Shown piece by piece: positions 1 to 64,000 of a stretch of 64,000 bases of DNA. A model generated the notes under the pieces. It was not told where the DNA came from, searched no databases, and was given only the letters and a program-made list of their open reading frames with translations. The translations under genes were made by a program, and so were the position numbers. The stretch lies in NCBI GenBank assembly GCA_013298845.1, contig JAAFJN010000013.1:62001-126000 (forward strand), written 5' to 3'. Source of the DNA: Chitinophagales bacterium. GTDB lineage: Bacteria; Bacteroidota; Bacteroidia; Chitinophagales; Saprospiraceae. Position 1 is the first letter of the stretch. Every line of letters begins with the position of its first letter.

Positions 1-450
1 TATACGGCCCCTTTTTGGCTGGGGTTGTCGCCCATTTTTCGGCAAAAAAGCAACGCCGGGACCATGACCGCCATGGCGGCGCAAACGTTTTTGCTGACTG
101 CCGGTATTACCAACGTCGTAAAAAATGCGGTTCGTCGCCCCCGGCCGTTTTTGTACAATCCCGATGCGCCTTTGGCCGATAAACTCGAACGCGACGGCCG
201 ACAATCCTTTTTTTCGGGGCATACGAGCACAACGGCCGCCATGTGTTTTTTTACGGCCCAAACCTATGCCAAAGTGTATCCGCAATCGCGCTCCAAGTAC
301 GTGGTTTGGGGAGCGGCCATTGTGCTTCCGGCACTGACGGGTATTTACCGAATAAAAGCCGGAAAACATTTCCCTTCCGATATCGTGGTGGGATATACCG
401 TTGGTGCTCTGGTGGGGTTGGCGGTGCCGTATTGGCATCGGAGGGGGTGA
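1..450 (+). CDS. PAP2-family phosphatase (5'-truncated)
   Basis: The frame is open from the first base, so the gene starts upstream of the window. All three motifs of the PAP2/acid phosphatase superfamily are visible: KX6RP (KNAVRRPRP, bases 121-147), the SGH motif (FFSGHTST, about 208-231), and RX5HX3D (R..KHFPSD, about 349-384). In the third motif the usual Ser before Arg is Tyr. These residues form the vanadate-like phosphate pocket with the catalytic His pair. Hydrophobic stretches between motifs fit an integral membrane lipid-phosphate phosphatase such as an undecaprenyl-diphosphate or phosphatidic acid phosphatase. The substrate cannot be told from the sequence. The family call is firm; the N-terminus is not visible. 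Confidence 0.88.
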   Translation, partial: YTAPFWLGLSPIFRQKSNAGTMTAMAAQTFLLTAGITNVVKNAVRRPRPFLYNPDAPLADKLERDGRQSFFSGHTSTTAAMCFFTAQTYAKVYPQSRSKYVVWGAAIVLPALTGIYRIKAGKHFPSDIVVGYTVGALVGLAVPYWHRRG

Positions 451-567
451 GTTATTATTGTGGAGGAAGGCGCGTGCGCTCATTCCTTCCGAAGTTTAGT
501 TGTCTCATTGCTCTGGCTTGTTGTTTTTGCCATTTTTGGTTTTGACTTGGGAAAGAGCGGACAAATA

Positions 568-1215
568 TTAACTTGTTTTTCTTGCCAATACATACAAATG
601 GCCGTTATTTATTCCCCCAATTTCTTTAATTCCGCATTTTTTCATTACTTCAATGTAAAAACCAGATTGGGTTAGATAATTTTCCAACATGGATTCATCC
701 ATAAAATGATGTGGAATTCCGGCGTCTATTCCTTTGTCGGTAATAAAAGTATCCTCTTCTACAAGTTGACCACTTCCGTATGTAACATGTTCTTTTGATA
801 TAACGGTTAATAAGAGAAAACCACCAAATTTGAGAACACGATATATTTCGGAAATTGCTTTTAAAACATCGTTTTTCAAACCATGATTAATCACTGATAT
901 AGAAACAACTGCCTCAAAACTATTATCTTTAAATAATAATTGGGTCATGCAACACTTTTCAAATGATACGTCATTTGTATTGCACACTTCCAAAACGTAT
1001 GATTTTGCAGCATCAATAGCCACCTCGCTAATGTCACAAGCGGAAACCGTAAATCCAGTTTCCAAATATGGAATGATATTTCTACCACAGCCACAGCCAA
1101 GGTCAAGAATATGTTGAACCTCTTTGTTTTTAAATAATTCTATGCTATCCAATACAAGCGGGGCAGGCTTTAACCAACGATTTTCTTTGTCTTTAAATAA
1201 CTCATTCCAATTCAT
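568..1215 (-). CDS. class I SAM-dependent methyltransferase
   Basis: 215 aa. Motif I (ILDLGCGCGRNIIPYL, about residues 36-51) is the glycine-rich SAM-binding loop. An acidic residue follows at the end of strand 2 (SACDISEVAID), and a motif-IV-like FEAVVSISVINH and motif VI LKFGGFLLLTV follow in order. The architecture matches small-molecule methyltransferases of the UbiE/TehB type (Methyltransf_11/25). The methyl acceptor is unknown. The gene is visibly AT-richer than the housekeeping genes further right and sits next to the similarly AT-rich NTPase gene at 1539-5834, on the same strand. The two may have arrived together, but nothing in the sequence proves a joint function. Confidence 0.85.
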   Translation of the reverse strand: MNWNELFKDKENRWLKPAPLVLDSIELFKNKEVQHILDLGCGCGRNIIPYLETGFTVSACDISEVAIDAAKSYVLEVCNTNDVSFEKCCMTQLLFKDNSFEAVVSISVINHGLKNDVLKAISEIYRVLKFGGFLLLTVISKEHVTYGSGQLVEEDTFITDKGIDAGIPHHFMDESMLENYLTQSGFYIEVMKKCGIKEIGGINNGHLYVLARKTS

Positions 1216-1379
1216 GATGTCCTATTTTTTAGTGATTAAAAACTTGTAATTGTTCATTTATCAATCATTTAATTCTTACAGGGCATTGGTGGCATGGACA
1301 GCCAGCCGGAGGGATGTCGCGGTGACATTCCGGCAGCAAACATAAGAAAAGTTGTTGTAATGCAAACTTAGAAGATGAA

Positions 1380-1564
1380 AGTTTTCTCACACTTACATGG
1401 TGGCGTGTAGTAAGCCGAAGTGTGTTTGCGTGATGGAGGCGCGGCTCCGGAAGGGCTTACTTACCTTTAGTAGGTGCTGTGAGCCGCCGGATACGAGGCT
1501 TTCGGTTGGTTCGGGATTGTGGGAGAGGGCTGGGGCGGTTATGGGTCGCCTCTTTCTACTCGAT
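1380..1564 (+). mobile_element. possible group II intron 3' remnant (domains V/VI)
   Basis: This GC-richer patch lies between two AT-rich genes and has no convincing protein. Its right end resembles the 3' end of bacterial group II introns. A GAGCCGCCGGATACGAGG segment (about 1481-1498) resembles the start of domain V. A domain VI-like stem follows, ending in the terminal signature CTACTCGAT (about 1556-1564), with an A that could be the bulged branch point. The predicted pairing of domain V is imperfect, so if the call is right this is a decayed fragment. No maturase gene is present and the left boundary is unclear (possibly near 1260). The call rests on remembered consensus shape only. Confidence 0.35.
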
Positions 1565-4500
1565 CACCATCGTTTCGTTCTTCTAAAAAATATGGATGAT
1601 GTTTTAACCGTCCACTTTTATAATAAACAACTCCTGAAATATTTAAACTCCCAATCCATTCATCGCGCTGTGCATATCCTCCACCAATAATTAATTTTTC
1701 ACCTAATACAGTCCAAATAATTTTCATGTTGTTATCTTCTAGTTTTTGAACTAAGTCGTTTTTCCTTACAACAAGACACGAATGAGTTGGGTGTGTTGCA
1801 CAAGGGTCAAAGCAAATCATTTGTCCATCTTTACTTAAGAGTTGTCCTTCAATTTTTGAGTATTGCAAGTCGAGAAGATTGAAAATAATTTCTGTAGGTT
1901 TATAAAAATTAATAGTTGATTCTTTCGATGCGTCATATTCTTCTTCCCACAAATAATCAAGGGCTGTCATTGCAACTTTACCGACAAGTTGATGTGTTTT
2001 GTTATCTTGAATTTCAGACCAATTTTCATCACTATAATACCGGGATCTAAAAGTTTCATTTGCTGCTGACCAATAATATTCTCTACTAAACATTTGATAT
2101 CTATTTGCTGATTCAGGCATCCATCTTCCCATAAAGTTTTTTCCCTTTAACCAATTCAAAATTTTTGTGTGTTCTTTTTTCTTAGTGATATAACTTCTGA
2201 TTTGATACCATAAATCTTTGTGTGGGTTTTCATATATTTCTTCTCCGATGTCTACTGGTTCAGTCCAAGATTTGTGCATTTCAAGCACTAACCATTCTAT
2301 ACCGTTTTTGTCAAATATACTTATCATTTCTAATGGATTTGGTAAGTCATCGGTATTGAAAATCCATTCTTTGTGCGGAAGATTCCAATTATTGTAATTT
2401 ACAGAGTTCCACCAAAATTTTTCATTCTTGTTTTCTGGATTTCCTTTTATTGTAATTGTCGGGTCAATATCTCTAACATATGGTTTCCAAGGTCCTGAAT
2501 AAGGAATTGGCTTTGCGCTTTTACTGTATGAATCTTCGTAAAAGGGAAGATTATCAGAAACTCTTGCAAGTAATTCATAGAACGCAATCCATTGATATTT
2601 TTTTCCAATTCTTTCTGTTTTATGAGAATGCCTTCCATCTGAACGAACATTTCTGTCAAATTTTCCGTGCTTTTCTACATCATAGCCATATTTTTCAATA
2701 ATCCATTTAACAGCCAAATTGCTTATAAGTTGTGCATCTACTCTCCAATTTCTTAAAGCACTTTGAAATGTATATCTGCCAAAATCGCCATACATGCCTC
2801 CGCCACCTTCTGTTTTCATTGAACTGATAATGGAATTCAAACTCCAATAGTAATCTTTGAAGTCTTTTGCTGTATAGTCATATTCGTATTTTTTAATTTC
2901 TTCATTGCTTGGAAATGAAGTTGGCAAATCGCTTTTAAAGGGGGGCTTTGTTTTGTTTAAATCAAAATCAAACTTGTGTCCTTTGAAAACAGCGTAATCG
3001 ATAATTCCTCTTGCATAATCCCTCAGTAAAATATCAGGAACTACATTATTTGCATTGAAAATAGATTCATAAACGCAAATTCCTAATTCTTTTAATGATT
3101 CGACTTTACTTGTTCTTACAGCGCATCCCAATGCAACGGCATATATTCGCTGTAAAACATAAGGGTCATTGACTTTTTCAAATGCTTTAATGAGTTGTAT
3201 TAAAACTATGATTCGTTCTTCTAAAAGACAAATAATTGCTTTTGTTGTAGAATCTCTTAACGCTCTATTAGTGCTTGTTGTAAACCAAAATAATGTTTGG
3301 CACATCAGACGAATTGATTCATCTGAAATGTTTTCCCGTTTATAATCAGTCCATGCCCAATCAATCATTCGTTGAATTGAAGTGATTTCATCAGGATAAC
3401 TTGGATATTGATGATGAATAAATGTTGTCCACCACGAATCTCTGTCAGCCATACTGAATCTCATTAAATGACTATGCAGAAAATCGCTATTGAAATAGTG
3501 TTTTGGCTGTGATGTGATTAAAAGAATTGTGTGGATGAAATAATCGGATAAGCCGGGCTTTTGAATCACAACTTCGTTTATGTAACTTTTTAGTTTCTCA
3601 TTGATTGTAACTTTCTTTCTCCATATGATACTTTCAACAAATGCCTGTGCGACAACATCAAATTCTTTGGCGTGTGGTGCGGCTTCAAACAATTCTACAC
3701 CTACCAATTCAGGTAATTGAATTGAAAGGGCTTCAATAATTCCTTTATTGTAATGAGATTTATATCGGTTTTCAAGAAGTGAATACAGTTTATTTCCTGC
3801 GACAAAAGTATTGGTTGGATTCTTCTTGTCAAAATGATTATCCAGCAAGTAGGCACAAACTAAATGGTCGCTAAATCTTTCATAGGAAAGATATACTCCA
3901 TCAAAAGAACTTCCACCTCTTTCCCAATAAATATTTTGTGTAAGAAGGCCTTCTCGAATTAAATCTTCAAAGAATTGAGCAGGTTCGGTAATTGAGTAGT
4001 CTTTAGCAAATTTAGTAACTGTAGCATATGCATCGTCAAATTTTATGTAAGTGTTTTCTGTATCAGCAATTTGGCTTGCGATTTTTTTTACAACCTTTTG
4101 AGTAAGATTTAAGTTTTCGGGTAGTTTGTGTTTTTCTGAAATCTTGCTGTTGATAGCTTCGAGATAGAAATTAAGAATAGTAGAAATGCCTTCATAGCCA
4201 TCTGGTATTTCGTGTAGTCCTTTTTTTCGTAACCCATCGCAAAATAACTTCAGAAGTAATGGATTTGAAAATTCAGGGTGAAGCAAAGGAATGCTTGGTT
4301 GTTTAATTCCGTAATTTTCAAAAAAATGTTTTGACGCTTCATATTCGTGTTGTGAAAAACCATGATGAATAACTTTTATGACTTCTTTATTTTCGATTAA
4401 TGATTCAGGAATTAACAGTTTCTCATAAGAAGTTCTAATGCTAAAAACCACACCTATGTTTGGAAACTTCTTTACTGAGGAAATGAATCCTGCTATATAG

Positions 4501-5834
4501 TTTTTCCACAACTCCTTTCCTTTCCCTTCATTTATTGCATCTATCAGAATTAAAATACGGCTCTCTGTTGTTTCGGCTTTTGCATTTAGCGAAGCAAGAA
4601 ACGTATCTTTTTCACAATTTAGTTGAAGTTGCTTTTTAATTTGACTCCAAGGTTCTTCTTCCGTGAAATGCTGGCCAAGCAATAAAATTGAGAATTGATT
4701 TCGTTCGCTCCTTTTTACAGCAACATCAGCAAGCAAATGTGATTTCCCTTTTCCTGCATCGCCTGTTAAAAGCATAAATGGATTATTTGAAAGAAGAACG
4801 GTTGTGCCTTCAAGAAATTCAATAAATTCATAAACTGAACCGTTAAATCTTCTAAAAAGTTCTATATCCCAACCAAATTTATTTGTATCACTATCGTGTT
4901 TTCTTTTTTCTTTTTCAAGAGTAGAATCTATTTCATATAATTTTTGGATTAAATCATCAATGATATTCCCAACATCTTTTAATAGAGTACTCAAACCTAC
5001 ATTATCAATATTGCCTATTTCAATATAATCAATTTGTTCACATTGTTGTCTGAATATTGTAATTATTGAAACAATTCTATCAATATGGTCTTTAACTTTA
5101 GATTCATTTATATGATTAACTGCTTTTCTGTAATGATGAAGTAAGTCGTCAAGATAAGAGTTAAATTGTTTGTTGAAATATTTATCTCTGCTAATTCCGT
5201 CAAATATTTTTGCAATTGGCAATTCAAAATTTAGTTCGGGCGTATAGCGTTTGTCAAGGTTTTTGACATTCTCATCAAGTTTTTGTTTAAACCATGTATC
5301 GGAAAATTCTTCCTTACCAAACCAATAGTAAAGTTTTCCTTCGTTTTCTTTTTTATGTAATCGGTCAAAAATTTCTGAATTTCCCCAAAACTCAAATTCG
5401 ATTTTTCTTCCACTTGAATTTGCAAACACTTCCCATTCGGCTACTTTTGCATTCCATTTATCCATAAAATGGTTCACTCGCTGTCCTTTTTGTTTTCCCT
5501 TTGTGATGGTTATTCTTGGGTCTGGTCTATCTAATGGAACGCAGATGTAATACTTTTTTAAATTCGGGTGTTTTACAAAAGCGGTTTTAAACGATTTATC
5601 AAGTTGCGTCCATTGTGAATCGCCCATTGTGGGGAAAAATTTTGCCTGCCAACCATACTCTGAATTATCAGAAAGAACACAATACGCTTCAACACCACCG
5701 TCAGGTGCCGCAACTCTGATAAATTTAGATTTGTTTGAAATTTGTTCAACTCTTGCTAATTGACAAACAAGTTCTTCAAATCCATTTTTAATATCACCGT
5801 CAAATGCGCGCAATTTATTCCATTCAATATTCAT
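1539..5834 (-). CDS. STAND-type NTPase with N-terminal Mrr/Cap4-like nuclease (Avs-like defence protein)
   Basis: 1431 aa. The N-terminus carries a PD-(D/E)XK (Mrr/Cap4-like) signature: PDGGVEAY (residues 44-51, acidic E49) and GWQAKFF (61-67, Q63 and K65). A P-loop NTPase follows: Walker A GDAGKGKS near residue 357-364, Walker B ILILIDAINEG near 425-435, and a sensor-like VVFSIRTSY. The remaining roughly 900 residues look mainly helical with no known enzyme motif, as expected of a STAND sensor region. Nuclease plus DA(I/L)NEG-type NTPase plus long C-terminus is the layout of Avs anti-phage proteins, which recognise phage proteins and then cut DNA. The codons are AT-rich compared with neighbours, suggesting transfer. 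The last residues (RVERGDP) are encoded by antisense of the putative intron remnant, so the native C-terminus may be altered. The fold call is strong; the defence role is inferred. Confidence 0.78.
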   Translation of the reverse strand: MNIEWNKLRAFDGDIKNGFEELVCQLARVEQISNKSKFIRVAAPDGGVEAYCVLSDNSEYGWQAKFFPTMGDSQWTQLDKSFKTAFVKHPNLKKYYICVPLDRPDPRITITKGKQKGQRVNHFMDKWNAKVAEWEVFANSSGRKIEFEFWGNSEIFDRLHKKENEGKLYYWFGKEEFSDTWFKQKLDENVKNLDKRYTPELNFELPIAKIFDGISRDKYFNKQFNSYLDDLLHHYRKAVNHINESKVKDHIDRIVSIITIFRQQCEQIDYIEIGNIDNVGLSTLLKDVGNIIDDLIQKLYEIDSTLEKEKRKHDSDTNKFGWDIELFRRFNGSVYEFIEFLEGTTVLLSNNPFMLLTGDAGKGKSHLLADVAVKRSERNQFSILLLGQHFTEEEPWSQIKKQLQLNCEKDTFLASLNAKAETTESRILILIDAINEGKGKELWKNYIAGFISSVKKFPNIGVVFSIRTSYEKLLIPESLIENKEVIKVIHHGFSQHEYEASKHFFENYGIKQPSIPLLHPEFSNPLLLKLFCDGLRKKGLHEIPDGYEGISTILNFYLEAINSKISEKHKLPENLNLTQKVVKKIASQIADTENTYIKFDDAYATVTKFAKDYSITEPAQFFEDLIREGLLTQNIYWERGGSSFDGVYLSYERFSDHLVCAYLLDNHFDKKNPTNTFVAGNKLYSLLENRYKSHYNKGIIEALSIQLPELVGVELFEAAPHAKEFDVVAQAFVESIIWRKKVTINEKLKSYINEVVIQKPGLSDYFIHTILLITSQPKHYFNSDFLHSHLMRFSMADRDSWWTTFIHHQYPSYPDEITSIQRMIDWAWTDYKRENISDESIRLMCQTLFWFTTSTNRALRDSTTKAIICLLEERIIVLIQLIKAFEKVNDPYVLQRIYAVALGCAVRTSKVESLKELGICVYESIFNANNVVPDILLRDYARGIIDYAVFKGHKFDFDLNKTKPPFKSDLPTSFPSNEEIKKYEYDYTAKDFKDYYWSLNSIISSMKTEGGGGMYGDFGRYTFQSALRNWRVDAQLISNLAVKWIIEKYGYDVEKHGKFDRNVRSDGRHSHKTERIGKKYQWIAFYELLARVSDNLPFYEDSYSKSAKPIPYSGPWKPYVRDIDPTITIKGNPENKNEKFWWNSVNYNNWNLPHKEWIFNTDDLPNPLEMISIFDKNGIEWLVLEMHKSWTEPVDIGEEIYENPHKDLWYQIRSYITKKKEHTKILNWLKGKNFMGRWMPESANRYQMFSREYYWSAANETFRSRYYSDENWSEIQDNKTHQLVGKVAMTALDYLWEEEYDASKESTINFYKPTEIIFNLLDLQYSKIEGQLLSKDGQMICFDPCATHPTHSCLVVRKNDLVQKLEDNNMKIIWTVLGEKLIIGGGYAQRDEWIGSLNISGVVYYKSGRLKHHPYFLEERNDGDRVERGDP

Positions 5835-5900
5835 TTATGTGTTATAGTTGTTTTGATTTTAGTTTCACTAACTGCCCTCACCCGCAACTCCATCCCCCCC

Positions 5901-5949
5901 AAAAAACACCGTCCCGCAACCTACCCAAAAGGCAGGCTGCGGGACGGTG
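5901..5949 (-). terminator. rho-independent terminator of the aldehyde dehydrogenase gene
   Basis: A perfect 12-bp inverted repeat (CACCGTCCCGCA at 5907-5918, TGCGGGACGGTG at 5938-5949) encloses a 19-nt loop. Read on the minus strand, the hairpin is followed directly by TTTTTT (5906-5901). It lies about 130 bp past the stop of the minus-strand gene that ends at 6081. It would also shield the promoter region of the NTPase gene starting at 5834. Confidence 0.8.
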
Positions 5950-6080
5950 CAAAACGGTTATGGCGGAGCAATAAATCATCAGGGCCAATGGTTATTGCGA
6001 CAAAATTAAGCCCTTTTTTAAAACCACCAAAATTTTATCTGTAAATTTTTTACATTTTCAATTTATCCCCCCAAAAAAAA

Positions 6081-7538
6081 TCAAAACCAGCGAACGATAC
6101 CTTTGAGCAGTATTTCGGCCAGTTTGCCCCCGTACGGCGGCAGCATGAAGCGGGACGTGGGCATCAACCGGGTTTGGCGCAATACGCTGCGGGCGTTGGA
6201 AAACTCCTGAAAACCGTAAATACCGTGGCATTTCCCAATGCCGGAATTGTTGGAGCCGCCAAATGGCAGTTCGCAATTGTAAAAATGCGGGCCGCAGTCG
6301 TTGACCGTAACGCCGCCGTTGCGGGTATTGGTTAATACGTGTTCAATGACGCGGTTGCGGTGGCTGAACAAATACATCGCCAGCGGTTTTGGGCGGGCAT
6401 TAATGTATTCGGTGACCTCGTCGAGTTCCGTCCAGGTGCGAATGGGCAGCAGGGGACCAAATACCTCTTCCTGCCAGATTTCGGCGTTTTCGGGGACGTT
6501 CACCAGCAGGGTGGTTTCGATAAACAAATCGGCTTCGTCGCAAAAACCACCGTAGGCAATGGTGGCACCTTTGGCCACGGCATCGTCGAGCAGACTTTTG
6601 ACGCGGGCGAAATGGCGGGCATTCACCAACCGACAAAGATCCGGCGAAGCCTGTCGGGCGGCCGCGTCTTTACCGTAAAAGGTTTCGAGTTTGGCCGCCA
6701 TTTTGGCGATAAAGGCATCTTTCACCGATTCGTGCACCATAATATAGTCGGGTGCGATACAAATTTGTCCGGCGTTCATACTTTTCAACCACGCCGTTTG
6801 CGCGGCCGCGTGGTCGAGTCCGGCGGAGGGATCAATCACAACGGGGCTTTTACCACCCAGTTCCAAGGTCACCGAGGTGAGGTGTTTGGCGGCGGCGGCC
6901 ATAACTATTTTGCCAACGGCCGGACTACCCGTAAAAAAGATGTGGTTAAACGGTAGTTCCAGCAGCGCTTGCGAAACGGAAACCCCGCCTTCGGCCACAA
7001 AAACTTCTTCGGGGGCGAAGCATTCCTCCAGTATGGATTTGATCACCGCCGAGGAGTTGGGCGTATATTCCGAGGGTTTGACGATAACGCAGTTGCCAGC
7101 GGCCAACGCGGATACCAACGGCGCAAAACTGAGGTTGAACGGGAAATTCCAGGGCGAAATAATGAGACAAACGCCTTTGGGTTCCTGCATGATTTCGGAC
7201 GATGAGCCAAAAAGTGTTAAGGGCGTTCCGACGCTTTGGGTGCGCATCCAGGTTTTGAGGTGTTTGATGGTGTGCCTTATTTCGCCCAGCGATACGCCAA
7301 CTTCGCTAATATCCGTTTCGGTTTTGCTTTTGCGAAAATCCGCGTAGATGGCGCGCTCTATTTCGGGCCGACGGCGATAAATGGTATCGTGCAGTTGTTG
7401 CAGCCGCGCAATCCGTTGTTTGGCCGTGGTGCGCCGCATGGTGTATTGGTGAACGAGTTGTTTTTCAAAAGTATCGTGTATTTGTTCCACCGGTGTATCC
7501 GGGGCGGTGGGAATTGAGGGTGTTGCGATCTTAGTCAT
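6081..7538 (-). CDS. aldehyde dehydrogenase family protein (class 3-like)
   Basis: 485 aa from the ATG at 7538. The frame stays open upstream to 7703, but that extension is basic, AT-rich and without family similarity, so the internal start MTKIATPS is preferred. Family signatures are clear: PWNFPFNLS, FTGSP, the general-base Glu in LELGGKSP (about residue 224), the catalytic Cys in GQICIAPDY (about 257), and EEVFGPLLPI. The length near 480 and the hydrophobic C-terminal tail (ILLKGIVRWF) fit the class 3 fatty-aldehyde group, which oxidises long-chain or aromatic aldehydes to acids with NAD(P)+, often at membranes. It is transcribed alone, with a terminator downstream at 5901-5949. Confidence 0.92.
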   Translation of the reverse strand: MTKIATPSIPTAPDTPVEQIHDTFEKQLVHQYTMRRTTAKQRIARLQQLHDTIYRRRPEIERAIYADFRKSKTETDISEVGVSLGEIRHTIKHLKTWMRTQSVGTPLTLFGSSSEIMQEPKGVCLIISPWNFPFNLSFAPLVSALAAGNCVIVKPSEYTPNSSAVIKSILEECFAPEEVFVAEGGVSVSQALLELPFNHIFFTGSPAVGKIVMAAAAKHLTSVTLELGGKSPVVIDPSAGLDHAAAQTAWLKSMNAGQICIAPDYIMVHESVKDAFIAKMAAKLETFYGKDAAARQASPDLCRLVNARHFARVKSLLDDAVAKGATIAYGGFCDEADLFIETTLLVNVPENAEIWQEEVFGPLLPIRTWTELDEVTEYINARPKPLAMYLFSHRNRVIEHVLTNTRNGGVTVNDCGPHFYNCELPFGGSNNSGIGKCHGIYGFQEFSNARSVLRQTRLMPTSRFMLPPYGGKLAEILLKGIVRWF

Positions 7539-7708
7539 GGTGCTAGTGTTCAAAAAAACGATGGCGATTTTAAACTTAAAATTGACCACAATGATATTTA
7601 TTTTTTGGCAAACAACGTTTAGAAAAAGGCGTTTTTTGCGAAAAAACAACCAGTTGAGGCTTGTTTTCGGGGTGGCGGAAAAAAAAATTACATTTTTTTT
7701 CAAAAAAG

Positions 7709-7741
7709 TTTGGCAGTTCGGATTTACTGCACGTATCTTTG
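7709..7741 (+). promoter_or_regulatory. Bacteroidota-type promoter of tRNA-Glu
   Basis: A -33 element TTTG (7709-7712) and a -7 element TATCTTTG (7734-7741) are separated by 21 bp. This matches the TTTG-N19-21-TAnnTTTG consensus known for the primary sigma factor of Bacteroidota. The mature tRNA begins 17 bp after the -7 element. Confidence 0.8.
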
Positions 7742-7758
7742 CACCGCGTAACGCAACT

Positions 7759-7830
7759 GCCTCGTTCGTCTAGGGGTTAGGACGCATCCCTTTCACGGAT
7801 GAAACACGGGTTCGATTCCCGTACGGGGTA
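7759..7830 (+). tRNA. tRNA-Glu (anticodon TTC)
   Basis: 72 nt folding as a full cloverleaf. The acceptor stem pairs GCCTCGT (7759-7765) with ACGGGGT (7823-7829), with two G-U pairs and discriminator A. The D-arm contains the usual TAGGGGTTAGGA. The anticodon stem CATCC/GGATG closes the loop CTTTCAC, with anticodon TTC at 7792-7794. The T-arm is ACGGG-TTCGATT-CCCGT. CCA is not encoded. Decodes GAA/GAG. Confidence 0.97.
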
Positions 7831-7833
7831 CAA

Positions 7834-7861
7834 AAGGTCACCAATTTTGGTGGCCTTTTTT
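7834..7861 (+). terminator. rho-independent terminator after tRNA-Glu
   Basis: A 9-bp stem, AAGGTCACC with GGTGGCCTT (one G-U pair), around a 6-nt loop, runs straight into a T tract ending at 7861. It starts 4 bp after the tRNA. Confidence 0.85.
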
Positions 7862-7939
7862 CGTTTCCGGAACCCGCTTTTGGTGGTGTTACCGGGAACA
7901 TATACGCCGCCAATGGCCACTTATTCCCGTGTCTAACAA

Positions 7940-9070
7940 ATGGACCAGCCCAAAACACTTTTTTATTTTCGGACGCATTTCGACGATGCGGCGAATTTGG
8001 GTGTGGTGAACAAATGCCGCGCCATTGCCCAGGCGGCACCCGGTGGCGGCGATGTGGTGTATTTTACCCAATCGGGCATTTGTTTTAACGGTACCGTTGT
8101 TTGCGCGTTTCCCCACCGGAAACGCAGTGTACGCCACCTTTGGTTGTACTACGCCGTGGCCGATCGTTTTTTGGCGCGGTTTATTCCATTTGAGCAATAC
8201 CATACTTTTTATATTCGCCACCTTCCGGCGCATCCCCTGTTTATTTATTTGTTGTCGGTGGCCAAAAAACGGCATCCGAACCTGCGGATTATCGTGGAAT
8301 TTCCCACCTGGCCCTACGACGCGGAAATGACCGGCTGGAAACAACGCCCGGTGGCCTGGCTCGACCGCTGGTGGCGCAAAAAGATGTCGGCGTACGTGGA
8401 TATTTATTGCCATTACGGCGTAGAAACGGAGATTTTAGGTCAAAAAGCCATTCCCATGTGCAACGGTATCGAAGTGGCGCGAACGCCGGTGCGGGCGGTG
8501 GTGCCCGTAAAAGAAAAGACGCGGCTGCGGTTACTGGCCATTGGTTCGTGGAGCGCGTGGCACGGCCTGGATCGTTTAATCAAAGGTTTGGTGGCTTACC
8601 AATCTACAAGGCCGGAATGTCGCGTAGAACTCACCATTGCGGGCGAAGGATCGGCACTGGCCGCCTGGAAACAGGAAGTTGCGGACAGCGGCCTTGGCGA
8701 TGCGGTGCGGTTTTTGCCGCCGGTATCGGGGGCGGCGTTGGATCAATTATTTGAAGAAGCCGATATGGCAGTTGGTTCGTTGGCCTTGCACCGCATTGGC
8801 CTGTACACGGCTTCACCGCTGAAACACCGCGAATACGGCGCGCGCGGCATTCCGTTTTTGTTTGGTGGTCACGACGGCGATTTTCCCGCCCATTTACCCT
8901 TTGTATTTGTTTGTCCGCCCGATGAATCCGCGGTGGATGTGGCTGCTTTGGTGGATTTTTTTCAACGGCGCATCGAGCCGGAAACCACGGCGGCGGAAAT
9001 GCGCATTTACGCCGAAAACCATTTGGATTGGGGGGCAAAAATGGCGGTTTTATATAAAAAAGGGGTGTAA
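7940..9070 (+). CDS. glycosyltransferase, GT4-like
   Basis: 376 aa. The C-terminal half has the GT-B layout of family 4 enzymes: RLLAIGSWSAWHGLDRLIKG (the start of the donor domain), LTIAGEGSALAAW, VRFLPPVSGAALDQLFEEAD, and a region at LYTASPLKHREYGARGIPFL where E290-type acidic residues normally bind the nucleotide sugar. The N-terminal half (FRTHFDDAANLGVVNK, VEFPTWPYD) fits the acceptor domain. It probably transfers a sugar to a surface polysaccharide or glycolipid at the cytoplasmic face of the membrane. Donor and acceptor are unknown. It stands alone, not in a polysaccharide cluster. Confidence 0.82.
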   Translation: MDQPKTLFYFRTHFDDAANLGVVNKCRAIAQAAPGGGDVVYFTQSGICFNGTVVCAFPHRKRSVRHLWLYYAVADRFLARFIPFEQYHTFYIRHLPAHPLFIYLLSVAKKRHPNLRIIVEFPTWPYDAEMTGWKQRPVAWLDRWWRKKMSAYVDIYCHYGVETEILGQKAIPMCNGIEVARTPVRAVVPVKEKTRLRLLAIGSWSAWHGLDRLIKGLVAYQSTRPECRVELTIAGEGSALAAWKQEVADSGLGDAVRFLPPVSGAALDQLFEEADMAVGSLALHRIGLYTASPLKHREYGARGIPFLFGGHDGDFPAHLPFVFVCPPDESAVDVAALVDFFQRRIEPETTAAEMRIYAENHLDWGAKMAVLYKKGV

Positions 9071-9095
9071 TGCCCACTGATGGATACTACACCCC
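9056..9095 (-). terminator. terminator of the T9SS protein gene at 9150-10085
   Basis: The 8-bp stem GGGGTGTA (9062-9069) / TACACCCC (9088-9095) is followed on the minus strand by TTTTTT (9061-9056). It overlaps the 3' end and stop codon of the convergent glycosyltransferase gene. Confidence 0.55.
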
Positions 9096-9149
9096 AATAT
9101 TTGGTTTCAATTTTTTGAAATATAGCCTCGGGACTGCGGTGCGTTTTTG

Positions 9150-10085
9150 CTATTTTACAAAACGGGTATGAATTACCGAGTTGGCCACCGTAATGCGCAA
9201 TACAAAATTGCCCGAAGGCAACGCCGTAACTGAAATGTTTTGGGTGGTTTGTTCGGCTGCAAAAACGCCGTTTTGCAATGTGCGGCCCCCAAGATCAAGG
9301 ATTTCCCACTGACCATCAGTATCAAAAGATTCCGATACGGTAACGTTCATGGATTCGGAAACCGGGTTCGGGTATATACCAACGTTTTTGGTGCTGCCTA
9401 CGACTGCACTGCGCACCGGGCTGTAGGTGGCTTTTCCGTCGGTATCCACCTGACGCAGGCGATAATAGTTGATGCCTTGTAACGGCGACGCATCTTCAAA
9501 GGAATAATATTGCTCGGTACGGACGGTGCCAGCCCCCGTTTTTTCGCCAATTTTTTCAAAAACGAGTCCGTTATTGCTGCGTTCCACCTCAAAACGGGCA
9601 TTGTTGCTTTCACTGGCGGTACTAAACGTCAATAACACGGCCTGTCCCATCACTTTTGCCGTAAAATCTTTTAATTCAACGGGCAACGCGAGCACATTTT
9701 GTGCATTACCACTGGCTTGAAAAGCGGCTAAGGTTATTTGGCCGTTTCCGGGGCTGTTTTTAACCACGGCAAGGCCGGCACCGCCATTTTGGCTAATACT
9801 TAAGGTTGTGGTTGTGCCGGGATTGTTAAACTCCCAAGTGGTAACGCCGGGATTCCAAGTGATGTTAAAATTGTTTAGAACTAAACTAATTTGTGCACCA
9901 TTGGGAATAGAAATTAAAACCCCGGTTAAATTGATATTTGCGGCGAGTGTAACTGTGATACTGCCATTATTACCAACAGATTCAATACAGGATTCTAATT
10001 GGGTGGCGGTAACAACTGCGTTACATTGTGCGGATAGACGAATTCCAATAAGGATAAAAACTGAAAATAAAATAATTTTTTTCAT
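9150..10085 (-). CDS. secreted protein with T9SS type A sorting domain
   Basis: 311 aa. A signal peptide (MKKIILFSVFILIGIRLSAQ) is followed by a beta-rich, Asn/Thr-rich stretch (residues 20-125) that I do not recognise. Next is the LPVELKDFTA...NARFEVERS module (about 134-225), common just before T9SS tails and also present in the chitinase at 27854. The C-terminal sorting domain begins at VGIYPNPVSESMNV and ends with HTRFVK. The protein should cross the outer membrane by T9SS and be anchored on the surface or released. Its function is unknown. It is a single gene with its own terminator downstream. Confidence 0.85.
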   Translation of the reverse strand: MKKIILFSVFILIGIRLSAQCNAVVTATQLESCIESVGNNGSITVTLAANINLTGVLISIPNGAQISLVLNNFNITWNPGVTTWEFNNPGTTTTLSISQNGGAGLAVVKNSPGNGQITLAAFQASGNAQNVLALPVELKDFTAKVMGQAVLLTFSTASESNNARFEVERSNNGLVFEKIGEKTGAGTVRTEQYYSFEDASPLQGINYYRLRQVDTDGKATYSPVRSAVVGSTKNVGIYPNPVSESMNVTVSESFDTDGQWEILDLGGRTLQNGVFAAEQTTQNISVTALPSGNFVLRITVANSVIHTRFVK

Positions 10086-10302
10086 AAAAGTAAAATAATT
10101 AGTGATTTAATCGCGTGTTGTGTGTACGGAGAGGGATACACCTGTTCAGAAGCGCATTGCTTTATACGAAGAAAAAATAAAACGTAACTGATTAAAATTA
10201 AAAAGAGTAAAGTTCAGATAAAAAATGCTCGTTATCGACGACGAAAACTGTATGTTATACGGCGTAAAAATCGTTTATTATGTAGCAAAGGTAGTGATTT
10301 TT

Positions 10303-10893
10303 TTAAATAATCACCCTAAACGTCAAATTAATCCGCTCCGAAATGGCCCTTTGGGTTTTGGGAATTTGGTGTTGCCAATGGTGTTGGGTAGGTCCGGCCA
10401 TGAGCAAAAAACTACCGTGGCCGAGTACGAGGTGTTGTTTGACCTGCGTCGCGTTGTGGCGAAAGTGAAACATGCGTTCGGCCCCAAAACTCACCGAACC
10501 AATCACCGGGTTTGCGCCCAGTTCCGGTTCGTCGTCGGCGTGCCACGACATGCTGTCCGAGCCGCCCCGGTAATAGTTGAGTAAAACGCTGTTATACACC
10601 GTTCCCGACAAGGGCTCGATGCGCGCTTTGATGTCCAGCAGCACCGGAAGCCAGGGCATTGGCTGCATGGTAATACCCGAATATTTGTACGATTTGCCCG
10701 CGTCGCCGTACCAGGCCGTCAGGCGGGGCTGGGGAATCCATTTACCAAACATCCGAATGTCGTCTTGTCGCCAGGCGATGGTGGTTTTTAGTTCCTCTAA
10801 CAACGCGTTACTTTCGGCGGCGTTAAACAGCGCCGGAAAATACACGACCCGCGCGTCTGGCATGGGTAATTCGATGGATTCCTGAAAAAGCAT
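10303..10893 (-). CDS. alkB: AlkB-like DNA/RNA repair dioxygenase
   Basis: 196 aa from the ATG at 10893. A longer in-frame start at 10980 would overlap the upstream gene. It is an Fe(II)/2-oxoglutarate dioxygenase that removes alkyl groups from bases (1-methyladenine, 3-methylcytosine) by oxidation. The iron ligands H118-x-D120 (SWHADDE) and H175 (WQHQIPK) and the 2OG-binding RINLTFR (187-193) are all present. The layout resembles the short ALKBH2/3-like group. The start lies 1 nt after the stop of the bshB1-like gene, so the two are probably cotranscribed. Confidence 0.92.
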   Translation of the reverse strand: MLFQESIELPMPDARVVYFPALFNAAESNALLEELKTTIAWRQDDIRMFGKWIPQPRLTAWYGDAGKSYKYSGITMQPMPWLPVLLDIKARIEPLSGTVYNSVLLNYYRGGSDSMSWHADDEPELGANPVIGSVSFGAERMFHFRHNATQVKQHLVLGHGSFLLMAGPTQHHWQHQIPKTQRAISERINLTFRVII

Positions 10894-10894
10894 A

Positions 10895-11614
10895 TTATTG
10901 TAGATCGAACAAATTACGCACTCCCGGGGTGCGCACGGCGATGAAACCTTCGGCGTATTCGGTCTGAATGGCGCGACCAAAGACGCGGGCTTTGGCTTCC
11001 ATAAACTGCAAAAAATCTTTACCGGAAATGGGGGTGCTGGGCATTTGGTTATCGGTGCTGAAAAACTGGGTTTTAAACGCCATAATGGCCTCCATTTTTC
11101 GTTCCCAAAAAGGCGTGATATCTACCACAAAATCAGGGGTAAGTTGTTGATCCTGAATGTAATGGTACACGGCCTTTGGTCGCCATTTCGCCTGCGGCTG
11201 CCCGTCGGTGGTCAAGGTTTCAATTTTGGCCAAACCCGCGTAAAAGCAGGCATCCACCACCATTTGGGCCGCCCGCCCGTGATCGGGGTGACGGTCCTGC
11301 GGGGTGTTGCACAACACAATTTCCGGTTGGTATTTGCGCAGGTAATACACCACTTTTAACCATTGTTCGGGGGTGTTCGTAAACAGCCCGTCGGGTACGT
11401 CGGACATTTCGCGAAATGCGGCCCCCGAAATGGCGGCGGCGTTCATGGCCTCTTCGTAGCGGGTATCGGCCGTTCCCCGGGTGCCCAGTTCACCTTTGCT
11501 CAGGTCCAGCAATCCGAAGGTTTTTCCTTCCGCTGCGTGTTTCATTAATGTACCGATGGCGCTTAATTCCACATCGTCGGGGTGGATTCCGATGGCAAGT
11601 ATATCTATTTTCAT
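10895..11614 (-). CDS. bshB1: bacillithiol biosynthesis deacetylase BshB1
   Basis: 239 aa, PIG-L/LmbE-like zinc deacetylase. The zinc site is visible as H11-P-D-D14 and the second motif R-H109-P-D-H112-G. The N-terminal run MKIDILAIGIHPDD and the KGELGTRG segment (about 40-47) are typical of BshB1, which removes acetate from GlcNAc-malate in bacillithiol synthesis. Bacillithiol is the low-molecular-weight thiol of many Bacteroidota. Cotranscription with alkB, 1 nt downstream, suggests a joint response to electrophile or alkylation stress, which is my inference. Confidence 0.92.
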   Translation of the reverse strand: MKIDILAIGIHPDDVELSAIGTLMKHAAEGKTFGLLDLSKGELGTRGTADTRYEEAMNAAAISGAAFREMSDVPDGLFTNTPEQWLKVVYYLRKYQPEIVLCNTPQDRHPDHGRAAQMVVDACFYAGLAKIETLTTDGQPQAKWRPKAVYHYIQDQQLTPDFVVDITPFWERKMEAIMAFKTQFFSTDNQMPSTPISGKDFLQFMEAKARVFGRAIQTEYAEGFIAVRTPGVRNLFDLQ

Positions 11615-11654
11615 AATTAACGCGGCAAAAGTATCATTTTTTAAGCAACACCGA

Positions 11655-11662
11655 TACCTTTG
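11655..11662 (+). promoter_or_regulatory. possible -7 element (TACCTTTG)
   Basis: TACCTTTG matches the TAnnTTTG -7 consensus and lies 43 bp before the ATG at 11705. No good TTTG is visible 19-21 bp upstream. A minus-strand TACTTTTG (11633-11626) lies 12 bp from the bshB1 start. Confidence 0.35.
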
Positions 11663-11704
11663 TCCAAATGTCTTGCTGAACTCCGTTCGGCTTATTCTAT
11701 TTTT

Positions 11705-12601
11705 ATGAACGACGCATTAACACCAGAATTGCAGGAATGGTTGTCTGTCCGGGACGAACACATTAACCAATTACAAGACGAACTCGCGCGGGCGCACGCG
11801 GCCCTGCACGAGGCGCACCGGCAGAAACGCGACGTGAACGCAGTACGGGCCGAACATACGGCTTTTGTCAACGCTGCGCAGCAAAAAACGACCCAAATGG
11901 AACAGGAATTGCACCAATGGCAGCACGATTACGAGCAGTTGCGCATTCAAAAAGGTGGTTTTGGTTTTAAAATGTTGTTAGCATCCGGCATGTTGGCTAC
12001 GCTAGTGGGTTTGTTGGCGGGTTGGTTGGTGTTTCGGCAAAAAGACTCCAACGAGGCCTTATTCCGACAATTTGTAAAAGCGGCGGGGTTCAATCTCGAA
12101 TACAATTTGACCCACGAACAATACGACGATGCGCATAAAATTGTGCAAACCTACCAACAAAACCAAACCTTTGCGCCCGTACGCGCCGAATTGGACTTTA
12201 TTGCGGCGTTGATTGCGGCGGTGCAACTCCACGGCGATTCTACCTTGCGCGACATTGGTTATTCGGTCACCAACGACGATACCATCAGTACCCGCCAACC
12301 CCAACCCACGCGCACGCTCGTGATTACCCACGGTAAGGTACACGTGCGCTCCGAAGCCTTACCCGATGCGCCCGTTTTGGCGGCTTTGGTAAAAAAAGAT
12401 AAAGTAGGGCAGTGGGACCGTACGGCTGATTTGGCCAAAATGCGCACCACCGACGCCAAGGGCCGCAAAGGCATCGCCGAAGATTATTGGTACGAAGTGG
12501 AAACGCCCGACGGGCAAAAAGGCTGGTTGTTCGGCTTTTTTACCAATGCTTCTCTCCAGCGTTTTAAACCAGATTCTTTGGGAGTGAATAGTGAAAAGTG
12601 A
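11705..12601 (+). CDS. coiled-coil membrane protein with C-terminal SH3-like domain
   Basis: 298 aa from the ATG at 11705; a start at 11660 is also open. Residues 5-90 are charged and heptad-like (coiled coil). One membrane span follows (FKMLLASGMLATLVGLLAGWLV, about 88-110), then a helical region (115-195). The end is a bacterial SH3-like domain (about 200-285: VHVRSEALPDAPVLAALVKKDKV ... YWYEVETPDGQKGWLFG). Bacterial SH3 domains of this kind usually bind cell-wall peptides, so the C-terminus is probably periplasmic. Function is unknown. The last residues, GVNSEK and the stop, are encoded by the 7-bp repeat array that follows. Confidence 0.7.
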   Translation: MNDALTPELQEWLSVRDEHINQLQDELARAHAALHEAHRQKRDVNAVRAEHTAFVNAAQQKTTQMEQELHQWQHDYEQLRIQKGGFGFKMLLASGMLATLVGLLAGWLVFRQKDSNEALFRQFVKAAGFNLEYNLTHEQYDDAHKIVQTYQQNQTFAPVRAELDFIAALIAAVQLHGDSTLRDIGYSVTNDDTISTRQPQPTRTLVITHGKVHVRSEALPDAPVLAALVKKDKVGQWDRTADLAKMRTTDAKGRKGIAEDYWYEVETPDGQKGWLFGFFTNASLQRFKPDSLGVNSEK

Positions 12602-12654
12602 AGAGTGAAAAGTGAAGAGTGAAAAGTGAAGAGTGGATAGTGAAGAGTGAATAG
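12582..12654 (+). repeat. left arm of inverted 7-bp repeat array
   Basis: Tandem near-identical heptamers AGTGAAG/AGTGAAA/AGTGAAT, about ten copies. The array starts inside the 3' end of the SH3-protein gene and supplies its last codons (V-N-S-E-K-stop). The reverse complement of the same unit makes up the right arm at 12757-12868. The AT-rich spacer 12655-12756 between the arms has no gene. Confidence 0.9.
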
Positions 12655-12756
12655 TTTTTTTATTAAAAATTTAAAAGTGAGTAAGTTGTGATTGGAAAAG
12701 TTTAGTGCTTTTTGGATGGGGACATAGTGAAAATAACCCGCGGTGGGCCAAATTTC

Positions 12757-12868
12757 ACTCACTCTTCACTCTTCACTCTTCACTTTTCACTTTTCACTCT
12801 TCACTCTTCACTCTTCACTTTTCACTTTTCACTCTTCACTTTTCACTCTTCACTTTTCACTCTTCACT
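12757..12868 (-). repeat. right arm of inverted 7-bp repeat array
   Basis: About fifteen tandem copies of CTTCACT/TTTCACT, the reverse complement of the left arm. The array runs into the 3' end of folP and encodes its last residues V-K-S-E-K and stop codon. Transcripts crossing both arms could form a long hairpin. Confidence 0.9.
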
Positions 12869-13686
12869 AACTCAAACAGCGTGATAACGTCGCGGGCGGC
12901 GGCGACGTCGTGGACGCGGAGGATTTGCGCCCCTTTTTGCAGCGCGAACAAATGTAAGGCGCTGGTGGCGGGTAAGGTTTCTTCCGGGGTGCAGTTTAAT
13001 AGTTTGTAAATCATGGATTTGCGCGATACCCCGGCCAATAAGGGCAATTGAAGCACTTGTTGTAATTGGTCCATTGTTTTGAGCAGGGTGTAATTGTGGG
13101 CAATGGTTTTGCCAAAGCCAAATCCGGGATCAATAACGATGTCTTTGATGCCTTTTTGGCGCAAAATATGCACTTTCGCGATTAAAAAATCGAGCACTTC
13201 GGTGGTAATATCCGTGTATTCGGGGGCCGATTGCATGGTTTGCGGCGTGCCTTTGATGTGCATCAACACGTAAGGGACGCCCAATTCGGCCACCGTATCG
13301 AGTAGTTTGGGGTCCATATCACCCGCTGAAATATCGTTCACCATAGCGGCTCCGGCCTGTACTGCGGCCTTGGCCACGCCCGCTCGCCAGGTATCTACCG
13401 AGATAATTTGCGTCGGATACGCCCGCTTGATGGCCTCAATCACGGGTACAACCCGCTCAATTTCGGTTGCTTCGTCCACAATCGCCGAGCCGGGCCGCGA
13501 CGAGGCTCCACCGACGTCAATTATCGTTGCGCCTTCCCGAATCATTTGTTCGGCGCGGAGAAAGGCCGCTTCGGTGTCCGTGTACCGCCCGCCGTCGTAA
13601 AAAGAATCGGGGGTAGTGTTGAGGATACCCATCACGACCGGTTGACTCAAATCGAGCAATTGGCCCTTGCATTGGAGGGTCATCAT
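12850..13686 (-). CDS. folP: dihydropteroate synthase
   Basis: 278 aa from the ATG at 13686, which begins 2 nt after the stop of the upstream lipoprotein gene; a start at 13707 would overlap that gene. It joins 6-hydroxymethyl-dihydropterin diphosphate with p-aminobenzoate in folate synthesis (cytoplasm). Family motifs are complete: GILNTTPDSFYDGG, GASSRPGS, ISVDTWR, VNDIS, DPGFGFGKT, GVSRKSMI, and LRVHDV near the end. The C-terminal VKSEK is encoded by the repeat array. It is probably cotranscribed with the lipoprotein gene. Confidence 0.95.
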   Translation of the reverse strand: MMTLQCKGQLLDLSQPVVMGILNTTPDSFYDGGRYTDTEAAFLRAEQMIREGATIIDVGGASSRPGSAIVDEATEIERVVPVIEAIKRAYPTQIISVDTWRAGVAKAAVQAGAAMVNDISAGDMDPKLLDTVAELGVPYVLMHIKGTPQTMQSAPEYTDITTEVLDFLIAKVHILRQKGIKDIVIDPGFGFGKTIAHNYTLLKTMDQLQQVLQLPLLAGVSRKSMIYKLLNCTPEETLPATSALHLFALQKGAQILRVHDVAAARDVITLFELVKSEK

Positions 13687-13688
13687 AC

Positions 13689-14606
13689 CTATTTTTTGAT
13701 GCTGCATTTCAGGCCACGGATGCCCATATCCACAATACGTTCGTTGGGCGTATTTCCGGTGCCGTAAAAATCCAATTCGTTGTTGTCGTTTTCATCCACC
13801 CATTCGAGGCTTTTGTTCGTTGAAAAACTCAATACCAACACAATATCTTCCAGTTCTTCGCCGGTAATGACCAATGGTTCCACCAATTGACCCGTCACAA
13901 CGCAGGACCCGGCGGGAATGGGGCTGGATTGAAACAACGGATTGACGACGGTGGTAGCACCGTTGGGGGCCTGACCAAAAAATACTTTGTTAAACGGAGC
14001 ATATTGCGGGGGTAAATCCGATTCAAATACCCAAAAGCCCTGCAAACGGTTGCCATTTACCGTTAACATTTTGGAACGCGGCTGGATGTTTTTGATATAG
14101 GTATTGTACCCCAAAAAAGAGTTGACCACGCCCGTTTGCTGGCTCAAAGCGCCGATGGAAGGCAGGTCGGAAATATTAAATTTGATGTCGTAGGATTGGT
14201 ACGCGACGCTGGCGCGAATCCATTTATAAGTGCCGGGCGGCAGGTCCGATAGTTTAACTTTTGCAAACTGATCGCCGCTTTTGCTCAACTCAAGTTGTTC
14301 AAAATCAATGGCTTTATTGCCTCCGGCGTTGGTTTCGGGCGATTGATAAATCACTTTTCCGGTACCAAAAGGGGTGTTGGATTCGGGTAAAAGTTCGAGG
14401 TAATGAATCCCCATTTCCCGGAATACGGGCGTTTGGGCGGCGTGGTTGGCCGGAATCACCGAAGGTTGCCCAAAATTATCCAAACGTTCCTGGGCGGGAT
14501 CCAGTTTTAATTCAAAAACAAGTTCGTGTTCGTTTACGGGAAGGTCCTTATCCGAGCATGAAAGCGCAAATAGTGTTAAGGTAGATAAAAAAAATAATCT
14601 TTTCAT
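13689..14606 (-). CDS. lipoprotein of unknown function
   Basis: 305 aa. An N-terminal lipobox signal (MKRLFFLSTLTLFALSC, Cys17) predicts a lipid-anchored envelope protein. The rest is beta-rich with no motif I recognise: a domain around HELVFELKLDPAQERLDNFG, a segment LSDLPPGTYKWIRASVAYQSYDIKF (about 118-142), and a C-terminal part with DENDNNELDFYGTGN. It is the first gene of a probable two-gene unit with folP, which may only reflect position. A minus-strand TACTTTTG (14697-14690) lies about 85 bp upstream. Confidence 0.75.
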   Translation of the reverse strand: MKRLFFLSTLTLFALSCSDKDLPVNEHELVFELKLDPAQERLDNFGQPSVIPANHAAQTPVFREMGIHYLELLPESNTPFGTGKVIYQSPETNAGGNKAIDFEQLELSKSGDQFAKVKLSDLPPGTYKWIRASVAYQSYDIKFNISDLPSIGALSQQTGVVNSFLGYNTYIKNIQPRSKMLTVNGNRLQGFWVFESDLPPQYAPFNKVFFGQAPNGATTVVNPLFQSSPIPAGSCVVTGQLVEPLVITGEELEDIVLVLSFSTNKSLEWVDENDNNELDFYGTGNTPNERIVDMGIRGLKCSIKK

Positions 14607-14689
14607 GAATTAAGAACTAAGTAATCAGAAATTTGCGGCGACAAAACACCAGATGTACACGCGCCGTACATTGGCGTAAATTTTGGTTG

Positions 14690-14723
14690 CAAAAGTATGA
14701 TAAAAATGAAGGGTTGGAACAAG
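14690..14723 (-). promoter_or_regulatory. possible Bacteroidota-type promoter of the lipoprotein-folP unit
   Basis: On the minus strand, a CTTG (14723-14720) and TACTTTTG (14697-14690) are 22 bp apart, near the TTTG/TAnnTTTG pattern. The element overlaps the start of the divergent gene at 14697. Confidence 0.3.
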
Positions 14724-15278
14724 TGCCTCTTATTAATTATTCCGTTTATTGGGGTTTTTGCCACAAAGTTGCACACAAATTGGCCCAAAGCGGGTGTTTC
14801 AGTTTATTTTAAAGGCGAAAAACGCGCGTTTAACGCTACCGTTCGCGCCACAAAAAACGGTTTTTCGCAGCGGGGTGGGTTATCGCGCAATTACCTGGAC
14901 ACCATCGCCAGTTGTTTGTACACTTCGTCGGGTTTTGTCGAAATTCTTCGGCAAGACCACCCGTTTGAACCAACCCTGGGCATTGCCTTAGGATTTGAAT
15001 TTGACGAAAACACGCCGGAATACCCGTATTTTCCGGCAAAAAGTACCATCCAATTGCGCAATTATACTTGGGGTGGGGTGGAGTTTAGTGCCAATGACAG
15101 CCTGAATTATACCGGACTAACCAACGCTGTGAGCGACGACGTTTTTTTCGAAATTCAGTCCTTCCGAAACGATACCATCGAAGGACGGTTCTCCGGTTTG
15201 TTGTTATCGGGTTCGGGTGATATGGCGCAATTGGACAGCGGCTATTTTAAAGTGCGGCTCTACCGAAAGAATCGGTGA
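14697..15278 (+). CDS. hypothetical exported protein
   Basis: 193 aa; the start could also be the ATG at 14706. A hydrophobic N-terminal segment (CLLLIIPFIGVFA) looks like a signal peptide or anchor. The mature part is beta-rich with no recognised motif: VSVYFKGEKRAFNATVRA, STIQLRNYTWGGVEF, FRNDTIEGRFSGLLLSGSG. The last pattern resembles small Bacteroidota proteins with a DUF6252-like fold, but I cannot assign it. It is divergent from the lipoprotein gene and convergent with the ABC-F gene. Confidence 0.6.
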   Translation: MIKMKGWNKCLLLIIPFIGVFATKLHTNWPKAGVSVYFKGEKRAFNATVRATKNGFSQRGGLSRNYLDTIASCLYTSSGFVEILRQDHPFEPTLGIALGFEFDENTPEYPYFPAKSTIQLRNYTWGGVEFSANDSLNYTGLTNAVSDDVFFEIQSFRNDTIEGRFSGLLLSGSGDMAQLDSGYFKVRLYRKNR

Positions 15279-15399
15279 CAGTAGTCGGAACACGTCGCTT
15301 TTGAGCGCATTTTTTTGATTTAAGAATTAAGATGTACGATTTTTGATTTTTGAATTTGAAAAACACTCATCTCTCCTAACTCATCACTCAAAAAGTCTA

Positions 15400-17325
15400 T
15401 CAATCCAACTTTGCCAAAGCCATTTCCCATTCCGACATCACCTGTTCCAATTCGTTTTTGTGCTGGTTGTACTTTTGTAATACCTGATTAGCGTCGGGTT
15501 TGCCGTAAAAATCGACATCGGCCATGGTGACCTCGATTTTTTTGATGATGCCTTCCAGTTCTTCGATGCGTTTTTCACTTTTTTGAACGGTCCGCTGGAG
15601 GTTTTTGCGTTCTTCCGCCGAAAGCGCCACCCCGGCTTTGCCACTGTCGTCGCCACCCGCGCTGTTACCACCCGTGTTTTTCAGGTTGGTGCGCATTTCG
15701 ACGTCGCGCATATTGTCCAATTTCCGTTTTTCGAGGAAATAGTTGATGTCGCCGAGGTATTCGATCAGTTTATGGTCGCGGAATTCGATGGTGCGGGTAG
15801 TGAGTTCGCTCAAAAATTCGCGGTCGTGGCTCACCACCAACAAAGTGCCTTCAAAGTCCAAAATGGCTTGTTTCAGCACTTCTTTCGATAAAATATCCAA
15901 GTGGTTGGTCGGTTCGTCCAATACCAGGAAATTGATGGGGCGCAGCAACATACAGGCGAGTGCCAATCGGGCGCGTTCGCCCCCGGAAAGGGCCGCTACT
16001 TTTTTATCCACGTCTTGCCCGCTGAACAAAAATCCGCCGAGAATAGCGCGCAATTTGGTGCGCATTTCGGGTGGGGCCTGCTGTTCCATCGTTTCCAAAA
16101 CCGTGATTTTGGGATTTAGGGTTTCGGCTTGGTTTTGGGCGTAATACCCCAATTGTACGTTGTAACCCAAGTTAGCGTTGCCGCTGGTGGCGGGTTCCTG
16201 GCCAATCATAATTTTGGCCAATGTCGTTTTACCCTGGCCATTTTGCCCCACAAATGCCACGCGTTCGCCGCGCAGAATTTTGATGTCGGCACTTTCAATT
16301 ACTTTCAGGTTACCGTATTTTTTAGTCACGCGTTCGGCGGTTGCGACTACTTCACCGGCGCGGGGCGGATCGGGAAAACGGAGGTTTATCACCGAAGTAT
16401 CTTCGTCTTCGATGGCGATACGTTCAATTTTATCCAACTGCTTTTGCATGGACTGCGCCATTTTGGTTTTGGTGGCTTTGGCCATAAACCGGTTAATGGT
16501 GCGTTCGCGGTCGGCAATCACCCGTTGTTGGTTTTCGTAGGCCGCCGCCATTTGTTCTTTGCGTTCGGCGCTGAGTTCCAGGTATTTGGAATACGACGTT
16601 TTGTAATCGCTGAGGCGGCCCAAAATCACTTCCACGGTGCGGTTGGTTACGTTATCGAGGAAACGTTTATCGTGGCTAATCACCACGGCCATGCCCTGGT
16701 ACGAAGCCAGCCAGTCTTCGAGCCACAGGATACTTTCGATGTCCAGGTGGTTGGTCGGTTCGTCGAGGAGGAGCAAATCCGGGTTACGGAGCAGCATTTT
16801 GGCCAATTCGATGCGCATTTGCCAGCCGCCGGAGAATTCATCGGTGAGGCGGTCCATATCGGTGGGGGCAAAACCCAAGCCACCCAAAATACGGTGCGCG
16901 TCAATTTCCATGGTATCACCGCCGAGGCGTGCGAGGCGTTCGGTGGTTTCCGAGAGTTCCACGAGCACGTCGTGGTAACTGTCACTTTCGTAGTCGTCGC
17001 GGCGTTCGAGTTCCTGCTGGATTTCGTGCAGGCGTTTGTCCAATTCCAGTAACTCGCTAAACGCCATGAGGGTTTCGTCGAGTACGGTTTTACCCTTAGG
17101 CAGGAGCATATCCTGGTGGAGGTAACCGATGGTGAAATTGGAAGGAGTGACCACATTTCCCTCGTGGGGCATCATTTCGTGCGCAATGATTTTGAGTAAT
17201 GTGGATTTACCGGCGCCGTTGCGGCCCACCAAACCCACGCGTTCGCCGGGTTTGATGACAAGGCTGACACGGTCGAGCAAAACGCGCTCGCCGTATTGGA
17301 CGTATATATTGGAAAGTGAAAGCAT
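15400..17325 (-). CDS. ABC-F family ATP-binding protein
   Basis: 641 aa from the ATG at 17325 (MLSLSNIYVQYG). Two ABC ATPase domains lack membrane spans. Domain 1 has Walker A GRNGAGKST, signature FSGGWQMR and LLLLDEPTNHLD. Domain 2 has GQNGQGKTT, LSGGERAR and LVLDEPTNHLD. The linker between them (about 240-310) is charged, as in ribosome-acting ABC-F proteins, and a coiled-coil tail follows (about 555-641: ERKNLQRTVQKSEKRIEELE). The layout is that of the Uup/EttA/YdiF group, which bind the ribosomal E site and modulate translation. The exact subfamily is not settled. A TACCTTTG -7 element lies on the minus strand about 20 bp upstream of the start. Confidence 0.92.
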   Translation of the reverse strand: MLSLSNIYVQYGERVLLDRVSLVIKPGERVGLVGRNGAGKSTLLKIIAHEMMPHEGNVVTPSNFTIGYLHQDMLLPKGKTVLDETLMAFSELLELDKRLHEIQQELERRDDYESDSYHDVLVELSETTERLARLGGDTMEIDAHRILGGLGFAPTDMDRLTDEFSGGWQMRIELAKMLLRNPDLLLLDEPTNHLDIESILWLEDWLASYQGMAVVISHDKRFLDNVTNRTVEVILGRLSDYKTSYSKYLELSAERKEQMAAAYENQQRVIADRERTINRFMAKATKTKMAQSMQKQLDKIERIAIEDEDTSVINLRFPDPPRAGEVVATAERVTKKYGNLKVIESADIKILRGERVAFVGQNGQGKTTLAKIMIGQEPATSGNANLGYNVQLGYYAQNQAETLNPKITVLETMEQQAPPEMRTKLRAILGGFLFSGQDVDKKVAALSGGERARLALACMLLRPINFLVLDEPTNHLDILSKEVLKQAILDFEGTLLVVSHDREFLSELTTRTIEFRDHKLIEYLGDINYFLEKRKLDNMRDVEMRTNLKNTGGNSAGGDDSGKAGVALSAEERKNLQRTVQKSEKRIEELEGIIKKIEVTMADVDFYGKPDANQVLQKYNQHKNELEQVMSEWEMALAKLD

Positions 17326-17389
17326 AAATTTCGGGGCGCAAAGGTACATCTTTCCCCGATGTATTTATGCACCTTAACAACAGTTTACA

Positions 17390-17554
17390 CTATTGCGTAG
17401 AAACCGGGTAGGCCGTTGGGGCCGGTTCGGGGGCCGGAACGGGTTCGGTTTGGCGGTTTTTTTGCAAAATCCACAATAAAACGGCAATGGCAGCGGCCAA
17501 TAAAAAAATACGACCCGCCGGAAATGCATTGCGGGTGCGGCGTTGAAACATCAT
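17390..17554 (-). CDS. small single-span membrane protein (54 aa)
   Basis: A short frame opening with ATG ATG at 17554 and ending at TAG 17392-17390. It starts with basic residues (MMFQRRTRNAF), has one membrane span (about 15-31, IFLLAAAIAVLLWIL), and ends with a Pro/Glu/Ala-rich tail (TEPVPAPEPAPTAYP). Basic residues before the span predict the N-terminus inside. It lies just upstream of the ABC-F gene on the same strand, 64 bp from its start. No family is recognised. Codon use resembles neighbouring genes. Confidence 0.5.
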   Translation of the reverse strand: MMFQRRTRNAFPAGRIFLLAAAIAVLLWILQKNRQTEPVPAPEPAPTAYPVSTQ

Positions 17555-17661
17555 AATGGAATAAACGGTGGTGTATGCCGGGGCAAATTAACGTAAAATT
17601 ATTGGGTGTAAACTTATTTCCCGGTTTATATGTTCCCTTTTTGACTAAGCCAATCTTATTT

Positions 17662-19482
17662 ATGAAGAAATTATTTTTTGTTTTTGCCTTTTTTTACGGC
17701 CAAATACTTTCGGCCCAAACATTTATCAACCAATATTCTACGCCCGGCGGTGGCAGTGTTAAAATTTTGCATCAAATTGGTGCTGCCGGTGGCGGTTATT
17801 ATATGTGTGGGGCCGAACAAAAGAAAGGTTTTGTTGCAAAATTGGATACCCTTGGGGGCATCCTTTGGAAAAAACAATACGACTCCGGTACCGGTACCTT
17901 TGAGGTGCAGGATTTGGTTGAAAGCAAAAACGGTACTTTAATTGGAGTGATGAATACCGTTGAACCACAAAATAGCAATGCCAGCACTACGGTTTTTAAA
18001 CTTTCGGCGGTTGACGGAGCGGTAGTTTGGGCTACCCGATGGTCGGCTGGTAAAACGGAATTCACGTGTATTGAACCCAGCGTGGATGGTTACATTTTGG
18101 CCGGATCCAGTTTTAATAATCCCGCGAATCCATCTTTATCCGAGAATCAGCGGTTGGCAAAAATAGACGAAGATGGGGCTATACTTTGGCAAAAATCTTT
18201 TGTCACGCCATTTACAAAAGTGCGCACTTTGTACACCGATGCGGCCGGTAATGCCTATGTTACGGGTATGACCAACGGCAGTTCCCTGTTGGACGAAATA
18301 TTTGTTTTTTCGCCCGACGGGTCACTAATGGATAATTTTGGGTACAATGCCAATTTGAGCAACGTATTCCTGATCACTGCGGTAAGGCCACTTGCTGGCG
18401 GAGATATCATTGTTGCAAGCACGTTTTTATTGCAAGGCGGCGGCAGCGTTATGGTGGTTTTTCGTATTCGCTCGCCGGGTTGGAATGTTGTATGGAGCAA
18501 ATCGTACCGAATCAATGGCTTTAATGGCGAGATCGTGGACATGGAGCAATCTCCCGATGGACAGTTGGTGGCATTGTGTCGGGATCGTACTGCCGGAAGT
18601 ACGGCTCCGGTGGTTTTGCTGAAATTCAAAGATAACAGCAGTTTTACGTGGCTGAGAACGATTGATGTTCCCAGTTCGGCCGACATGGGTACTTCTTTAT
18701 CCATTACCCCCGACGGGTACCTTGAAATTGTAGGCAGTGCCATTTTTGACGCTCAAAATTCAAATGGTTTTTTTATTCGAACCGATACTCTCGGTCGAGT
18801 GAAGGGTAATTGCCCAAGCCCCGATTTAAATGTTTTGGTTCAAAATGCGCCTCTGGGTACGAATGTTTCCGGTTACGGAAACGGCGGTAGTTTTAACCGA
18901 ACGGTGGTTAATGATTTGGCGGAATCGGCGTCTGAATTGACGCGAAAACTCGAAGTTTATGCGCCGGATTTTACTTTTGTGGTGCCCGATTCTACTTGTG
19001 CTTTTGATTGTATAAATATTACGGTGAACCCGTTATTGGCCGACTTGACGGGACTGGAATGGGCTTTTCCGGGAGCAACCCCGTCGGTATTTTCAGGTCC
19101 CGAACCGCCCCCGATTTGTTATGAAAAAAATGGAGACTACAGCATTGTGCTCATAACGAGCGAATGCGATACGGTTACCCGTCAAATTGTAGTCAATTCC
19201 AATTTAGGTGTTCCCAATGCATTTACGCCCAATGATGACGGTGTAAATGATCGTTTTAGACCTTTGCTTGATTGTGAATTAACGTCCTATGTTTTTGAAA
19301 TTTACAACCGTTGGGGGCAACGAATATTTTTTACCAATGAAAAATCCGATGCTTGGGATGGTACTTATTTGGGCGCCAATGCCCCACCTGATGTCTATTT
19401 TTGGAGGTTGCAGTACAATCGAATACAGGAAGACGTGCAGCAGCGTTTTAGTAAAAATGGAGATGTTACTTTAATTCGCTAA
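17662..19482 (+). CDS. secreted protein with T9SS type B (CHU_C) C-terminus
   Basis: 606 aa from the ATG at 17662; the upstream frame to 17575 lacks signal-peptide character. Signal peptide MKKLFFVFAFFYGQILSAQ. Residues 25-410 contain repeated blade-like units with D-G-x-I-x-W and T-x-D-G-Y patterns (DTLGGILWKKQYDSG, DEDGAILWQKSF, TPDGYLEIVGS), suggesting a beta-propeller. A PKD-like domain (about 455-515) follows. The last about 90 residues are the gliding-motility-associated domain (VPNAFTPNDDGVNDRF ... IYNRWGQRIFF ... WDGTYLG). It should be surface-exposed by T9SS. The target is unknown. Confidence 0.85.
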   Translation: MKKLFFVFAFFYGQILSAQTFINQYSTPGGGSVKILHQIGAAGGGYYMCGAEQKKGFVAKLDTLGGILWKKQYDSGTGTFEVQDLVESKNGTLIGVMNTVEPQNSNASTTVFKLSAVDGAVVWATRWSAGKTEFTCIEPSVDGYILAGSSFNNPANPSLSENQRLAKIDEDGAILWQKSFVTPFTKVRTLYTDAAGNAYVTGMTNGSSLLDEIFVFSPDGSLMDNFGYNANLSNVFLITAVRPLAGGDIIVASTFLLQGGGSVMVVFRIRSPGWNVVWSKSYRINGFNGEIVDMEQSPDGQLVALCRDRTAGSTAPVVLLKFKDNSSFTWLRTIDVPSSADMGTSLSITPDGYLEIVGSAIFDAQNSNGFFIRTDTLGRVKGNCPSPDLNVLVQNAPLGTNVSGYGNGGSFNRTVVNDLAESASELTRKLEVYAPDFTFVVPDSTCAFDCINITVNPLLADLTGLEWAFPGATPSVFSGPEPPPICYEKNGDYSIVLITSECDTVTRQIVVNSNLGVPNAFTPNDDGVNDRFRPLLDCELTSYVFEIYNRWGQRIFFTNEKSDAWDGTYLGANAPPDVYFWRLQYNRIQEDVQQRFSKNGDVTLIR

Positions 19483-19822
19483 TGAATGCTTGTTTATCGC
19501 CAGGAAAAACTTTAGTGATGACGGATAACCAGTTGAGTTTACCATTTACAGTGGAAGAATTGACAATTCCCGCCCGCCGGGATTTTAGAAAATCCTGATT
19601 CATACAATTTGCGTAGAATAGGAAAAGCCGCATGACTTTGCCAAGTTCGTTACTCAAGTCAAATACTACTTTCGTGCGCTGTAAAGTACGCTACGTAAAA
19701 CTACCCAACACTACCCTTGTTGACGCCTTTAGGTTTGCGTTACAATTAAGGAAACTACCCCCGAAACGATTCATGTAGTGAACAAGGCAGTTTCCAATAT
19801 TGTTTACCTAAACATATTGAAT
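19483..19822. other. intergenic region upstream of the GNAT-GntA cluster
   Basis: 340 bp without a supported gene. It contains a short palindrome, GGATTTTAGAAAATCC (19580-19595). The minus strand has a 70-codon open frame (to 19466), but it lacks an ATG and overlaps the end of the T9SS gene. No clear promoter consensus is visible before the cluster. Confidence 0.6.
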
Positions 19823-20524
19823 ATGCAAATGAACGAGGCACAACCATTATTTCGGTTGTATCGGGCAGAAGACTATGCCCAATTAAAACAAGTGATGCAA
19901 ACTGCTTTTTCCGATATTGAAGGAGCGTACGCTACGGAAGAAGAAATGGAATTATTATCGGAATTGTACCCCAGAGGACAGATTGTTTGCACCCTGAACG
20001 GGCAACTTATTGGTGCCACTTTATCGAGGGTTGTTCCCTCCGAACGCTTTCAACAGCCACACACCCAGTACGATTGTATTGACCTGTCCACGTATGTGCC
20101 GGATACTGCCGTAGGCGACAGTGTTTACGGTTTAGATGTATTTGTTTTGCCGGAATTTCAGAACCTGAAAATTGCCCGAAAAATTGTCACCATGCTAAAA
20201 AAGCACGTTTTTGAAGATAATTTTCGCTTTTTTCTCGGCAATTCAAGGGTGTCGGGTTATCATCAGTATCGGGATTTGATGGATTGTTACGCGTATTTTC
20301 AACTGGTTAAAAGCCGCGAATTGTACGATCCCGCCCTGAGTTTTCACCTGAGTTGCGGAATGGAATTTGTTTGTATTAACCCTGAATTTAACTACGAAGA
20401 CGCTGCTTCGGCGGGATTGGGGATTATGATGCAGCAGATCAACAATGACTACAATCCTTCATTATCCATTTACCCCGAACGATGGTCCATCCTGGCCCAA
20501 ATTGACGCACCGGTTGTTTGTTAA
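19823..20524 (+). CDS. GNAT-like acetyltransferase (degenerate acetyl-CoA loop)
   Basis: 233 aa from the ATG at 19823; GTG at 19778 and ATG at 19829 are alternatives. The fold signature follows GNAT order: FRLYRAEDYAQLKQVMQTAF, GQIVCTLNGQLIGATLS, YGLDVFVLPEFQNLKIARKIVTML. The acetyl-CoA loop, normally Q/R-x-x-G-x-G/A, reads Q-N-L-K-I-A, so it lacks the first Gly. The C-terminal stretch (SRVSGYHQYRDL...YDPALSFHLSCGMEFV) matches the second GNAT of this cluster and, from memory, the GNAT domain fused to carbon-nitrogen hydrolases such as YhcX. It opens a tight four-gene cluster, 16 nt from the next gene. Substrate unknown; it may bind CoA poorly. Confidence 0.7.
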   Translation: MQMNEAQPLFRLYRAEDYAQLKQVMQTAFSDIEGAYATEEEMELLSELYPRGQIVCTLNGQLIGATLSRVVPSERFQQPHTQYDCIDLSTYVPDTAVGDSVYGLDVFVLPEFQNLKIARKIVTMLKKHVFEDNFRFFLGNSRVSGYHQYRDLMDCYAYFQLVKSRELYDPALSFHLSCGMEFVCINPEFNYEDAASAGLGIMMQQINNDYNPSLSIYPERWSILAQIDAPVVC

Positions 20525-20540
20525 ATGAATTTTTTACACT

Positions 20541-21263
20541 ATGATGTACACATATGACGCGTTTCGCGCTATTGCCGAAACCGCTACGCCATTTAGCCAA
20601 AAAGTTTTTCACCAACTTACTGCCAGTATTACACACCCCGATTTTCCCTGTTATTTTGCCAAAACCGGTATCGTAAAAGATTCTATTTATCTGGCATTTA
20701 TCGAAGAATCGGACCCGCAGCAGCGGTGGGAAAAGGCCGCTGCTGTGATGGCAGATTACGCCGAAATAGAAAAGAACCATAATCCATTTCGAGTACTGGT
20801 GCTTTCATTCGACCTTCATTCACCCGATTGGTATTCCGATGATGCGCTTTTATGGAGTTTTTTGGCTTTTTTGCGCAAAAAAGACCCCGAACCTTGGCCC
20901 TCCAATATTCCCCAAAACCCCGATGAAGCAGGGTGGTTTTATTGTTACGGTGGCTATACCTGGTTTTTTAATGTCAATTCGCCCAACCACGTTCACCGAA
21001 AAAGTCGGAATGCTACCGGGGTTTATTCTTTGGTGATACAGCGGAGTGCGGAATTTGACGATCTGGCGCCCGCCGAACAACACGACCACATCCGGCATAC
21101 CGTGCGCAGCCGCATCGCCGCTTACGATGGTCAGGAGACTTCGTTTGCCTTGGCCGGTGAAGCCGATAACCCAACGATGAAGGAATGGCCTCAGTACCAT
21201 CTCCCGGAGTCAAATAACGATAAACCTTGGGGCAAATGCCCTTTTTCATCTCATGGAAATTAG
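20541..21263 (+). CDS. YqcI/YcgG (GntA-like) family protein, putative haem-dependent N-hydroxylase
   Basis: 240 aa. The family pattern is complete: FPCYFAKTG near residue 33, an IYLAFIEE strand, YTWFFNVNSPNHVHRKSRN (about 140-158, the conserved His/Arg block), LVIQ, and a C-terminal KCPF motif. The characterised member GntA of guanitoxin synthesis is a haem enzyme that N-hydroxylates a guanidine compound. By analogy this enzyme could oxidise an amine or guanidine nitrogen. The gene overlaps the second GNAT by 11 nt. The other guanitoxin genes are absent, so the product must be something else. The family call is good; the reaction is inferred. Confidence 0.72.
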   Translation: MMYTYDAFRAIAETATPFSQKVFHQLTASITHPDFPCYFAKTGIVKDSIYLAFIEESDPQQRWEKAAAVMADYAEIEKNHNPFRVLVLSFDLHSPDWYSDDALLWSFLAFLRKKDPEPWPSNIPQNPDEAGWFYCYGGYTWFFNVNSPNHVHRKSRNATGVYSLVIQRSAEFDDLAPAEQHDHIRHTVRSRIAAYDGQETSFALAGEADNPTMKEWPQYHLPESNNDKPWGKCPFSSHGN

Positions 21264-21888
21264 ACATTACCAGCCCACCGATTACGCGGGGGTTATTGCT
21301 TTGTTTGAAGACGCTTACGCCGGAATAGACGATAATTTTGCGTCTTTTGAGGATATGGAAGCCCTGCGTTTGCATTTTCCGGAGGGGCAAATCGTGGCCG
21401 AGGAATCAGGTCAGGTGGTGGGGCTTATTTTATCTTTGTACTGCCCTTATGAAATGTTTACCCAACCGCAGCCCATGGCGGACATTTACGATGCCCGCGC
21501 TTTTGGGCGTTATAATGCCGATGCCGATAGTCTTTTTGCGCTCGAAATATTGGTGCGCAGCGACCAAAAACGCAAAGGCATTGGTAAACGATTGAATGCC
21601 GCTTTACGGCGAACCATGGAACAGCATAACCTGCGGGCTTTTATTGGGGTCTCGCGCATACCGGGTTACAGCGCTGTTCAAGCCGATATGTCGGTTGAAA
21701 CCTACGTGCAAAAAGTCCTGGAAGGTACGCTAACCGATGCCGCTCTGAGTTATAATTGCGCCAATCGGATGCTGCCACGTTTACCGGTGCCCGATTATTA
21801 CCCACCCGACGTGGATTCGGCGGGTTACGGCGTGTTGGTGGTGCAGGAAAATCTTCGGTATCAACCCGATGCCGTGTGCTGTAAATAG
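21253..21888 (+). CDS. GNAT family N-acetyltransferase
   Basis: 211 aa. The acetyl-CoA-binding motif is intact here: LEILVRSDQKRKGIGKRLNAAL (about 98-119, with Q-K-R-K-G-I-G). It is a clear paralogue of the first gene of the cluster: both share the opening RxYRxxDYAxx, the SRxxGY block and the closing D-x-x-SAGxG segment. The C-terminal YVQKVLEGTLTDAALSYN resembles GNAT domains found fused to nitrilase-like amidohydrolases. It overlaps the preceding gene by 11 nt, implying translational coupling. It may acetylate an amine made by, or fed to, the GntA-like enzyme. Confidence 0.8.
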   Translation: MEIRHYQPTDYAGVIALFEDAYAGIDDNFASFEDMEALRLHFPEGQIVAEESGQVVGLILSLYCPYEMFTQPQPMADIYDARAFGRYNADADSLFALEILVRSDQKRKGIGKRLNAALRRTMEQHNLRAFIGVSRIPGYSAVQADMSVETYVQKVLEGTLTDAALSYNCANRMLPRLPVPDYYPPDVDSAGYGVLVVQENLRYQPDAVCCK

Positions 21889-21928
21889 CGTATGTGCAGC
21901 ATTTAATACAATTTTTATCAAAAAAACA

Positions 21929-22702
21929 ATGACAAATACTTATATACACGATCAGCAATTTTGCAATCTTTTGAAAGGTGCCTGGCGACTCGTACATTTC
22001 GAACCGGAAAGCGTGTTAACCGACGTTGAACGGCAACAGTTATTGGAAATAACCCAAACCCACTCACCTACCTTCGAATACGAGGCGTTACCGGTGTGTT
22101 GGGGCCACGCCTTTGAAAATTACCTTTCCATGGCCGAATATCTCGATACCGAACCCAACGAAGTTCTTATGGCAGAGGCGTGTGACCCGGCTTTACAACG
22201 CATTGTAGCCCGGTTGCGCCGTCTTGGGTTTGAACCCAAAATCCTACAACACCCGGATGGCCGACCCTACAACGTGAGCAATTTGCGGACACTTGTGGTA
22301 GAAGCCGGATCTTCGATTCTGCACGTGGATGATTTGACCATAGATGGCTCCGTTAAACCAGATTTTGCGTTGCCAACGGAATTACAAGGGCAATCTTATG
22401 TACAGGTGTCACTGTTGGTGTGCCTCAACGAAACCCATTCGGAGGCAATGCTTCGGGTATATAACCGACGTTATCAACCCAGTGATGACGTTTTTCGGTT
22501 GGAAAATGGCTGGCAATTTGCCGACGCAGCCGTACAAGGTGCCGAATACCTGGATTTTAAACCGAATCTTGGAGATACGTTTGTAATGCCCAACCACTAT
22601 TTTCACGATGTCGTTGGGGGAGATAAAGAGGATACTTGGGTCTTGTACAGTCTGTATTTGTTGCACATTCCCGGAACGGCACAAGTGTATTTGTACATAT
22701 AG
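21929..22702 (+). CDS. putative 2-oxoglutarate/Fe(II)-dependent oxygenase
   Basis: 257 aa from the ATG at 21929; the frame is open to 21869, but that start overlaps the previous gene. A likely metal triad is H132-x-D134 (ILHVDDLTIDG) and H226 (NHYFHDVVGGD), set in beta-strands (VQVSLLVCLNE, DTFVMPNHYF) spaced as in a double-stranded beta-helix. The usual distal Arg that binds 2OG is not obvious. It could hydroxylate an amino acid or peptide as the last tailoring step of the cluster. It ends 10 bp from the convergent DUF3137 gene. The family is suggested by motifs only. Confidence 0.5.
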   Translation: MTNTYIHDQQFCNLLKGAWRLVHFEPESVLTDVERQQLLEITQTHSPTFEYEALPVCWGHAFENYLSMAEYLDTEPNEVLMAEACDPALQRIVARLRRLGFEPKILQHPDGRPYNVSNLRTLVVEAGSSILHVDDLTIDGSVKPDFALPTELQGQSYVQVSLLVCLNETHSEAMLRVYNRRYQPSDDVFRLENGWQFADAAVQGAEYLDFKPNLGDTFVMPNHYFHDVVGGDKEDTWVLYSLYLLHIPGTAQVYLYI

Positions 22703-22712
22703 TAACGTACCG

Positions 22713-23810
22713 CTATTCCCCGGAAAATGCCGCTACAATGGCCATTTGTTGATCGAGTAAGGCAGCGGTAAGGCGCAGGTCTTGGCGAACGCGGTCGGGA
22801 TTGGCAAAATCCGTGTCAAAAATGGTTGCCCGGGCTTTTAGGGCGATGTGTGTTTGGTCAAAACCAAAATAAATGCCGTGCAATGGACAAAGTTTATCCT
22901 CCGAAAAGGCGTACAATTGTTGCATCACGGCCGGGGTTAACAAACGCCTGGCCTCAAATTCATTGGTGGTCATCACGTCGAATTTTTGTTCAAAATCCGG
23001 GTTTTCCATTTCAATCCGTTTGGTGTTTTCGATGAAGAAATTCACCAGTTCAAAATGTCGGTGCGGGCGCAAAATAACGGGCGCGGAATGGTTGCCCCAT
23101 TTGGGTAACGAAATCCAATAACCCTCAAAAACGGTGCTGCGCGAAGTCCTACCTTTGCTGTCTTTGGAAACGCGAATTAATTTGATTTTTTGGAGATAAA
23201 ACGTTGTATTTCCCGTTTTTCCACCCAAAGAAATCCCCAAATCCACTTCGTCTATGTCGCCGCCAAAAATCTCCAGTTCCCGAAATACCCGCGCCGGTGC
23301 ACCATCGGGGGTAGTGAAATACAAACCCGGGTATAATTGCTTTAAAAACAGCCGCGTAATATCGTCTTGCAACCCCGTGTACGGGCGCAACAACGCGGCG
23401 CGGTGCGGATTTTGAACCACGGTAAATACAACCGACAACAACAACGGAATTGCCCCAACGGCCAGGTGTACCCATTCGCCGGAATGCAAGCCCATGCTAA
23501 CCATCAGGCCACCCGCGCTGCCCAAAACGATAATGCCCGCGTATAGCCACGCACTGGGTTTTTCAAAATCGGGATAAGGGTACGATTGTACGTAAAAAAA
23601 CTCCGAAAGCACCAAAACGGCCGCAAAAACGAACCAGGCCGTGGTTATTTCGGCGGTGCTCCACAGGGTTATAACACCAATGATTAGGGCCAAAAGTACC
23701 ATCCAGACGAATTGCCACGGCTGCTCCCGGGCCTTTTGCAAACGCGCCGGATCAATGGCCGCCGTGTACAAAGGTGCCACGTGGGTCGTATAAAAATTTT
23801 CAAACGGCAT
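22713..23810 (-). CDS. DUF3137 membrane protein
   Basis: 365 aa. Four hydrophobic segments lie near the N-terminus (about 32-48, 54-72, 86-106, 112-130). A soluble domain follows with GGDIDEVDLGISLG, a kinase-substrate-like FEGYWISLP and a C-terminal EDKLCPLHGIYFGFDQTHIAL. This is the DUF3137 pattern, in which the protein is encoded right after LemA. The LemA gene ends 3 bp upstream on the same strand, which supports the pairing. The role is unknown; the pair probably acts at the inner membrane. Confidence 0.8.
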   Translation of the reverse strand: MPFENFYTTHVAPLYTAAIDPARLQKAREQPWQFVWMVLLALIIGVITLWSTAEITTAWFVFAAVLVLSEFFYVQSYPYPDFEKPSAWLYAGIIVLGSAGGLMVSMGLHSGEWVHLAVGAIPLLLSVVFTVVQNPHRAALLRPYTGLQDDITRLFLKQLYPGLYFTTPDGAPARVFRELEIFGGDIDEVDLGISLGGKTGNTTFYLQKIKLIRVSKDSKGRTSRSTVFEGYWISLPKWGNHSAPVILRPHRHFELVNFFIENTKRIEMENPDFEQKFDVMTTNEFEARRLLTPAVMQQLYAFSEDKLCPLHGIYFGFDQTHIALKARATIFDTDFANPDRVRQDLRLTAALLDQQMAIVAAFSGE

Positions 23811-23813
23811 GCC

Positions 23814-24365
23814 TTATTGGAAAAGGTTTTTGGCGTTGGGGTTGGTGCGTTCGGCCTCCGGTGTTTCCAGCAGGGTAGCCGGTTGAAAACCCAAAATAGC
23901 GTTGATAATATTCACCGGGAACTGCTGCTGAAAGGTGTTAAAACGGGTAACGGCGGCGTTGTAGGTGCGCCGCGCGGCCGCAATATTTTCTTCGGTGCCG
24001 CTCCAGGTGTTTTGTAATTGTTGAAAAAGGGCGCTGCTTTGCAAAACGGGGTAGTTTTCCACGGAAACAAACAATTGGCGAGCGGCCTGTTGCAGTTCGT
24101 TGTACAATTCAATTTTGGCCTCCGGGTTCAGGGAAGGGGCAGCGGCGCGGGTGCGCAAGGCGGTCAGGTTTTCCATCACGGCGCGTTCGTGCCCCATGTG
24201 TTGTTTAACAATTTCGACCAGATTGGGCAACAGGTCAAAACGTTGTTTTAAGTAAACGTCAATGAGCGAAAAGGTCTCTTTTACCTGGTTGGATTTGCGC
24301 ACCAGGTCGTTGTAAATGATAATGAGCAAAGCGGCAATACCACCGGCGGCGATAAAAAGATACAT
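23814..24365 (-). CDS. lemA: LemA family protein
   Basis: 183 aa. One N-terminal membrane span (YLFIAAGGIAALLIIIYN) is followed by the LemA helical domain: LVRKSNQVKETFSLIDVYLKQRFDLLPNLVEIVKQ (about 20-54), a central helix pair, and the closing ARRTYNAAVTRFNTFQQQFPVNIINAILGF. LemA proteins are membrane-anchored, mainly helical, with an external N-terminus, and no enzyme activity is known. It is cotranscribed with the DUF3137 gene. Confidence 0.92.
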   Translation of the reverse strand: MYLFIAAGGIAALLIIIYNDLVRKSNQVKETFSLIDVYLKQRFDLLPNLVEIVKQHMGHERAVMENLTALRTRAAAPSLNPEAKIELYNELQQAARQLFVSVENYPVLQSSALFQQLQNTWSGTEENIAAARRTYNAAVTRFNTFQQQFPVNIINAILGFQPATLLETPEAERTNPNAKNLFQ

Positions 24366-24479
24366 AATAGTTTCGTTTTATTGGTGAAATAAGGCCGCAA
24401 ATGTGCCGCTTTTTAGCAATGTTTTTGCATTTTTTTTCGACTATTCGACCTTTTTTCCCGATGCGCGTGCGCCGCGTTG

Positions 24480-24487
24480 TACCTTTG
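24480..24487 (+). promoter_or_regulatory. possible -7 element (TACCTTTG)
   Basis: TACCTTTG fits TAnnTTTG and lies about 50 bp before the LLM oxidoreductase start. A TTTTTT run about 23 bp upstream could serve as a weak -33 element. Confidence 0.35.
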
Positions 24488-24537
24488 GCCATTGGTTCGA
24501 CAACATGCGTCGGCGTAATTTTGTTAAATAAAGTACG

Positions 24538-25569
24538 ATGAAAATGGAAATAGGAATTGACAGTTTTGCGGCCGCGCAACTCAGTTCAGACAAAAAAAAG
24601 GTGGTTAACGCCGCCGATTCTATTCATAATTTGGTGGAACGGATTGTGTTGGCCGATCAGGTGGGCCTCGATATTTTTGGCCTTGGCGAACACCACCGCA
24701 AGGAATTTCTGGATTCGGCCCCGGCGTTGATTTTGGCCGCCGCTGCCGCACGCACCCAACAGATTCGGCTAACCAGTGCCGTCACCGTATTAAGTGCCGC
24801 CGACCCGGTGCGGGTGTTTCAGGAGTACGCCACGCTGGATTTGCTCTCACGCGGACGGGCCGAAATGGTGGTGGGGCGCGGCTCATTCATTGATGCTTTC
24901 CCGTTATTTGGCTACGATTTGGACGATTACGACGCGCTTTTTGCCGAAAAACTCGATTTGTTGTTGCAGATTCAACGCAACGAAACGGTCAACTGGTCGG
25001 GGCGGTTTCGACCGGCGCTGCGGGAGCAGGCCATTTATCCGCGCCCTTTGCAAGAGCAGTTGCCCATTTGGTTGGGCGTGGGCGGCACCCCGCAATCGTT
25101 TGTTCGGGCGGGTGCCCTCGGGCTTCCGCTGATGGTGGCCGTGATTGGGGGCGAAACCCACCGTTTTCGGCCTTTGGTGGATTTGTACCGCGAAGCCGGA
25201 CGGAAAGCCGGATACACTCCGGAGCAACTCCCCGTGGGTTTGCACTCTTTTGGGTACGTTGCCGAAACCTCCCAAATGGCCGCCGACGAAGCCTATCCCG
25301 GCTTGGCCTCGGCTTTTGAAGACATTCGCAAAGAACGCGGTTGGCCACCGCTGACCCGGGCGCAATTTGACCACCAAAATGGCCCGTTGGGGGCGTATTT
25401 GATTGGTAGCCCGGAAGATGTGGCCGAAAAAGTCCGGCGGCACAGCGCGGCCCTGGGCGGTATTTCGCGCGTTACTTTTCAAATGGATGGTCTGCAACTG
25501 AGCCAGGAAAAGTACCTGGATGCGGTTGAATTATTGGGCAAAAAGGTAAAACCATTATTGAACGATTAA
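24538..25569 (+). CDS. LLM-class flavin-dependent oxidoreductase
   Basis: 343 aa; ATG at 24538 or 24544. A luciferase-like monooxygenase (TIM barrel using FMNH2 or F420). Recognisable parts: ERIVLADQVGLDIFGLGEHHRKEFLDSAPALILAAAA (about 31-67, the EHH element), TSAVTVLSAADPVRVFQEYATLDLLSRGRAEMVVGRGSF, and a C-terminal IGSPEDVAEKVRRH. The subgroup resembles YceB/YhbW-type alkanal monooxygenase-like proteins. The substrate is not predictable. The next small GNAT-like gene follows after 10 bp. Confidence 0.9.
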   Translation: MKMEIGIDSFAAAQLSSDKKKVVNAADSIHNLVERIVLADQVGLDIFGLGEHHRKEFLDSAPALILAAAAARTQQIRLTSAVTVLSAADPVRVFQEYATLDLLSRGRAEMVVGRGSFIDAFPLFGYDLDDYDALFAEKLDLLLQIQRNETVNWSGRFRPALREQAIYPRPLQEQLPIWLGVGGTPQSFVRAGALGLPLMVAVIGGETHRFRPLVDLYREAGRKAGYTPEQLPVGLHSFGYVAETSQMAADEAYPGLASAFEDIRKERGWPPLTRAQFDHQNGPLGAYLIGSPEDVAEKVRRHSAALGGISRVTFQMDGLQLSQEKYLDAVELLGKKVKPLLND

Positions 25570-25579
25570 CTTTAGAAAT

Positions 25580-25864
25580 ATGGAAATACAACACCAAGAT
25601 GACGGTAAAAACGGCCGTTTTTACGTCGAATTAGATGGGCAAAAAGTAGCCGAAATGACCTACGTCTGGACCGGCCCCGGTATGATTATTATTGACCACA
25701 CGGAAGTTGGTCCGGCGCTGGCGGGACAGGGAGCGGGCAAACAAATGCTGGCCAAAGCCGTGGAATTTGTACGGGAAAAAAACGTAAAAGTGATTCCGCT
25801 TTGCCCGTTTGCCAAATCAGTTTTTGACAAAACACCGGAATATCGGGATGTGCTGGCGGGGTGA
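25580..25864 (+). CDS. small YjdJ-type N-acetyltransferase
   Basis: 94 aa, a compact Gcn5-like (GNAT_YjdJ) domain. The acetyl-CoA loop is Q-G-A-G-K in GPALAGQGAGKQMLAKAVEFVR (about 49-70), after strand IIIDHTEV. The end KVIPLCPFAKSVFDKTPEYRDVL is diagnostic: the conserved Cys in PLCPF is the proposed acetyl-relay residue. Such proteins are cytoplasmic with unknown substrates. Probably cotranscribed with the LLM gene. Confidence 0.9.
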   Translation: MEIQHQDDGKNGRFYVELDGQKVAEMTYVWTGPGMIIIDHTEVGPALAGQGAGKQMLAKAVEFVREKNVKVIPLCPFAKSVFDKTPEYRDVLAG

Positions 25865-25910
25865 ACCCTTTAGAGTTTTTTTATTTTTACTTTTAATTTA
25901 GCGATAAAAT

Positions 25911-26675
25911 ATGTCAATAAAAAATGACGAAGAATTGGCCGGAATGAAAAAGGCAAGTGAAGCCGTGGCTTGTACATTAAAAGAAATGCAAGATTACGCC
26001 AAACCCGGTATGTCAACCAAACAATTAGACCTGTATGGCGCAAAAATACTGGCGGATTTTGGGGCAAAATCAGCGCCGTACCTTACCTATGGTTTTCCCG
26101 GTTGGACTTGTATCAGTTTAAACCGAGAATTTTGTCACGGTATTCCTTCGGATAAAAAAATATTGAAAGAGGGAGATCTGCTCAATATTGATGTTTCAGC
26201 GGAACTGAACGGTTTTTGGGCGGATAATGGCAGTTCTTTTGTCGTTGGGGAAGACATTCACCACCACCAAAAACTCATCAATGCTTCAAAAGAGATTTTG
26301 CGTAAAGCCATTTACAGTATTAAGGGCGGGGTTAAGATCTCAGATATTGGGTTTATTATTGAAACCGAAGCCAAAAAACGCGGCTACAAAGTGATTAAAA
26401 ATTTGACGGGACACGGTATCGGCAGAAGCCTGCACGAAGCCCCCAATGAAATTCCCAATTACCGGGATCGTTTTAATTTGACCAAGTTTAAAAAGAACTC
26501 AGTGGTGGCTATTGAAACGTTTATTTCAACTACGTCTATCTACGCCGAAACCCTGAAGGATGGCTGGACGATGGTGGGCAACAACGGTGGTTTTATGGCG
26601 CAACACGAACACACGGTGGTGGTTACGGATAATCAGCCTATGATATTGACGGAAATGAACGGAATATGGCATTAG
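25911..26675 (+). CDS. map: type I methionine aminopeptidase
   Basis: 254 aa. It removes the N-terminal Met from nascent proteins. The dinuclear metal ligands are in place: D94, D105, H168, E202 and E233, plus the substrate-contact H76 (FCHGIP). The N-terminus starts directly with the pita-bread fold (NDEELAGMKKASE), so it has no SEC-C or zinc-finger extension. Here it is a stand-alone gene, not in the ribosomal/secY operon where many bacteria keep map, so it may be a second copy. Confidence 0.95.
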   Translation: MSIKNDEELAGMKKASEAVACTLKEMQDYAKPGMSTKQLDLYGAKILADFGAKSAPYLTYGFPGWTCISLNREFCHGIPSDKKILKEGDLLNIDVSAELNGFWADNGSSFVVGEDIHHHQKLINASKEILRKAIYSIKGGVKISDIGFIIETEAKKRGYKVIKNLTGHGIGRSLHEAPNEIPNYRDRFNLTKFKKNSVVAIETFISTTSIYAETLKDGWTMVGNNGGFMAQHEHTVVVTDNQPMILTEMNGIWH

Positions 26676-26747
26676 TTTAGGACTAAAAGTACCTCTTTTG
26701 GTAGATCGTTTATTGGTACGGTGTATTTTTCAAGTTCAAAATTGAGT

Positions 26748-26755
26748 TATATTTG
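26748..26755 (+). promoter_or_regulatory. possible -7 element of dinD (TATATTTG)
   Basis: TATATTTG fits TAnnTTTG, 38 bp before the dinD start. A TTTT-rich stretch about 20 bp upstream could be the -33 region. No LexA-like palindrome was recognised. Confidence 0.4.
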
Positions 26756-26793
26756 TGGTTTCAAAAAATGACCTAAACTGTTAAATTTCTCCT

Positions 26794-27651
26794 ATGAAAA
26801 AAGAAGTTACCCATCAGCACAACAACCTGTTTGAACAAATCAGGCAGACGGACGAAAATGGCCATGAATTTTGGAGTGCTCGTGATTTATCTAAAGTGCT
26901 GGAGTACGCGGAGTTCAGAAACTTCAAGCCAGTTATTGATAAAGCGAAGGAATCCTGTAAAAATAGTGGGCAATCTATTGAAAACCATTTCGTGGGATTC
27001 CACGAAATGGTCAAAATTGGCTCTGGCGCAGAACGTGGCTTTGATGACGGTGTAAAACTATCCCGCTACGCCTGTTACCTGATTGTACAAAATGCCGACC
27101 CGAGTAAAGAAGTGGTGGCTTTAGGCCAAACCTATTTTGCCGTGCAAACCCGTTTGCAGGAAATTCGGCAGATGGACGCGTACAACAACCTCAGTACCGA
27201 AGATGAAAAGCGGTTGTTTCTGCGCAACGAAATGGCCAAACACAATATCCAGTTGGCCGCTGCTGCCAAAGACGCCGGCGTTATTGAACCGGTAGATTAC
27301 GCCATTTTTCAAAACCACGGTTACATGGGCTTGTATGGCGGCCTGGATGCCAAAGCCATTCACCAACGAAAAGGTTTGAAAAAAAGCCAGCAAATACTCG
27401 ACCATATGGGCAGTACGGAATTGGCCGCAAATCTGTTCCGGGCTACCCAAACTGAAGAAAAATTAAAGCGGGAAAATATTCAGGGCAAACAAAACGCCAA
27501 CAAAACGCATTACGAGGTAGGCAAAAAAGTGAGAAAAACCATTGCCGAATTGGGTGGTACTATGCCTGAAAACCTGCCCGTGGCCGATAGTATTAAAAAA
27601 TTAGAAAAAAATACGGAACCTAAACCACTGAACCCCGAAAAAGAAGAATAA
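26794..27651 (+). CDS. dinD: DNA damage-inducible protein D
   Basis: 285 aa. The N-terminal Bro-N-like region (FWSARDLSKVLEYAEFRNFKPVIDKA, about 27-52) and the following block GSGAERGFDDGVKLSRYACYLIVQNADPSK (about 72-101) are hallmarks of DinD. In E. coli DinD is SOS-induced and inhibits RecA filament strand exchange. The C-terminal half (NIQLAAAAKDAGV ... GGLDAKAIHQRKGLKKSQQILDHMGSTELAANLFRATQTEEKL) is also complete. The tail is Lys/Glu-rich. The stop codon overlaps the ATG of a small frame (TAATG). Confidence 0.93.
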   Translation: MKKEVTHQHNNLFEQIRQTDENGHEFWSARDLSKVLEYAEFRNFKPVIDKAKESCKNSGQSIENHFVGFHEMVKIGSGAERGFDDGVKLSRYACYLIVQNADPSKEVVALGQTYFAVQTRLQEIRQMDAYNNLSTEDEKRLFLRNEMAKHNIQLAAAAKDAGVIEPVDYAIFQNHGYMGLYGGLDAKAIHQRKGLKKSQQILDHMGSTELAANLFRATQTEEKLKRENIQGKQNANKTHYEVGKKVRKTIAELGGTMPENLPVADSIKKLEKNTEPKPLNPEKEE

Positions 27652-27857
27652 TGTCCTTCTCCAAACCACTGCTTTTTACCCTTCTAAAATCCACGCTACT
27701 GTCCATTTTGGTGTTTGGAACGGTTTCTTTTGTTTCGGTATTGCCGGACTTTAATACGCACGTGGATTTTGGTGACTTTTGTGGTGATAAAGGCAAGGCC
27801 CAAAAACGCCTGAGACATTTCATTACATCATTCATCACTAATATAATCCGCTTATGA
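27651..27857 (+). CDS. possible small exported or membrane protein (68 aa)
   Basis: The start overlaps the dinD stop (TAATG) and the stop overlaps the chitinase start (ATGA), a coupled arrangement at both ends. The N-terminus has a hydrophobic run (LLFTLLKSTLLSILVFGTVSFVSVL) fitting a signal or anchor. The rest is short and basic at the end. No similarity is recognised. It may be only a fortuitous open frame covering the chitinase leader, so confidence is low. Confidence 0.3.
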   Translation: MSFSKPLLFTLLKSTLLSILVFGTVSFVSVLPDFNTHVDFGDFCGDKGKAQKRLRHFITSFITNIIRL

Positions 27858-29437
27858 CATCGGTACGAAATCTTGCTGTTTTTTTGTTCACCGTACTTGC
27901 CACCAGTCTTTTGGCCCAAAATCCCGCTTTGGTAGGGTATTGGCACAACTGGAATACACCTTCCGCGCCGTATATCCCGATTGACCAGGTGGATGACCGC
28001 TACAACGTCATTTTGGCGGCTTTTGCCACACCCACGGCCGGTACAACCTACAATATGACCTTTACGCCCACCGGTGTTAGCCAGGCTCAGTTTATTGCCC
28101 AGGTACAGGCGTTAAAGGCCCAGGGCAAACGCGTGGGCATCAGCATTGGTGGGGGAGGGACGACGGTAAAAATCAACAGCGCCAGCGAGGAGAACACTTT
28201 TGTGAGTTCGATGCTTTCGATCATCAACACGTATGGTTTTGATGCCGTGGATCTCGACCTGGAAAGCGGATCTTTGTCCATCAGCGGCGGCACCATCGCC
28301 AATCCGGCGGATGTTCCCATCATTCGGATGATTAACGCCACCAAAACGATCATGAGCAGTTACCGGGCCACCCACAGCAACCAAAAATTATTCCTGACTA
28401 TGGCTCCCGAAACGGCCCATTCCATCGGCGGGCAATCGGCGTGGAACGGCGTTTGGGGTTCGTACCTGCCCATTATCCACGCCCTGCGCGATTCGCTCGA
28501 CATAATGATGGTGCAACTCTACAACAGCGGTTCCATGTACGGGGCCGACGGCGGCATTTATAACCAGGGTACCGCCGATTTTATCGTGGCCCTCGGGGAG
28601 GCAATGATTGTGGGGTTTAACGTGGACCGGTGGAGCAACCAGGCCGGGCCGTTTGTGGGGTTGCCCGCCAATAAAATCGCCATCGGGTTGCCCGCCTGCA
28701 CCTCGGCGGCGGGCGGCGGATACACGTCCCCCGCCGTGGTAAAAAGCGCCATTGATTATTTGCGCGGTACGGGGCCAAAACCCGGCACCTACACCCGAAT
28801 CAGCCCCACGGGTTACCCCAATTTACGCGGCATGATGACCTGGTCCATCAACTGGGATGCGGTGAGTACCTGCGGCCCGGCGTACGAATTTGCGGGTAAT
28901 TTTGAAACCATATTTTCGGCCCCGCTGCCCGTCGAACTGGCGTATTTTTCGGGAAAATACGCGGAAAAAAGTCAAACCACAACTTTGGAATGGACGATCA
29001 CCTCGGCGGAAAACAATCGCCATTTTGAGGTGGAGCACAGCGCAGATGGTCGTGTGTTTGCAACCATCGGAACGGTGCTCGCCACCGGCGATGCTAAAAT
29101 GTACCAATTTGTGCACGAAAAGCCCGCACCGGGGCTGCACCATTATCGGCTCCGTTCGGTGGATCTGGATGGCGCGGCCACCTATTCCAATATCATTACC
29201 GTGTTGGTACGCGATGCCAACGCCATGCAGGTGTATCCCAATCCGGTTACGGCAATGCTAACGGTAGAATTGCCCGCCGAGGGTGGCCGAATACACGTGT
29301 ACGACGCTGTCGGTCAATTGCGCCAAACTTTGGAAGTTTCGGGAAAAACGACCCAAGTTGACCTCTGTGGCTACGCGCCCGGTTTGTATTGTGTGGTGGA
29401 GTCGGGTGGGGGGATGAAGTGGGTAATAAAACAGTAG
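27854..29437 (+). CDS. GH18 chitinase-like glycosidase with T9SS type A sorting domain
   Basis: 527 aa. Signal peptide (VRNLAVFLFTVLATSLLAQ). The GH18 barrel covers about 24-350: VGYWHNWN, ISIGGGG, and the catalytic FDAVDLDLES with DxxDxDxE (Glu near residue 136), then MAPE, MVQLYN and MMTWSINWD. These substrate-assisted enzymes cut chitin or related beta-1,4-GlcNAc chains. A linker module (LPVELAYFSGKY...NRHFEVEHSADG) and the sorting domain (VYPNPVTAMLTVEL to the C-terminus) follow. The enzyme is thus exported by T9SS. The start overlaps the stop of the 68-codon frame. Confidence 0.93.
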   Translation: MTSVRNLAVFLFTVLATSLLAQNPALVGYWHNWNTPSAPYIPIDQVDDRYNVILAAFATPTAGTTYNMTFTPTGVSQAQFIAQVQALKAQGKRVGISIGGGGTTVKINSASEENTFVSSMLSIINTYGFDAVDLDLESGSLSISGGTIANPADVPIIRMINATKTIMSSYRATHSNQKLFLTMAPETAHSIGGQSAWNGVWGSYLPIIHALRDSLDIMMVQLYNSGSMYGADGGIYNQGTADFIVALGEAMIVGFNVDRWSNQAGPFVGLPANKIAIGLPACTSAAGGGYTSPAVVKSAIDYLRGTGPKPGTYTRISPTGYPNLRGMMTWSINWDAVSTCGPAYEFAGNFETIFSAPLPVELAYFSGKYAEKSQTTTLEWTITSAENNRHFEVEHSADGRVFATIGTVLATGDAKMYQFVHEKPAPGLHHYRLRSVDLDGAATYSNIITVLVRDANAMQVYPNPVTAMLTVELPAEGGRIHVYDAVGQLRQTLEVSGKTTQVDLCGYAPGLYCVVESGGGMKWVIKQ

Positions 29438-29506
29438 GGTATTCAATACAAACATGTTGCGGTGAATTTTGTTATATCTCCATTTTTTAAACAAACACAC
29501 CACACC

Positions 29507-30241
29507 ATGAAATTCCGTTTTGTACCGCTGCTTTTGGGGTGTATAGGCCTGTTGTTGGCCTGTACCCACGCGCCCATGCAAGAACTAACGCCGGAACCAT
29601 CGGACCCGCCTGTAACTGTAAAAGAAACGGTAGATATCCTTTGTTTGGGCGATTCATACACCAAAGGCGAGGGTATTGTAGCCACCGGTAATTTTCCCAA
29701 TCAATTGAAAGACAGTTTGATACAATCGGGTTATATCATGTTGCCGGGCACTCCGCGCATTATTGCCCAAACGGGTTGGCGCACCGATCAACTCAAAACG
29801 GCCATTGCCAACGCCACCGAAATTAAGGATAGCACCTTCAGCATCGTTACGTTGTGCATCGGGGTAAATAACCAATACCAGAACGTGAATTTTGAGCAAT
29901 ACGCCCCCGATTTTGAGGCGTTGTTACAAACGGCCATTGCGCGCGCGGGTGGGCGCACCGAGCGGGTTTTTGTATTGTCCATCCCCGATTGGGCTTTTAC
30001 GCCATTTGGCCAAAATTCCTCCGATCCGTACGCTATTTCCCAAAAAATTGACGCCTACAACGCCGTTAATCAGGAAATAGCCACCCAATACGGGGTGCAT
30101 TATATCAACGTTACGCCCGTATCGCGGCAAGGTTTGGTGCGCACCGATTTGGTCGCCACCGATAAATTGCACCCCTCGGCCCGGCAGTACACCGAATGGA
30201 TCAAACTTTTGGTGCCATTGGCGCGGAATGCGTTGAAATAA
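29507..30241 (+). CDS. SGNH/GDSL hydrolase lipoprotein
   Basis: 244 aa from the ATG at 29507. Lipoprotein signal with lipobox LLAC (Cys19). Block I GDS (CLGDSYTKGEG, Ser50), a block III-like GVNNQYQ, and block V DKLHPSARQY near residue 220 give the Ser-Asp-His triad of SGNH esterases. These often remove acetyl or acyl groups from sugars or lipids. It follows the chitinase gene by 69 bp, so deacetylation of a glycan is a possible role, which is inference. Confidence 0.87.
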   Translation: MKFRFVPLLLGCIGLLLACTHAPMQELTPEPSDPPVTVKETVDILCLGDSYTKGEGIVATGNFPNQLKDSLIQSGYIMLPGTPRIIAQTGWRTDQLKTAIANATEIKDSTFSIVTLCIGVNNQYQNVNFEQYAPDFEALLQTAIARAGGRTERVFVLSIPDWAFTPFGQNSSDPYAISQKIDAYNAVNQEIATQYGVHYINVTPVSRQGLVRTDLVATDKLHPSARQYTEWIKLLVPLARNALK

Positions 30242-30360
30242 GCCCCCTCAAAACGCCTTTCATCACGAACCAATCCTGAAAAATCGAATAAATGTAAGTC
30301 TTGGTCGCATAATTTCTCCAAGTCCAAATTATATCCGAATTTTGCGGAAAAATTAATGAT

Positions 30361-30906
30361 ATGACCACATCAAAGTCGCTTTTTTCCGCTGATGGTTTAG
30401 ATGACCGCAGCCTTGAGTTTTTAGTAAGTGCATTAGAGCAAAATAATTTGCCGGGTTTTGACTATTTTGAATACAAAAAGGCCGTTGTTACCCTCTTGGG
30501 TATGGGTATTGAAGAGGGAAACGCGTACAAAAGCGCTTTTGCTACCGCCGCCACCATTGGCCTTACAAAAGATAAACTCATCGAAACCGCCGGATATTAC
30601 CGCAATTTGTTATCGAAAGAAAAAGAAAAATTCGATCAGGCGCTCGAAAACCAAACCAAAGGAAAAGTTACCGATAAACAGGAAGAAATTAAACGCCTGA
30701 ACGACCAAATTGAACGCCATAAGGCCGAAATTGTGCGTCTTCAGGAAGAAATTGCCCTTTATCGCACCCAAATTGAACAAGCCGAAGTTACCGTAAAAAC
30801 CGAACAAGACAAAATTGGCAAGGCCCACGGTAATTTTGAACGTACCCACGCGGCATTGTTGCTCCAAATGGACAAAGACATCGAACAAATTCACAAATAT
30901 TTGTAA
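30361..30906 (+). CDS. coiled-coil protein, first gene of a four-gene unit
   Basis: 181 aa. The N-terminal third (residues 10-80) is a predicted helical domain: LDDRSLEFLVSALEQNNLPGFDYFEYKKAV, GMGIEEGNAYKSAFATAATIGLTKDKLIETAGYY. Residues 85-165 form a strongly charged coiled coil (KLNDQIERHKAEIVRLQEEI). No signal peptide. The stop overlaps the ATG of the next gene (TAATG), so the two products are probably made in stoichiometric amounts and may bind through their coiled coils. Function unknown. Confidence 0.8.
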   Translation: MTTSKSLFSADGLDDRSLEFLVSALEQNNLPGFDYFEYKKAVVTLLGMGIEEGNAYKSAFATAATIGLTKDKLIETAGYYRNLLSKEKEKFDQALENQTKGKVTDKQEEIKRLNDQIERHKAEIVRLQEEIALYRTQIEQAEVTVKTEQDKIGKAHGNFERTHAALLLQMDKDIEQIHKYL

Positions 30907-31910
30907 TGGCAAACAAAAGTTTTTGGCAACGCCCCGAAGGCGTCACCGGTGCCCTGTTTTTGCTGGGGGCCGGCGTAGGGGCGGTGTTGCTGGCCGATAA
31001 AATTTTACCCATTCTCAACAGCATCGTTAGTTCTACCGTGAGTTTGGCGGCGGGGCTGGCCGTGTTGGCGGGTTTGGTCTTCGTCGTATTAGACCCCAAA
31101 ATGCGCAATTTGGTGTGGTACGCGTACAAATCTGTCATGCGCGCCATCACGGGGATATTTGTCGAAATCAACCCGATTGCGATTTTAAAATCGTACATCG
31201 AGGATTTGGAGGATAACCTGCGCAAAATGAGCAAACAAATTGGCGCTTTACGCGGCCAAATGCGCACCCTGCAAGGTACTTACGACACCAACGCCAAAGA
31301 CATCCAGACGCAGATGAAATTGGCGGAACAAGCCCAAAAATCCGGCGACGAACGCAACGTTACCCTCGCTGCCCGTAAAGCGGGTCGTTTGCAGGAGGCC
31401 AACGCCAAATACGAAGTGTTGCTGGGCAAAATGGATGTGTTGTACAAAATGCTCACCCGCATGTACGAAAACTCCGAAATTATGCTCGAAGACACCCGCG
31501 ATCAGGTGCAAATTCGCATTCAGGAATACGAAGCCATTAAAACCTCTAACTCGGCCATTCGGTCGGCCATGAGCATTTTAAAAGGCGACCCCGACCAACG
31601 CGCTTTGTTCGACCAGGCCACCGAGGCGTTGGTGGATGACTTGAGTTTAAAAGTGGGCGAAATGGAGCGTTTTATGGATACCAGCCGCAACCTGATGGCC
31701 TCCATTGATTTGCAAAACGGCGTATTTGAAGAAGACGGCCTGCGTTTGCTCGAAGAGTGGGAAAGCAAAGGTTCTATCCTCTCGGCCCCGGCTTCGGTGA
31801 ACAAAAAAGAAAAAAATAACCCCGGCCCGGCGTTGGATTTGAACCAGCCCCGTCCTGAACCGTTAAAGCAGGACGGAACCCCCAACCGGTATTCTGATTT
31901 ATTTGACTAA
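30906..31910 (+). CDS. membrane-anchored coiled-coil protein (PspA-like helical region)
   Basis: 334 aa. Two hydrophobic spans (about 16-33 and 40-62, ending VFVVLDPKMRN) are followed by a long helical region (80-275) with PspA/IM30-like composition: YIEDLEDNLRKMSKQIGALRGQMRTLQ and RKAGRLQEANAKYEVLLGKMDVLYKMLTRMYENSEIM. A Pro-rich disordered tail ends the protein. It might sense or stabilise the inner membrane together with the coiled-coil protein encoded just before it. The resemblance to PspA is a pattern impression only. Confidence 0.7.
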   Translation: MANKSFWQRPEGVTGALFLLGAGVGAVLLADKILPILNSIVSSTVSLAAGLAVLAGLVFVVLDPKMRNLVWYAYKSVMRAITGIFVEINPIAILKSYIEDLEDNLRKMSKQIGALRGQMRTLQGTYDTNAKDIQTQMKLAEQAQKSGDERNVTLAARKAGRLQEANAKYEVLLGKMDVLYKMLTRMYENSEIMLEDTRDQVQIRIQEYEAIKTSNSAIRSAMSILKGDPDQRALFDQATEALVDDLSLKVGEMERFMDTSRNLMASIDLQNGVFEEDGLRLLEEWESKGSILSAPASVNKKEKNNPGPALDLNQPRPEPLKQDGTPNRYSDLFD

Positions 31911-31921
31911 GGACAAAAGAC

Positions 31922-32740
31922 ATGCAGTGGCGTGGAAAAATATGGACTGGAATTGCCGGTATTTTTATTGGTGATTTGATCGGGCTGCCTTTGGGCGGCC
32001 TGACTGGTTTTATTGCGGGGGCATTGTTGGGGCATTATTTTTTGGATGCACCCGACGAAAAAGCCGCCGATGAAGAAGCGTTTCAGGCGTATCGCCAGCG
32101 GCAGGGGCGGTTTATTTTTCACGTCATGGCGCTGGGGGCCAAATTGGCCAAAGCCGACGGCCCCATTAACCAGTTGGAGCGCGACCACGTGGACCGCCTG
32201 ATGCGGCAACAGTTCCGCCTCAACGACCGGGGCCGCTCCGACGCCATTCGGATTTGGAACCAGGTCAAAGATTCATCGGAACCCTTCGAGCAGTACGTAA
32301 CGGCTTTTAACGATGCTTTTGGCAAAGAGCGTTACCAGGTGAATAATATGATGGATTTGTTGTTTTCCATTGCCGCCGCCGATGGCCGCCTCAATCCCCG
32401 CGAAGAAGAATTGTTGTTGCGCGCCGCCCACACGTTCCGCATCAGCCGGATGCAATACGACCGCATTAAACAGCGGTTTTTTCACGCGCCACCGCCCAAA
32501 TCGGCCACCTACAACCCGTTGGACCCACATTACGCCATTTTGGGCGTGGCCTACAGCGATTCCATTGATACCATTAAACAAAAATACCGGACACTGGCCA
32601 TGCGTTGGCACCCGGATAAAGTAGCGGCCACCGGCGCTTCGCTCGAAGCCCAGCGACACGCCAAAGAAAAGTTTCAACAAATTAAAGATGCCTACGAACA
32701 GGTCATGTTGCACAAGCAAAATCCGTACAAAAAATTATGA
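31922..32740 (+). CDS. TerB-DnaJ (DjlA-like) membrane co-chaperone
   Basis: 272 aa. A Gly-rich N-terminal span (IAGIFIGDLIGLPLGGLTGFIAGALLGHYF, about 12-41) resembles the DjlA dimerising helix. A TerB-like domain (about 55-185: FIFHVMALGAKLAKADGPINQLERDHV and LLFSIAAADGRLNPREEELLLRAA) and a C-terminal J domain follow, with the HPD motif (WHPDK, near residue 230). DjlA proteins are inner-membrane J proteins that recruit DnaK. It starts 11 bp after the previous gene and overlaps the next by 4 bp, so it belongs to the same unit. Confidence 0.9.
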   Translation: MQWRGKIWTGIAGIFIGDLIGLPLGGLTGFIAGALLGHYFLDAPDEKAADEEAFQAYRQRQGRFIFHVMALGAKLAKADGPINQLERDHVDRLMRQQFRLNDRGRSDAIRIWNQVKDSSEPFEQYVTAFNDAFGKERYQVNNMMDLLFSIAAADGRLNPREEELLLRAAHTFRISRMQYDRIKQRFFHAPPPKSATYNPLDPHYAILGVAYSDSIDTIKQKYRTLAMRWHPDKVAATGASLEAQRHAKEKFQQIKDAYEQVMLHKQNPYKKL

Positions 32741-33033
32741 TCAAGCGCATTGTTAAAATGACCTTTCAACCGGACCAAACCGAGACCTTTCTCCGGGAGG
32801 TTTTTGACCAAAGTAAAGATAAAATTCGCGCTTTCGACGGATGCCACAGCATGGAACTGCTGCGCGACACCGCCCAGCCCAACGTCCTGTTTACCTTTAG
32901 TGTGTGGACCTCCGAAGCCCATTTAAACGCCTACCGCGCCTCCGAATTATTTCAAAACACCTGGGCCAAAACCAAGGTATTGTTCGCTGATAAACCCGCC
33001 GCGTGGTCGGTGGAGGTGGTGGATGTGGGGTAG
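32737..33033 (+). CDS. ABM-family (antibiotic biosynthesis monooxygenase-like) protein
   Basis: 98 aa, a small ferredoxin-like alpha+beta fold: strand MIKRIVKMTFQPDQ, helix TETFLREVFDQS, strand CHSMELLRD, strand VLFTFSVWTSEAHLNAYRAS, and a closing KTKVLFADKPAAWSVEVV. Members act as cofactor-free monooxygenases or haem-degrading enzymes, but many are unassigned. It overlaps the TerB-DnaJ gene by 4 bp (ATGA) and is the last of the unit. Confidence 0.8.
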   Translation: MIKRIVKMTFQPDQTETFLREVFDQSKDKIRAFDGCHSMELLRDTAQPNVLFTFSVWTSEAHLNAYRASELFQNTWAKTKVLFADKPAAWSVEVVDVG

Positions 33034-33133
33034 GTTCCTTTGCCGCCCTGTCAGCAAACCTGACACGTATTCACCATATTCCTGCAAAAATGGCAGTATT
33101 ACAAGATTGGCACGAAGTCTGATATGCTCTAGT

Positions 33134-33152
33134 ATCCGAATCATGTTCGGAT
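33134..33152. promoter_or_regulatory. inverted repeat upstream of groES
   Basis: A perfect 7-bp inverted repeat, ATCCGAA-N5-TTCGGAT, 49 bp before the groES start. It could be an operator or a 5' UTR stem. It is not the CIRCE element. A weak -7-like TAATTTTA lies at about 33184-33191. Confidence 0.4.
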
Positions 33153-33200
33153 TTGACACTCATTTTCGCATATTAACAAAACAAAATAATTTTAGCACGT

Positions 33201-35142
<1,942 letters not shown>

Positions 35143-35198
35143 TCATCAGCGACATTCTACGGGGTTTTTATCACTCCGCAGTGCGTTCTAAATAAATT

Positions 35199-35242
35199 GG
35201 CCCTAAAGCGAAGTTTCGACTTTGCTTTAGGGCCTTTTTTTT
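35199..35242 (+). terminator. rho-independent terminator of groESL
   Basis: An 11-bp perfect stem, GGCCCTAAAGC (35199-35209) with GCTTTAGGGCC (35224-35234), is followed directly by eight T (35235-35242). It lies 57 bp after the groEL stop. Confidence 0.92.
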
Positions 35243-35261
35243 GGCCAATTTTTTTAATATT

Positions 35262-35300
35262 GAACACCGAACACCGAACACCGAACACCGAACACCGAAG
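35262..35300 (+). repeat. left arm of the second inverted heptamer array
   Basis: About five tandem copies of GAACACC. The reverse complement of this unit, in varied form, makes up the right arm at 35424-35613. The AT-rich spacer 35301-35423 holds no gene. Confidence 0.88.
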
Positions 35301-35423
35301 TGTTTGCTTTTTAAATGGCCTTGCTGCATTCAATTTTCAGTACTAAATGTCATTATAATTAAACACGGAATAGTGTCACATTATTATTTATAATATGTTT
35401 TAGTTTTATTTAATTAAATATCA

Positions 35424-35613
35424 CTTCAATATTCGATGTTCGACACTTCGATATTCAACACTTCGATGTTCGGCGTTCGACATTCGGTGTTCGACATTCA
35501 ATTTTCGGTGTTCAATATTCGGCGTTCGGTGTTCGACATTCAATATTCGGCGTTCGACACTTCGATATCCAACACTTCGGTGTTCGATGTTCGGTGTTCG
35601 ATGTTCGATGTTC
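35424..35613 (-). repeat. right arm of the second inverted heptamer array
   Basis: Some 190 bp of degenerate 7-8-bp units TTCGRTG/TTCGACA/TTCAATA. The copies nearest the peptidase stop (TTCGGTGTTCGATG) are closest to the exact reverse complement of the left arm. It ends 1-2 bp from the stop codon of the minus-strand peptidase gene. An open frame across the array (FDTSIFNTSMF-like) is an artefact of the repeat. Confidence 0.85.
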
Positions 35614-35614
35614 C

Positions 35615-37792
35615 TTACTTCTTCATCTCCGTTTGTCCCAGCAATCCCAGCATCCAGGCGTATTCCTGGGCGCGTTCCTTGAGGCGCTCAAAACGACCCG
35701 ATGCGCCGCCGTGAGAGCCGCTCATATTGGTCACAAACAACAAAAGATTGTCGTCCGTTTTGTTATCGCGGAGGCGCGCTACCCATTTGGCCGGTTCAAA
35801 ATACTGCACTTGTGAATCGGCAAAGGAGGTTTTTACCAACAAATTGGGATAAGCCTGTTTTTTGATATTGTCGTAGGGAGAGTACGTTTTCATGTACTCG
35901 TATTGCTCCTTAATTGCCGGATTTCCCCATTCGGTGTATTCGCCCGTGGTCAGCGGAATAGAAGGATCGCTCATGGTTGTCAGTACATCCACAAACGGAA
36001 CCGAGGCAATCATACCTTTGTACAGGTCGGGGCGCATATTGGCCACAGCACCCATTAACAAACCACCCGCCGAGCCACCTTGCGCGAACAAACGGTCGGC
36101 AGCGGTGTATTTTTCTTTCACCAACATTTCGGAGCAGTCAATAAAATCGGTGAAAGTGTTCATTTTTTTCATCATTCGGCCGTTTTCGTACCACTCAAAA
36201 CCCATTTCCATGCCGCCGCGAATGTGGGCAATGGCGCACACAAAACCGCGATCCATGAGGCTGATCAGCGATTTGTTAAAACCGGGATCGTACGAACTGC
36301 CGTAAGAACCATACCCGATTTGGAAGCAGGGTGCCGAGCCGTTTTTGACCAAACCTTTTTTATACACGATCGAAACGGGCACTTTTACGCCGTCGCGGGC
36401 GGTGGCCCACAAAAACTCAGTGACGTAATTATCGGCGCTGTAACCGCCCAGAACCGGTTCGGTTTTTTTCAAGTCTTTCGTTTTAGCGTTGGTGTTATAG
36501 TCAAAAACCGAGTTGGGGGTTTTGAGTGAACTAAAATTGTAACGCAATACTTTGGAATCAAAATCGGGTAGGGCAGTGGCGTAGGCGGTGTAAGTAGGTT
36601 CGCCAAAATCCACGTAATGGCTGCTGCCATCGGCCCAATTGTACACTTTAATCTTCTGCAAGCCGCCGTTTCGGCTGTTAATGGCCATAAAATCGCGGTA
36701 AACATCCAGGCCGTCAATGAGGGTTGCCGGATCGTGGGCAATGAGCGTTTGCCAGTTCTCTTTGCCCGGTTTGTCGGTGGGCGTGGTCATTACACTAAAA
36801 TTGCGGCCTTCTTTGTTGGTGCGAATGACAAATTTTCCGTTGTGGTGTTCCACGTCGTAATAGAACTCTTTTTCGCGGGGCGCAATCACCTGAAACGCGC
36901 CGGTGGGGTTATCCAGTTTCAGGAAATGCGTTTCGATGTTTTGCGTGTAACCGTGGCCGATAAAAGCGTATTCACCGTCTTTGGAATTGTACAAACTGGC
37001 GTAGGCCGTTTCGTCTTTTTCCTCGTGCACCAGCACATCTTTTTTTACGCCAATCTGGTGGCGCCAAATTTTGTCGGTGCGCAGGGTAACGGCGTCTTTG
37101 GTGTCGTAAAAAACGTATTTGCTGTCTTTTGACCAAACGGATGAACCAAAAGCCGAATCCCATTCGTCGCTGAGTAACTGACCGGTTTGGAGGTCTTTTA
37201 CGTGGGCGCGGTACAGGTTACGGCCGGTAAAATCGGCGGTGTACACCAGGTAGCGGTTATCGGGGCTAATGTTCAGGCCCGTTACATTGCAGTAGGCTTT
37301 ACCTTCGGCGAGGGTATTTACGTTGAGCATAATTTCCTCGGCAGCGTCCATATTGCCTTTTTTACGGCAAAAAATGGGGTATTCTTTGCCCGTTTCAAAC
37401 CGCACATAATACCAGTATTCATTGTCAAAATAAGGCACTGAGTTGTCATCTTCTTTGATGCGGGCCTTCATTTCTTCAAAAAGTTGTTGTTGTAAACCGG
37501 CTACGGGGGCCATTACCTTTTCGGCGTAGGCATTTTCGGCGTTGAGGTAAGTGGTTACTTCCGGGTTTTCGCGTTCGTTAAGCCAGTAGTATTCGTCCGT
37601 TCGTTTATCCCCGGTAGGAGATACGAGTTCTTTGGGCTTTTTTTCGGGATGCGGCGCGGTGGCCACTCCTCCATTAAAAACAGATGGTTGCATGTTGAAA
37701 TTATTGGTGCCAGAATTTGTGTTTTTGTTGTCGGGCTGTGCGCAGGCAAATAGCACAGTGACAGTGGTTAATCCAAATAAAATTTTTTTCAT
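35615..37792 (-). CDS. S9 family prolyl oligopeptidase (oligopeptidase B-like) lipoprotein
   Basis: 725 aa. A lipoprotein signal (LTTVTVLFAC, Cys16) places it in the envelope. An N-terminal seven-blade propeller (about 55-440: DEYYWLNERENPEV, LNISPDNRYLVYTAD, VWSKDSKYVFYD) gates the active site. The alpha/beta-hydrolase domain has catalytic Ser in GGSAGG (about 572), Asp in FADSQV (about 659) and His in SGSHGGASGR (about 691). The motif RGGMEMGFEWYE matches oligopeptidase B, which cleaves peptides after basic residues. The 3' end abuts the repeat array. Confidence 0.93.
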   Translation of the reverse strand: MKKILFGLTTVTVLFACAQPDNKNTNSGTNNFNMQPSVFNGGVATAPHPEKKPKELVSPTGDKRTDEYYWLNERENPEVTTYLNAENAYAEKVMAPVAGLQQQLFEEMKARIKEDDNSVPYFDNEYWYYVRFETGKEYPIFCRKKGNMDAAEEIMLNVNTLAEGKAYCNVTGLNISPDNRYLVYTADFTGRNLYRAHVKDLQTGQLLSDEWDSAFGSSVWSKDSKYVFYDTKDAVTLRTDKIWRHQIGVKKDVLVHEEKDETAYASLYNSKDGEYAFIGHGYTQNIETHFLKLDNPTGAFQVIAPREKEFYYDVEHHNGKFVIRTNKEGRNFSVMTTPTDKPGKENWQTLIAHDPATLIDGLDVYRDFMAINSRNGGLQKIKVYNWADGSSHYVDFGEPTYTAYATALPDFDSKVLRYNFSSLKTPNSVFDYNTNAKTKDLKKTEPVLGGYSADNYVTEFLWATARDGVKVPVSIVYKKGLVKNGSAPCFQIGYGSYGSSYDPGFNKSLISLMDRGFVCAIAHIRGGMEMGFEWYENGRMMKKMNTFTDFIDCSEMLVKEKYTAADRLFAQGGSAGGLLMGAVANMRPDLYKGMIASVPFVDVLTTMSDPSIPLTTGEYTEWGNPAIKEQYEYMKTYSPYDNIKKQAYPNLLVKTSFADSQVQYFEPAKWVARLRDNKTDDNLLLFVTNMSGSHGGASGRFERLKERAQEYAWMLGLLGQTEMKK

Positions 37793-37821
37793 ATCGAGAA
37801 GTGTAGTTAAACCAAAGTGTT

Positions 37822-38028
37822 TTATTCCGTTTGAGAAGGTGTTTTTTTACCAACAATTCTTCGATATAAAAGACCTAATCCAACAAAAATAACACCAATT
37901 AATTTTAGGCCGGCTTTTACCAAAAAGAAAATAATGGTTTTGCCAAATAAATAAAAAATCAGTAAGGCGGCTCCCGCAAAAAGGGCCGCCTGTACCAACA
38001 AGCGTTGAGCGAAAATACTGTTTTTCAT
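37822..38028 (-). CDS. small two-span membrane protein (68 aa)
   Basis: From the ATG at 38028 (MKNSIFAQRLLVQAAL); a longer frame to 38067 is possible. Hydrophobic segments at about 12-30 (ALFAGAALLIFYLFG) and 31-52 (IIFFLVKAGLKLIGVIFVGLGLLY) suggest a hairpin in the membrane, followed by a basic tail. It is the gene directly upstream of the peptidase on the same strand (29 bp). No family recognised. Confidence 0.6.
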   Translation of the reverse strand: MKNSIFAQRLLVQAALFAGAALLIFYLFGKTIIFFLVKAGLKLIGVIFVGLGLLYRRIVGKKTPSQTE

Positions 38029-38162
38029 GATAAATCCATATTGAAACTGTTTATTAAACAGCCCCAATATGGATGGTGTTTTTAGAATATTTTACCAAAA
38101 ATCGCCTAAATATTTGTATCCGCCGATGAATTAAAGGAGTGTGTGATTTTCTGCACCCTCCT

Positions 38163-38230
38163 GACCTCGGAGAGGTCAAATATTGGTAGCAACAAGTGGC
38201 GCGATTCGTTACCTGACCTCGGCAGAGGTC
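38163..38230 (+). repeat. left palindromic (REP-like) repeats
   Basis: Two palindromes, GACCTCGGAGAGGTC (38163-38177) and GACCTCGGCAGAGGTC (38215-38230). Each is followed by AAATATTGGT- or AAACATTGGT-like sequence. The same element occurs in reverse orientation on the other side of the transposase gene. Confidence 0.85.
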
Positions 38231-38253
38231 AAACATTGGTGGCGCTTAGAGCA

Positions 38254-38721
38254 TTAATCAGGAACGAAAAAGTCAAACAATTGTTTCTTCCCGATTTCTA
38301 TCTCATAATCATGCAGCATTTTCATAAATTCTTCTTCATAAGTTCTTGTGCGATGATGTTCTTTTTGATGTAGAATATATTTACAAACAGCATCGCGATG
38401 CGAGCGGCTGTAAGAAAATGCTCCGTATCCACTCTGCCAATTAAAATCAAACGGTGAGAGTTTATTGTCATTGACATAGGTCGTGCTTGACTTCTTTATT
38501 TCGCGAACCATATCCGATAAGCATTCAGCGGGTTTCATTCCGATGAAAATGTGAATATGGTCGGCCATTCCTCCAATTGCCAATAGTTTATTTCCTCTGT
38601 TTTGTACAATTCCGGTGATGTATTTATGCAAATCATTTTCCCAATTTTGATGGATTAATGCCTGCCTGTTTTTCACCGCAAATACGGTTTGTATGTATAT
38701 TTGATCAAATGTATCTGCCAT
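38254..38721 (-). CDS. IS200/IS605-family TnpA-like (Y1, HUH) transposase
   Basis: 155 aa, full length for the family. The HUH metal site is H55-I-H57 (MADHIHIFIGM). The catalytic Tyr is probably Y115 in CKYILHQKEHH, and the conserved FNWQSGYGAFS precedes it. These single-strand-DNA transposases nick and join at hairpin ends. Instead of typical IS200 ends, the gene is framed by repeated palindromes in inverted orientation, which suggests a REP-associated (RAYT/REPtron) type or a small non-autonomous set driven by this enzyme. The reading frame is intact. Confidence 0.9.
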   Translation of the reverse strand: MADTFDQIYIQTVFAVKNRQALIHQNWENDLHKYITGIVQNRGNKLLAIGGMADHIHIFIGMKPAECLSDMVREIKKSSTTYVNDNKLSPFDFNWQSGYGAFSYSRSHRDAVCKYILHQKEHHRTRTYEEEFMKMLHDYEIEIGKKQLFDFFVPD

Positions 38722-38764
38722 TTTTCAAAGTAGTTAAGTTGTCTGACAAGAGCCACCAATGTTC

Positions 38765-38954
38765 GACCTCTCCGAGGTCGTAAAATGGTGGGTGATTCCA
38801 AATTGCTACCAATGTTTGACCTCTGCCGAGGTCATAGACAGGTTTGTGGTTTAAAATGTTAGCCAATGTTTTCTACCAATGTTCGACCTCTGCCGAGGTC
38901 GTAAAATGGTGGGTGATTCCAAATTGCTACCAATGTTCGACCTCTGCCGAGGTC
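38765..38954 (-). repeat. right palindromic (REP-like) repeats with a 120-bp duplication
   Basis: Four palindromes: 38765-38779 (GACCTCTCCGAGGTC), 38818-38833, 38885-38900 and 38939-38954 (GACCTCTGCCGAGGTC). Each is preceded by CCAATGTT(C/T). They are the reverse complement of the left copies. The pair at 38765-38833 and the pair at 38885-38954 share a nearly identical 36-bp spacer, so a block of about 120 bp has been duplicated. Confidence 0.85.
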
Positions 38955-39085
38955 GTGTATTGGAGATATGTTTTGAGTGTATGAAAAATCAGGGTAATAT
39001 TTAGTCGAATCCCGTTCGGTTCCCCTACAACAGGGTTTGATGCTATCTACTGCCCCGATTTTGTCATGCCCTCAATTAATAGCCA

Positions 39086-40798
39086 TTAAAGATTTTTCTT
39101 TTTCAATGCATCTACCGCGTAGTGGGCCGAACGGGCGGCGAACGCCATATAGGTCAACGACGGGTTTTGGGTGGAGGTGGAAGTCATACACGCGCCATCG
39201 GTGACAAATACGTTGGGGCAGGCGTGTAATTGGTTCCACTCGTTGAGCATGGATGTTTTGGGGTCTTTACCCATGCGCACCCCGCCCATTTCGTGAATAT
39301 CCAAGCCGGGCGCCTGTTTGGAATCGTAGGATTTGATATTGGTAAAACCGGCTTTGGTAAACATGTCGGTAATTTGTTCAATATAATCCTTGATCATTTT
39401 TTCGTCGTTATCGTCGTAATCCATCGAAACTTTCAGTTGCGGAATTCCCCATTCATCTTTCAGCGTCGGGTCGAGGGCCACAAAATTAGAGGCTTTAGGA
39501 ATGGTTTCGCCCATCATGTGGGAGCCGACTTTCCAATTGGTCCATTTTACGTTGTGGAGGCTTTTTTTCAAATCTTCCCCAATGCCGTCGGAATCGTTGG
39601 TTTTGTGGCGATCGGCCCAAAAACCGGCGGCGTAACCGCGCAAAAAGTTCGTTTCCTGCTTAAATACGTTGCGGAAACGCGGGATATAGGGGCTGTTGGG
39701 GCGACGACCTTCGGAGGTTTGGTCCATAAATCCGTCGTATTCGCCGGAAACGCGGGCGCGGTAGTTGTGGAACGCCACGTATTTACCCAAAGTGCCGGAG
39801 TCGTTCCCGAGGCCATTGGGGAAACGGCTGGAGGTGGAGTTGAGCAAGAGCAAGTTGGTATTTAAGGCGGCCGCGTTTACAAAAATGATTTTGGCGTAAA
39901 ATTCCATCATTTCTTTGGTTGTCGCGTCAATGACCCGAACGCCGGTGGCGCGGCCTTTTTTCTCGTCGTAAATGATGGAGTGCACCACCGAATGCGGGCG
40001 CAGCGTCATTTTGCCCGTTTTCATGGCCCAGGGCAGGGTAGAGGAGTTGCTGCTGAAATAACCGCCGTACGGGCAACCGCGTTCACAAATGGTGCGGTTG
40101 ACGCATTGGCCGCGGCCCTGTTGGAGGTGAATGTCGCGCGGTTCGGTGATGTGCGCGGCGCGGCCCATGATGATCTGGCGATCTTTGTAGTTTTTGGCAA
40201 TCTGCTCTTTAAAATACTGTTCCACGCACGTCATTTGGTGCGGAGGCAAAAAGTCGCCGTCGGGTAATTGCGGGATACCGTCTTTGTTACCACTGATACC
40301 GGCAAAACGCTCCACGTAGGTGTACCAATCGGCGATATCTTTGTATTGAATGGGCCACGGAACGGCAAAACCATCGCGGGCGGGGCCGTCGAAATCAAAT
40401 TCGGACCAGCGTTGGGTTTGGCGCGCCCACATGAGCGATTTGCCACCCACCTGATAACCCCGAATCCAATCGAAAGGCTTTTCCTGTACGTAGGGGTGTT
40501 CGGCATCTTTTACAAAAAAATGCTCGGTGCCTTCGTAAAAAGCGTAGCATTTGGAAATGATGGGGTTGGCTTTTTTTAGCTCGTTGGAAATTTGACCACG
40601 GTGTTCAAATTCCCAAGGCATTTTGGTGGTTGTGGGGTAGTTGACCACGTGTTGTACGTCGCGACCGCGTTCGAGTACGAGGGTTTTGAGGCCACGTCCG
40701 GTGAGTTCTTTAGCGGCCCAGCCACCACTGATACCGGAGCCAATGACAATGGCGTCGTATTTTCTTTTTTTACGGGAATCTATGTTAAAATAGGGCAT
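39086..40798 (-). CDS. GMC family oxidoreductase (FAD-dependent)
   Basis: 570 aa. FAD-binding Rossmann motif AIVIGSGISGGWAAKEL (about 16-32, GSGxSG) with the following Glu in VLERG. GMC features include the RGYQVGGKSLMW block, RGCPYGG near residue 240, HEMGGVRMG near 505 with the catalytic His, and a C-terminal NPSLTYMAFAARSAHYAVD. It oxidises an alcohol or sugar. Together with the subunit-3-like gene 78 bp upstream it resembles periplasmic gluconate/sorbitol dehydrogenase-type complexes of Bacteroidota. No signal peptide of its own, so it may be co-exported with its Tat-bearing partner. Confidence 0.93.
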   Translation of the reverse strand: MPYFNIDSRKKRKYDAIVIGSGISGGWAAKELTGRGLKTLVLERGRDVQHVVNYPTTTKMPWEFEHRGQISNELKKANPIISKCYAFYEGTEHFFVKDAEHPYVQEKPFDWIRGYQVGGKSLMWARQTQRWSEFDFDGPARDGFAVPWPIQYKDIADWYTYVERFAGISGNKDGIPQLPDGDFLPPHQMTCVEQYFKEQIAKNYKDRQIIMGRAAHITEPRDIHLQQGRGQCVNRTICERGCPYGGYFSSNSSTLPWAMKTGKMTLRPHSVVHSIIYDEKKGRATGVRVIDATTKEMMEFYAKIIFVNAAALNTNLLLLNSTSSRFPNGLGNDSGTLGKYVAFHNYRARVSGEYDGFMDQTSEGRRPNSPYIPRFRNVFKQETNFLRGYAAGFWADRHKTNDSDGIGEDLKKSLHNVKWTNWKVGSHMMGETIPKASNFVALDPTLKDEWGIPQLKVSMDYDDNDEKMIKDYIEQITDMFTKAGFTNIKSYDSKQAPGLDIHEMGGVRMGKDPKTSMLNEWNQLHACPNVFVTDGACMTSTSTQNPSLTYMAFAARSAHYAVDALKKKNL

Positions 40799-40876
40799 TA
40801 TTTTACTTTTTTAAACGTATTTTAAGTGTTTTCCGAAGGGCCAAATCATTGACCCTGACGGTAAGAATATCGTGTG

Positions 40877-41386
40877 TTAAACGGGAACGCAACCGATAAA
40901 ACGGGCCGGTGCAAATTCGAAGGCCATAATTTTGTCCATGGCGTATTCGGATTTCATGTAGCCGTCAACGGTAAGTCGTTTGAGCATTTTAAAGGCATCG
41001 GCGGTGGTTGTTACCGGCGAGGTTTCCATGGCGCGCAGCACCGATAAACGTTGCGGGGCATCGCAGGCCACGAATGTTTTGGAAAACTGGCTCATGGCTT
41101 GTTGATCTGCGGCCATAACAGCGGCGTTAAATTTTTCCTGGCCGGGTTTATCGTAGCAATCGGCGGCTACTTTTTGGAGCAATTGGTGAACGCCCAATGT
41201 TTTGGCACCCGGGGTGTCGGATTGTGGGATAAAAGTATCCACAATTTCGGCAAGCAGGGCATCAAAATCGGCATCGGTGGCATTATAGTTAATAGTTTGG
41301 GAAGTCCAACCGTTGGCCCAGGCGGGCATCACAAAGATGCTACCAGCCCCCGTGGCCAAGAGTTTTAGTGCTTTACGTCGTTGCAT
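40877..41386 (-). CDS. gluconate 2-dehydrogenase subunit 3-like protein
   Basis: 169 aa. The twin-arginine start MQRRKALKLLATGAGSIFVMPAWA predicts Tat export. The mature domain matches the small subunit: DFDALLAEIVDTFIPQSDTPGAKTLGVHQLL and GYMKSEYAM...FIGCVP. In characterised complexes this subunit helps export and assembly of the flavoprotein. It is 32 bp downstream of the phosphatase lipoprotein and 78 bp upstream of the GMC gene. Confidence 0.9.
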   Translation of the reverse strand: MQRRKALKLLATGAGSIFVMPAWANGWTSQTINYNATDADFDALLAEIVDTFIPQSDTPGAKTLGVHQLLQKVAADCYDKPGQEKFNAAVMAADQQAMSQFSKTFVACDAPQRLSVLRAMETSPVTTTADAFKMLKRLTVDGYMKSEYAMDKIMAFEFAPARFIGCVPV

Positions 41387-41418
41387 ATGTTTATAGTTAA
41401 ATAATTTTTAATTAAAAG

Positions 41419-42072
41419 TCAATATCGGAACTCCATAACTTCCGTTTTGCCCACCCCAGCGGTAACGGCGATGTAGAAACGGCCGAAGTCGTTGTCGGGA
41501 ATATTTTTGTACCGGATCGAGGCCGTGAGGTTGTTGAGTATAAGTGGCACGGAGTTTTGGTGTCCTACATATAATATACGTTTGCCGCTGCCATTTTCGA
41601 GGTTTTCGAGCAGCCAGTCGTTTTGGGCGGCAAACGGAAAGTTTTCCATCACCGGGTCACCGGCCCACCGGCGCACGGCCTGGGCGGTTTCTAAGGTGCG
41701 TTTGGTATTGGTGGAGGAAATTTTGTCCAGCACCGCGTTATCGAGCACCCGACCGAGGCGTTCGGCGCGGGCTTGTCCTTCGGCGGTGAGGGGCGGGTTA
41801 TCGTCAATGGTTTTGTCTTTTTCGCAGTGCCGCACCAGAAACAGGGTAAGGTAGCCCGGTGTACCGTAATTCGGAATGGGTTTTACGGTGCCATCGGCGA
41901 GTTGAATTTTACCATCTTTGGTAATAGCGGCTATTTGCGGGAGGTCAATTTCGGGTATTTGTTGCATGTCAGCGGCGGGTTGTTGCGCCGGAGTGGCGGT
42001 TGACGCGGGTTCGTTTTTACAATGGACGGCCAGTAGCAGTCCTGATAATATTAGCCAGACTATATTTTTCAT
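41419..42072 (-). CDS. histidine phosphatase (phosphoglycerate mutase-like) lipoprotein
   Basis: 217 aa. Lipoprotein signal with Cys18 (LLLAVHC). The RHG-type motif appears as LVRHCEK (R81-H82), with the second His in YVGHQNSV (about 170) and a conserved Arg in TNTKRTLETAQA. These enzymes form a phosphohistidine intermediate. With an exported location the substrate could be a small phosphomonoester. A minus-strand TATATTTG lies 5 bp before the ATG, so the message may be leaderless or the element fortuitous. It heads a three-gene unit. Confidence 0.85.
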   Translation of the reverse strand: MKNIVWLILSGLLLAVHCKNEPASTATPAQQPAADMQQIPEIDLPQIAAITKDGKIQLADGTVKPIPNYGTPGYLTLFLVRHCEKDKTIDDNPPLTAEGQARAERLGRVLDNAVLDKISSTNTKRTLETAQAVRRWAGDPVMENFPFAAQNDWLLENLENGSGKRILYVGHQNSVPLILNNLTASIRYKNIPDNDFGRFYIAVTAGVGKTEVMEFRY

Positions 42073-42118
42073 GGGGGCAAATATAAGCGCGTGCTTGGTT
42101 TTGCGTTACATTTGCCCA

Positions 42119-42727
42119 ATGAAAAAGCGCATTGAGCAAATTACACCTCGTTTACTCACCATTGGTATCCTTTTGGAGGTCTTAGTTTTGGTGGCGGCCT
42201 GGTTAGAAAGTGGTGGTGCGATGACCCCTTTTTTTCAGGCCAGTGCCCGGTTATCGGGACGAGTTTCGGTGCTGTTTTTTTCGGTATTAATGATTTATGC
42301 GACGTTGGTACCGGGTTTTGAACGCGGAAGTAAGGAATACCGTACTAAATACATTTTGTTCCGGGATTTTGCCGTTATTCACATTATTCACTGGTTTTTA
42401 TTGGCGGCGAGTGTTTATCTGACCCAGTTCGAAATATTGCCCATTCGGTTGGCCGGAGGCGTTGTTGCGTATGTTTTGGTGGGCGTTATGCCTTGGCTCA
42501 TGACCCAGGCGAGTAGCAGTTTTGCATTATTAACATCCGTTCAGGCATCGTATATGTTTTGGGTTTGGTTGGTGTTTACCATGACGTACACCACCCGATT
42601 GAGTGGCAGCACCCCGGTGCACACGGGTAGCCCGGCCGCGTGGTGGCCTTTTTTTATTTGGTTGATTGGCCTAATTTTTTGGCGTTCATTTATGTTATTG
42701 CGGCAATATTGGGTGACAAAAAAATAA
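42119..42727 (+). CDS. polytopic membrane protein of unknown function
   Basis: 202 aa from the ATG at 42119; the longer frame to 41918 lies antisense to the phosphatase gene and is rejected. About six hydrophobic spans alternate with short loops: TIGILLEVLVLVAAWLE, VSVLFFSVLMIYATLVPG, FAVIHIIHWFLLAASVYLT, RLAGGVVAYVLVGVMPWLM, ASYMFWVWLVFTMTY, FFIWLIGLIFWRSFML. A conserved-looking HIIHW pair of His lies in the third span. Divergent from the phosphatase gene; a TACATTTG element ends 4 bp before the start. Confidence 0.7.
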   Translation: MKKRIEQITPRLLTIGILLEVLVLVAAWLESGGAMTPFFQASARLSGRVSVLFFSVLMIYATLVPGFERGSKEYRTKYILFRDFAVIHIIHWFLLAASVYLTQFEILPIRLAGGVVAYVLVGVMPWLMTQASSSFALLTSVQASYMFWVWLVFTMTYTTRLSGSTPVHTGSPAAWWPFFIWLIGLIFWRSFMLLRQYWVTKK

Positions 42728-43311
42728 AAATTCGTCTTTAACAAAAATCCGGGCACCGCGAAAAGACGTACATCTACGGCACGGGTTCTCAGGGGTGAAA
42801 CAAGGTCTAATTATCGGGTAAGATGAAGAATTGAAGCGTATACCCAAAAATTGGTACGGTTTTTGTTTTCAGATAAACAATGAAATAGTGGACGGGTTAG
42901 TGGGGCAATGAAGGGATGGATGAGCAGCGTATGTTGGGGGAAATTTCTCTTGAGATGGCTGTTAATTCAAAATATCGTTGTAATCTTGCGCCGTCTTTTT
43001 TAATCCGATTTTTATTTAATCCTTTGGACATTAATGTAACTAACTGATATTCAGTTGTTTGCTTTTTTCCAAGACCCTGTGGCGGTTGGTAAAGTGCGGT
43101 TTCAAAATGGTTTCCCTCTCAATAAAGTCCCGAATTTCGGGGCGTTTGCTGTGCACTATTCAGTTAGGTGCGGCGGAAATTTCATCATTTTGAAAATCAC
43201 TGCATTTTGAAAAAATATCTATTTAATTACCAACCCGGTCCGATTTTTATGAAGGAATTTCAACCCTTCTTTACTCTATCCCATTTTTATTTTTCACAAA
43301 ATTTTTTATCC
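42728..43311 (+). other. long intergenic region before the adhesin cassette
   Basis: 584 bp without a convincing gene. It holds two short perfect palindromes, AACTGATATTCAGTT (about 43038-43052) and CCCGAATTTCGGG (43129-43141), and a -7-like TAATCTTG (42981-42988). The length and the palindromes suggest a regulated promoter for the large adhesin gene, but no defined operator is recognised. Confidence 0.45.
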
Positions 43312-46300
43312 ATGAACGTATTAAGTTACTCACGCCGACTGGCGCAGGGGGTGCTGATGCTGTTGTTTTCTCTGGTCGTTGTGGCCGGGGTGAATGCGCA
43401 GTGCGGTGACTTCCTGACAGAACCATTACCGTTAAACGCTCCCGTTAATATTACCGTCAATCTGACGGGTACTACGGCTGAACTTAACAATGGTCTTATT
43501 GAGAGTGCAGGCGCTCCCACCTTTTCGAAGGATGTGAGTTGCACCTATCAAATTGCTGATGATTCATTATTTACGATTGGGGCAACCAATGTATCCATTT
43601 TGGGTACTACCTATTTTGATTGTTCCGATATAACATTGTTGCAACCGGCGGGATACCTGAAGAGATTTATTCGTGTAGTAAATGGCATAGGTGGAAGTGG
43701 TGGACCCAGCACGCTGAATGGTCAGTACCGCGAAATTCGCTTTTTTGTGTATGATCAAATTCCTCCCATAGTACCAGCCATTGCTGCGGTAACGGGTAAT
43801 ACTGGGCTGGCTGCGACGATTTGTTCCGTTCCTGCTTCCTCTTTGGTTGGCATTAATGCGGCTCCAACGGATAACTGCGGTGTTAATGCTTTGCGTTGGT
43901 CTTTGACCGGTGCCACTACTTTAAACAGTGCGGTAACGGGTATTAACCAATTGAGTACCAGTGGTATTTCATTTAACGTGGGTGTAACTACCGTGACATA
44001 TACTGCTTCGGACGCTTCCGGCAATACGGGTACGCGCTCCTTTACAGTGACGATTAATGATAATACGGTACCTACGATTACTTGTCCGGCTAATATCACG
44101 GTCACTACCGATACGGGCATTTGTACGGGTGACTCTACGGTGCTGGCTCCAACGACAGGTGATAATTGTGGCACACCAACACTTTTTTATTTTACAACTG
44201 GTGTTACCACCTTGGGTACTGCAATGATGCCTATTGCGGGTAACGCGAACGGCGTTGATTTTAATTTGGGTACCAGTGTTATCAACTATATAGCAAGAGA
44301 TGCGGCCAATAACTCGGCTACTTGTTCGGTGAGTATTACGGTGCAGGACAATCAAAAACCGATTATTACTTGCCCAACCGGCCCAATTACCCGGAATATT
44401 ACTGCCGCTCCTGGTTGTAATTATACAGTGGTGGGAACCGAATTTAATGCGACGGCTACCGATAATTGTACGGCTAGCCCAACCCTTTCGTGGTCGGCAA
44501 CCGGCGCTGCATTAACAGCATCTGGTTCGGGTAGTATGAACGGACAGGTATTAATTTCAGGAACAACAACAATCACTTGGACCGCGGTAGATGCAAACAT
44601 GTTGTCATCAACATGTACTGTTACCGTGAACATCAAAGATAATTTACCTCCAACGGGTATTTCGGCGGTGAATCAGAATTTTAGTGTGCCGGTAGATCCG
44701 CTCACTTGCACAAAAGACATCACCTGGACGCGCCCTGCATTTGGCCCGCCCGTTGATTGCAGCGGTCCGGTCGTATTTACAGAAAACTTTGTAAGTGGCC
44801 CTAACGTAAATGTTTTGGCCGGATTACCGGCTTTAGGAACTGGTGGCCAGACAGTAAACACCAATTTTCCGGCTGGTACAACCAAGATTTCGTATAAGTG
44901 GACCGATACTGCCAATAACGCAGATTCTGTGGTGTACACTTTTGTAGTGACTGAAACTATTTTACCAACGGCCATTTGTCAGCCGAGTGGCTCAGTTTCA
45001 TTGTCGTTGAATGCGGTTTCTGGTATGGTTACGGTGAATCCTTCCATTATTGACAATGGTTCGTTTGATAACTGCGGTATAGTCAGCCGGGTTGTTAGCC
45101 CCGCTACTTTTAATTGTACGGCATTAACAACCTCAACTGCTCCTTCGGGTATTTTGGGGCAGCACGTTGTTACCTTAACGGTTTCGGATGCTATTCCTAA
45201 TAGCAGAACATGTACCACTGTTATTAATATCATTGACAATATTGCTCCGGTAGTAACTTGCCCGGCCAATTTCACCGTTAATACAACAACGGCTAACCCT
45301 TGTACGGCCAATGTCTCGGCGAACATCACAGCAACCGATAACTGCGGCATTGATCAATGGCGTTATCAGGAAAACAACGGAGCGCTTACCTTATTTACGG
45401 GGACTGCTACGGCGGCCACTTTGTCCTTTACGGGTAAAGCAGCCGGTACCTACAACTACGTTATCCGCGTAGAAGACGTAAGAGATAACTCTGCCGTATG
45501 TAATTTTACGGTTGTTGTGCGGGATAACGTTGGGCCAGTTGCGGATGTATTGTCATTGACTCCTTTTGACAATACCAATAATTGCCCAACCACTATTACG
45601 GTAGTTGCCAACTTGGCTCCGGGCTGTAATTACAAGAAGCCCAACTCCCTAGGTTCAATTGCTGATATTTTTAATGCCAACAATAAACTCGATCAGTTTG
45701 TTGAATTTTTGGACAACTGCGATCCGACTACGACGCCTTCAACGGTGTCGGCGGTAACTTTCCTGAACCAAACGTATTTCCTTGGCGAAAACCAAGTGAC
45801 CATCACCAAGACTGACGCTGCGGGTAACGTAGGCACTTGTTCATTTTTGATTAATGTAATTGACAACGTTGATCCGGTGGCTAAATGCCAAGACCTCACC
45901 GTTTATTTGGATAATAACGGCGAAGTGGACGTAACGGCCTTGGATATTGATGACAACAGTACCGATAACTGCTACCTTGATCTGGTGTACAACATTGGTA
46001 AAGGTGCATCTGGTCCTTTGAGCGGAACAATCACTTTTGATTGCTCAGAGGTAGGTCCAAACACGGTAAGATTACACGTTGCCGAAAATACCGTTAATGG
46101 TAACGACGATTCTGAAACTTGTACAGTGACGGTATTGGATACCATCAAACCATTAATTACCTGCCCAATGGTGGCAGTAGAAGTTGATTTGGATGCGGCT
46201 GGTCTTTATGTTTTGACCGAAGCAGACTTCAGCGTAACTATATCAGATAACTGTAACGGTACCACCATTAATGGGGTTGCTGAAGTAGTTGCGGGGCCAT

Positions 46301-49300
46301 TTGGTTCAATTACGCTGGATTGCGACGACCTCGATGCGCCTTTGACGGTGTACGTGCAAGTGGAAGATGATAACAACAACACACAAACTTGCGCTGCACA
46401 AGTGCTTGTTTATGATGTTATTGATCCAAATTTTGCCATTACCCAAAATTTGATTACGATTAACTGCGGTACTCCGGTACCAACAACCTTAACTCCGAAT
46501 CAATATACCGCCAATGACGCTTGCGGCATTGCCGGTACACCACAACTGATTGCTACCAATATCGTAACCGGTCCTAACTGCGTTGCGAACAAAGTAGTGC
46601 GCACCATTACCCAAACCTGGCAGATATCGGACGAAAGTGGCAATACTGCCGTTGACTTTAGAACCATTATTGAGCAAGATACTACGCGTCCGTCAATTAC
46701 CGTAGCCAATGCTTCAATTACGTTGGTGAGTGGAGCAACGGGTGTTCAATGTTTCCCCACGGGTTCATATTCCGCAACCGTTACTGATGCCTGCTCTGCG
46801 GCAACGACTACCTGGCAAATTTTGTACGCCGATGGTTTAATTGAGCCAGGTGTTGGCACTACGGCAACTTCGGCCCTTGGTTTCTCCACTGGTGTAAATG
46901 TCATTACGTTTACCAGTGTGGATGCGTGCGGTAATACGGCTACAAAAACCATGACAGTAACTGTTATTGATAACAACGCCCCGGCGGTGGTCAACTACAA
47001 CCAACCACCGGCTGCTTACAATAACTTTAGCACGACAACATCTTATTGCGGTTCACAAATTCAGATCAACAACGTTCCTGGCAATTGTGGTGCTACCTTC
47101 GAGTGGTTCCGTCCGTACGCCGGTGAAGTGGTTAACCTTGGTTTTGCCACCGTATTCCCGGATTTTACCGATTGCAACCCAATCACTGTAACCGAAACCA
47201 TTACGGCACCCAACGGTGCACAATTGTTCCCAACGGTTCCATTCAACGGTAATAACCCGATCAACTCTTTGGTGCAAGCCAATCAGTTCTTGCAGGTAGG
47301 TACTTACACCTTTAATTATACCGCAACGGCTCCAACGGGTTCTACACCAGCCACCAACACGACTGTTTGCCAATTCCAGGTAAAAATCGTGGATACACAG
47401 GCACCGGTATTAACTTGCCCGGCTACGGTAACCCTGAACTCCATTTGCCCAACAGCAGCGGTACCAAGTTTTATTAATTTGGTAAATATTTCGGACAACT
47501 GTAGTTCTTCTACTACGGTAACCCAATCCAAACTTGGATTGACTTTGAATAACCCGCTGATTGCTTATTTGCCAACTCCGGGCATCACAGCGCCAGATCC
47601 GGCGGATGGTTCTGAGTTTAATATCGTATTCACGGCCAACGACGGTACGTTTATCACTACTTGTACCACAAAAGTTGTTCTGGACGACGTTCAAAGCCCA
47701 TTGCCCGATTCTGCTTCTTTGGATAATTTGGTATGGGATTGCGGATTTGCCTACGTGGATGCACCAACGGCAAAAACCAACGATTGTGGTATGAATACCG
47801 GTGCTACCGTTTATGGCACACCGGGTGGTGTTTCGGCGATTGGTATTGCTACTTTGCCGTCGAACCCCGCCATTACCACAAAATATAAAATTACGTCGCC
47901 TCCGGGTAACTATTTTATCACGTGGTCTTATAACGACGGTAACGGCAACGTTTCCACCCAATTGCAACAATTAACCATTAATCCGGATACGATTAAGCCG
48001 GTTGCATTGTGCAAAATGACGGAAACTAAACTGTATTTGACCGCGGCCGCAACGGCATCGCTTACTGCCGTTCAAATTGACAACGGAAGTTACGACCAAA
48101 GCAATTGTGGCCCATTCCCGGCCCTTGATTCGGTGAAAATTAGTTTGAACCAAACCAATTTCACTTGCGCCGATTTAACCAAAACATCAGTGACATTGTC
48201 GGTAATGGATTTTGGCGGCAATATTGCAACTTGTACGGCACCAATTAAGGTGTTAGATACCATTGCGCCAAAAATCAATTTGGCGACCGTTCCAGCGGAT
48301 ACGACCTACAAAGTGTGCGCCATTGGTTTTGTGCCTCCGGCTCCGCCAACGGTTACTGCCACCGATAACTGCTCCGTAACGGTTAGTTTCTCGCAAGTAT
48401 CTACGCAAGGAACTGCTGGTGCCAGCAAATATAATTACACCATTTCTCGCACCTGGACTGCTACCGATGCTGGTGGTAATACCGCTAAAAAAACGCAGGT
48501 CATTACGGTGGTTGACGATGTTAAACCCGTGTTTGCAACCGTACCATCATCGGCCCTGAACTTTACGACGGCATTGGTCACCACTACTTGCTCCGGCCTG
48601 GTAACCTTTAAACTCGCCAATTTCGTGAGCGATTGCGCCCCCGATAACGAGTTAAATATTGTTGTCTCTCCGGCTTACTTCAGTCTTGCAGATACCAGCG
48701 AAACGCTGCCAGTGGGTTCACACACCGTTAATTTCACGGTAACGGACCCGGCGGGTAACTCCGCAACTGCTGCCTTGACCTTTGTGGTAAAAGACGTGAC
48801 CAAACCAACGGCTTCTTGTATCAACGGTATTTCAGTTGCCTTAAATGCCAACGGCCAGGCCATTGTTACACCTTCTTTGATCAATAACCAAAGCAGCGAT
48901 AATTGCGGTAGCATCACTTTGCGGATTCAGGAGTTGGATGCCATCAACGGTGATACCATTGGTGCTCCGGCAACGCAGGTTTCTTTCGATTGCTCCGAAG
49001 CCGACAGCGATACGCAGTACCCCATTATTTTGTGGGTAACCGATCAGGCCGGTAATTTCAATTTCTGCGAAACATCGGTAGTAATTCAGGATAACGTGGC
49101 TCCGGTAATTACTTGCCCGGCCAACGTTACTGTAGCATGTTCGCCCAACCCAACGACGGCATTTTCGACAACGGCATTGGGTAAAGCCATTGCTTCGGAC
49201 AATTGTAACAATAACGTTGTCAACAACGTAACGTACCCCATTATTACCAATACCGATACTCCGGTAAATAATGGCTACACTTGCTCCAGTTTCTTACGGA

Positions 49301-52164
49301 CGTTTAAAGCCAGTGACTTGGCGGGTAACATGGCAACATGTACCCAGTCCATCACGGTGATAGATACTATTAAACCCGTATTTACGGTAAAACCACCGAG
49401 CGATACCATTGCCTGCAACGATCCTTTGGTGGTAGCACCAACGTTGATTGCAACGGATAACTGCTCGCCAACCGATTCGGTAAAAGTTATTTTGGTAGAA
49501 AATTCTACTAAAGCAACAACGGGTTGTGGCAAATACAACTACACAACTACCCGTACCTGGACGGCTACCGATAAATGCGGTAACTCCACCGTACACACGC
49601 AAGTAGTTAAAGTAGAAGATACTGCCGGTCCTAAATTTACCGGTATGCCCGATACGATTAATATTCTGACGGCTAATTTCCCACCAACGACCAACTGTAC
49701 AGCCCCGGTAGCCTTAAACGCTGCCCAGTATTTTAACGAATGCGCGTTGTTAACCGAGTGTACCATTAACTCCATTGTATTCTCGCCGGTATTGGCAGTG
49801 CCCATTACCCCAACCTCGTTGAATGTTAGCGGTAATTACCCGGTAGGCACCACTAAAGTCATCTTTACGGTAACTGACCCTTGCGGCAACGTAGGTAAAG
49901 ACTCCGTAATTATCATTGTAAAAGACAACAGTGCGCCCATCGTAACTTGTAACAATAACGTTGAAGTAGCACTGACCAACAATGGTCTTGCGACGATTAC
50001 GGTGAACGATATTGATCTCAACAGTAACGATAACTGCGGTATTGCGACCCGTGTATTGAGCCAAACATCTTTCGATTGTGAAGATTTGGGTGTAAACGCG
50101 GTAGTATTGACGGTAACGGATATTTATGGCAACAGCAACTCTTGCCAGGCATCGGTGGAAGTAACGGCCAATGCGGCTACGGGCTTCAGCCTCGATTCCA
50201 TTGTAGTGGCTCCAACATTCTTTGGTGGTGCCAACGGTTCGGCTACGGTGGTAGCAACCGGTGGTTCCAATACCTTCAGTTACGCCTGGAATACCATGGC
50301 AACAACGGCTTCTTTGACCAATATCGCTGCCGGTACTTATACCGTAGCGGTAAGTGATCAGTTCAGTGGTTGTCAACAAGTGATCAATGTAGTAGTCCCC
50401 GACGGTCCAAAAGTGAAATTCACCGTAGGAAACGCAACGGGTGCTCAAAATACGATTGTTAAAGTACCCGTAACGGTAGATAATTTCTCCCAAATTTCGG
50501 GCTTTACCTTTACGTTGAACATCCCGAATACAGTGGTAGGTGCACCAGCCGTTCCGGCTTTGGCTAATATCAACCCGGCTTTGGGTACTGGTCTTAACTT
50601 CAGCATCAGCGGTAATACGATTAGTGTATTGTACCTCAATGCGGGAGCCAATAACGTAAGTTTGCCCAACGGTTCGGTATTGTTTAATATCTGCATTCAA
50701 TTGAGTAACGCGGTGTTGGGTACATCCAGCCCGGTAAATATTGAAAATGCTCCGGTAGCGTTCCAGGTATTGCGCGGCACTACGATTATCCCAACGGATC
50801 CGGTGATGAATGGCTCGGTACAAATTACGGCCGGCCTCAATGCCTACGATATTGCGGGTGACATTACACCTTGGCAAAACCCGAATGCGGGTATCCCTAA
50901 TGTAGATGTAACCGTAACCGGTCCAACGCCTTCGTTGCCAACCGTTAGTACAACAACAACCGGTATTTACCAGTTTGAAAATATCACGGCGAATACCAAC
51001 ACGACGACTTCATTGGAGAAAACGCAATCGGGTAACAATAAAATTGACATCATTGACCAGGGTTTGCTGCTCAAGCACATTTTTGCCAACGCAACCAGCC
51101 CGTCGCCGTTAACTTCACCGTACCAGCGCATCGCGGCTGACGTGAACTTTGACGGTCAGATCAATATCATTGACTTTGCGTTGATCCAGCGTTTGTTGTT
51201 GGGTACCGTTCAAAATCTGGAAGGTCCAAATGCGAAAGACTGGGTATTTATTCCGAAGTCATTCCCATTCCCGGCAACAGTTGTGCAGCCATTCCCGAAC
51301 CCGGTTTACTTGCCATTGCCCGTATTCCCGCAGACGATTGGCCATACGCCATTGTTCCAGGACGAAATCAACGACGACTTCATAGGTGTGCGTATGGGTG
51401 ACCTCAACGGTGACGCGCCATTGAATATTCACGGCGGTGGTTCAAGCGAAGAGCGCAACGGAACTTCGTTGAAATTGCGCGTTCAGGATCGCTCGGTGAG
51501 CAACGGGGAAACCGTAAGTGTTGCGTTTAAGGCAAAAGACTTTGTGCAACAAAATGGCTACCAGTTTACGTTTGAGTTTGACCCCAATGCCCTTGAATTG
51601 CAGGAAGTTCAGGCCGGTGCAGTACCGGGACTTGATGCCGATGCTAATTTTGGCACAACCCTCCTGAGCGATGGTTTGTTGAGCACAGCATGGGTAAATA
51701 TTGATCCGGTAACGATTGCCGACGATGAAACCCTGTTTACATTGGTGTTTAAAGCCACGGCACCGGTCAATGCGCTTTCACAGGCGATTCGCATTACCAA
51801 CGACATTGTATCTCCTTTGTCGGTAAAAGCCGATGGTTCCGTAGAAAACGTAGAATTTGACTTTACCAGCGCCGTTTCCGCCACCGGAAACGTATTGGAA
51901 CAGGAATTTGTATTGTACCAGAACCAACCGAACCCTTTCACGGTGCAAACCAACATTGGGTTCCGTTTGCCAACTGCCGAACGTTGCACATTCCGCGTTT
52001 ATAACTCAAATGGCCGTTTGGTAAAAACAGTAATTGGTAATTTTGAAAAAGGTTATAATGCCATTCAATTGCGCAACAGCGACCTTGGCGGTGCGGGAGT
52101 TTACTACTATGAACTCTCTACGCCTTCGTTCAGCGATCGCAAAAAGTTGGTATTCATAAACTAA
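43312..52164 (+). CDS. giant HYR-repeat adhesin with SprB, cohesin-like and dockerin-like modules, T9SS type A
   Basis: 2950 aa from the ATG at 43312, which begins a good signal peptide (GVLMLLFSLVVVAGVNAQ); the frame is open to 43168. Residues about 145-2280 are a long series of HYR-type immunoglobulin-like repeats, each with P-x-x-x-CP, TDNCG, TY-A-DA-GN and TC-x-x-TV-x-D. Then come a SprB-like repeat (2288-2364), a cohesin-like domain (2368-2506), a dockerin-like segment with two EF-hand-like loops (about 2573-2634, KIDIIDQGLLLKHIF and DVNFDGQINIIDFALIQRLL), a second cohesin-like domain (2718-2836), and the sorting domain from YQNQPNPFTVQTNI. Probably a calcium-binding surface filament for adhesion or gliding. 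First gene of the cassette. Confidence 0.9.
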   Translation: MNVLSYSRRLAQGVLMLLFSLVVVAGVNAQCGDFLTEPLPLNAPVNITVNLTGTTAELNNGLIESAGAPTFSKDVSCTYQIADDSLFTIGATNVSILGTTYFDCSDITLLQPAGYLKRFIRVVNGIGGSGGPSTLNGQYREIRFFVYDQIPPIVPAIAAVTGNTGLAATICSVPASSLVGINAAPTDNCGVNALRWSLTGATTLNSAVTGINQLSTSGISFNVGVTTVTYTASDASGNTGTRSFTVTINDNTVPTITCPANITVTTDTGICTGDSTVLAPTTGDNCGTPTLFYFTTGVTTLGTAMMPIAGNANGVDFNLGTSVINYIARDAANNSATCSVSITVQDNQKPIITCPTGPITRNITAAPGCNYTVVGTEFNATATDNCTASPTLSWSATGAALTASGSGSMNGQVLISGTTTITWTAVDANMLSSTCTVTVNIKDNLPPTGISAVNQNFSVPVDPLTCTKDITWTRPAFGPPVDCSGPVVFTENFVSGPNVNVLAGLPALGTGGQTVNTNFPAGTTKISYKWTDTANNADSVVYTFVVTETILPTAICQPSGSVSLSLNAVSGMVTVNPSIIDNGSFDNCGIVSRVVSPATFNCTALTTSTAPSGILGQHVVTLTVSDAIPNSRTCTTVINIIDNIAPVVTCPANFTVNTTTANPCTANVSANITATDNCGIDQWRYQENNGALTLFTGTATAATLSFTGKAAGTYNYVIRVEDVRDNSAVCNFTVVVRDNVGPVADVLSLTPFDNTNNCPTTITVVANLAPGCNYKKPNSLGSIADIFNANNKLDQFVEFLDNCDPTTTPSTVSAVTFLNQTYFLGENQVTITKTDAAGNVGTCSFLINVIDNVDPVAKCQDLTVYLDNNGEVDVTALDIDDNSTDNCYLDLVYNIGKGASGPLSGTITFDCSEVGPNTVRLHVAENTVNGNDDSETCTVTVLDTIKPLITCPMVAVEVDLDAAGLYVLTEADFSVTISDNCNGTTINGVAEVVAGPFGSITLDCDDLDAPLTVYVQVEDDNNNTQTCAAQVLVYDVIDPNFAITQNLITINCGTPVPTTLTPNQYTANDACGIAGTPQLIATNIVTGPNCVANKVVRTITQTWQISDESGNTAVDFRTIIEQDTTRPSITVANASITLVSGATGVQCFPTGSYSATVTDACSAATTTWQILYADGLIEPGVGTTATSALGFSTGVNVITFTSVDACGNTATKTMTVTVIDNNAPAVVNYNQPPAAYNNFSTTTSYCGSQIQINNVPGNCGATFEWFRPYAGEVVNLGFATVFPDFTDCNPITVTETITAPNGAQLFPTVPFNGNNPINSLVQANQFLQVGTYTFNYTATAPTGSTPATNTTVCQFQVKIVDTQAPVLTCPATVTLNSICPTAAVPSFINLVNISDNCSSSTTVTQSKLGLTLNNPLIAYLPTPGITAPDPADGSEFNIVFTANDGTFITTCTTKVVLDDVQSPLPDSASLDNLVWDCGFAYVDAPTAKTNDCGMNTGATVYGTPGGVSAIGIATLPSNPAITTKYKITSPPGNYFITWSYNDGNGNVSTQLQQLTINPDTIKPVALCKMTETKLYLTAAATASLTAVQIDNGSYDQSNCGPFPALDSVKISLNQTNFTCADLTKTSVTLSVMDFGGNIATCTAPIKVLDTIAPKINLATVPADTTYKVCAIGFVPPAPPTVTATDNCSVTVSFSQVSTQGTAGASKYNYTISRTWTATDAGGNTAKKTQVITVVDDVKPVFATVPSSALNFTTALVTTTCSGLVTFKLANFVSDCAPDNELNIVVSPAYFSLADTSETLPVGSHTVNFTVTDPAGNSATAALTFVVKDVTKPTASCINGISVALNANGQAIVTPSLINNQSSDNCGSITLRIQELDAINGDTIGAPATQVSFDCSEADSDTQYPIILWVTDQAGNFNFCETSVVIQDNVAPVITCPANVTVACSPNPTTAFSTTALGKAIASDNCNNNVVNNVTYPIITNTDTPVNNGYTCSSFLRTFKASDLAGNMATCTQSITVIDTIKPVFTVKPPSDTIACNDPLVVAPTLIATDNCSPTDSVKVILVENSTKATTGCGKYNYTTTRTWTATDKCGNSTVHTQVVKVEDTAGPKFTGMPDTINILTANFPPTTNCTAPVALNAAQYFNECALLTECTINSIVFSPVLAVPITPTSLNVSGNYPVGTTKVIFTVTDPCGNVGKDSVIIIVKDNSAPIVTCNNNVEVALTNNGLATITVNDIDLNSNDNCGIATRVLSQTSFDCEDLGVNAVVLTVTDIYGNSNSCQASVEVTANAATGFSLDSIVVAPTFFGGANGSATVVATGGSNTFSYAWNTMATTASLTNIAAGTYTVAVSDQFSGCQQVINVVVPDGPKVKFTVGNATGAQNTIVKVPVTVDNFSQISGFTFTLNIPNTVVGAPAVPALANINPALGTGLNFSISGNTISVLYLNAGANNVSLPNGSVLFNICIQLSNAVLGTSSPVNIENAPVAFQVLRGTTIIPTDPVMNGSVQITAGLNAYDIAGDITPWQNPNAGIPNVDVTVTGPTPSLPTVSTTTTGIYQFENITANTNTTTSLEKTQSGNNKIDIIDQGLLLKHIFANATSPSPLTSPYQRIAADVNFDGQINIIDFALIQRLLLGTVQNLEGPNAKDWVFIPKSFPFPATVVQPFPNPVYLPLPVFPQTIGHTPLFQDEINDDFIGVRMGDLNGDAPLNIHGGGSSEERNGTSLKLRVQDRSVSNGETVSVAFKAKDFVQQNGYQFTFEFDPNALELQEVQAGAVPGLDADANFGTTLLSDGLLSTAWVNIDPVTIADDETLFTLVFKATAPVNALSQAIRITNDIVSPLSVKADGSVENVEFDFTSAVSATGNVLEQEFVLYQNQPNPFTVQTNIGFRLPTAERCTFRVYNSNGRLVKTVIGNFEKGYNAIQLRNSDLGGAGVYYYELSTPSFSDRKKLVFIN

Positions 52165-52176
52165 TATTTTTTCGAT

Positions 52177-52221
52177 GATTTTGGGATTCGGAGACAATGA
52201 TTTGTCTTCGGATCCCAAATC
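52177..52221 (+). other. strong hairpin between the two adhesin genes
   Basis: A 20-bp-class inverted repeat (left arm 52177-52197, right arm 52201-52221) with a few G-U pairs, one bulge and a very short loop. TTTGAATTTT follows, which is a poor T tract. It may be an attenuator or an mRNA-processing or stability element. Confidence 0.6.
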
Positions 52222-52251
52222 TTTGAATTTTCGAATTTTCGAGCACACAAT

Positions 52252-55200
52252 ATGAAAAATATAAACATAATCCTTTTACTGGCCACGTTTTTTTTATTGC
52301 CCAAACTGCAATTCGCACAAACGGTATTACTTAAAACGGACACAGTAGCAGTCCCATGCACCTCAACAGATACCTTTTTGGTTCCTGTGAAAGTGATTAA
52401 TTTTAACAACCTGGGAGGTCTCCAATTCACAATGGAATGGGACGTTACCTTGTCAAAATATATCCACATTCAGGACTTTAACCCCCTGCTCCTCAATGGC
52501 TTTGTTGGGATGGATACCTTACCCACTAATCTGTCCAATGGCCAATTGACTTTTGCGTGGTTAGACCCTTCCGGTTTAACCATTCCCAATAACGGGAACA
52601 ATACCCTGTTCAATATCGCTTTTGTACGCCTCAACGGGGCTTATTCACCCGTTGCATTTGATACAACAGCGAGTCCTAACCCTCCTCCAACGGCTATTGC
52701 GGTATCTAACGCTAATTTTAGCCCGGTACCTTATACTTTAGCCATTGGTGGTGTTCAAACGATTGACGAAATTTTACCCGTAATCACTTGTCCGGCTTCC
52801 GTGACGGTGAGTTCCAACTCCCCCGTGGCGATCAGCAATATTGCGCCCGGTTCGGTATCCGATGATTGCGGGATTGACTTTACCGGCTGGGGTTCGACCG
52901 GTGCAACTACGGTTGGTTTTATGCCCGACCCCAACGCCAGCGGTGCCGTATTTAACGTAGGTGTTTCTACCGTGACCTACCGCACCCAGGATTTAGGTGG
53001 CAATACCGCCACTTGTTCCTTTACCATTGACGTACAATTTGATCCATCGGCCTCCGATACACTAACTTTTTTAGCCAGTTCGGGAACGGCCAATTGCAAT
53101 CAGGTATTTTTTACCGATATCACAACGAATAATTTCGACAGCATTTTCGGGGCGCAATTTTCTTTGCAATGGCTGACCTCGGTTTTGAAGTTCGATTCGG
53201 TGGGAATGTTTAATGCCGCTTTGAATATTCAGGACGGTAATTTTAACATCTCCTTCACCCAAAATAGCAATACACCCGGCAACGGCAACCTTTCTTTTGG
53301 TTGGAATTCTGACAATTTTAGCGCGGGTACTACGGTGCCGGACGGCACAAAACTATTCCGCGTTTATTTTACCGTAACGGGTGCTTTTGGGGCTACCTCC
53401 AACATTGATTTTGTCAATTTCCCGGCGGCTTTATTGTCCATTGATCCTTCGTTAAGTCCAATTGCTACCAACTACATCGGTGGTCAATTTGGGGTTACGG
53501 ATAATATTTTGCCGGTGATTCAGTGTCCGCCCAGCCAAACAATAACGGCAATTGGCCAACAAAGTGCAACGGTTACCGGCCTTGCTCCACTTACGTTAAC
53601 CGATAATTGCGCGGGCACCGTGGCCTTAACGTACGCACCCGCATCGGTGGGGAGCGGAAACGGGGTTGGCCCGGCCAACGGTACTTACCCCGGAGGAACA
53701 ACCGTAGTCACCTACACGGCTGCTGACAATGCAGGCAACATTGCCTCTTGTACCTTCACGGTAGTGGTGGATCAGGGCAGCGTTTTTGAGTTGCAAATTG
53801 ATTCTTTCGCGTACAATTGCGGCGGCTCGACCTCCATTTCAATTCCTTTTCGGGTTGAAAATTTTGAAGATATTGCCGGCATGAACTTCCGCGTGGAATG
53901 GGATCCGACAGTAATTAGTTACACGGGTTTTGGTAGTGTATTCCCCGGTATGGGCATTACGGGGGCCAGTTTCCCCAGTGCCAGCACGACGGCTCCCACC
54001 GGTTTTCTGAATTTCCTTTCGGTGAGTCCCGCTGGTCAATGGCCCAATATCCCCGACGGTGGTATTGTGTTTGCGTTGAACTTTACGGTGTTGAATCCAA
54101 ATGCCACCACCGATTTGAGTTTTGCCCAGCCACTCAATGCCATCAACGGCTCCTTTGCGCCCGCTCCTTTTCAGTTTATTGACGGACACTTTGAAAGTGT
54201 GGATAATTCGGCACCCGTGTTGACTTGCCCGGCGCCCCAAACAGTACCGGCCACGGCCAACTGTGCGGCTACCGTAGTGCTTCCGGCGGCTACGGCCACC
54301 GATGCTTGTGGTACGGTGGCATCGGTAGTGAACAATGCGCCGAGTAATAACCTGTTCCCGGCTGGTCCAACTACGGTGGTATACACTGCTACGGATGATT
54401 CGGGTAACTCTTCCACCTGTTCCACAACGGTTACCGTTAACGCAAATACCGCTTTACAAGTGGTCAACTGCCCCACCAATCCGATTGTGATTCAGGCAAC
54501 GCAGGATTGTTCGGCACCTTTGGCCTACCCGTTGATTTCGGCCATCAACCCTTGCGTGAGCAACGCTAACTTTAACTACAACTACAACAATCCTGTCGGT
54601 ACCATTCGCCCGGTGGGTACCACTACGGTAGTGGCCACGGCAACCCAATTGGGCAACGGCGGTGGTTTTGTAACTTGTACGTTCCAGGTAGAAATTGTGG
54701 ATGCGGCAGCGCCCGTACTCACTTGCCCCGAAGATATGACCATTGAAACGGTTGATGAAGCCTGTTTTGTGTTGAATCCAACGGTTCCGTTCCCAACGGT
54801 AGCGGATAATTGCGACCAAAACCTAACGGCAACTATTGATCCCGACTTTTTAGATACCTTGGTGGTTGGTCAAAATACGTTGATTTTTTTAGCAACGGAT
54901 GCTGCCGGTAATGTTGGCGTGTGCAATTTTATTGTAACGGTAAGAGACGGTATTGCGCCTCAAATTAAATGCCCGGATAATGTTGAATTGATGGCATCGG
55001 CCAATTGCAGCGCAGTGGCCACCTGGAATCCACCCATTGTGAGCGATAACTGTACAGCCGTTCCTGATTTGTCCATTTCCGGCTCTGCCGCATCGGGCGA
55101 TCAGTTCATTACGGGGGTAACGACCATTGTTTACGAAGTTACCGATATTTCGGGTAATACAACTACTTGTTCTTTCACGGTAACGGTGTTGGAAAATACA

Positions 55201-57027
55201 CCACCGGTGATTTCCAATTGCCCCAACAACATCTTTTTGTTGTTGCCCGCTAACAAATGCGATACGATTATCAATTGGACGGCTCCACAAGTCACCGATA
55301 ACTGCGGTATTGATACTTTTTATACCAATATTATGCCGGGTACGGTGTTCCCTGCCGGTGTTGATACGGTTATTTATACGGCCATTGACTACGCCGGAAA
55401 TATCACCACCTGTTCGTTTATAGTGTCGGCGCTTGACGCGATAGCACCCGTATTTACGTCGTTCCCCAACGATATTACCATTAATAACGCCGATCCTTGC
55501 GGAGCACCTCTGAATATTCCGGAGCCAACGGCCAGCGACAACTGCGACCCGGATCCGGTGATTTCCTATTCTGGATTTTTGCAAGGAACATTCCCGATTG
55601 GAGTAACCAAAATTGAGTTTTTGGTAAAAGATGCCAGCGGCAACACCACAAAAGACACGCTGGTGGTGACCGTTAATGCTTTGACTGTACCATCGTTCAC
55701 CAATATTCCGGCGAACCAGACCATTGAAGCCTGTTTTACCATTGCAACCTGGGTAGAACCACTTGCACAAGGCTTTTGTGAACCACCGGTCGTAACGTTT
55801 AGTCAGGCATCCGGCAGTACGTTCCAGTTGGGTACCACGGTGGTAACTTATACCGCAACGGAAGCCAGTGGCAACGTGATAACGGCTACCTTCTCTATTA
55901 CAGTAGTCGATACACAAGCACCGGTGCTGACCTGCCCGCAAAACGTAGTGGTGAATACCGCCGGTGAAATCATCAGCGATCCGTCGGGTGCGATTAACTT
56001 TGTTGACCCCATCGACGGTTGCCAGGGTGTGCTGTTAAACATGGATTGGCCAACGGTGACCGATAACTGCGACCTGGATCCCAACTTGCTGAATATTTCC
56101 GGTCCGCCTCCCGCGGGCCAGTTAACTCCGGGTACGTATACTTCGGTGTTCCGCGCTACCGATGAGTCGGGGAATACATCTACCTGCTCCCTGATGATCA
56201 ATGTTCAGTTGTTCGCGATTGGTACGCCTTCGGTGGACCCTAATCCGGGTTGCGAAGGAGAGACGGTGGTATTAACCGTGCCGGATTATCCCGGTGCTAC
56301 ATACACTTGGACGGGGCCACAAACATCTTATCCTAACGCCTCTACCATTACGATTTTGAGTCTTTCGGCGGGTAACGCCGGTATGTATTCGGTTTCGGCG
56401 GCGTTGAATGGTTGTACATCAGCGTCGGCACCGGTAACGGTAGTGATGGCGGTGAAACCCGTATCGAACGACGATTTGGATTACACCATGAACATTAGTG
56501 ATACCCTGACGGCCACCAGTGTGTTGCTCAACGACGTATTTGCCTTGCCTTCGGATGTGGTATTGACGCTGCAAACGGAATTGACCGGATTAACGTTCAA
56601 CGCTGCGGATGGTACATTTACGTATATCAATTCGGGTGCAGCGGGTTCGTTCTCTTTTGTGTACGAATTGTGTTCGGCGGCTTGCCCCGAACTCTGCGAT
56701 ATGGCAACGGTAACAATTAATGTAGGTGACAATACCTGTGATTTTGTGCCTAATATATTTACGCCCAACGGCGATGGCACGAATGACTTTTTTGTTATTC
56801 CGTGTTTGTATTCTGGTTTATTCCGCGAAAATACCCTGGTGATTTATAACCAATGGGGTGACAAAGTTTTTGAAACCAAAGGATATGAAAACACTCCCGG
56901 AAAGGCTTGGAACGGTACGTTGAACAACGAAGCCGGCGTGGAACTTCCCGATGGCGTTTATTACTACATTTTCAAGCAAGATGCCGGATCTAAGGCGCTC
57001 AAAGGTTTTGTCCACATTTACCGTTAA
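52252..57027 (+). CDS. HYR/cohesin-like adhesin with T9SS type B (gliding) C-terminus
   Basis: 1591 aa. Signal peptide MKNINIILLLATFFLLPKLQFAQ. Three cohesin-like domains (about 23-165, 270-420, 505-640; each with a VxNFxxxxGxQFxxxWD pattern) alternate with HYR repeats. A run of about eight HYR repeats (to about 1320), an Ig/PKD-like domain (1326-1397, VDPNPGCEGETVVLTV) and a further beta domain follow. The CHU_C domain starts at NIFTPNGDGTNDFF (about 1499). Type B substrates of this sort, such as SprB, need a SprF-like partner. A PorP/SprF gene follows 11 bp later, as expected. Predicted role: surface adhesin or motility filament. Confidence 0.9.
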   Translation: MKNINIILLLATFFLLPKLQFAQTVLLKTDTVAVPCTSTDTFLVPVKVINFNNLGGLQFTMEWDVTLSKYIHIQDFNPLLLNGFVGMDTLPTNLSNGQLTFAWLDPSGLTIPNNGNNTLFNIAFVRLNGAYSPVAFDTTASPNPPPTAIAVSNANFSPVPYTLAIGGVQTIDEILPVITCPASVTVSSNSPVAISNIAPGSVSDDCGIDFTGWGSTGATTVGFMPDPNASGAVFNVGVSTVTYRTQDLGGNTATCSFTIDVQFDPSASDTLTFLASSGTANCNQVFFTDITTNNFDSIFGAQFSLQWLTSVLKFDSVGMFNAALNIQDGNFNISFTQNSNTPGNGNLSFGWNSDNFSAGTTVPDGTKLFRVYFTVTGAFGATSNIDFVNFPAALLSIDPSLSPIATNYIGGQFGVTDNILPVIQCPPSQTITAIGQQSATVTGLAPLTLTDNCAGTVALTYAPASVGSGNGVGPANGTYPGGTTVVTYTAADNAGNIASCTFTVVVDQGSVFELQIDSFAYNCGGSTSISIPFRVENFEDIAGMNFRVEWDPTVISYTGFGSVFPGMGITGASFPSASTTAPTGFLNFLSVSPAGQWPNIPDGGIVFALNFTVLNPNATTDLSFAQPLNAINGSFAPAPFQFIDGHFESVDNSAPVLTCPAPQTVPATANCAATVVLPAATATDACGTVASVVNNAPSNNLFPAGPTTVVYTATDDSGNSSTCSTTVTVNANTALQVVNCPTNPIVIQATQDCSAPLAYPLISAINPCVSNANFNYNYNNPVGTIRPVGTTTVVATATQLGNGGGFVTCTFQVEIVDAAAPVLTCPEDMTIETVDEACFVLNPTVPFPTVADNCDQNLTATIDPDFLDTLVVGQNTLIFLATDAAGNVGVCNFIVTVRDGIAPQIKCPDNVELMASANCSAVATWNPPIVSDNCTAVPDLSISGSAASGDQFITGVTTIVYEVTDISGNTTTCSFTVTVLENTPPVISNCPNNIFLLLPANKCDTIINWTAPQVTDNCGIDTFYTNIMPGTVFPAGVDTVIYTAIDYAGNITTCSFIVSALDAIAPVFTSFPNDITINNADPCGAPLNIPEPTASDNCDPDPVISYSGFLQGTFPIGVTKIEFLVKDASGNTTKDTLVVTVNALTVPSFTNIPANQTIEACFTIATWVEPLAQGFCEPPVVTFSQASGSTFQLGTTVVTYTATEASGNVITATFSITVVDTQAPVLTCPQNVVVNTAGEIISDPSGAINFVDPIDGCQGVLLNMDWPTVTDNCDLDPNLLNISGPPPAGQLTPGTYTSVFRATDESGNTSTCSLMINVQLFAIGTPSVDPNPGCEGETVVLTVPDYPGATYTWTGPQTSYPNASTITILSLSAGNAGMYSVSAALNGCTSASAPVTVVMAVKPVSNDDLDYTMNISDTLTATSVLLNDVFALPSDVVLTLQTELTGLTFNAADGTFTYINSGAAGSFSFVYELCSAACPELCDMATVTINVGDNTCDFVPNIFTPNGDGTNDFFVIPCLYSGLFRENTLVIYNQWGDKVFETKGYENTPGKAWNGTLNNEAGVELPDGVYYYIFKQDAGSKALKGFVHIYR

Positions 57028-57038
57028 AATCACAGACA

Positions 57039-58010
57039 ATGAAAAAATTATTATTTCCAATATTTTTATGGATGGCAGTGGTGGCAAACGCGCAACAAGA
57101 CCATCAGTACACGCAGTTTATGTACAATAAATTGCTCGTCAATCCGGCTTATGCCGGGGCCAGAGGTGTACCCAGCATTACCGCAATGTACCGCAATCAA
57201 TGGACGGGTTTTGACGGTGCGCCACAGTCGGCTTTTATCAGCCTGAGTGCGCCGTTTTTGTCGCCGAGAGTGGGGGTTGGTGCTGTTTTGTCGCACCAGC
57301 AAGCGGGCCTTAACCGCGATTTTTTTGGTAATTTGGCCTATTCTTACGATTTGATTTACAGCGAACAAGCCTCTTTACGCGTAGGTGTTCAGGGGTCGGT
57401 GCGTTCGTTAGCCATCAACTTTTCGGAAGCGACTACCGCTGATCCCGGCGGACCAGCCATTGACCCGTCGTTGGTTACCAATCGCGTTAACGACGTGTAT
57501 GGCAACGTAGGCGCGGGTATCTACGGTACTTTTCTTAAAAAGTACTACGTTGGTTTTTCTTTGCCCCGCATCTATTCCAACGTAATTGGTCTCAATACCA
57601 ACGCGCAGTTTGCTACGGCCAAAGAATACCGCCACTATTACGGAACGGCGGGCGCAATATTGCCCATTAATAAGGACATTAAACTGTTACCAGCGGTGCT
57701 GATAAAGTACGTGTACGGTGCGCCATTGGACGCGGATATCAACCTGAACCTCGACGTACGGGAGAAAATCACGTTTGGTGTTTCCGGTCGTTTGGGTGGT
57801 GACAGTGGCCTCGAATCTGCCGATTTGTTGGTGTTTTGGCAAGCCACACCACTCGTTGGCATTGGTGCAGCGTATGATTTCACGTTATCCCGAATTCGCG
57901 ATTATACCGCCGGTTCATTTGAACTATTGCTCCAGGCCGATTTAAAACAACAACCCAAAAAAGGCAAAAAGGGCAAAAAGAACATGGCGAATCCGCGTTT
58001 TTTCCTTTAG
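57039..58010 (+). CDS. PorP/SprF family type IX secretion outer membrane protein
   Basis: 323 aa. Signal peptide (LLFPIFLWMAVVANAQ). The family opening QQDHQYTQFMYNKLLVNPAYAGARG (about 20-44) is diagnostic, as is TAMYRNQWTGFDGAPQ. The rest has alternating beta strands of an outer-membrane barrel, and the end is a basic linker (KKGKKGKKN). SprF-like proteins guide type B substrates to the surface and hold them there. It follows the type B adhesin by 11 bp and is probably cotranslated with it. A strong hairpin lies downstream at 58037-58081. Confidence 0.95.
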   Translation: MKKLLFPIFLWMAVVANAQQDHQYTQFMYNKLLVNPAYAGARGVPSITAMYRNQWTGFDGAPQSAFISLSAPFLSPRVGVGAVLSHQQAGLNRDFFGNLAYSYDLIYSEQASLRVGVQGSVRSLAINFSEATTADPGGPAIDPSLVTNRVNDVYGNVGAGIYGTFLKKYYVGFSLPRIYSNVIGLNTNAQFATAKEYRHYYGTAGAILPINKDIKLLPAVLIKYVYGAPLDADINLNLDVREKITFGVSGRLGGDSGLESADLLVFWQATPLVGIGAAYDFTLSRIRDYTAGSFELLLQADLKQQPKKGKKGKKNMANPRFFL

Positions 58011-58036
58011 TCGGAATCTGGTTTATCGGGCAAATG

Positions 58037-58081
58037 TTATTGGTGTTTCTTTGGGTAATATTGCCCAAGAAGCACCAATAA
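58037..58081 (+). other. strong hairpin between the PorP/SprF and OmpA genes
   Basis: TTATTGGTGTTTCTTTGGG (58037-58055) pairs with CCCAAGAAGCACCAATAA (58064-58081), leaving one G-U pair and a single bulged T around a loop TAATATTG. No T tract follows, so it is not a standard terminator. It may set the relative expression of the two genes. Confidence 0.65.
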
Positions 58082-58140
58082 CGCCAAGCCAATATGAAGG
58101 CTCGATTGCCCTTAATCCAATATCCTAAAATATAAAACTT

Positions 58141-60468
58141 ATGAAATTGAATAGATACTTAACTACCATATTCACCTTGTTGCTCGCCATTAACGTATCT
58201 TATGCGCAAAAGCAGGAAGTGACAGTTCAGGTGAAAAATGAAAATATGGTCAACACCACGGGTCTGGAATTTAGTCCTACTTTTTACGAAGACGGAATTG
58301 TTTTTGTTTCCACCAATAACGCTGGTTTTGACAAATTAGACGACGAAGACCTTAAATTGAAGGCCATGTCTATTTTGCGCGCTCGCCGCGATGCCGACGG
58401 CGCGTTGCAAACGCCCGAAATTTTTTCCAAAGAAATTTCGTCGCGTTACCACGAAGGACCGGTTTGTTTTAGTCCTACGGGCGACATGATTTATTTTTCA
58501 CGCAATATTTTGGTGGATGATAAAGAAAAAATCGCCAGGGACGGCAAACAAAAAATGAGCCTGTACGCGGCACCACGTATGGATTCTTTGTGGGGCACAC
58601 CCGTTGATTTGGGCTTTAATAACGGTGAATTTAACGATTGCCACCCCGCTTTAAACATTGACGGCGACCGCTTGTACTTTGCGTCTGATCGCCCCGGTGG
58701 TTTTGGGGGTATGGATATTTACGTGGCCTTCAAAGTAGGTGATTCCTGGGGTGCTCCCGTGAATTTGGGCGATAAGATAAATACCGCCGGTAACGAAGTT
58801 TTTCCCTTTATTCACGCCGACAACACCCTTTATTTTGCTTCCACGGGTCGGGGTGGAAAAGGTGGGATGGATATTTTTCACACCAAAATGAACACCCAGG
58901 GCGAATGGAGTAAACCACAGGCTTTACCCGAACCTTTTAATACCCAAGGCGATGATTTTGGTTTAATTGTAGATTTGAACAAAATCAACGGTTATTTTTC
59001 TTCTAACGGTGCCGGTGGTGCCGGACAAGATGAAATCTTTAGTTTTAACGTTCAAAATGGCAATCTCGATGAACTGACAAAAGACGATAAAGACGAAACC
59101 GCTGAAACCAAAGATTTGATGATTACGGTGGTGGATAATGCCAATGGCAAACCACTCTCCGGCGTAGAGGTACGTTTGTTGGATCTGAACATGGGCGATG
59201 TGATTGGCCGCGACGAAGCGGGTAACCTCATTACCGTAGTGAACGTAGATGGTCAGGATATTTTGAAAGCCGTTCCGGCCCACGCCGGTTTGCAGGGCTT
59301 GTCGGATAAAAAAGGCCGTTATGGTACTACTTTAGCCCCCGGTTCTTATTCCCTAACGGCCTCTTTGGAAGGGTTTCAGACCAAACAAATGACGGTGAAT
59401 ATCCAGGAAGGTACCAACAAAATTACCGTTCCCATGGATAAAGTTGCCGACAAAGTGTTGTGGAATGCCTCCGTATTCAACTACCTCACCAACTCACCGC
59501 TTTCCGGGGCAACCGCCGTAGTAGTGGACTTGGGTAATGGCAAAAAAGATACGCTGATGACCGATGAAAATGGTCGTATTCAGTATTACCTGAACGCCAA
59601 CAGCAAATACAAAGTGGATTTGTACCAGGGTGGCCGCCTCATTGGTTCCACCGAGGTGGAGTCAGGTGCGGCGGGCAGCGAACCTATTTCGCAAAATATT
59701 TCCGTTGCTCCCTTGTTGCCGGGTTCGGTGTTGGAGTTGCCTAACATCTATTACAACTACAATGATGCCTCACTCCGCCCCGATGCGCGCAAAGACCTCG
59801 ATATTGTAGTGGCTTTGATGAAACAACACGCCAGCATCAGTGTGGAATTGTCCAGCCATACCGATAGCCGGGGCAAAGCCAATTATAACCAGCAATTGAG
59901 CCAAAAACGCGCCAATGGCGTAGTGGAATACCTCGTTACCAAAGGGGTCAGCCGCAACCGCCTTTTGCCGGTGGGTTACGGCGAAAGCCACCCGCGCAAC
60001 AACTGCGTGGACGGTATTACGTGCAACGAAGCCGATCATGCGCGCAACCGCCGCACCGAAATCAAAATGATTACGGGGGCTAATGGCAGTTCATTGATCT
60101 ATGTTGATGGTGAAATGGTTCCTCCGGTTGGTCCTAACACCGATCCGCAACCCATAACTGGCGGTGGTAAGAAAAAAACCGAGCCGGTTCCGCAGCAGTT
60201 TGAAGGCGGTACAGTACAGGTATCCAGCGGAAAAATGCAGTTTTACGTGGTGGCTGGCTCCTTTTTGGCCGAAACCGGCGCACAAACGCGTTTGAAACAA
60301 TTGCACGATGCCGGGTATAATGACGCAACAATTATTCGATTTGAGGGTTCTAATTTCTATTCGGTTTGCGCCAGTGCTTTTGACGTGCGAAAAGATGCCG
60401 AAGCCCTCGAGAAAAAATTGGAGAAGCAAAATAAGATTGATGCCTTTGTTCGGGCATCAGGAAAATAG
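58141..60468 (+). CDS. PD40-OmpA-SPOR envelope protein of the T9SS cassette
   Basis: 775 aa. Signal peptide (YLTTIFTLLLAINVSYAQ). WD40-like PD40 repeats (about 35-310: FSPTGDMIYFSRN, LYFASDRPGGFGGMDIYVA, TLYFASTGRGGKGGMDIF), two carboxypeptidase-regulatory-like beta sandwiches (about 325-435 and 440-520), an OmpA-C peptidoglycan-binding domain (535-643: HTDSRGKANYNQQLSQKRA, GYGESHP, NRRTEIKM) and a C-terminal SPOR domain (about 698-772: FYVVAGSFLAETGAQ). OmpA and SPOR both bind the cell wall, giving it two anchors. Gene pairs of PorP/SprF with such PD40-OmpA proteins (PorE-like) are frequent in Bacteroidota. The dihydroorotase gene follows after 5 bp. Confidence 0.93.
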   Translation: MKLNRYLTTIFTLLLAINVSYAQKQEVTVQVKNENMVNTTGLEFSPTFYEDGIVFVSTNNAGFDKLDDEDLKLKAMSILRARRDADGALQTPEIFSKEISSRYHEGPVCFSPTGDMIYFSRNILVDDKEKIARDGKQKMSLYAAPRMDSLWGTPVDLGFNNGEFNDCHPALNIDGDRLYFASDRPGGFGGMDIYVAFKVGDSWGAPVNLGDKINTAGNEVFPFIHADNTLYFASTGRGGKGGMDIFHTKMNTQGEWSKPQALPEPFNTQGDDFGLIVDLNKINGYFSSNGAGGAGQDEIFSFNVQNGNLDELTKDDKDETAETKDLMITVVDNANGKPLSGVEVRLLDLNMGDVIGRDEAGNLITVVNVDGQDILKAVPAHAGLQGLSDKKGRYGTTLAPGSYSLTASLEGFQTKQMTVNIQEGTNKITVPMDKVADKVLWNASVFNYLTNSPLSGATAVVVDLGNGKKDTLMTDENGRIQYYLNANSKYKVDLYQGGRLIGSTEVESGAAGSEPISQNISVAPLLPGSVLELPNIYYNYNDASLRPDARKDLDIVVALMKQHASISVELSSHTDSRGKANYNQQLSQKRANGVVEYLVTKGVSRNRLLPVGYGESHPRNNCVDGITCNEADHARNRRTEIKMITGANGSSLIYVDGEMVPPVGPNTDPQPITGGGKKKTEPVPQQFEGGTVQVSSGKMQFYVVAGSFLAETGAQTRLKQLHDAGYNDATIIRFEGSNFYSVCASAFDVRKDAEALEKKLEKQNKIDAFVRASGK

Positions 60469-60473
60469 ACACT

Positions 60474-61805
60474 ATGATTTTAATTAAAAACGCCAGGTTA
60501 GTTAATCGGGGTTCCATTACGGAAACGGATATCCTGATTGAAAAAGGAAGAATTTCTAAAATTGCAAAACAAATAACAATGCCCAATGCTCGATTGCTCG
60601 ATGCAAAGGGCAATTTTGTTTTACCGGGAATCATTGATGACCAAGTGCATTTTAGAGAACCGGGTCTTACCCACAAGGCCACCATCGCCACCGAAAGCCG
60701 CGCCGCCGTTGCCGGTGGGGTTACTTCTTTTATGGAAATGCCCAACGTAAACCCCACCACCACCACCCAAACGTTATTGACCGAAAAGTACCAGATCGGG
60801 GCAAATTCGTCGTTGGCCAACTACTCCTTTTACATGGGGGTAACCAACGATAATTACGACGAGGTCATGCGTACCAACGCCGAAAACGTGTGTGGTCTGA
60901 AGATTTTTATGGGCAGCAGTACCGGTAATATGCTCGTGGATAGCCCCTCCACCCTGGAGCGGATTTTTGCCAACACGAACATGCTCATTGCTACCCACTG
61001 CGAAGATGAGCACACGGTGGTGTCAAACAACGAAAAATTTCGGAAAAAATACGGCGACGAAAACCTGACCGCTGCTTTTCACCCGCGTATCCGCAACGTA
61101 GAGGCGTGTTATTTGTCGTCGTCAATGGCCGTGGCCATGGCCAAAAAACTCGGCACCCGCCTGCACGTTTTGCATATTTCCACCAAAGACGAACTCGATT
61201 TGTTCGATAATTCGTTGCCTTTGGCAGAAAAACGCATTACCGCCGAGGTGTGTGTGCACCACCTGTTTTTTCACAGTGGTAATTACGCGCGTTTGGGGAA
61301 CCAAATCAAATGCAACCCGGCCATCAAAAGTGCGCACCACCGCAACGCTTTGTTACCGGCTCTGCTCGACAATCGCCTCGATGTGGTGGCCACCGACCAC
61401 GCGCCGCACACGTGGGAGGAGAAATCTCAGCACTACCTGAAAGCACCGGCGGGGTTGCCGCTGATTCAGCATACCCTTAATCTGATGCTGGAGTTTTACC
61501 ACGAAGGCCGCATCAGTATGGAGCGCATTGTGGAAAAAATGTGCCATGCGCCCGCCATTGCTTACCGGGTAAAAGACCGGGGTTTTGCCGATGAGGGCTG
61601 TTGGGCCGATTTGGTCATTCTTGACCCCAACCAACACTGGTCGGTCAGCAAAGAAAATATTATGTACAAATGCGGTTGGTCTCCCCTGGAAGGGCACCGT
61701 TTTAAAGGACAAATTTTGACCACCATCGTGAGTGGGCATGTGGCATGGCACGACGGTAAATTAGACGATTCTAAGGGCGGCGAACGGCTGCTTTTTAATA
61801 TTTGA
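60474..61805 (+). CDS. pyrC: dihydroorotase
   Basis: 443 aa. Amidohydrolase that cyclises carbamoyl-aspartate to dihydroorotate in pyrimidine synthesis. Present: the HxH-site segment IDDQVHFREPG, the candidate carboxylated Lys in GLKIFMGSS, His in THCEDE and LHIST, and Asp in ATDHAPH. The first His of the usual H-x-H pair is Gln here (QVH). I recall the same replacement in related flavobacterial sequences, so activity may be retained. Length and PGLTHKATI match the class I-type enzyme. It lies 5 bp after the OmpA gene, so it is probably read through from that cassette. Confidence 0.88.
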   Translation: MILIKNARLVNRGSITETDILIEKGRISKIAKQITMPNARLLDAKGNFVLPGIIDDQVHFREPGLTHKATIATESRAAVAGGVTSFMEMPNVNPTTTTQTLLTEKYQIGANSSLANYSFYMGVTNDNYDEVMRTNAENVCGLKIFMGSSTGNMLVDSPSTLERIFANTNMLIATHCEDEHTVVSNNEKFRKKYGDENLTAAFHPRIRNVEACYLSSSMAVAMAKKLGTRLHVLHISTKDELDLFDNSLPLAEKRITAEVCVHHLFFHSGNYARLGNQIKCNPAIKSAHHRNALLPALLDNRLDVVATDHAPHTWEEKSQHYLKAPAGLPLIQHTLNLMLEFYHEGRISMERIVEKMCHAPAIAYRVKDRGFADEGCWADLVILDPNQHWSVSKENIMYKCGWSPLEGHRFKGQILTTIVSGHVAWHDGKLDDSKGGERLLFNI

Positions 61806-61830
61806 AGGTGATTCACGTACGCTCTTGCCG

Positions 61831-61838
61831 TATTTTTG
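61831..61838 (+). promoter_or_regulatory. possible -7 element (TATTTTTG)
   Basis: TATTTTTG fits TAnnTTTG, about 110 bp before the 61947 gene. A TTTG at 61801-61804 is 26 bp upstream, wider than the usual spacing. Confidence 0.3.
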
Positions 61839-61851
61839 CGTTATAGTCGGG

Positions 61852-61890
61852 CACAAGTTTGGGAAAGTGAAAACCCCAAACTTGTGTTTT
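61852..61890 (+). terminator. probable terminator after pyrC
   Basis: A perfect 12-bp stem, CACAAGTTTGGG (61852-61863) with CCCAAACTTGTG (61875-61886), is followed by TTTT. If the -7 element at 61831 is active, it would sit in the 5' leader of the next gene instead. Confidence 0.65.
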
Positions 61891-61946
61891 ATGCTATTGG
61901 AACCCAAAAGTTTTAAAAAATCAGAGAATTTCGACATAATCATACT

Positions 61947-63011
61947 ATGAAAAATGCACGTACACTGTTCTTCGTACTATTGTTCTTGCCTGTTTTTGCC
62001 ATTAGTCAGTCGGCTGACTGCGTAACGGCCAAGGATATTTGCAAAAAAGAGTCTCTCCACATCCGAAATCCCAAGGGAGAAGGAAAAGACAATCGGGAGG
62101 CAGATTTTATGAACTGCTTTATGAACGGCGATAATTTTGGTCAAGCCGAAGAAAATTCAACCTGGATCAAGTTTGAGATTAAAGAAGGGGGCACCTTTAC
62201 CTTCACCATTACCCCCGACGAGAAAAACGATGACATTGATTTTGTGGTTTTTCGGTTGCCCGAAGACGGTAATTGCGCCCGAAAACAAGTGGTCCGCTGC
62301 ATGGCAGCCGGTGACCGGGGCGAAGAAGCCCACAGTAGCCGATGCATGGGTAGTACGGGTTTGCGCAGCGGCGAATTAGACAGTTCGGCGGATGCGGGTT
62401 GCTCTGATAACAACGACAATACCTGGCTCGCGCCCTTAAAAACCGTAAAAGGTGAAAAATACGTGTTACTGGTGAGTAATGTCTCCGGCCCCCGTGGTTT
62501 TTGGATTAGTTTTGGCGGCTCCGCCAAATTGCCCTGCGAGGAAAAAAAGCCCCCCATCGCCGCAAAACCACCTAAAAAAGAAAAAGAACCGGTAACGCTG
62601 CCCAAAACGGAACCGAAAAAAGAAATCGCCCAAACACCCCCACCCACCGTGGTAAAACCGGAACAAATTCAAGGCCGGACAGTAGAAGTGGGCGAAACTT
62701 TAAAAATCAAAAACCGCAAAATCAAAGTGACCATTTGGGACAGCCAAATTGAAGACGGTGATGTGGTGACCATTTATTTGGGCGACAAAGTTGTATTAGG
62801 CAAACATCGCCTTACCACCAAACCCGAAGAATTTGAATTTGAACTCCCCGAAGGTGTGAAAGAGCATTACCTCACGGTATTTGCCGACGACTTTGGGCGA
62901 TCTGAACCCAATACCGCCGCGATTATTATCAACGACGGTGTAAAAGAACAGCGCATTGACCTCACCGCCGGGCGCAAAAAACAAGAAAGTGTAAAGATTA
63001 TTACCGAATAA
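61947..63011 (+). CDS. hypothetical secreted protein with jelly-roll-like N-terminal domain
   Basis: 354 aa. Signal peptide (FFVLLFLPVFAISQS). Residues 25-190 contain ENSTWIKFEIKEGGTFTFTITPDEKNDDIDFVVFRL, a pattern common in secreted Bacteroidota proteins where a beta-sandwich domain follows a Cys-rich start (CVTAKDICKKESLH). Six to eight Cys suggest disulfides. A Pro/Lys-rich linker (about 195-235) joins a C-terminal beta domain (240-354: VEVGETLKIKNRKIKVTIWDSQIEDGDVVTIYLGDKVV). No T9SS tail is seen. Function unknown. The stop codon is directly followed by the aroC ATG. Confidence 0.7.
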   Translation: MKNARTLFFVLLFLPVFAISQSADCVTAKDICKKESLHIRNPKGEGKDNREADFMNCFMNGDNFGQAEENSTWIKFEIKEGGTFTFTITPDEKNDDIDFVVFRLPEDGNCARKQVVRCMAAGDRGEEAHSSRCMGSTGLRSGELDSSADAGCSDNNDNTWLAPLKTVKGEKYVLLVSNVSGPRGFWISFGGSAKLPCEEKKPPIAAKPPKKEKEPVTLPKTEPKKEIAQTPPPTVVKPEQIQGRTVEVGETLKIKNRKIKVTIWDSQIEDGDVVTIYLGDKVVLGKHRLTTKPEEFEFELPEGVKEHYLTVFADDFGRSEPNTAAIIINDGVKEQRIDLTAGRKKQESVKIITE

Positions 63012-64000
63012 ATGGCAGGAAACACCTTTGGTACCTTATTTACCGTAACTACTTTTGGCGAGTCGCACGGCCCGGCTATCGGCTGTATTGTGGACGGATG
63101 CCCCGCCGGTATCCCTTTTGATACGGCATTTTTGCAAAACGAACTGGATCGCCGTCGGCCCGGCCAAAGTGCCATTGTTACCCAACGAAAAGAAAGTGAT
63201 ATTCCACAGGTGTTATCGGGGGTGTTTGAAGGACACACCACGGGCATGCCCATTGCCATTGTTATCCCGAACGAAGACCAACGCAGCAAAGACTACGACC
63301 ATATTGCGCGCGCTTTTCGGCCCAGTCACGCCGACTATACCTGGGAAGCCAAATACGGTATCCGCGACTTTAGGGGTGGGGGCCGCAGCAGTGCCCGCGA
63401 AACCGCCGCCCGCGTGGCCGCCGGAGCCATTGCCAAAATGTTTTTAAAAACCGTGGGTATCCACATCCAGGCGTACGTGAGCCAGGTGGGGCCCTTGGCC
63501 TTAAAAGCCGCTTACACCGAACTCGACTTGGCGTTAACCGAACAAAATGACGTGCGTTGCCCCGATCCCGTCATGGCCCAAAAGATGATTAACCTCATCA
63601 AAAAAGTGCGGAAAGCCGGTGATACCATCGGGGGGGTGGTGAATTGTGTGGTGAAAGGTGCGCCGGTGGGTTTGGGCGAACCGGTTTTTGATCGCCTTCA
63701 CGCCGAATTGGCCAAAGCCATGATGAGTATTAATGCCGCTAAAGGTTTTGAATACGGTTCCGGTTTTGAAGGGGTAAAAATGACCGGCTCGCAACACAAC
63801 GATGCCTGGGTCATTGGCCCGGATGGTACGCCGGTAACAACGTCCAATCATTCCGGCGGCATTCAGGGGGGCGTAAGCAATGGCATGGATATTTACTGCC
63901 GCGTGGCGTTTAAACCCGTTGCTACCATCGTCCCCGAGCAGGATTCGCTCGACCAACACCTCCAGCCCGTAAAAATAAAAGGAAAAGGCCGCCACGATCC
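63012..64000 (+). CDS. aroC: chorismate synthase (3'-truncated by the window end)
   Basis: The ATG at 63012 follows the previous stop with no gap. The frame is open to the last base, giving about 329 of the usual 350-370 residues. It makes chorismate from EPSP with reduced FMN, the last step of the shikimate pathway. Signatures: [64 protein letters not shown], and [25 protein letters not shown]. The conserved His and Arg of the active site ([15 protein letters not shown]) are present. Confidence 0.97.

Follow-up and report, generated by a model that had tools for sequence, protein, structure and literature searches.

The open reading frame at 1539-5834 on the minus strand of the window (the whole stretch of 64,000 nucleotides of a Chitinophagales bacterium analysed here) encodes, by its profile and structure matches, an Avs2 (AVAST type 2) protein, an ordinary member of a known family. 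This Avs2 is probably of a nuclease type, and the avs2 gene has probably travelled between Bacteroidota in the form of an integron cassette.

Assignment of the protein to Avs2

The frame starts with ATG and stays open over 1431 codons, and the nuclease and Walker motifs were found at the places assigned to them by an earlier, sequence-only reading of this DNA. The gene and the features of its central and C-terminal parts are the following:

1539..5834, minus strand: avs2 gene, STAND NTPase of 1431 aa (ORF, PADLOC, NCBIfam and PDB matches)
4035..4817, minus strand: STAND/NACHT-like NTPase module, residues ~340-600 (Pfam, 9o4e, alignment)
4740..4763, minus strand: Walker A, GDAGKGKS, residues 358-365 (motif and alignment)
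4524..4547, minus strand: Walker B, LIDAINEG, residues ~430-437 (motif and alignment)
1575..3887, minus strand: C-terminal sensor region, residues ~650-1420, homologous to 9o4e (9o4e match, alignment)

The sequence-only reading had proposed an Avs-like STAND NTPase, perhaps of a divergent Avs branch. Comparison with HMM profiles of Avs proteins agrees with the first part of this proposal: Avs2 models match the protein, and the best match does not fall to a non-STAND ATPase. Since the protein reaches 1411 bits with the equivalog model of Avs2, NCBIfam NF041813, whose cut-off is 1000, it belongs to Avs2 itself, and the divergent branch was rejected. In PADLOC, Avs2 profiles alone match the protein up to E 10 (n=6, best 1608 bits); one of them, PDLC02162, spans residues 1-1407, near end-to-end, and four of the six also match the isolated N-terminal domain. 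The E-values of the best Avs2 models are reported as 0, with no other family near. Among solved structures the sole meaningful match is the Avs2 of PDB 9o4e (872 bits), which covers the window protein in two blocks, residues 177-986 (541 bits) and 1037-1410 (336 bits). The Walker residues G358, A360, G361, G363, K364, D432, N435 and E436 are invariant in the 14 Avs2 sequences aligned and, judged on these alignments, the motif matches are not due to chance. Pfam sees the NTPase as NACHT-like at 20.4 bits, below its cut-off of 26.7.

An N-terminal domain related to Mrr and Avs4 nucleases

5295..5834, minus strand: N-terminal domain, residues ~1-180, probable Mrr-type PD-(D/E)XK nuclease (motif conservation, profile comparisons)
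5640..5702, minus strand: putative catalytic motifs D45-G-G-V-E49 and Q63-A-K65 (alignments of 12 and 7 sequences)

An N-terminal domain of the window type is present in 12 of the 14 aligned Avs2 proteins, being absent from L052 and L054. Its motifs read D45-G-G-V-E49 and W62-Q63-A64-K65, and E20, E21, D45, G47, E49, Q63 and K65 are invariant in all 12 members. In a second set of seven sequences, including three more distant proteins of viral contigs, E20, G47, E49, Q63 and K65, which correspond to the helix E, G-x-E and Q-x-K set of Mrr-type PD-(D/E)XK nucleases, are again invariant and E21 and D45 vary; because D45 varies there and has no counterpart in Avs4 8dgf, it is the weakest of the named residues.

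When the profile of the 12 domains was compared with solved chains up to E 10, one match was obtained, the Avs4 structure 8dgf (E 4.9e-4, positions 5-98), in whose alignment GVE pairs with GIE and WQAK with WQSK. The PADLOC Avs4 profile likewise matches nine of the 12 domains, with a best E of 1.6e-6. A Pfam scan of the N-termini of the 12 members matched no nuclease family, Mrr_cat included. The hhalign comparison of the domain profile with 18 Mrr_cat domains gave a score of 32.4 (E 9.3e-5, with a moderate probability of 59%), which none of 200 column shuffles reached (maximum 22.6); the reversed profile reached 11.3, and eight further stretches taken from the Avs2 alignment scored 12.0-17.8. 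The Mrr_cat set comprised 20 rows as cut out; L099, which contained stop codons, and L087, cut from the wrong stretch, were then removed; with L087 retained, the E-value is 7.2e-4 and the probability 26%. The register of the motifs is common to Mrr_cat and Avs4 8dgf. Of the "Mrr/Cap4-like nuclease" of the sequence-only reading, the Mrr side is thus favoured by the Mrr_cat comparison, to which the Avs4 nuclease can be added, and for the Cap4 type hhalign gave no match (E 0.73) to a Cap4 profile that is itself thin (five rows only). From these comparisons we infer that the N-terminal domain is an Mrr-type PD-(D/E)XK nuclease. Its action as an effector is argued from Avs4 and Mrr because 9o4e, the sole solved Avs2 found, has no recognisable counterpart of the domain. 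The Vibrio plasmid protein L052 matches 9o4e end to end (2380 bits), which places 9o4e in a type whose N-terminus is different. A scan of viral contigs with the N-terminal domain alone found no relative.

In a tree of 23 Avs2 proteins from which the N-terminus had been left out, the window protein groups with those of Lunatimonas (L001), Dyadobacter (L002) and the Bacteroidetes MAG GWA2_31_9 (L003) with support of 100/100, and then with L069 (95/98). Avs2 proteins whose N-termini differ (the L052 type; L071 and L054; L076, a less clear case) share one group of 17 with the window protein, a distribution that suggests repeated exchange of the effector among Avs2. The nuclease label, assigned by eye from the motifs, changes three times on this tree; as the starred branches force only one change, a single origin of the nuclease type would also fit. 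The N-termini of L071 and L054 look hydrophobic by eye.

Horizontal acquisition of avs2

568..1215, minus strand: class I methyltransferase gene, 34% GC (33.8%), neighbour of avs2

The GC content is 33.0% in avs2 and 33.8% in the neighbouring methyltransferase gene, vs 48.1% in the window from 7704 onward. The search covered 42 genomes of the genus, of which 29 reach 90% completeness or more at a contamination of 5% or less; a match to avs2 was found in the own genome alone and in none of the other 41, in which the methyltransferase gene also has no match at E 1e-20. Matches to avs2 at E 1e-30 or better occur in six of 395 genomes of a class sample, own genome included. In a phylum sample the Avs2 family is matched in 20 of 395 genomes and its cut-off exceeded in five, the own genome being counted in both. 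The window protein is 87% identical to its Lunatimonas counterpart and 85% to that of Dyadobacter, vs 54% and 57% for the PNPase of the host compared with that of the same two genomes. The avs2 genes of Lunatimonas (Cyclobacteriaceae) and Dyadobacter (Spirosomataceae) share 97.1% DNA identity. Among plasmid records 76 match Avs2, all at less than 60% identity, and among phage records two. The contrast in GC, the distribution in the genus and the excess of Avs2 over PNPase identity bear out the horizontal acquisition proposed earlier, and the arrival of avs2 from outside can be regarded as well supported.

Cassette-like setting of the closest relatives

The avs2 genes of the three closest relatives (L001-L003) resemble integron cassettes, ~4.5 kb in size and equipped with attC sites. 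The L001 gene is flanked by a pair of 149-base direct repeats, which lie 4500 bases apart, share 89% identity and contain sites of 127 bases that start with GTAAC and end with CGTTA; L002 and L003 have one such site each, directly 3' of avs2. The attC sites of integrons are characterised by paired ends, an unpaired spacer and a bulged base. On DNA folding, the sites of L001-L003 form a long stem; in L001 and L002 the bottom strand also has its two ends paired beyond an unpaired spacer, and a bulged base in the stem; in L003 the ends are unpaired. The folding z-scores of the four strands are -4.4, -3.7, -4.5 and -2.7, with 0, 0, 1 and 2 of 200 shuffles folding equally well. In known cassettes, furthermore, the cassette start is complementary to the start of the cassette's own attC. 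In L001-L003 the avs2 cassette starts with GTTACCGCC, the reverse complement of the start of the own attC-like site, GGCGGTAAC, in L001 and L003; the site of L002 differs from GGCGGTAAC by one base. All three relatives have a foldable site 3' of the gene, with a GTT end and complementarity to the cassette start. The wider context of L001 and L003 is out of view because their contigs are short (10.5 and 8.5 kb).

A covariance model, R1, was built from four related sites and could miss divergent attC. At E 0.001 or better it finds 16 sites in Lunatimonas, 7 in Dyadobacter, 10 in GWA2_31_9 and 1 in the host of the window, counts that include the four training sites and are drawn from the 150 candidates scored per genome. 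Five stretches of these genomes contain 16 matches at E 1 or better, of which four come from reading the two L001 sites on either strand and two are weak (E 0.003 and 0.02). In the 16-row alignment, 29 of 33 pairs have changed on both sides and 86.6% of the cells pair, vs 61.5% when shuffled and at most 43.7% when slid; these figures lean towards the model because the alignment was fitted to R1. When the weak matches and doubled readings were omitted and the sites of L002, L003, L071 and L110 added, 13 of the 16 sites inspected end in GTT, the exceptions being L071 and two of the three in L133.

The Dyadobacter contig L132 encodes, at 1296-2432, a complete tyrosine recombinase (378 aa) that has the orientation of its cassettes; the first ORF of the array lies 67 bases past its stop, and the array has three R1 sites, each just 3' of an ORF. 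The recombinase resembles integron integrases and yet lies under both cut-offs, with 191.8 bits for TIGR02249 (cut-off 265) and 201.3 bits for NF040815 (cut-off 220). The array includes genes for an McrB-like protein (below cut-off) and McrC (above cut-off), and another array, on L135, includes a SIR2 protein of the PADLOC class PDC-S65.

Over 361 bases the L132 integrase DNA is 78% identical to the 3' part of a broken integrase directly upstream of the L002 avs2. The two contigs run parallel through a probable attI (CCTACTGACTAATACGA...AATAAC[A/G]GTG) and diverge right after G-TTA, which is the start of the avs2 cassette. Since the broken integrase and the probable attI, common to L132, lie directly upstream of it, the avs2 gene of L002 is, on this comparison, in the first cassette position. 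That of L003 is possibly so too: a recombinase piece of 42 residues, of the same kind, ends ~210 bases before avs2. The whole 10.5-kb contig of L001 has no match to the Dyadobacter integrase, and its avs2 is preceded by an attC-like site and further genes. In described integrons, according to the available text of PMC12409362, expression is highest at the first position.

The copy in the window

1311..1564, minus strand: host interspersed repeat, also on contigs C33 and C57, which overlaps the avs2 3' end and supplies its last codons
5886..5971, minus strand: host hairpin repeat, at seven further places of the genome (eight matches, one place on both strands)

Neither the window nor the preceding 16 kb contains an attC recognised by R1, and the one R1 site of the host is on another contig, C44, where it adjoins a pair of Septu-like genes. 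We infer that the window copy lost its attC site or never had one; by analogy with its relatives, it may be a former cassette whose attC was lost. The motif G-TTA, present 38 bases ahead of the avs2 start codon, could mark the edge of a cassette, but a motif of this length is expected by chance. The hairpin repeat lies just upstream of avs2 and downstream of an aldehyde dehydrogenase gene, ending ~50 bases before the start codon. The interspersed repeat was considered as an attC site since pairs of it bracket single ORFs on C33 and C57; no attC ends were seen and R1 has no match there, so it is kept as an unexplained interspersed repeat. The window has one tRNA gene, and Rfam at gathering scores adds nothing further.

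A clean empty site in genomes of the same genus was not found in simple form. In one of them (G397) the locus is rearranged, the block of the aldehyde dehydrogenase and tRNA genes being inverted beside a PAP2 gene, and in four other same-genus stretches (L065-L068) the aldehyde dehydrogenase gene alone is matched.

Taken together with the relatives' setting, a broader proposal can be made, to which we give even chances: Bacteroidota integrons with a divergent integrase reading towards the array may serve as exchange stations for defence genes up to whole NLR-like sensors, the ~4.5 kb Avs2 cassette having been inserted directly at attI, in the first position, and moved between families, and the window copy would be such a cassette, which came to rest in the chromosome once its attC was lost.

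Proposed mode of action and alternatives

The window gene very probably encodes a nuclease-type Avs2 that works by the model of its family. What the sequence itself speaks for is family membership, intact motifs, an N-terminal domain akin to the nucleases of Mrr and Avs4, a horizontal origin and selection of the purifying kind; the trigger, oligomerisation, DNA cleavage and protection are carried over from the family. In E. coli Avs2, the target is reported to be recognised via the C-terminal sensor, and ATP-dependent trimerisation to make the toxic N-terminal effector active; the target of Avs1-3 is given as the large terminase (available text of PMC12724215). The nucleases of Avs1-Avs4 are reported to cleave phage and host genomes, and Ksap1 to be recognisable as well (available text of PMC12931631). 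By analogy, (i) the C-terminal sensor would bind a conserved protein that the phage makes in the course of infection, most likely its large terminase subunit; (ii) binding would lead to ATP-dependent oligomerisation of the central STAND NTPase; (iii) the oligomer would gather the Mrr-type nuclease domains of the N-termini, so that DNA would be cut; and (iv) this cleavage would kill or arrest the infected cell ahead of phage release.

It is conceivable, though rather doubtful, that the protein is an Avs2 whose trigger is other than the large terminase, the sensor having shifted to another phage protein, for example a Ksap1-like protein or portal. Klebsiella Avs2 is reported, in what is available of PMC12931631 and PMC12724215, to bind a second protein, Ksap1, and ~85 residues of the sensor, between the conserved blocks, are missing in the window clade. 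This segment is also missing in several other Avs2 lineages, so its loss is not special to the window gene, and both sensor blocks are strongly conserved with 9o4e at the scores given above.

It is improbable that the window copy has decayed or fallen silent, no longer functioning after separation from its integron and with a host repeat added at its C-terminus. The window protein passes the position of residue 1420, at which the proteins of L001 and L003 end, and its last 11 residues (1421-1431) have no counterpart in these two; from about residue 1424 they are encoded by the interspersed repeat that begins at 1564. This addition and the lack of any attC found nearby speak for such a decay. 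Against it, the 1431 codons are open, the motifs are intact and no conserved C-terminal residue is missing. The dN/dS values of the window gene against L001, L002 and L003 (0.13, 0.14 and 0.11) indicate that it is under purifying selection, being averages over the whole divergence that a recent loss would escape. Relatives that have truly decayed do exist (L006, L004 and L005) and differ in appearance from the window copy.

An ATPase of a restriction-type or KAP family rather than Avs, to which generic AAA and ABC matches at weak E-values might lead, has a vanishingly small probability and was rejected on the 9o4e match and on the Avs2 profiles, which span most of the protein.

Significance and comparison with known systems

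The gene adds a nuclease-type Avs2 from Bacteroidota and, because the solved Avs2 found has another N-terminus, the same conserved sensor and motor can now be studied with differing outputs. The integron-like setting of the relatives offers a concrete means for a very large sensor to pass between distant bacteria; it makes testable the idea of integrons as reserves of defence genes outside Vibrio, and may come as a surprise to specialists. Integrons have been recorded earlier in Bacteroidota, as stated in the available parts of PMC8618304 and PMC9668308. Among the titles and abstract openings searched, a coverage outside which most subscription papers lie, none describing an Avs2 cassette was found.

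Compared with the Avs2 family as defined by NF041813, the PADLOC Avs2 profiles and 9o4e, the window protein is alike in the central STAND NTPase and in both C-terminal blocks. Its Mrr-type nuclease-like effector is unlike the N-terminus of 9o4e in sequence, and the sensor of 9o4e is ~85 residues longer between the two matched blocks. Avs4 (8dgf) has an N-terminal nuclease domain related to that of the window protein, whereas the full-length window protein has no Avs4 profile match up to E 10. The nearest known proteins are the nuclease-type Avs2 of Lunatimonas, Dyadobacter and GWA2_31_9, 84-87% identical over the whole length, whose genes adjoin attC-like sites, in contrast to that of the window, where no such site was found. 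Like the defence cassettes of the Vibrio chromosomal integrons, as described in the available text of PMC12409362, these relatives lie between attC-like sites, and arrays of this kind in the same genomes carry other defence genes as well. Relative to that same description, the Bacteroidota cassette is distinguished by its size of ~4.5 kb and by a setting in which the one complete integrase is co-directional with the cassettes and scores below the curated cut-off.

An attC-like site and a Septu-like pair in the host genome

When the host genome was searched with the attC covariance model R1, which was built from four attC-like sites beside the closest avs2 relatives, a single place was matched at E 0.001, and this place is an attC-like site that adjoins a Septu-like pair on contig C44 (stretch L110). 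The pair was called as PtuA and PtuB by PADLOC, with both proteins scoring under the NCBIfam cut-offs.

L110 10800-10929, attC-like site
L110 10940-12938, Septu-like pair (PtuA and PtuB)

Genes carried by integron-like arrays

Integron-like arrays were observed in four stretches (L132, L133, L134 and L135) originating from Dyadobacter, Lunatimonas and one Bacteroidetes MAG. Among their genes are McrC with a McrB-like partner and a SIR2 protein of class PDC-S65, and a cytosine methyltransferase gene is also found within them. Small gene pairs in these arrays have, by eye, the appearance of toxin-antitoxin modules.

Variant and decayed Avs2 relatives

By eye, the N-terminus of two Avs2 proteins (L071 4526-8677 and L054 2527-6618) resembles membrane segments and not a nuclease. 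A degenerate attC-like site, in which the GTT end is absent, lies 3' of the Avs2 gene of L071. Three other relatives are broken or decayed:

L004 90-2455, Avs2 relative split over two frames, at a contig end
L005 1611-4344, Avs2 relative without the N-terminal part, adjoining a gene that looks transposase-like by eye
L006 5001-5634, remnant of an Avs2 relative whose middle is gone

Repeats and chromosomal surroundings of avs2

The following features of the window surround avs2:

568-1215, class I methyltransferase gene of low GC, adjoining avs2
1311-1564, interspersed repeat of about 250 bases
5886-5971, hairpin repeat 3' of the aldehyde dehydrogenase gene

The methyltransferase had no match in any of the 41 other genomes of the genus searched. 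Further copies of the interspersed repeat are present on host contigs C33 and C57 (stretches L108 and L109), where they flank single ORFs on both sides. The hairpin repeat, possibly a repeated terminator, recurs at seven other sites of the host genome. In G397, a genome of the same genus, the block formed by the aldehyde dehydrogenase and tRNA (L064 8951-12106) lies in the opposite orientation relative to the PAP2 gene, and the chromosomal spot of avs2 has therefore been rearranged.
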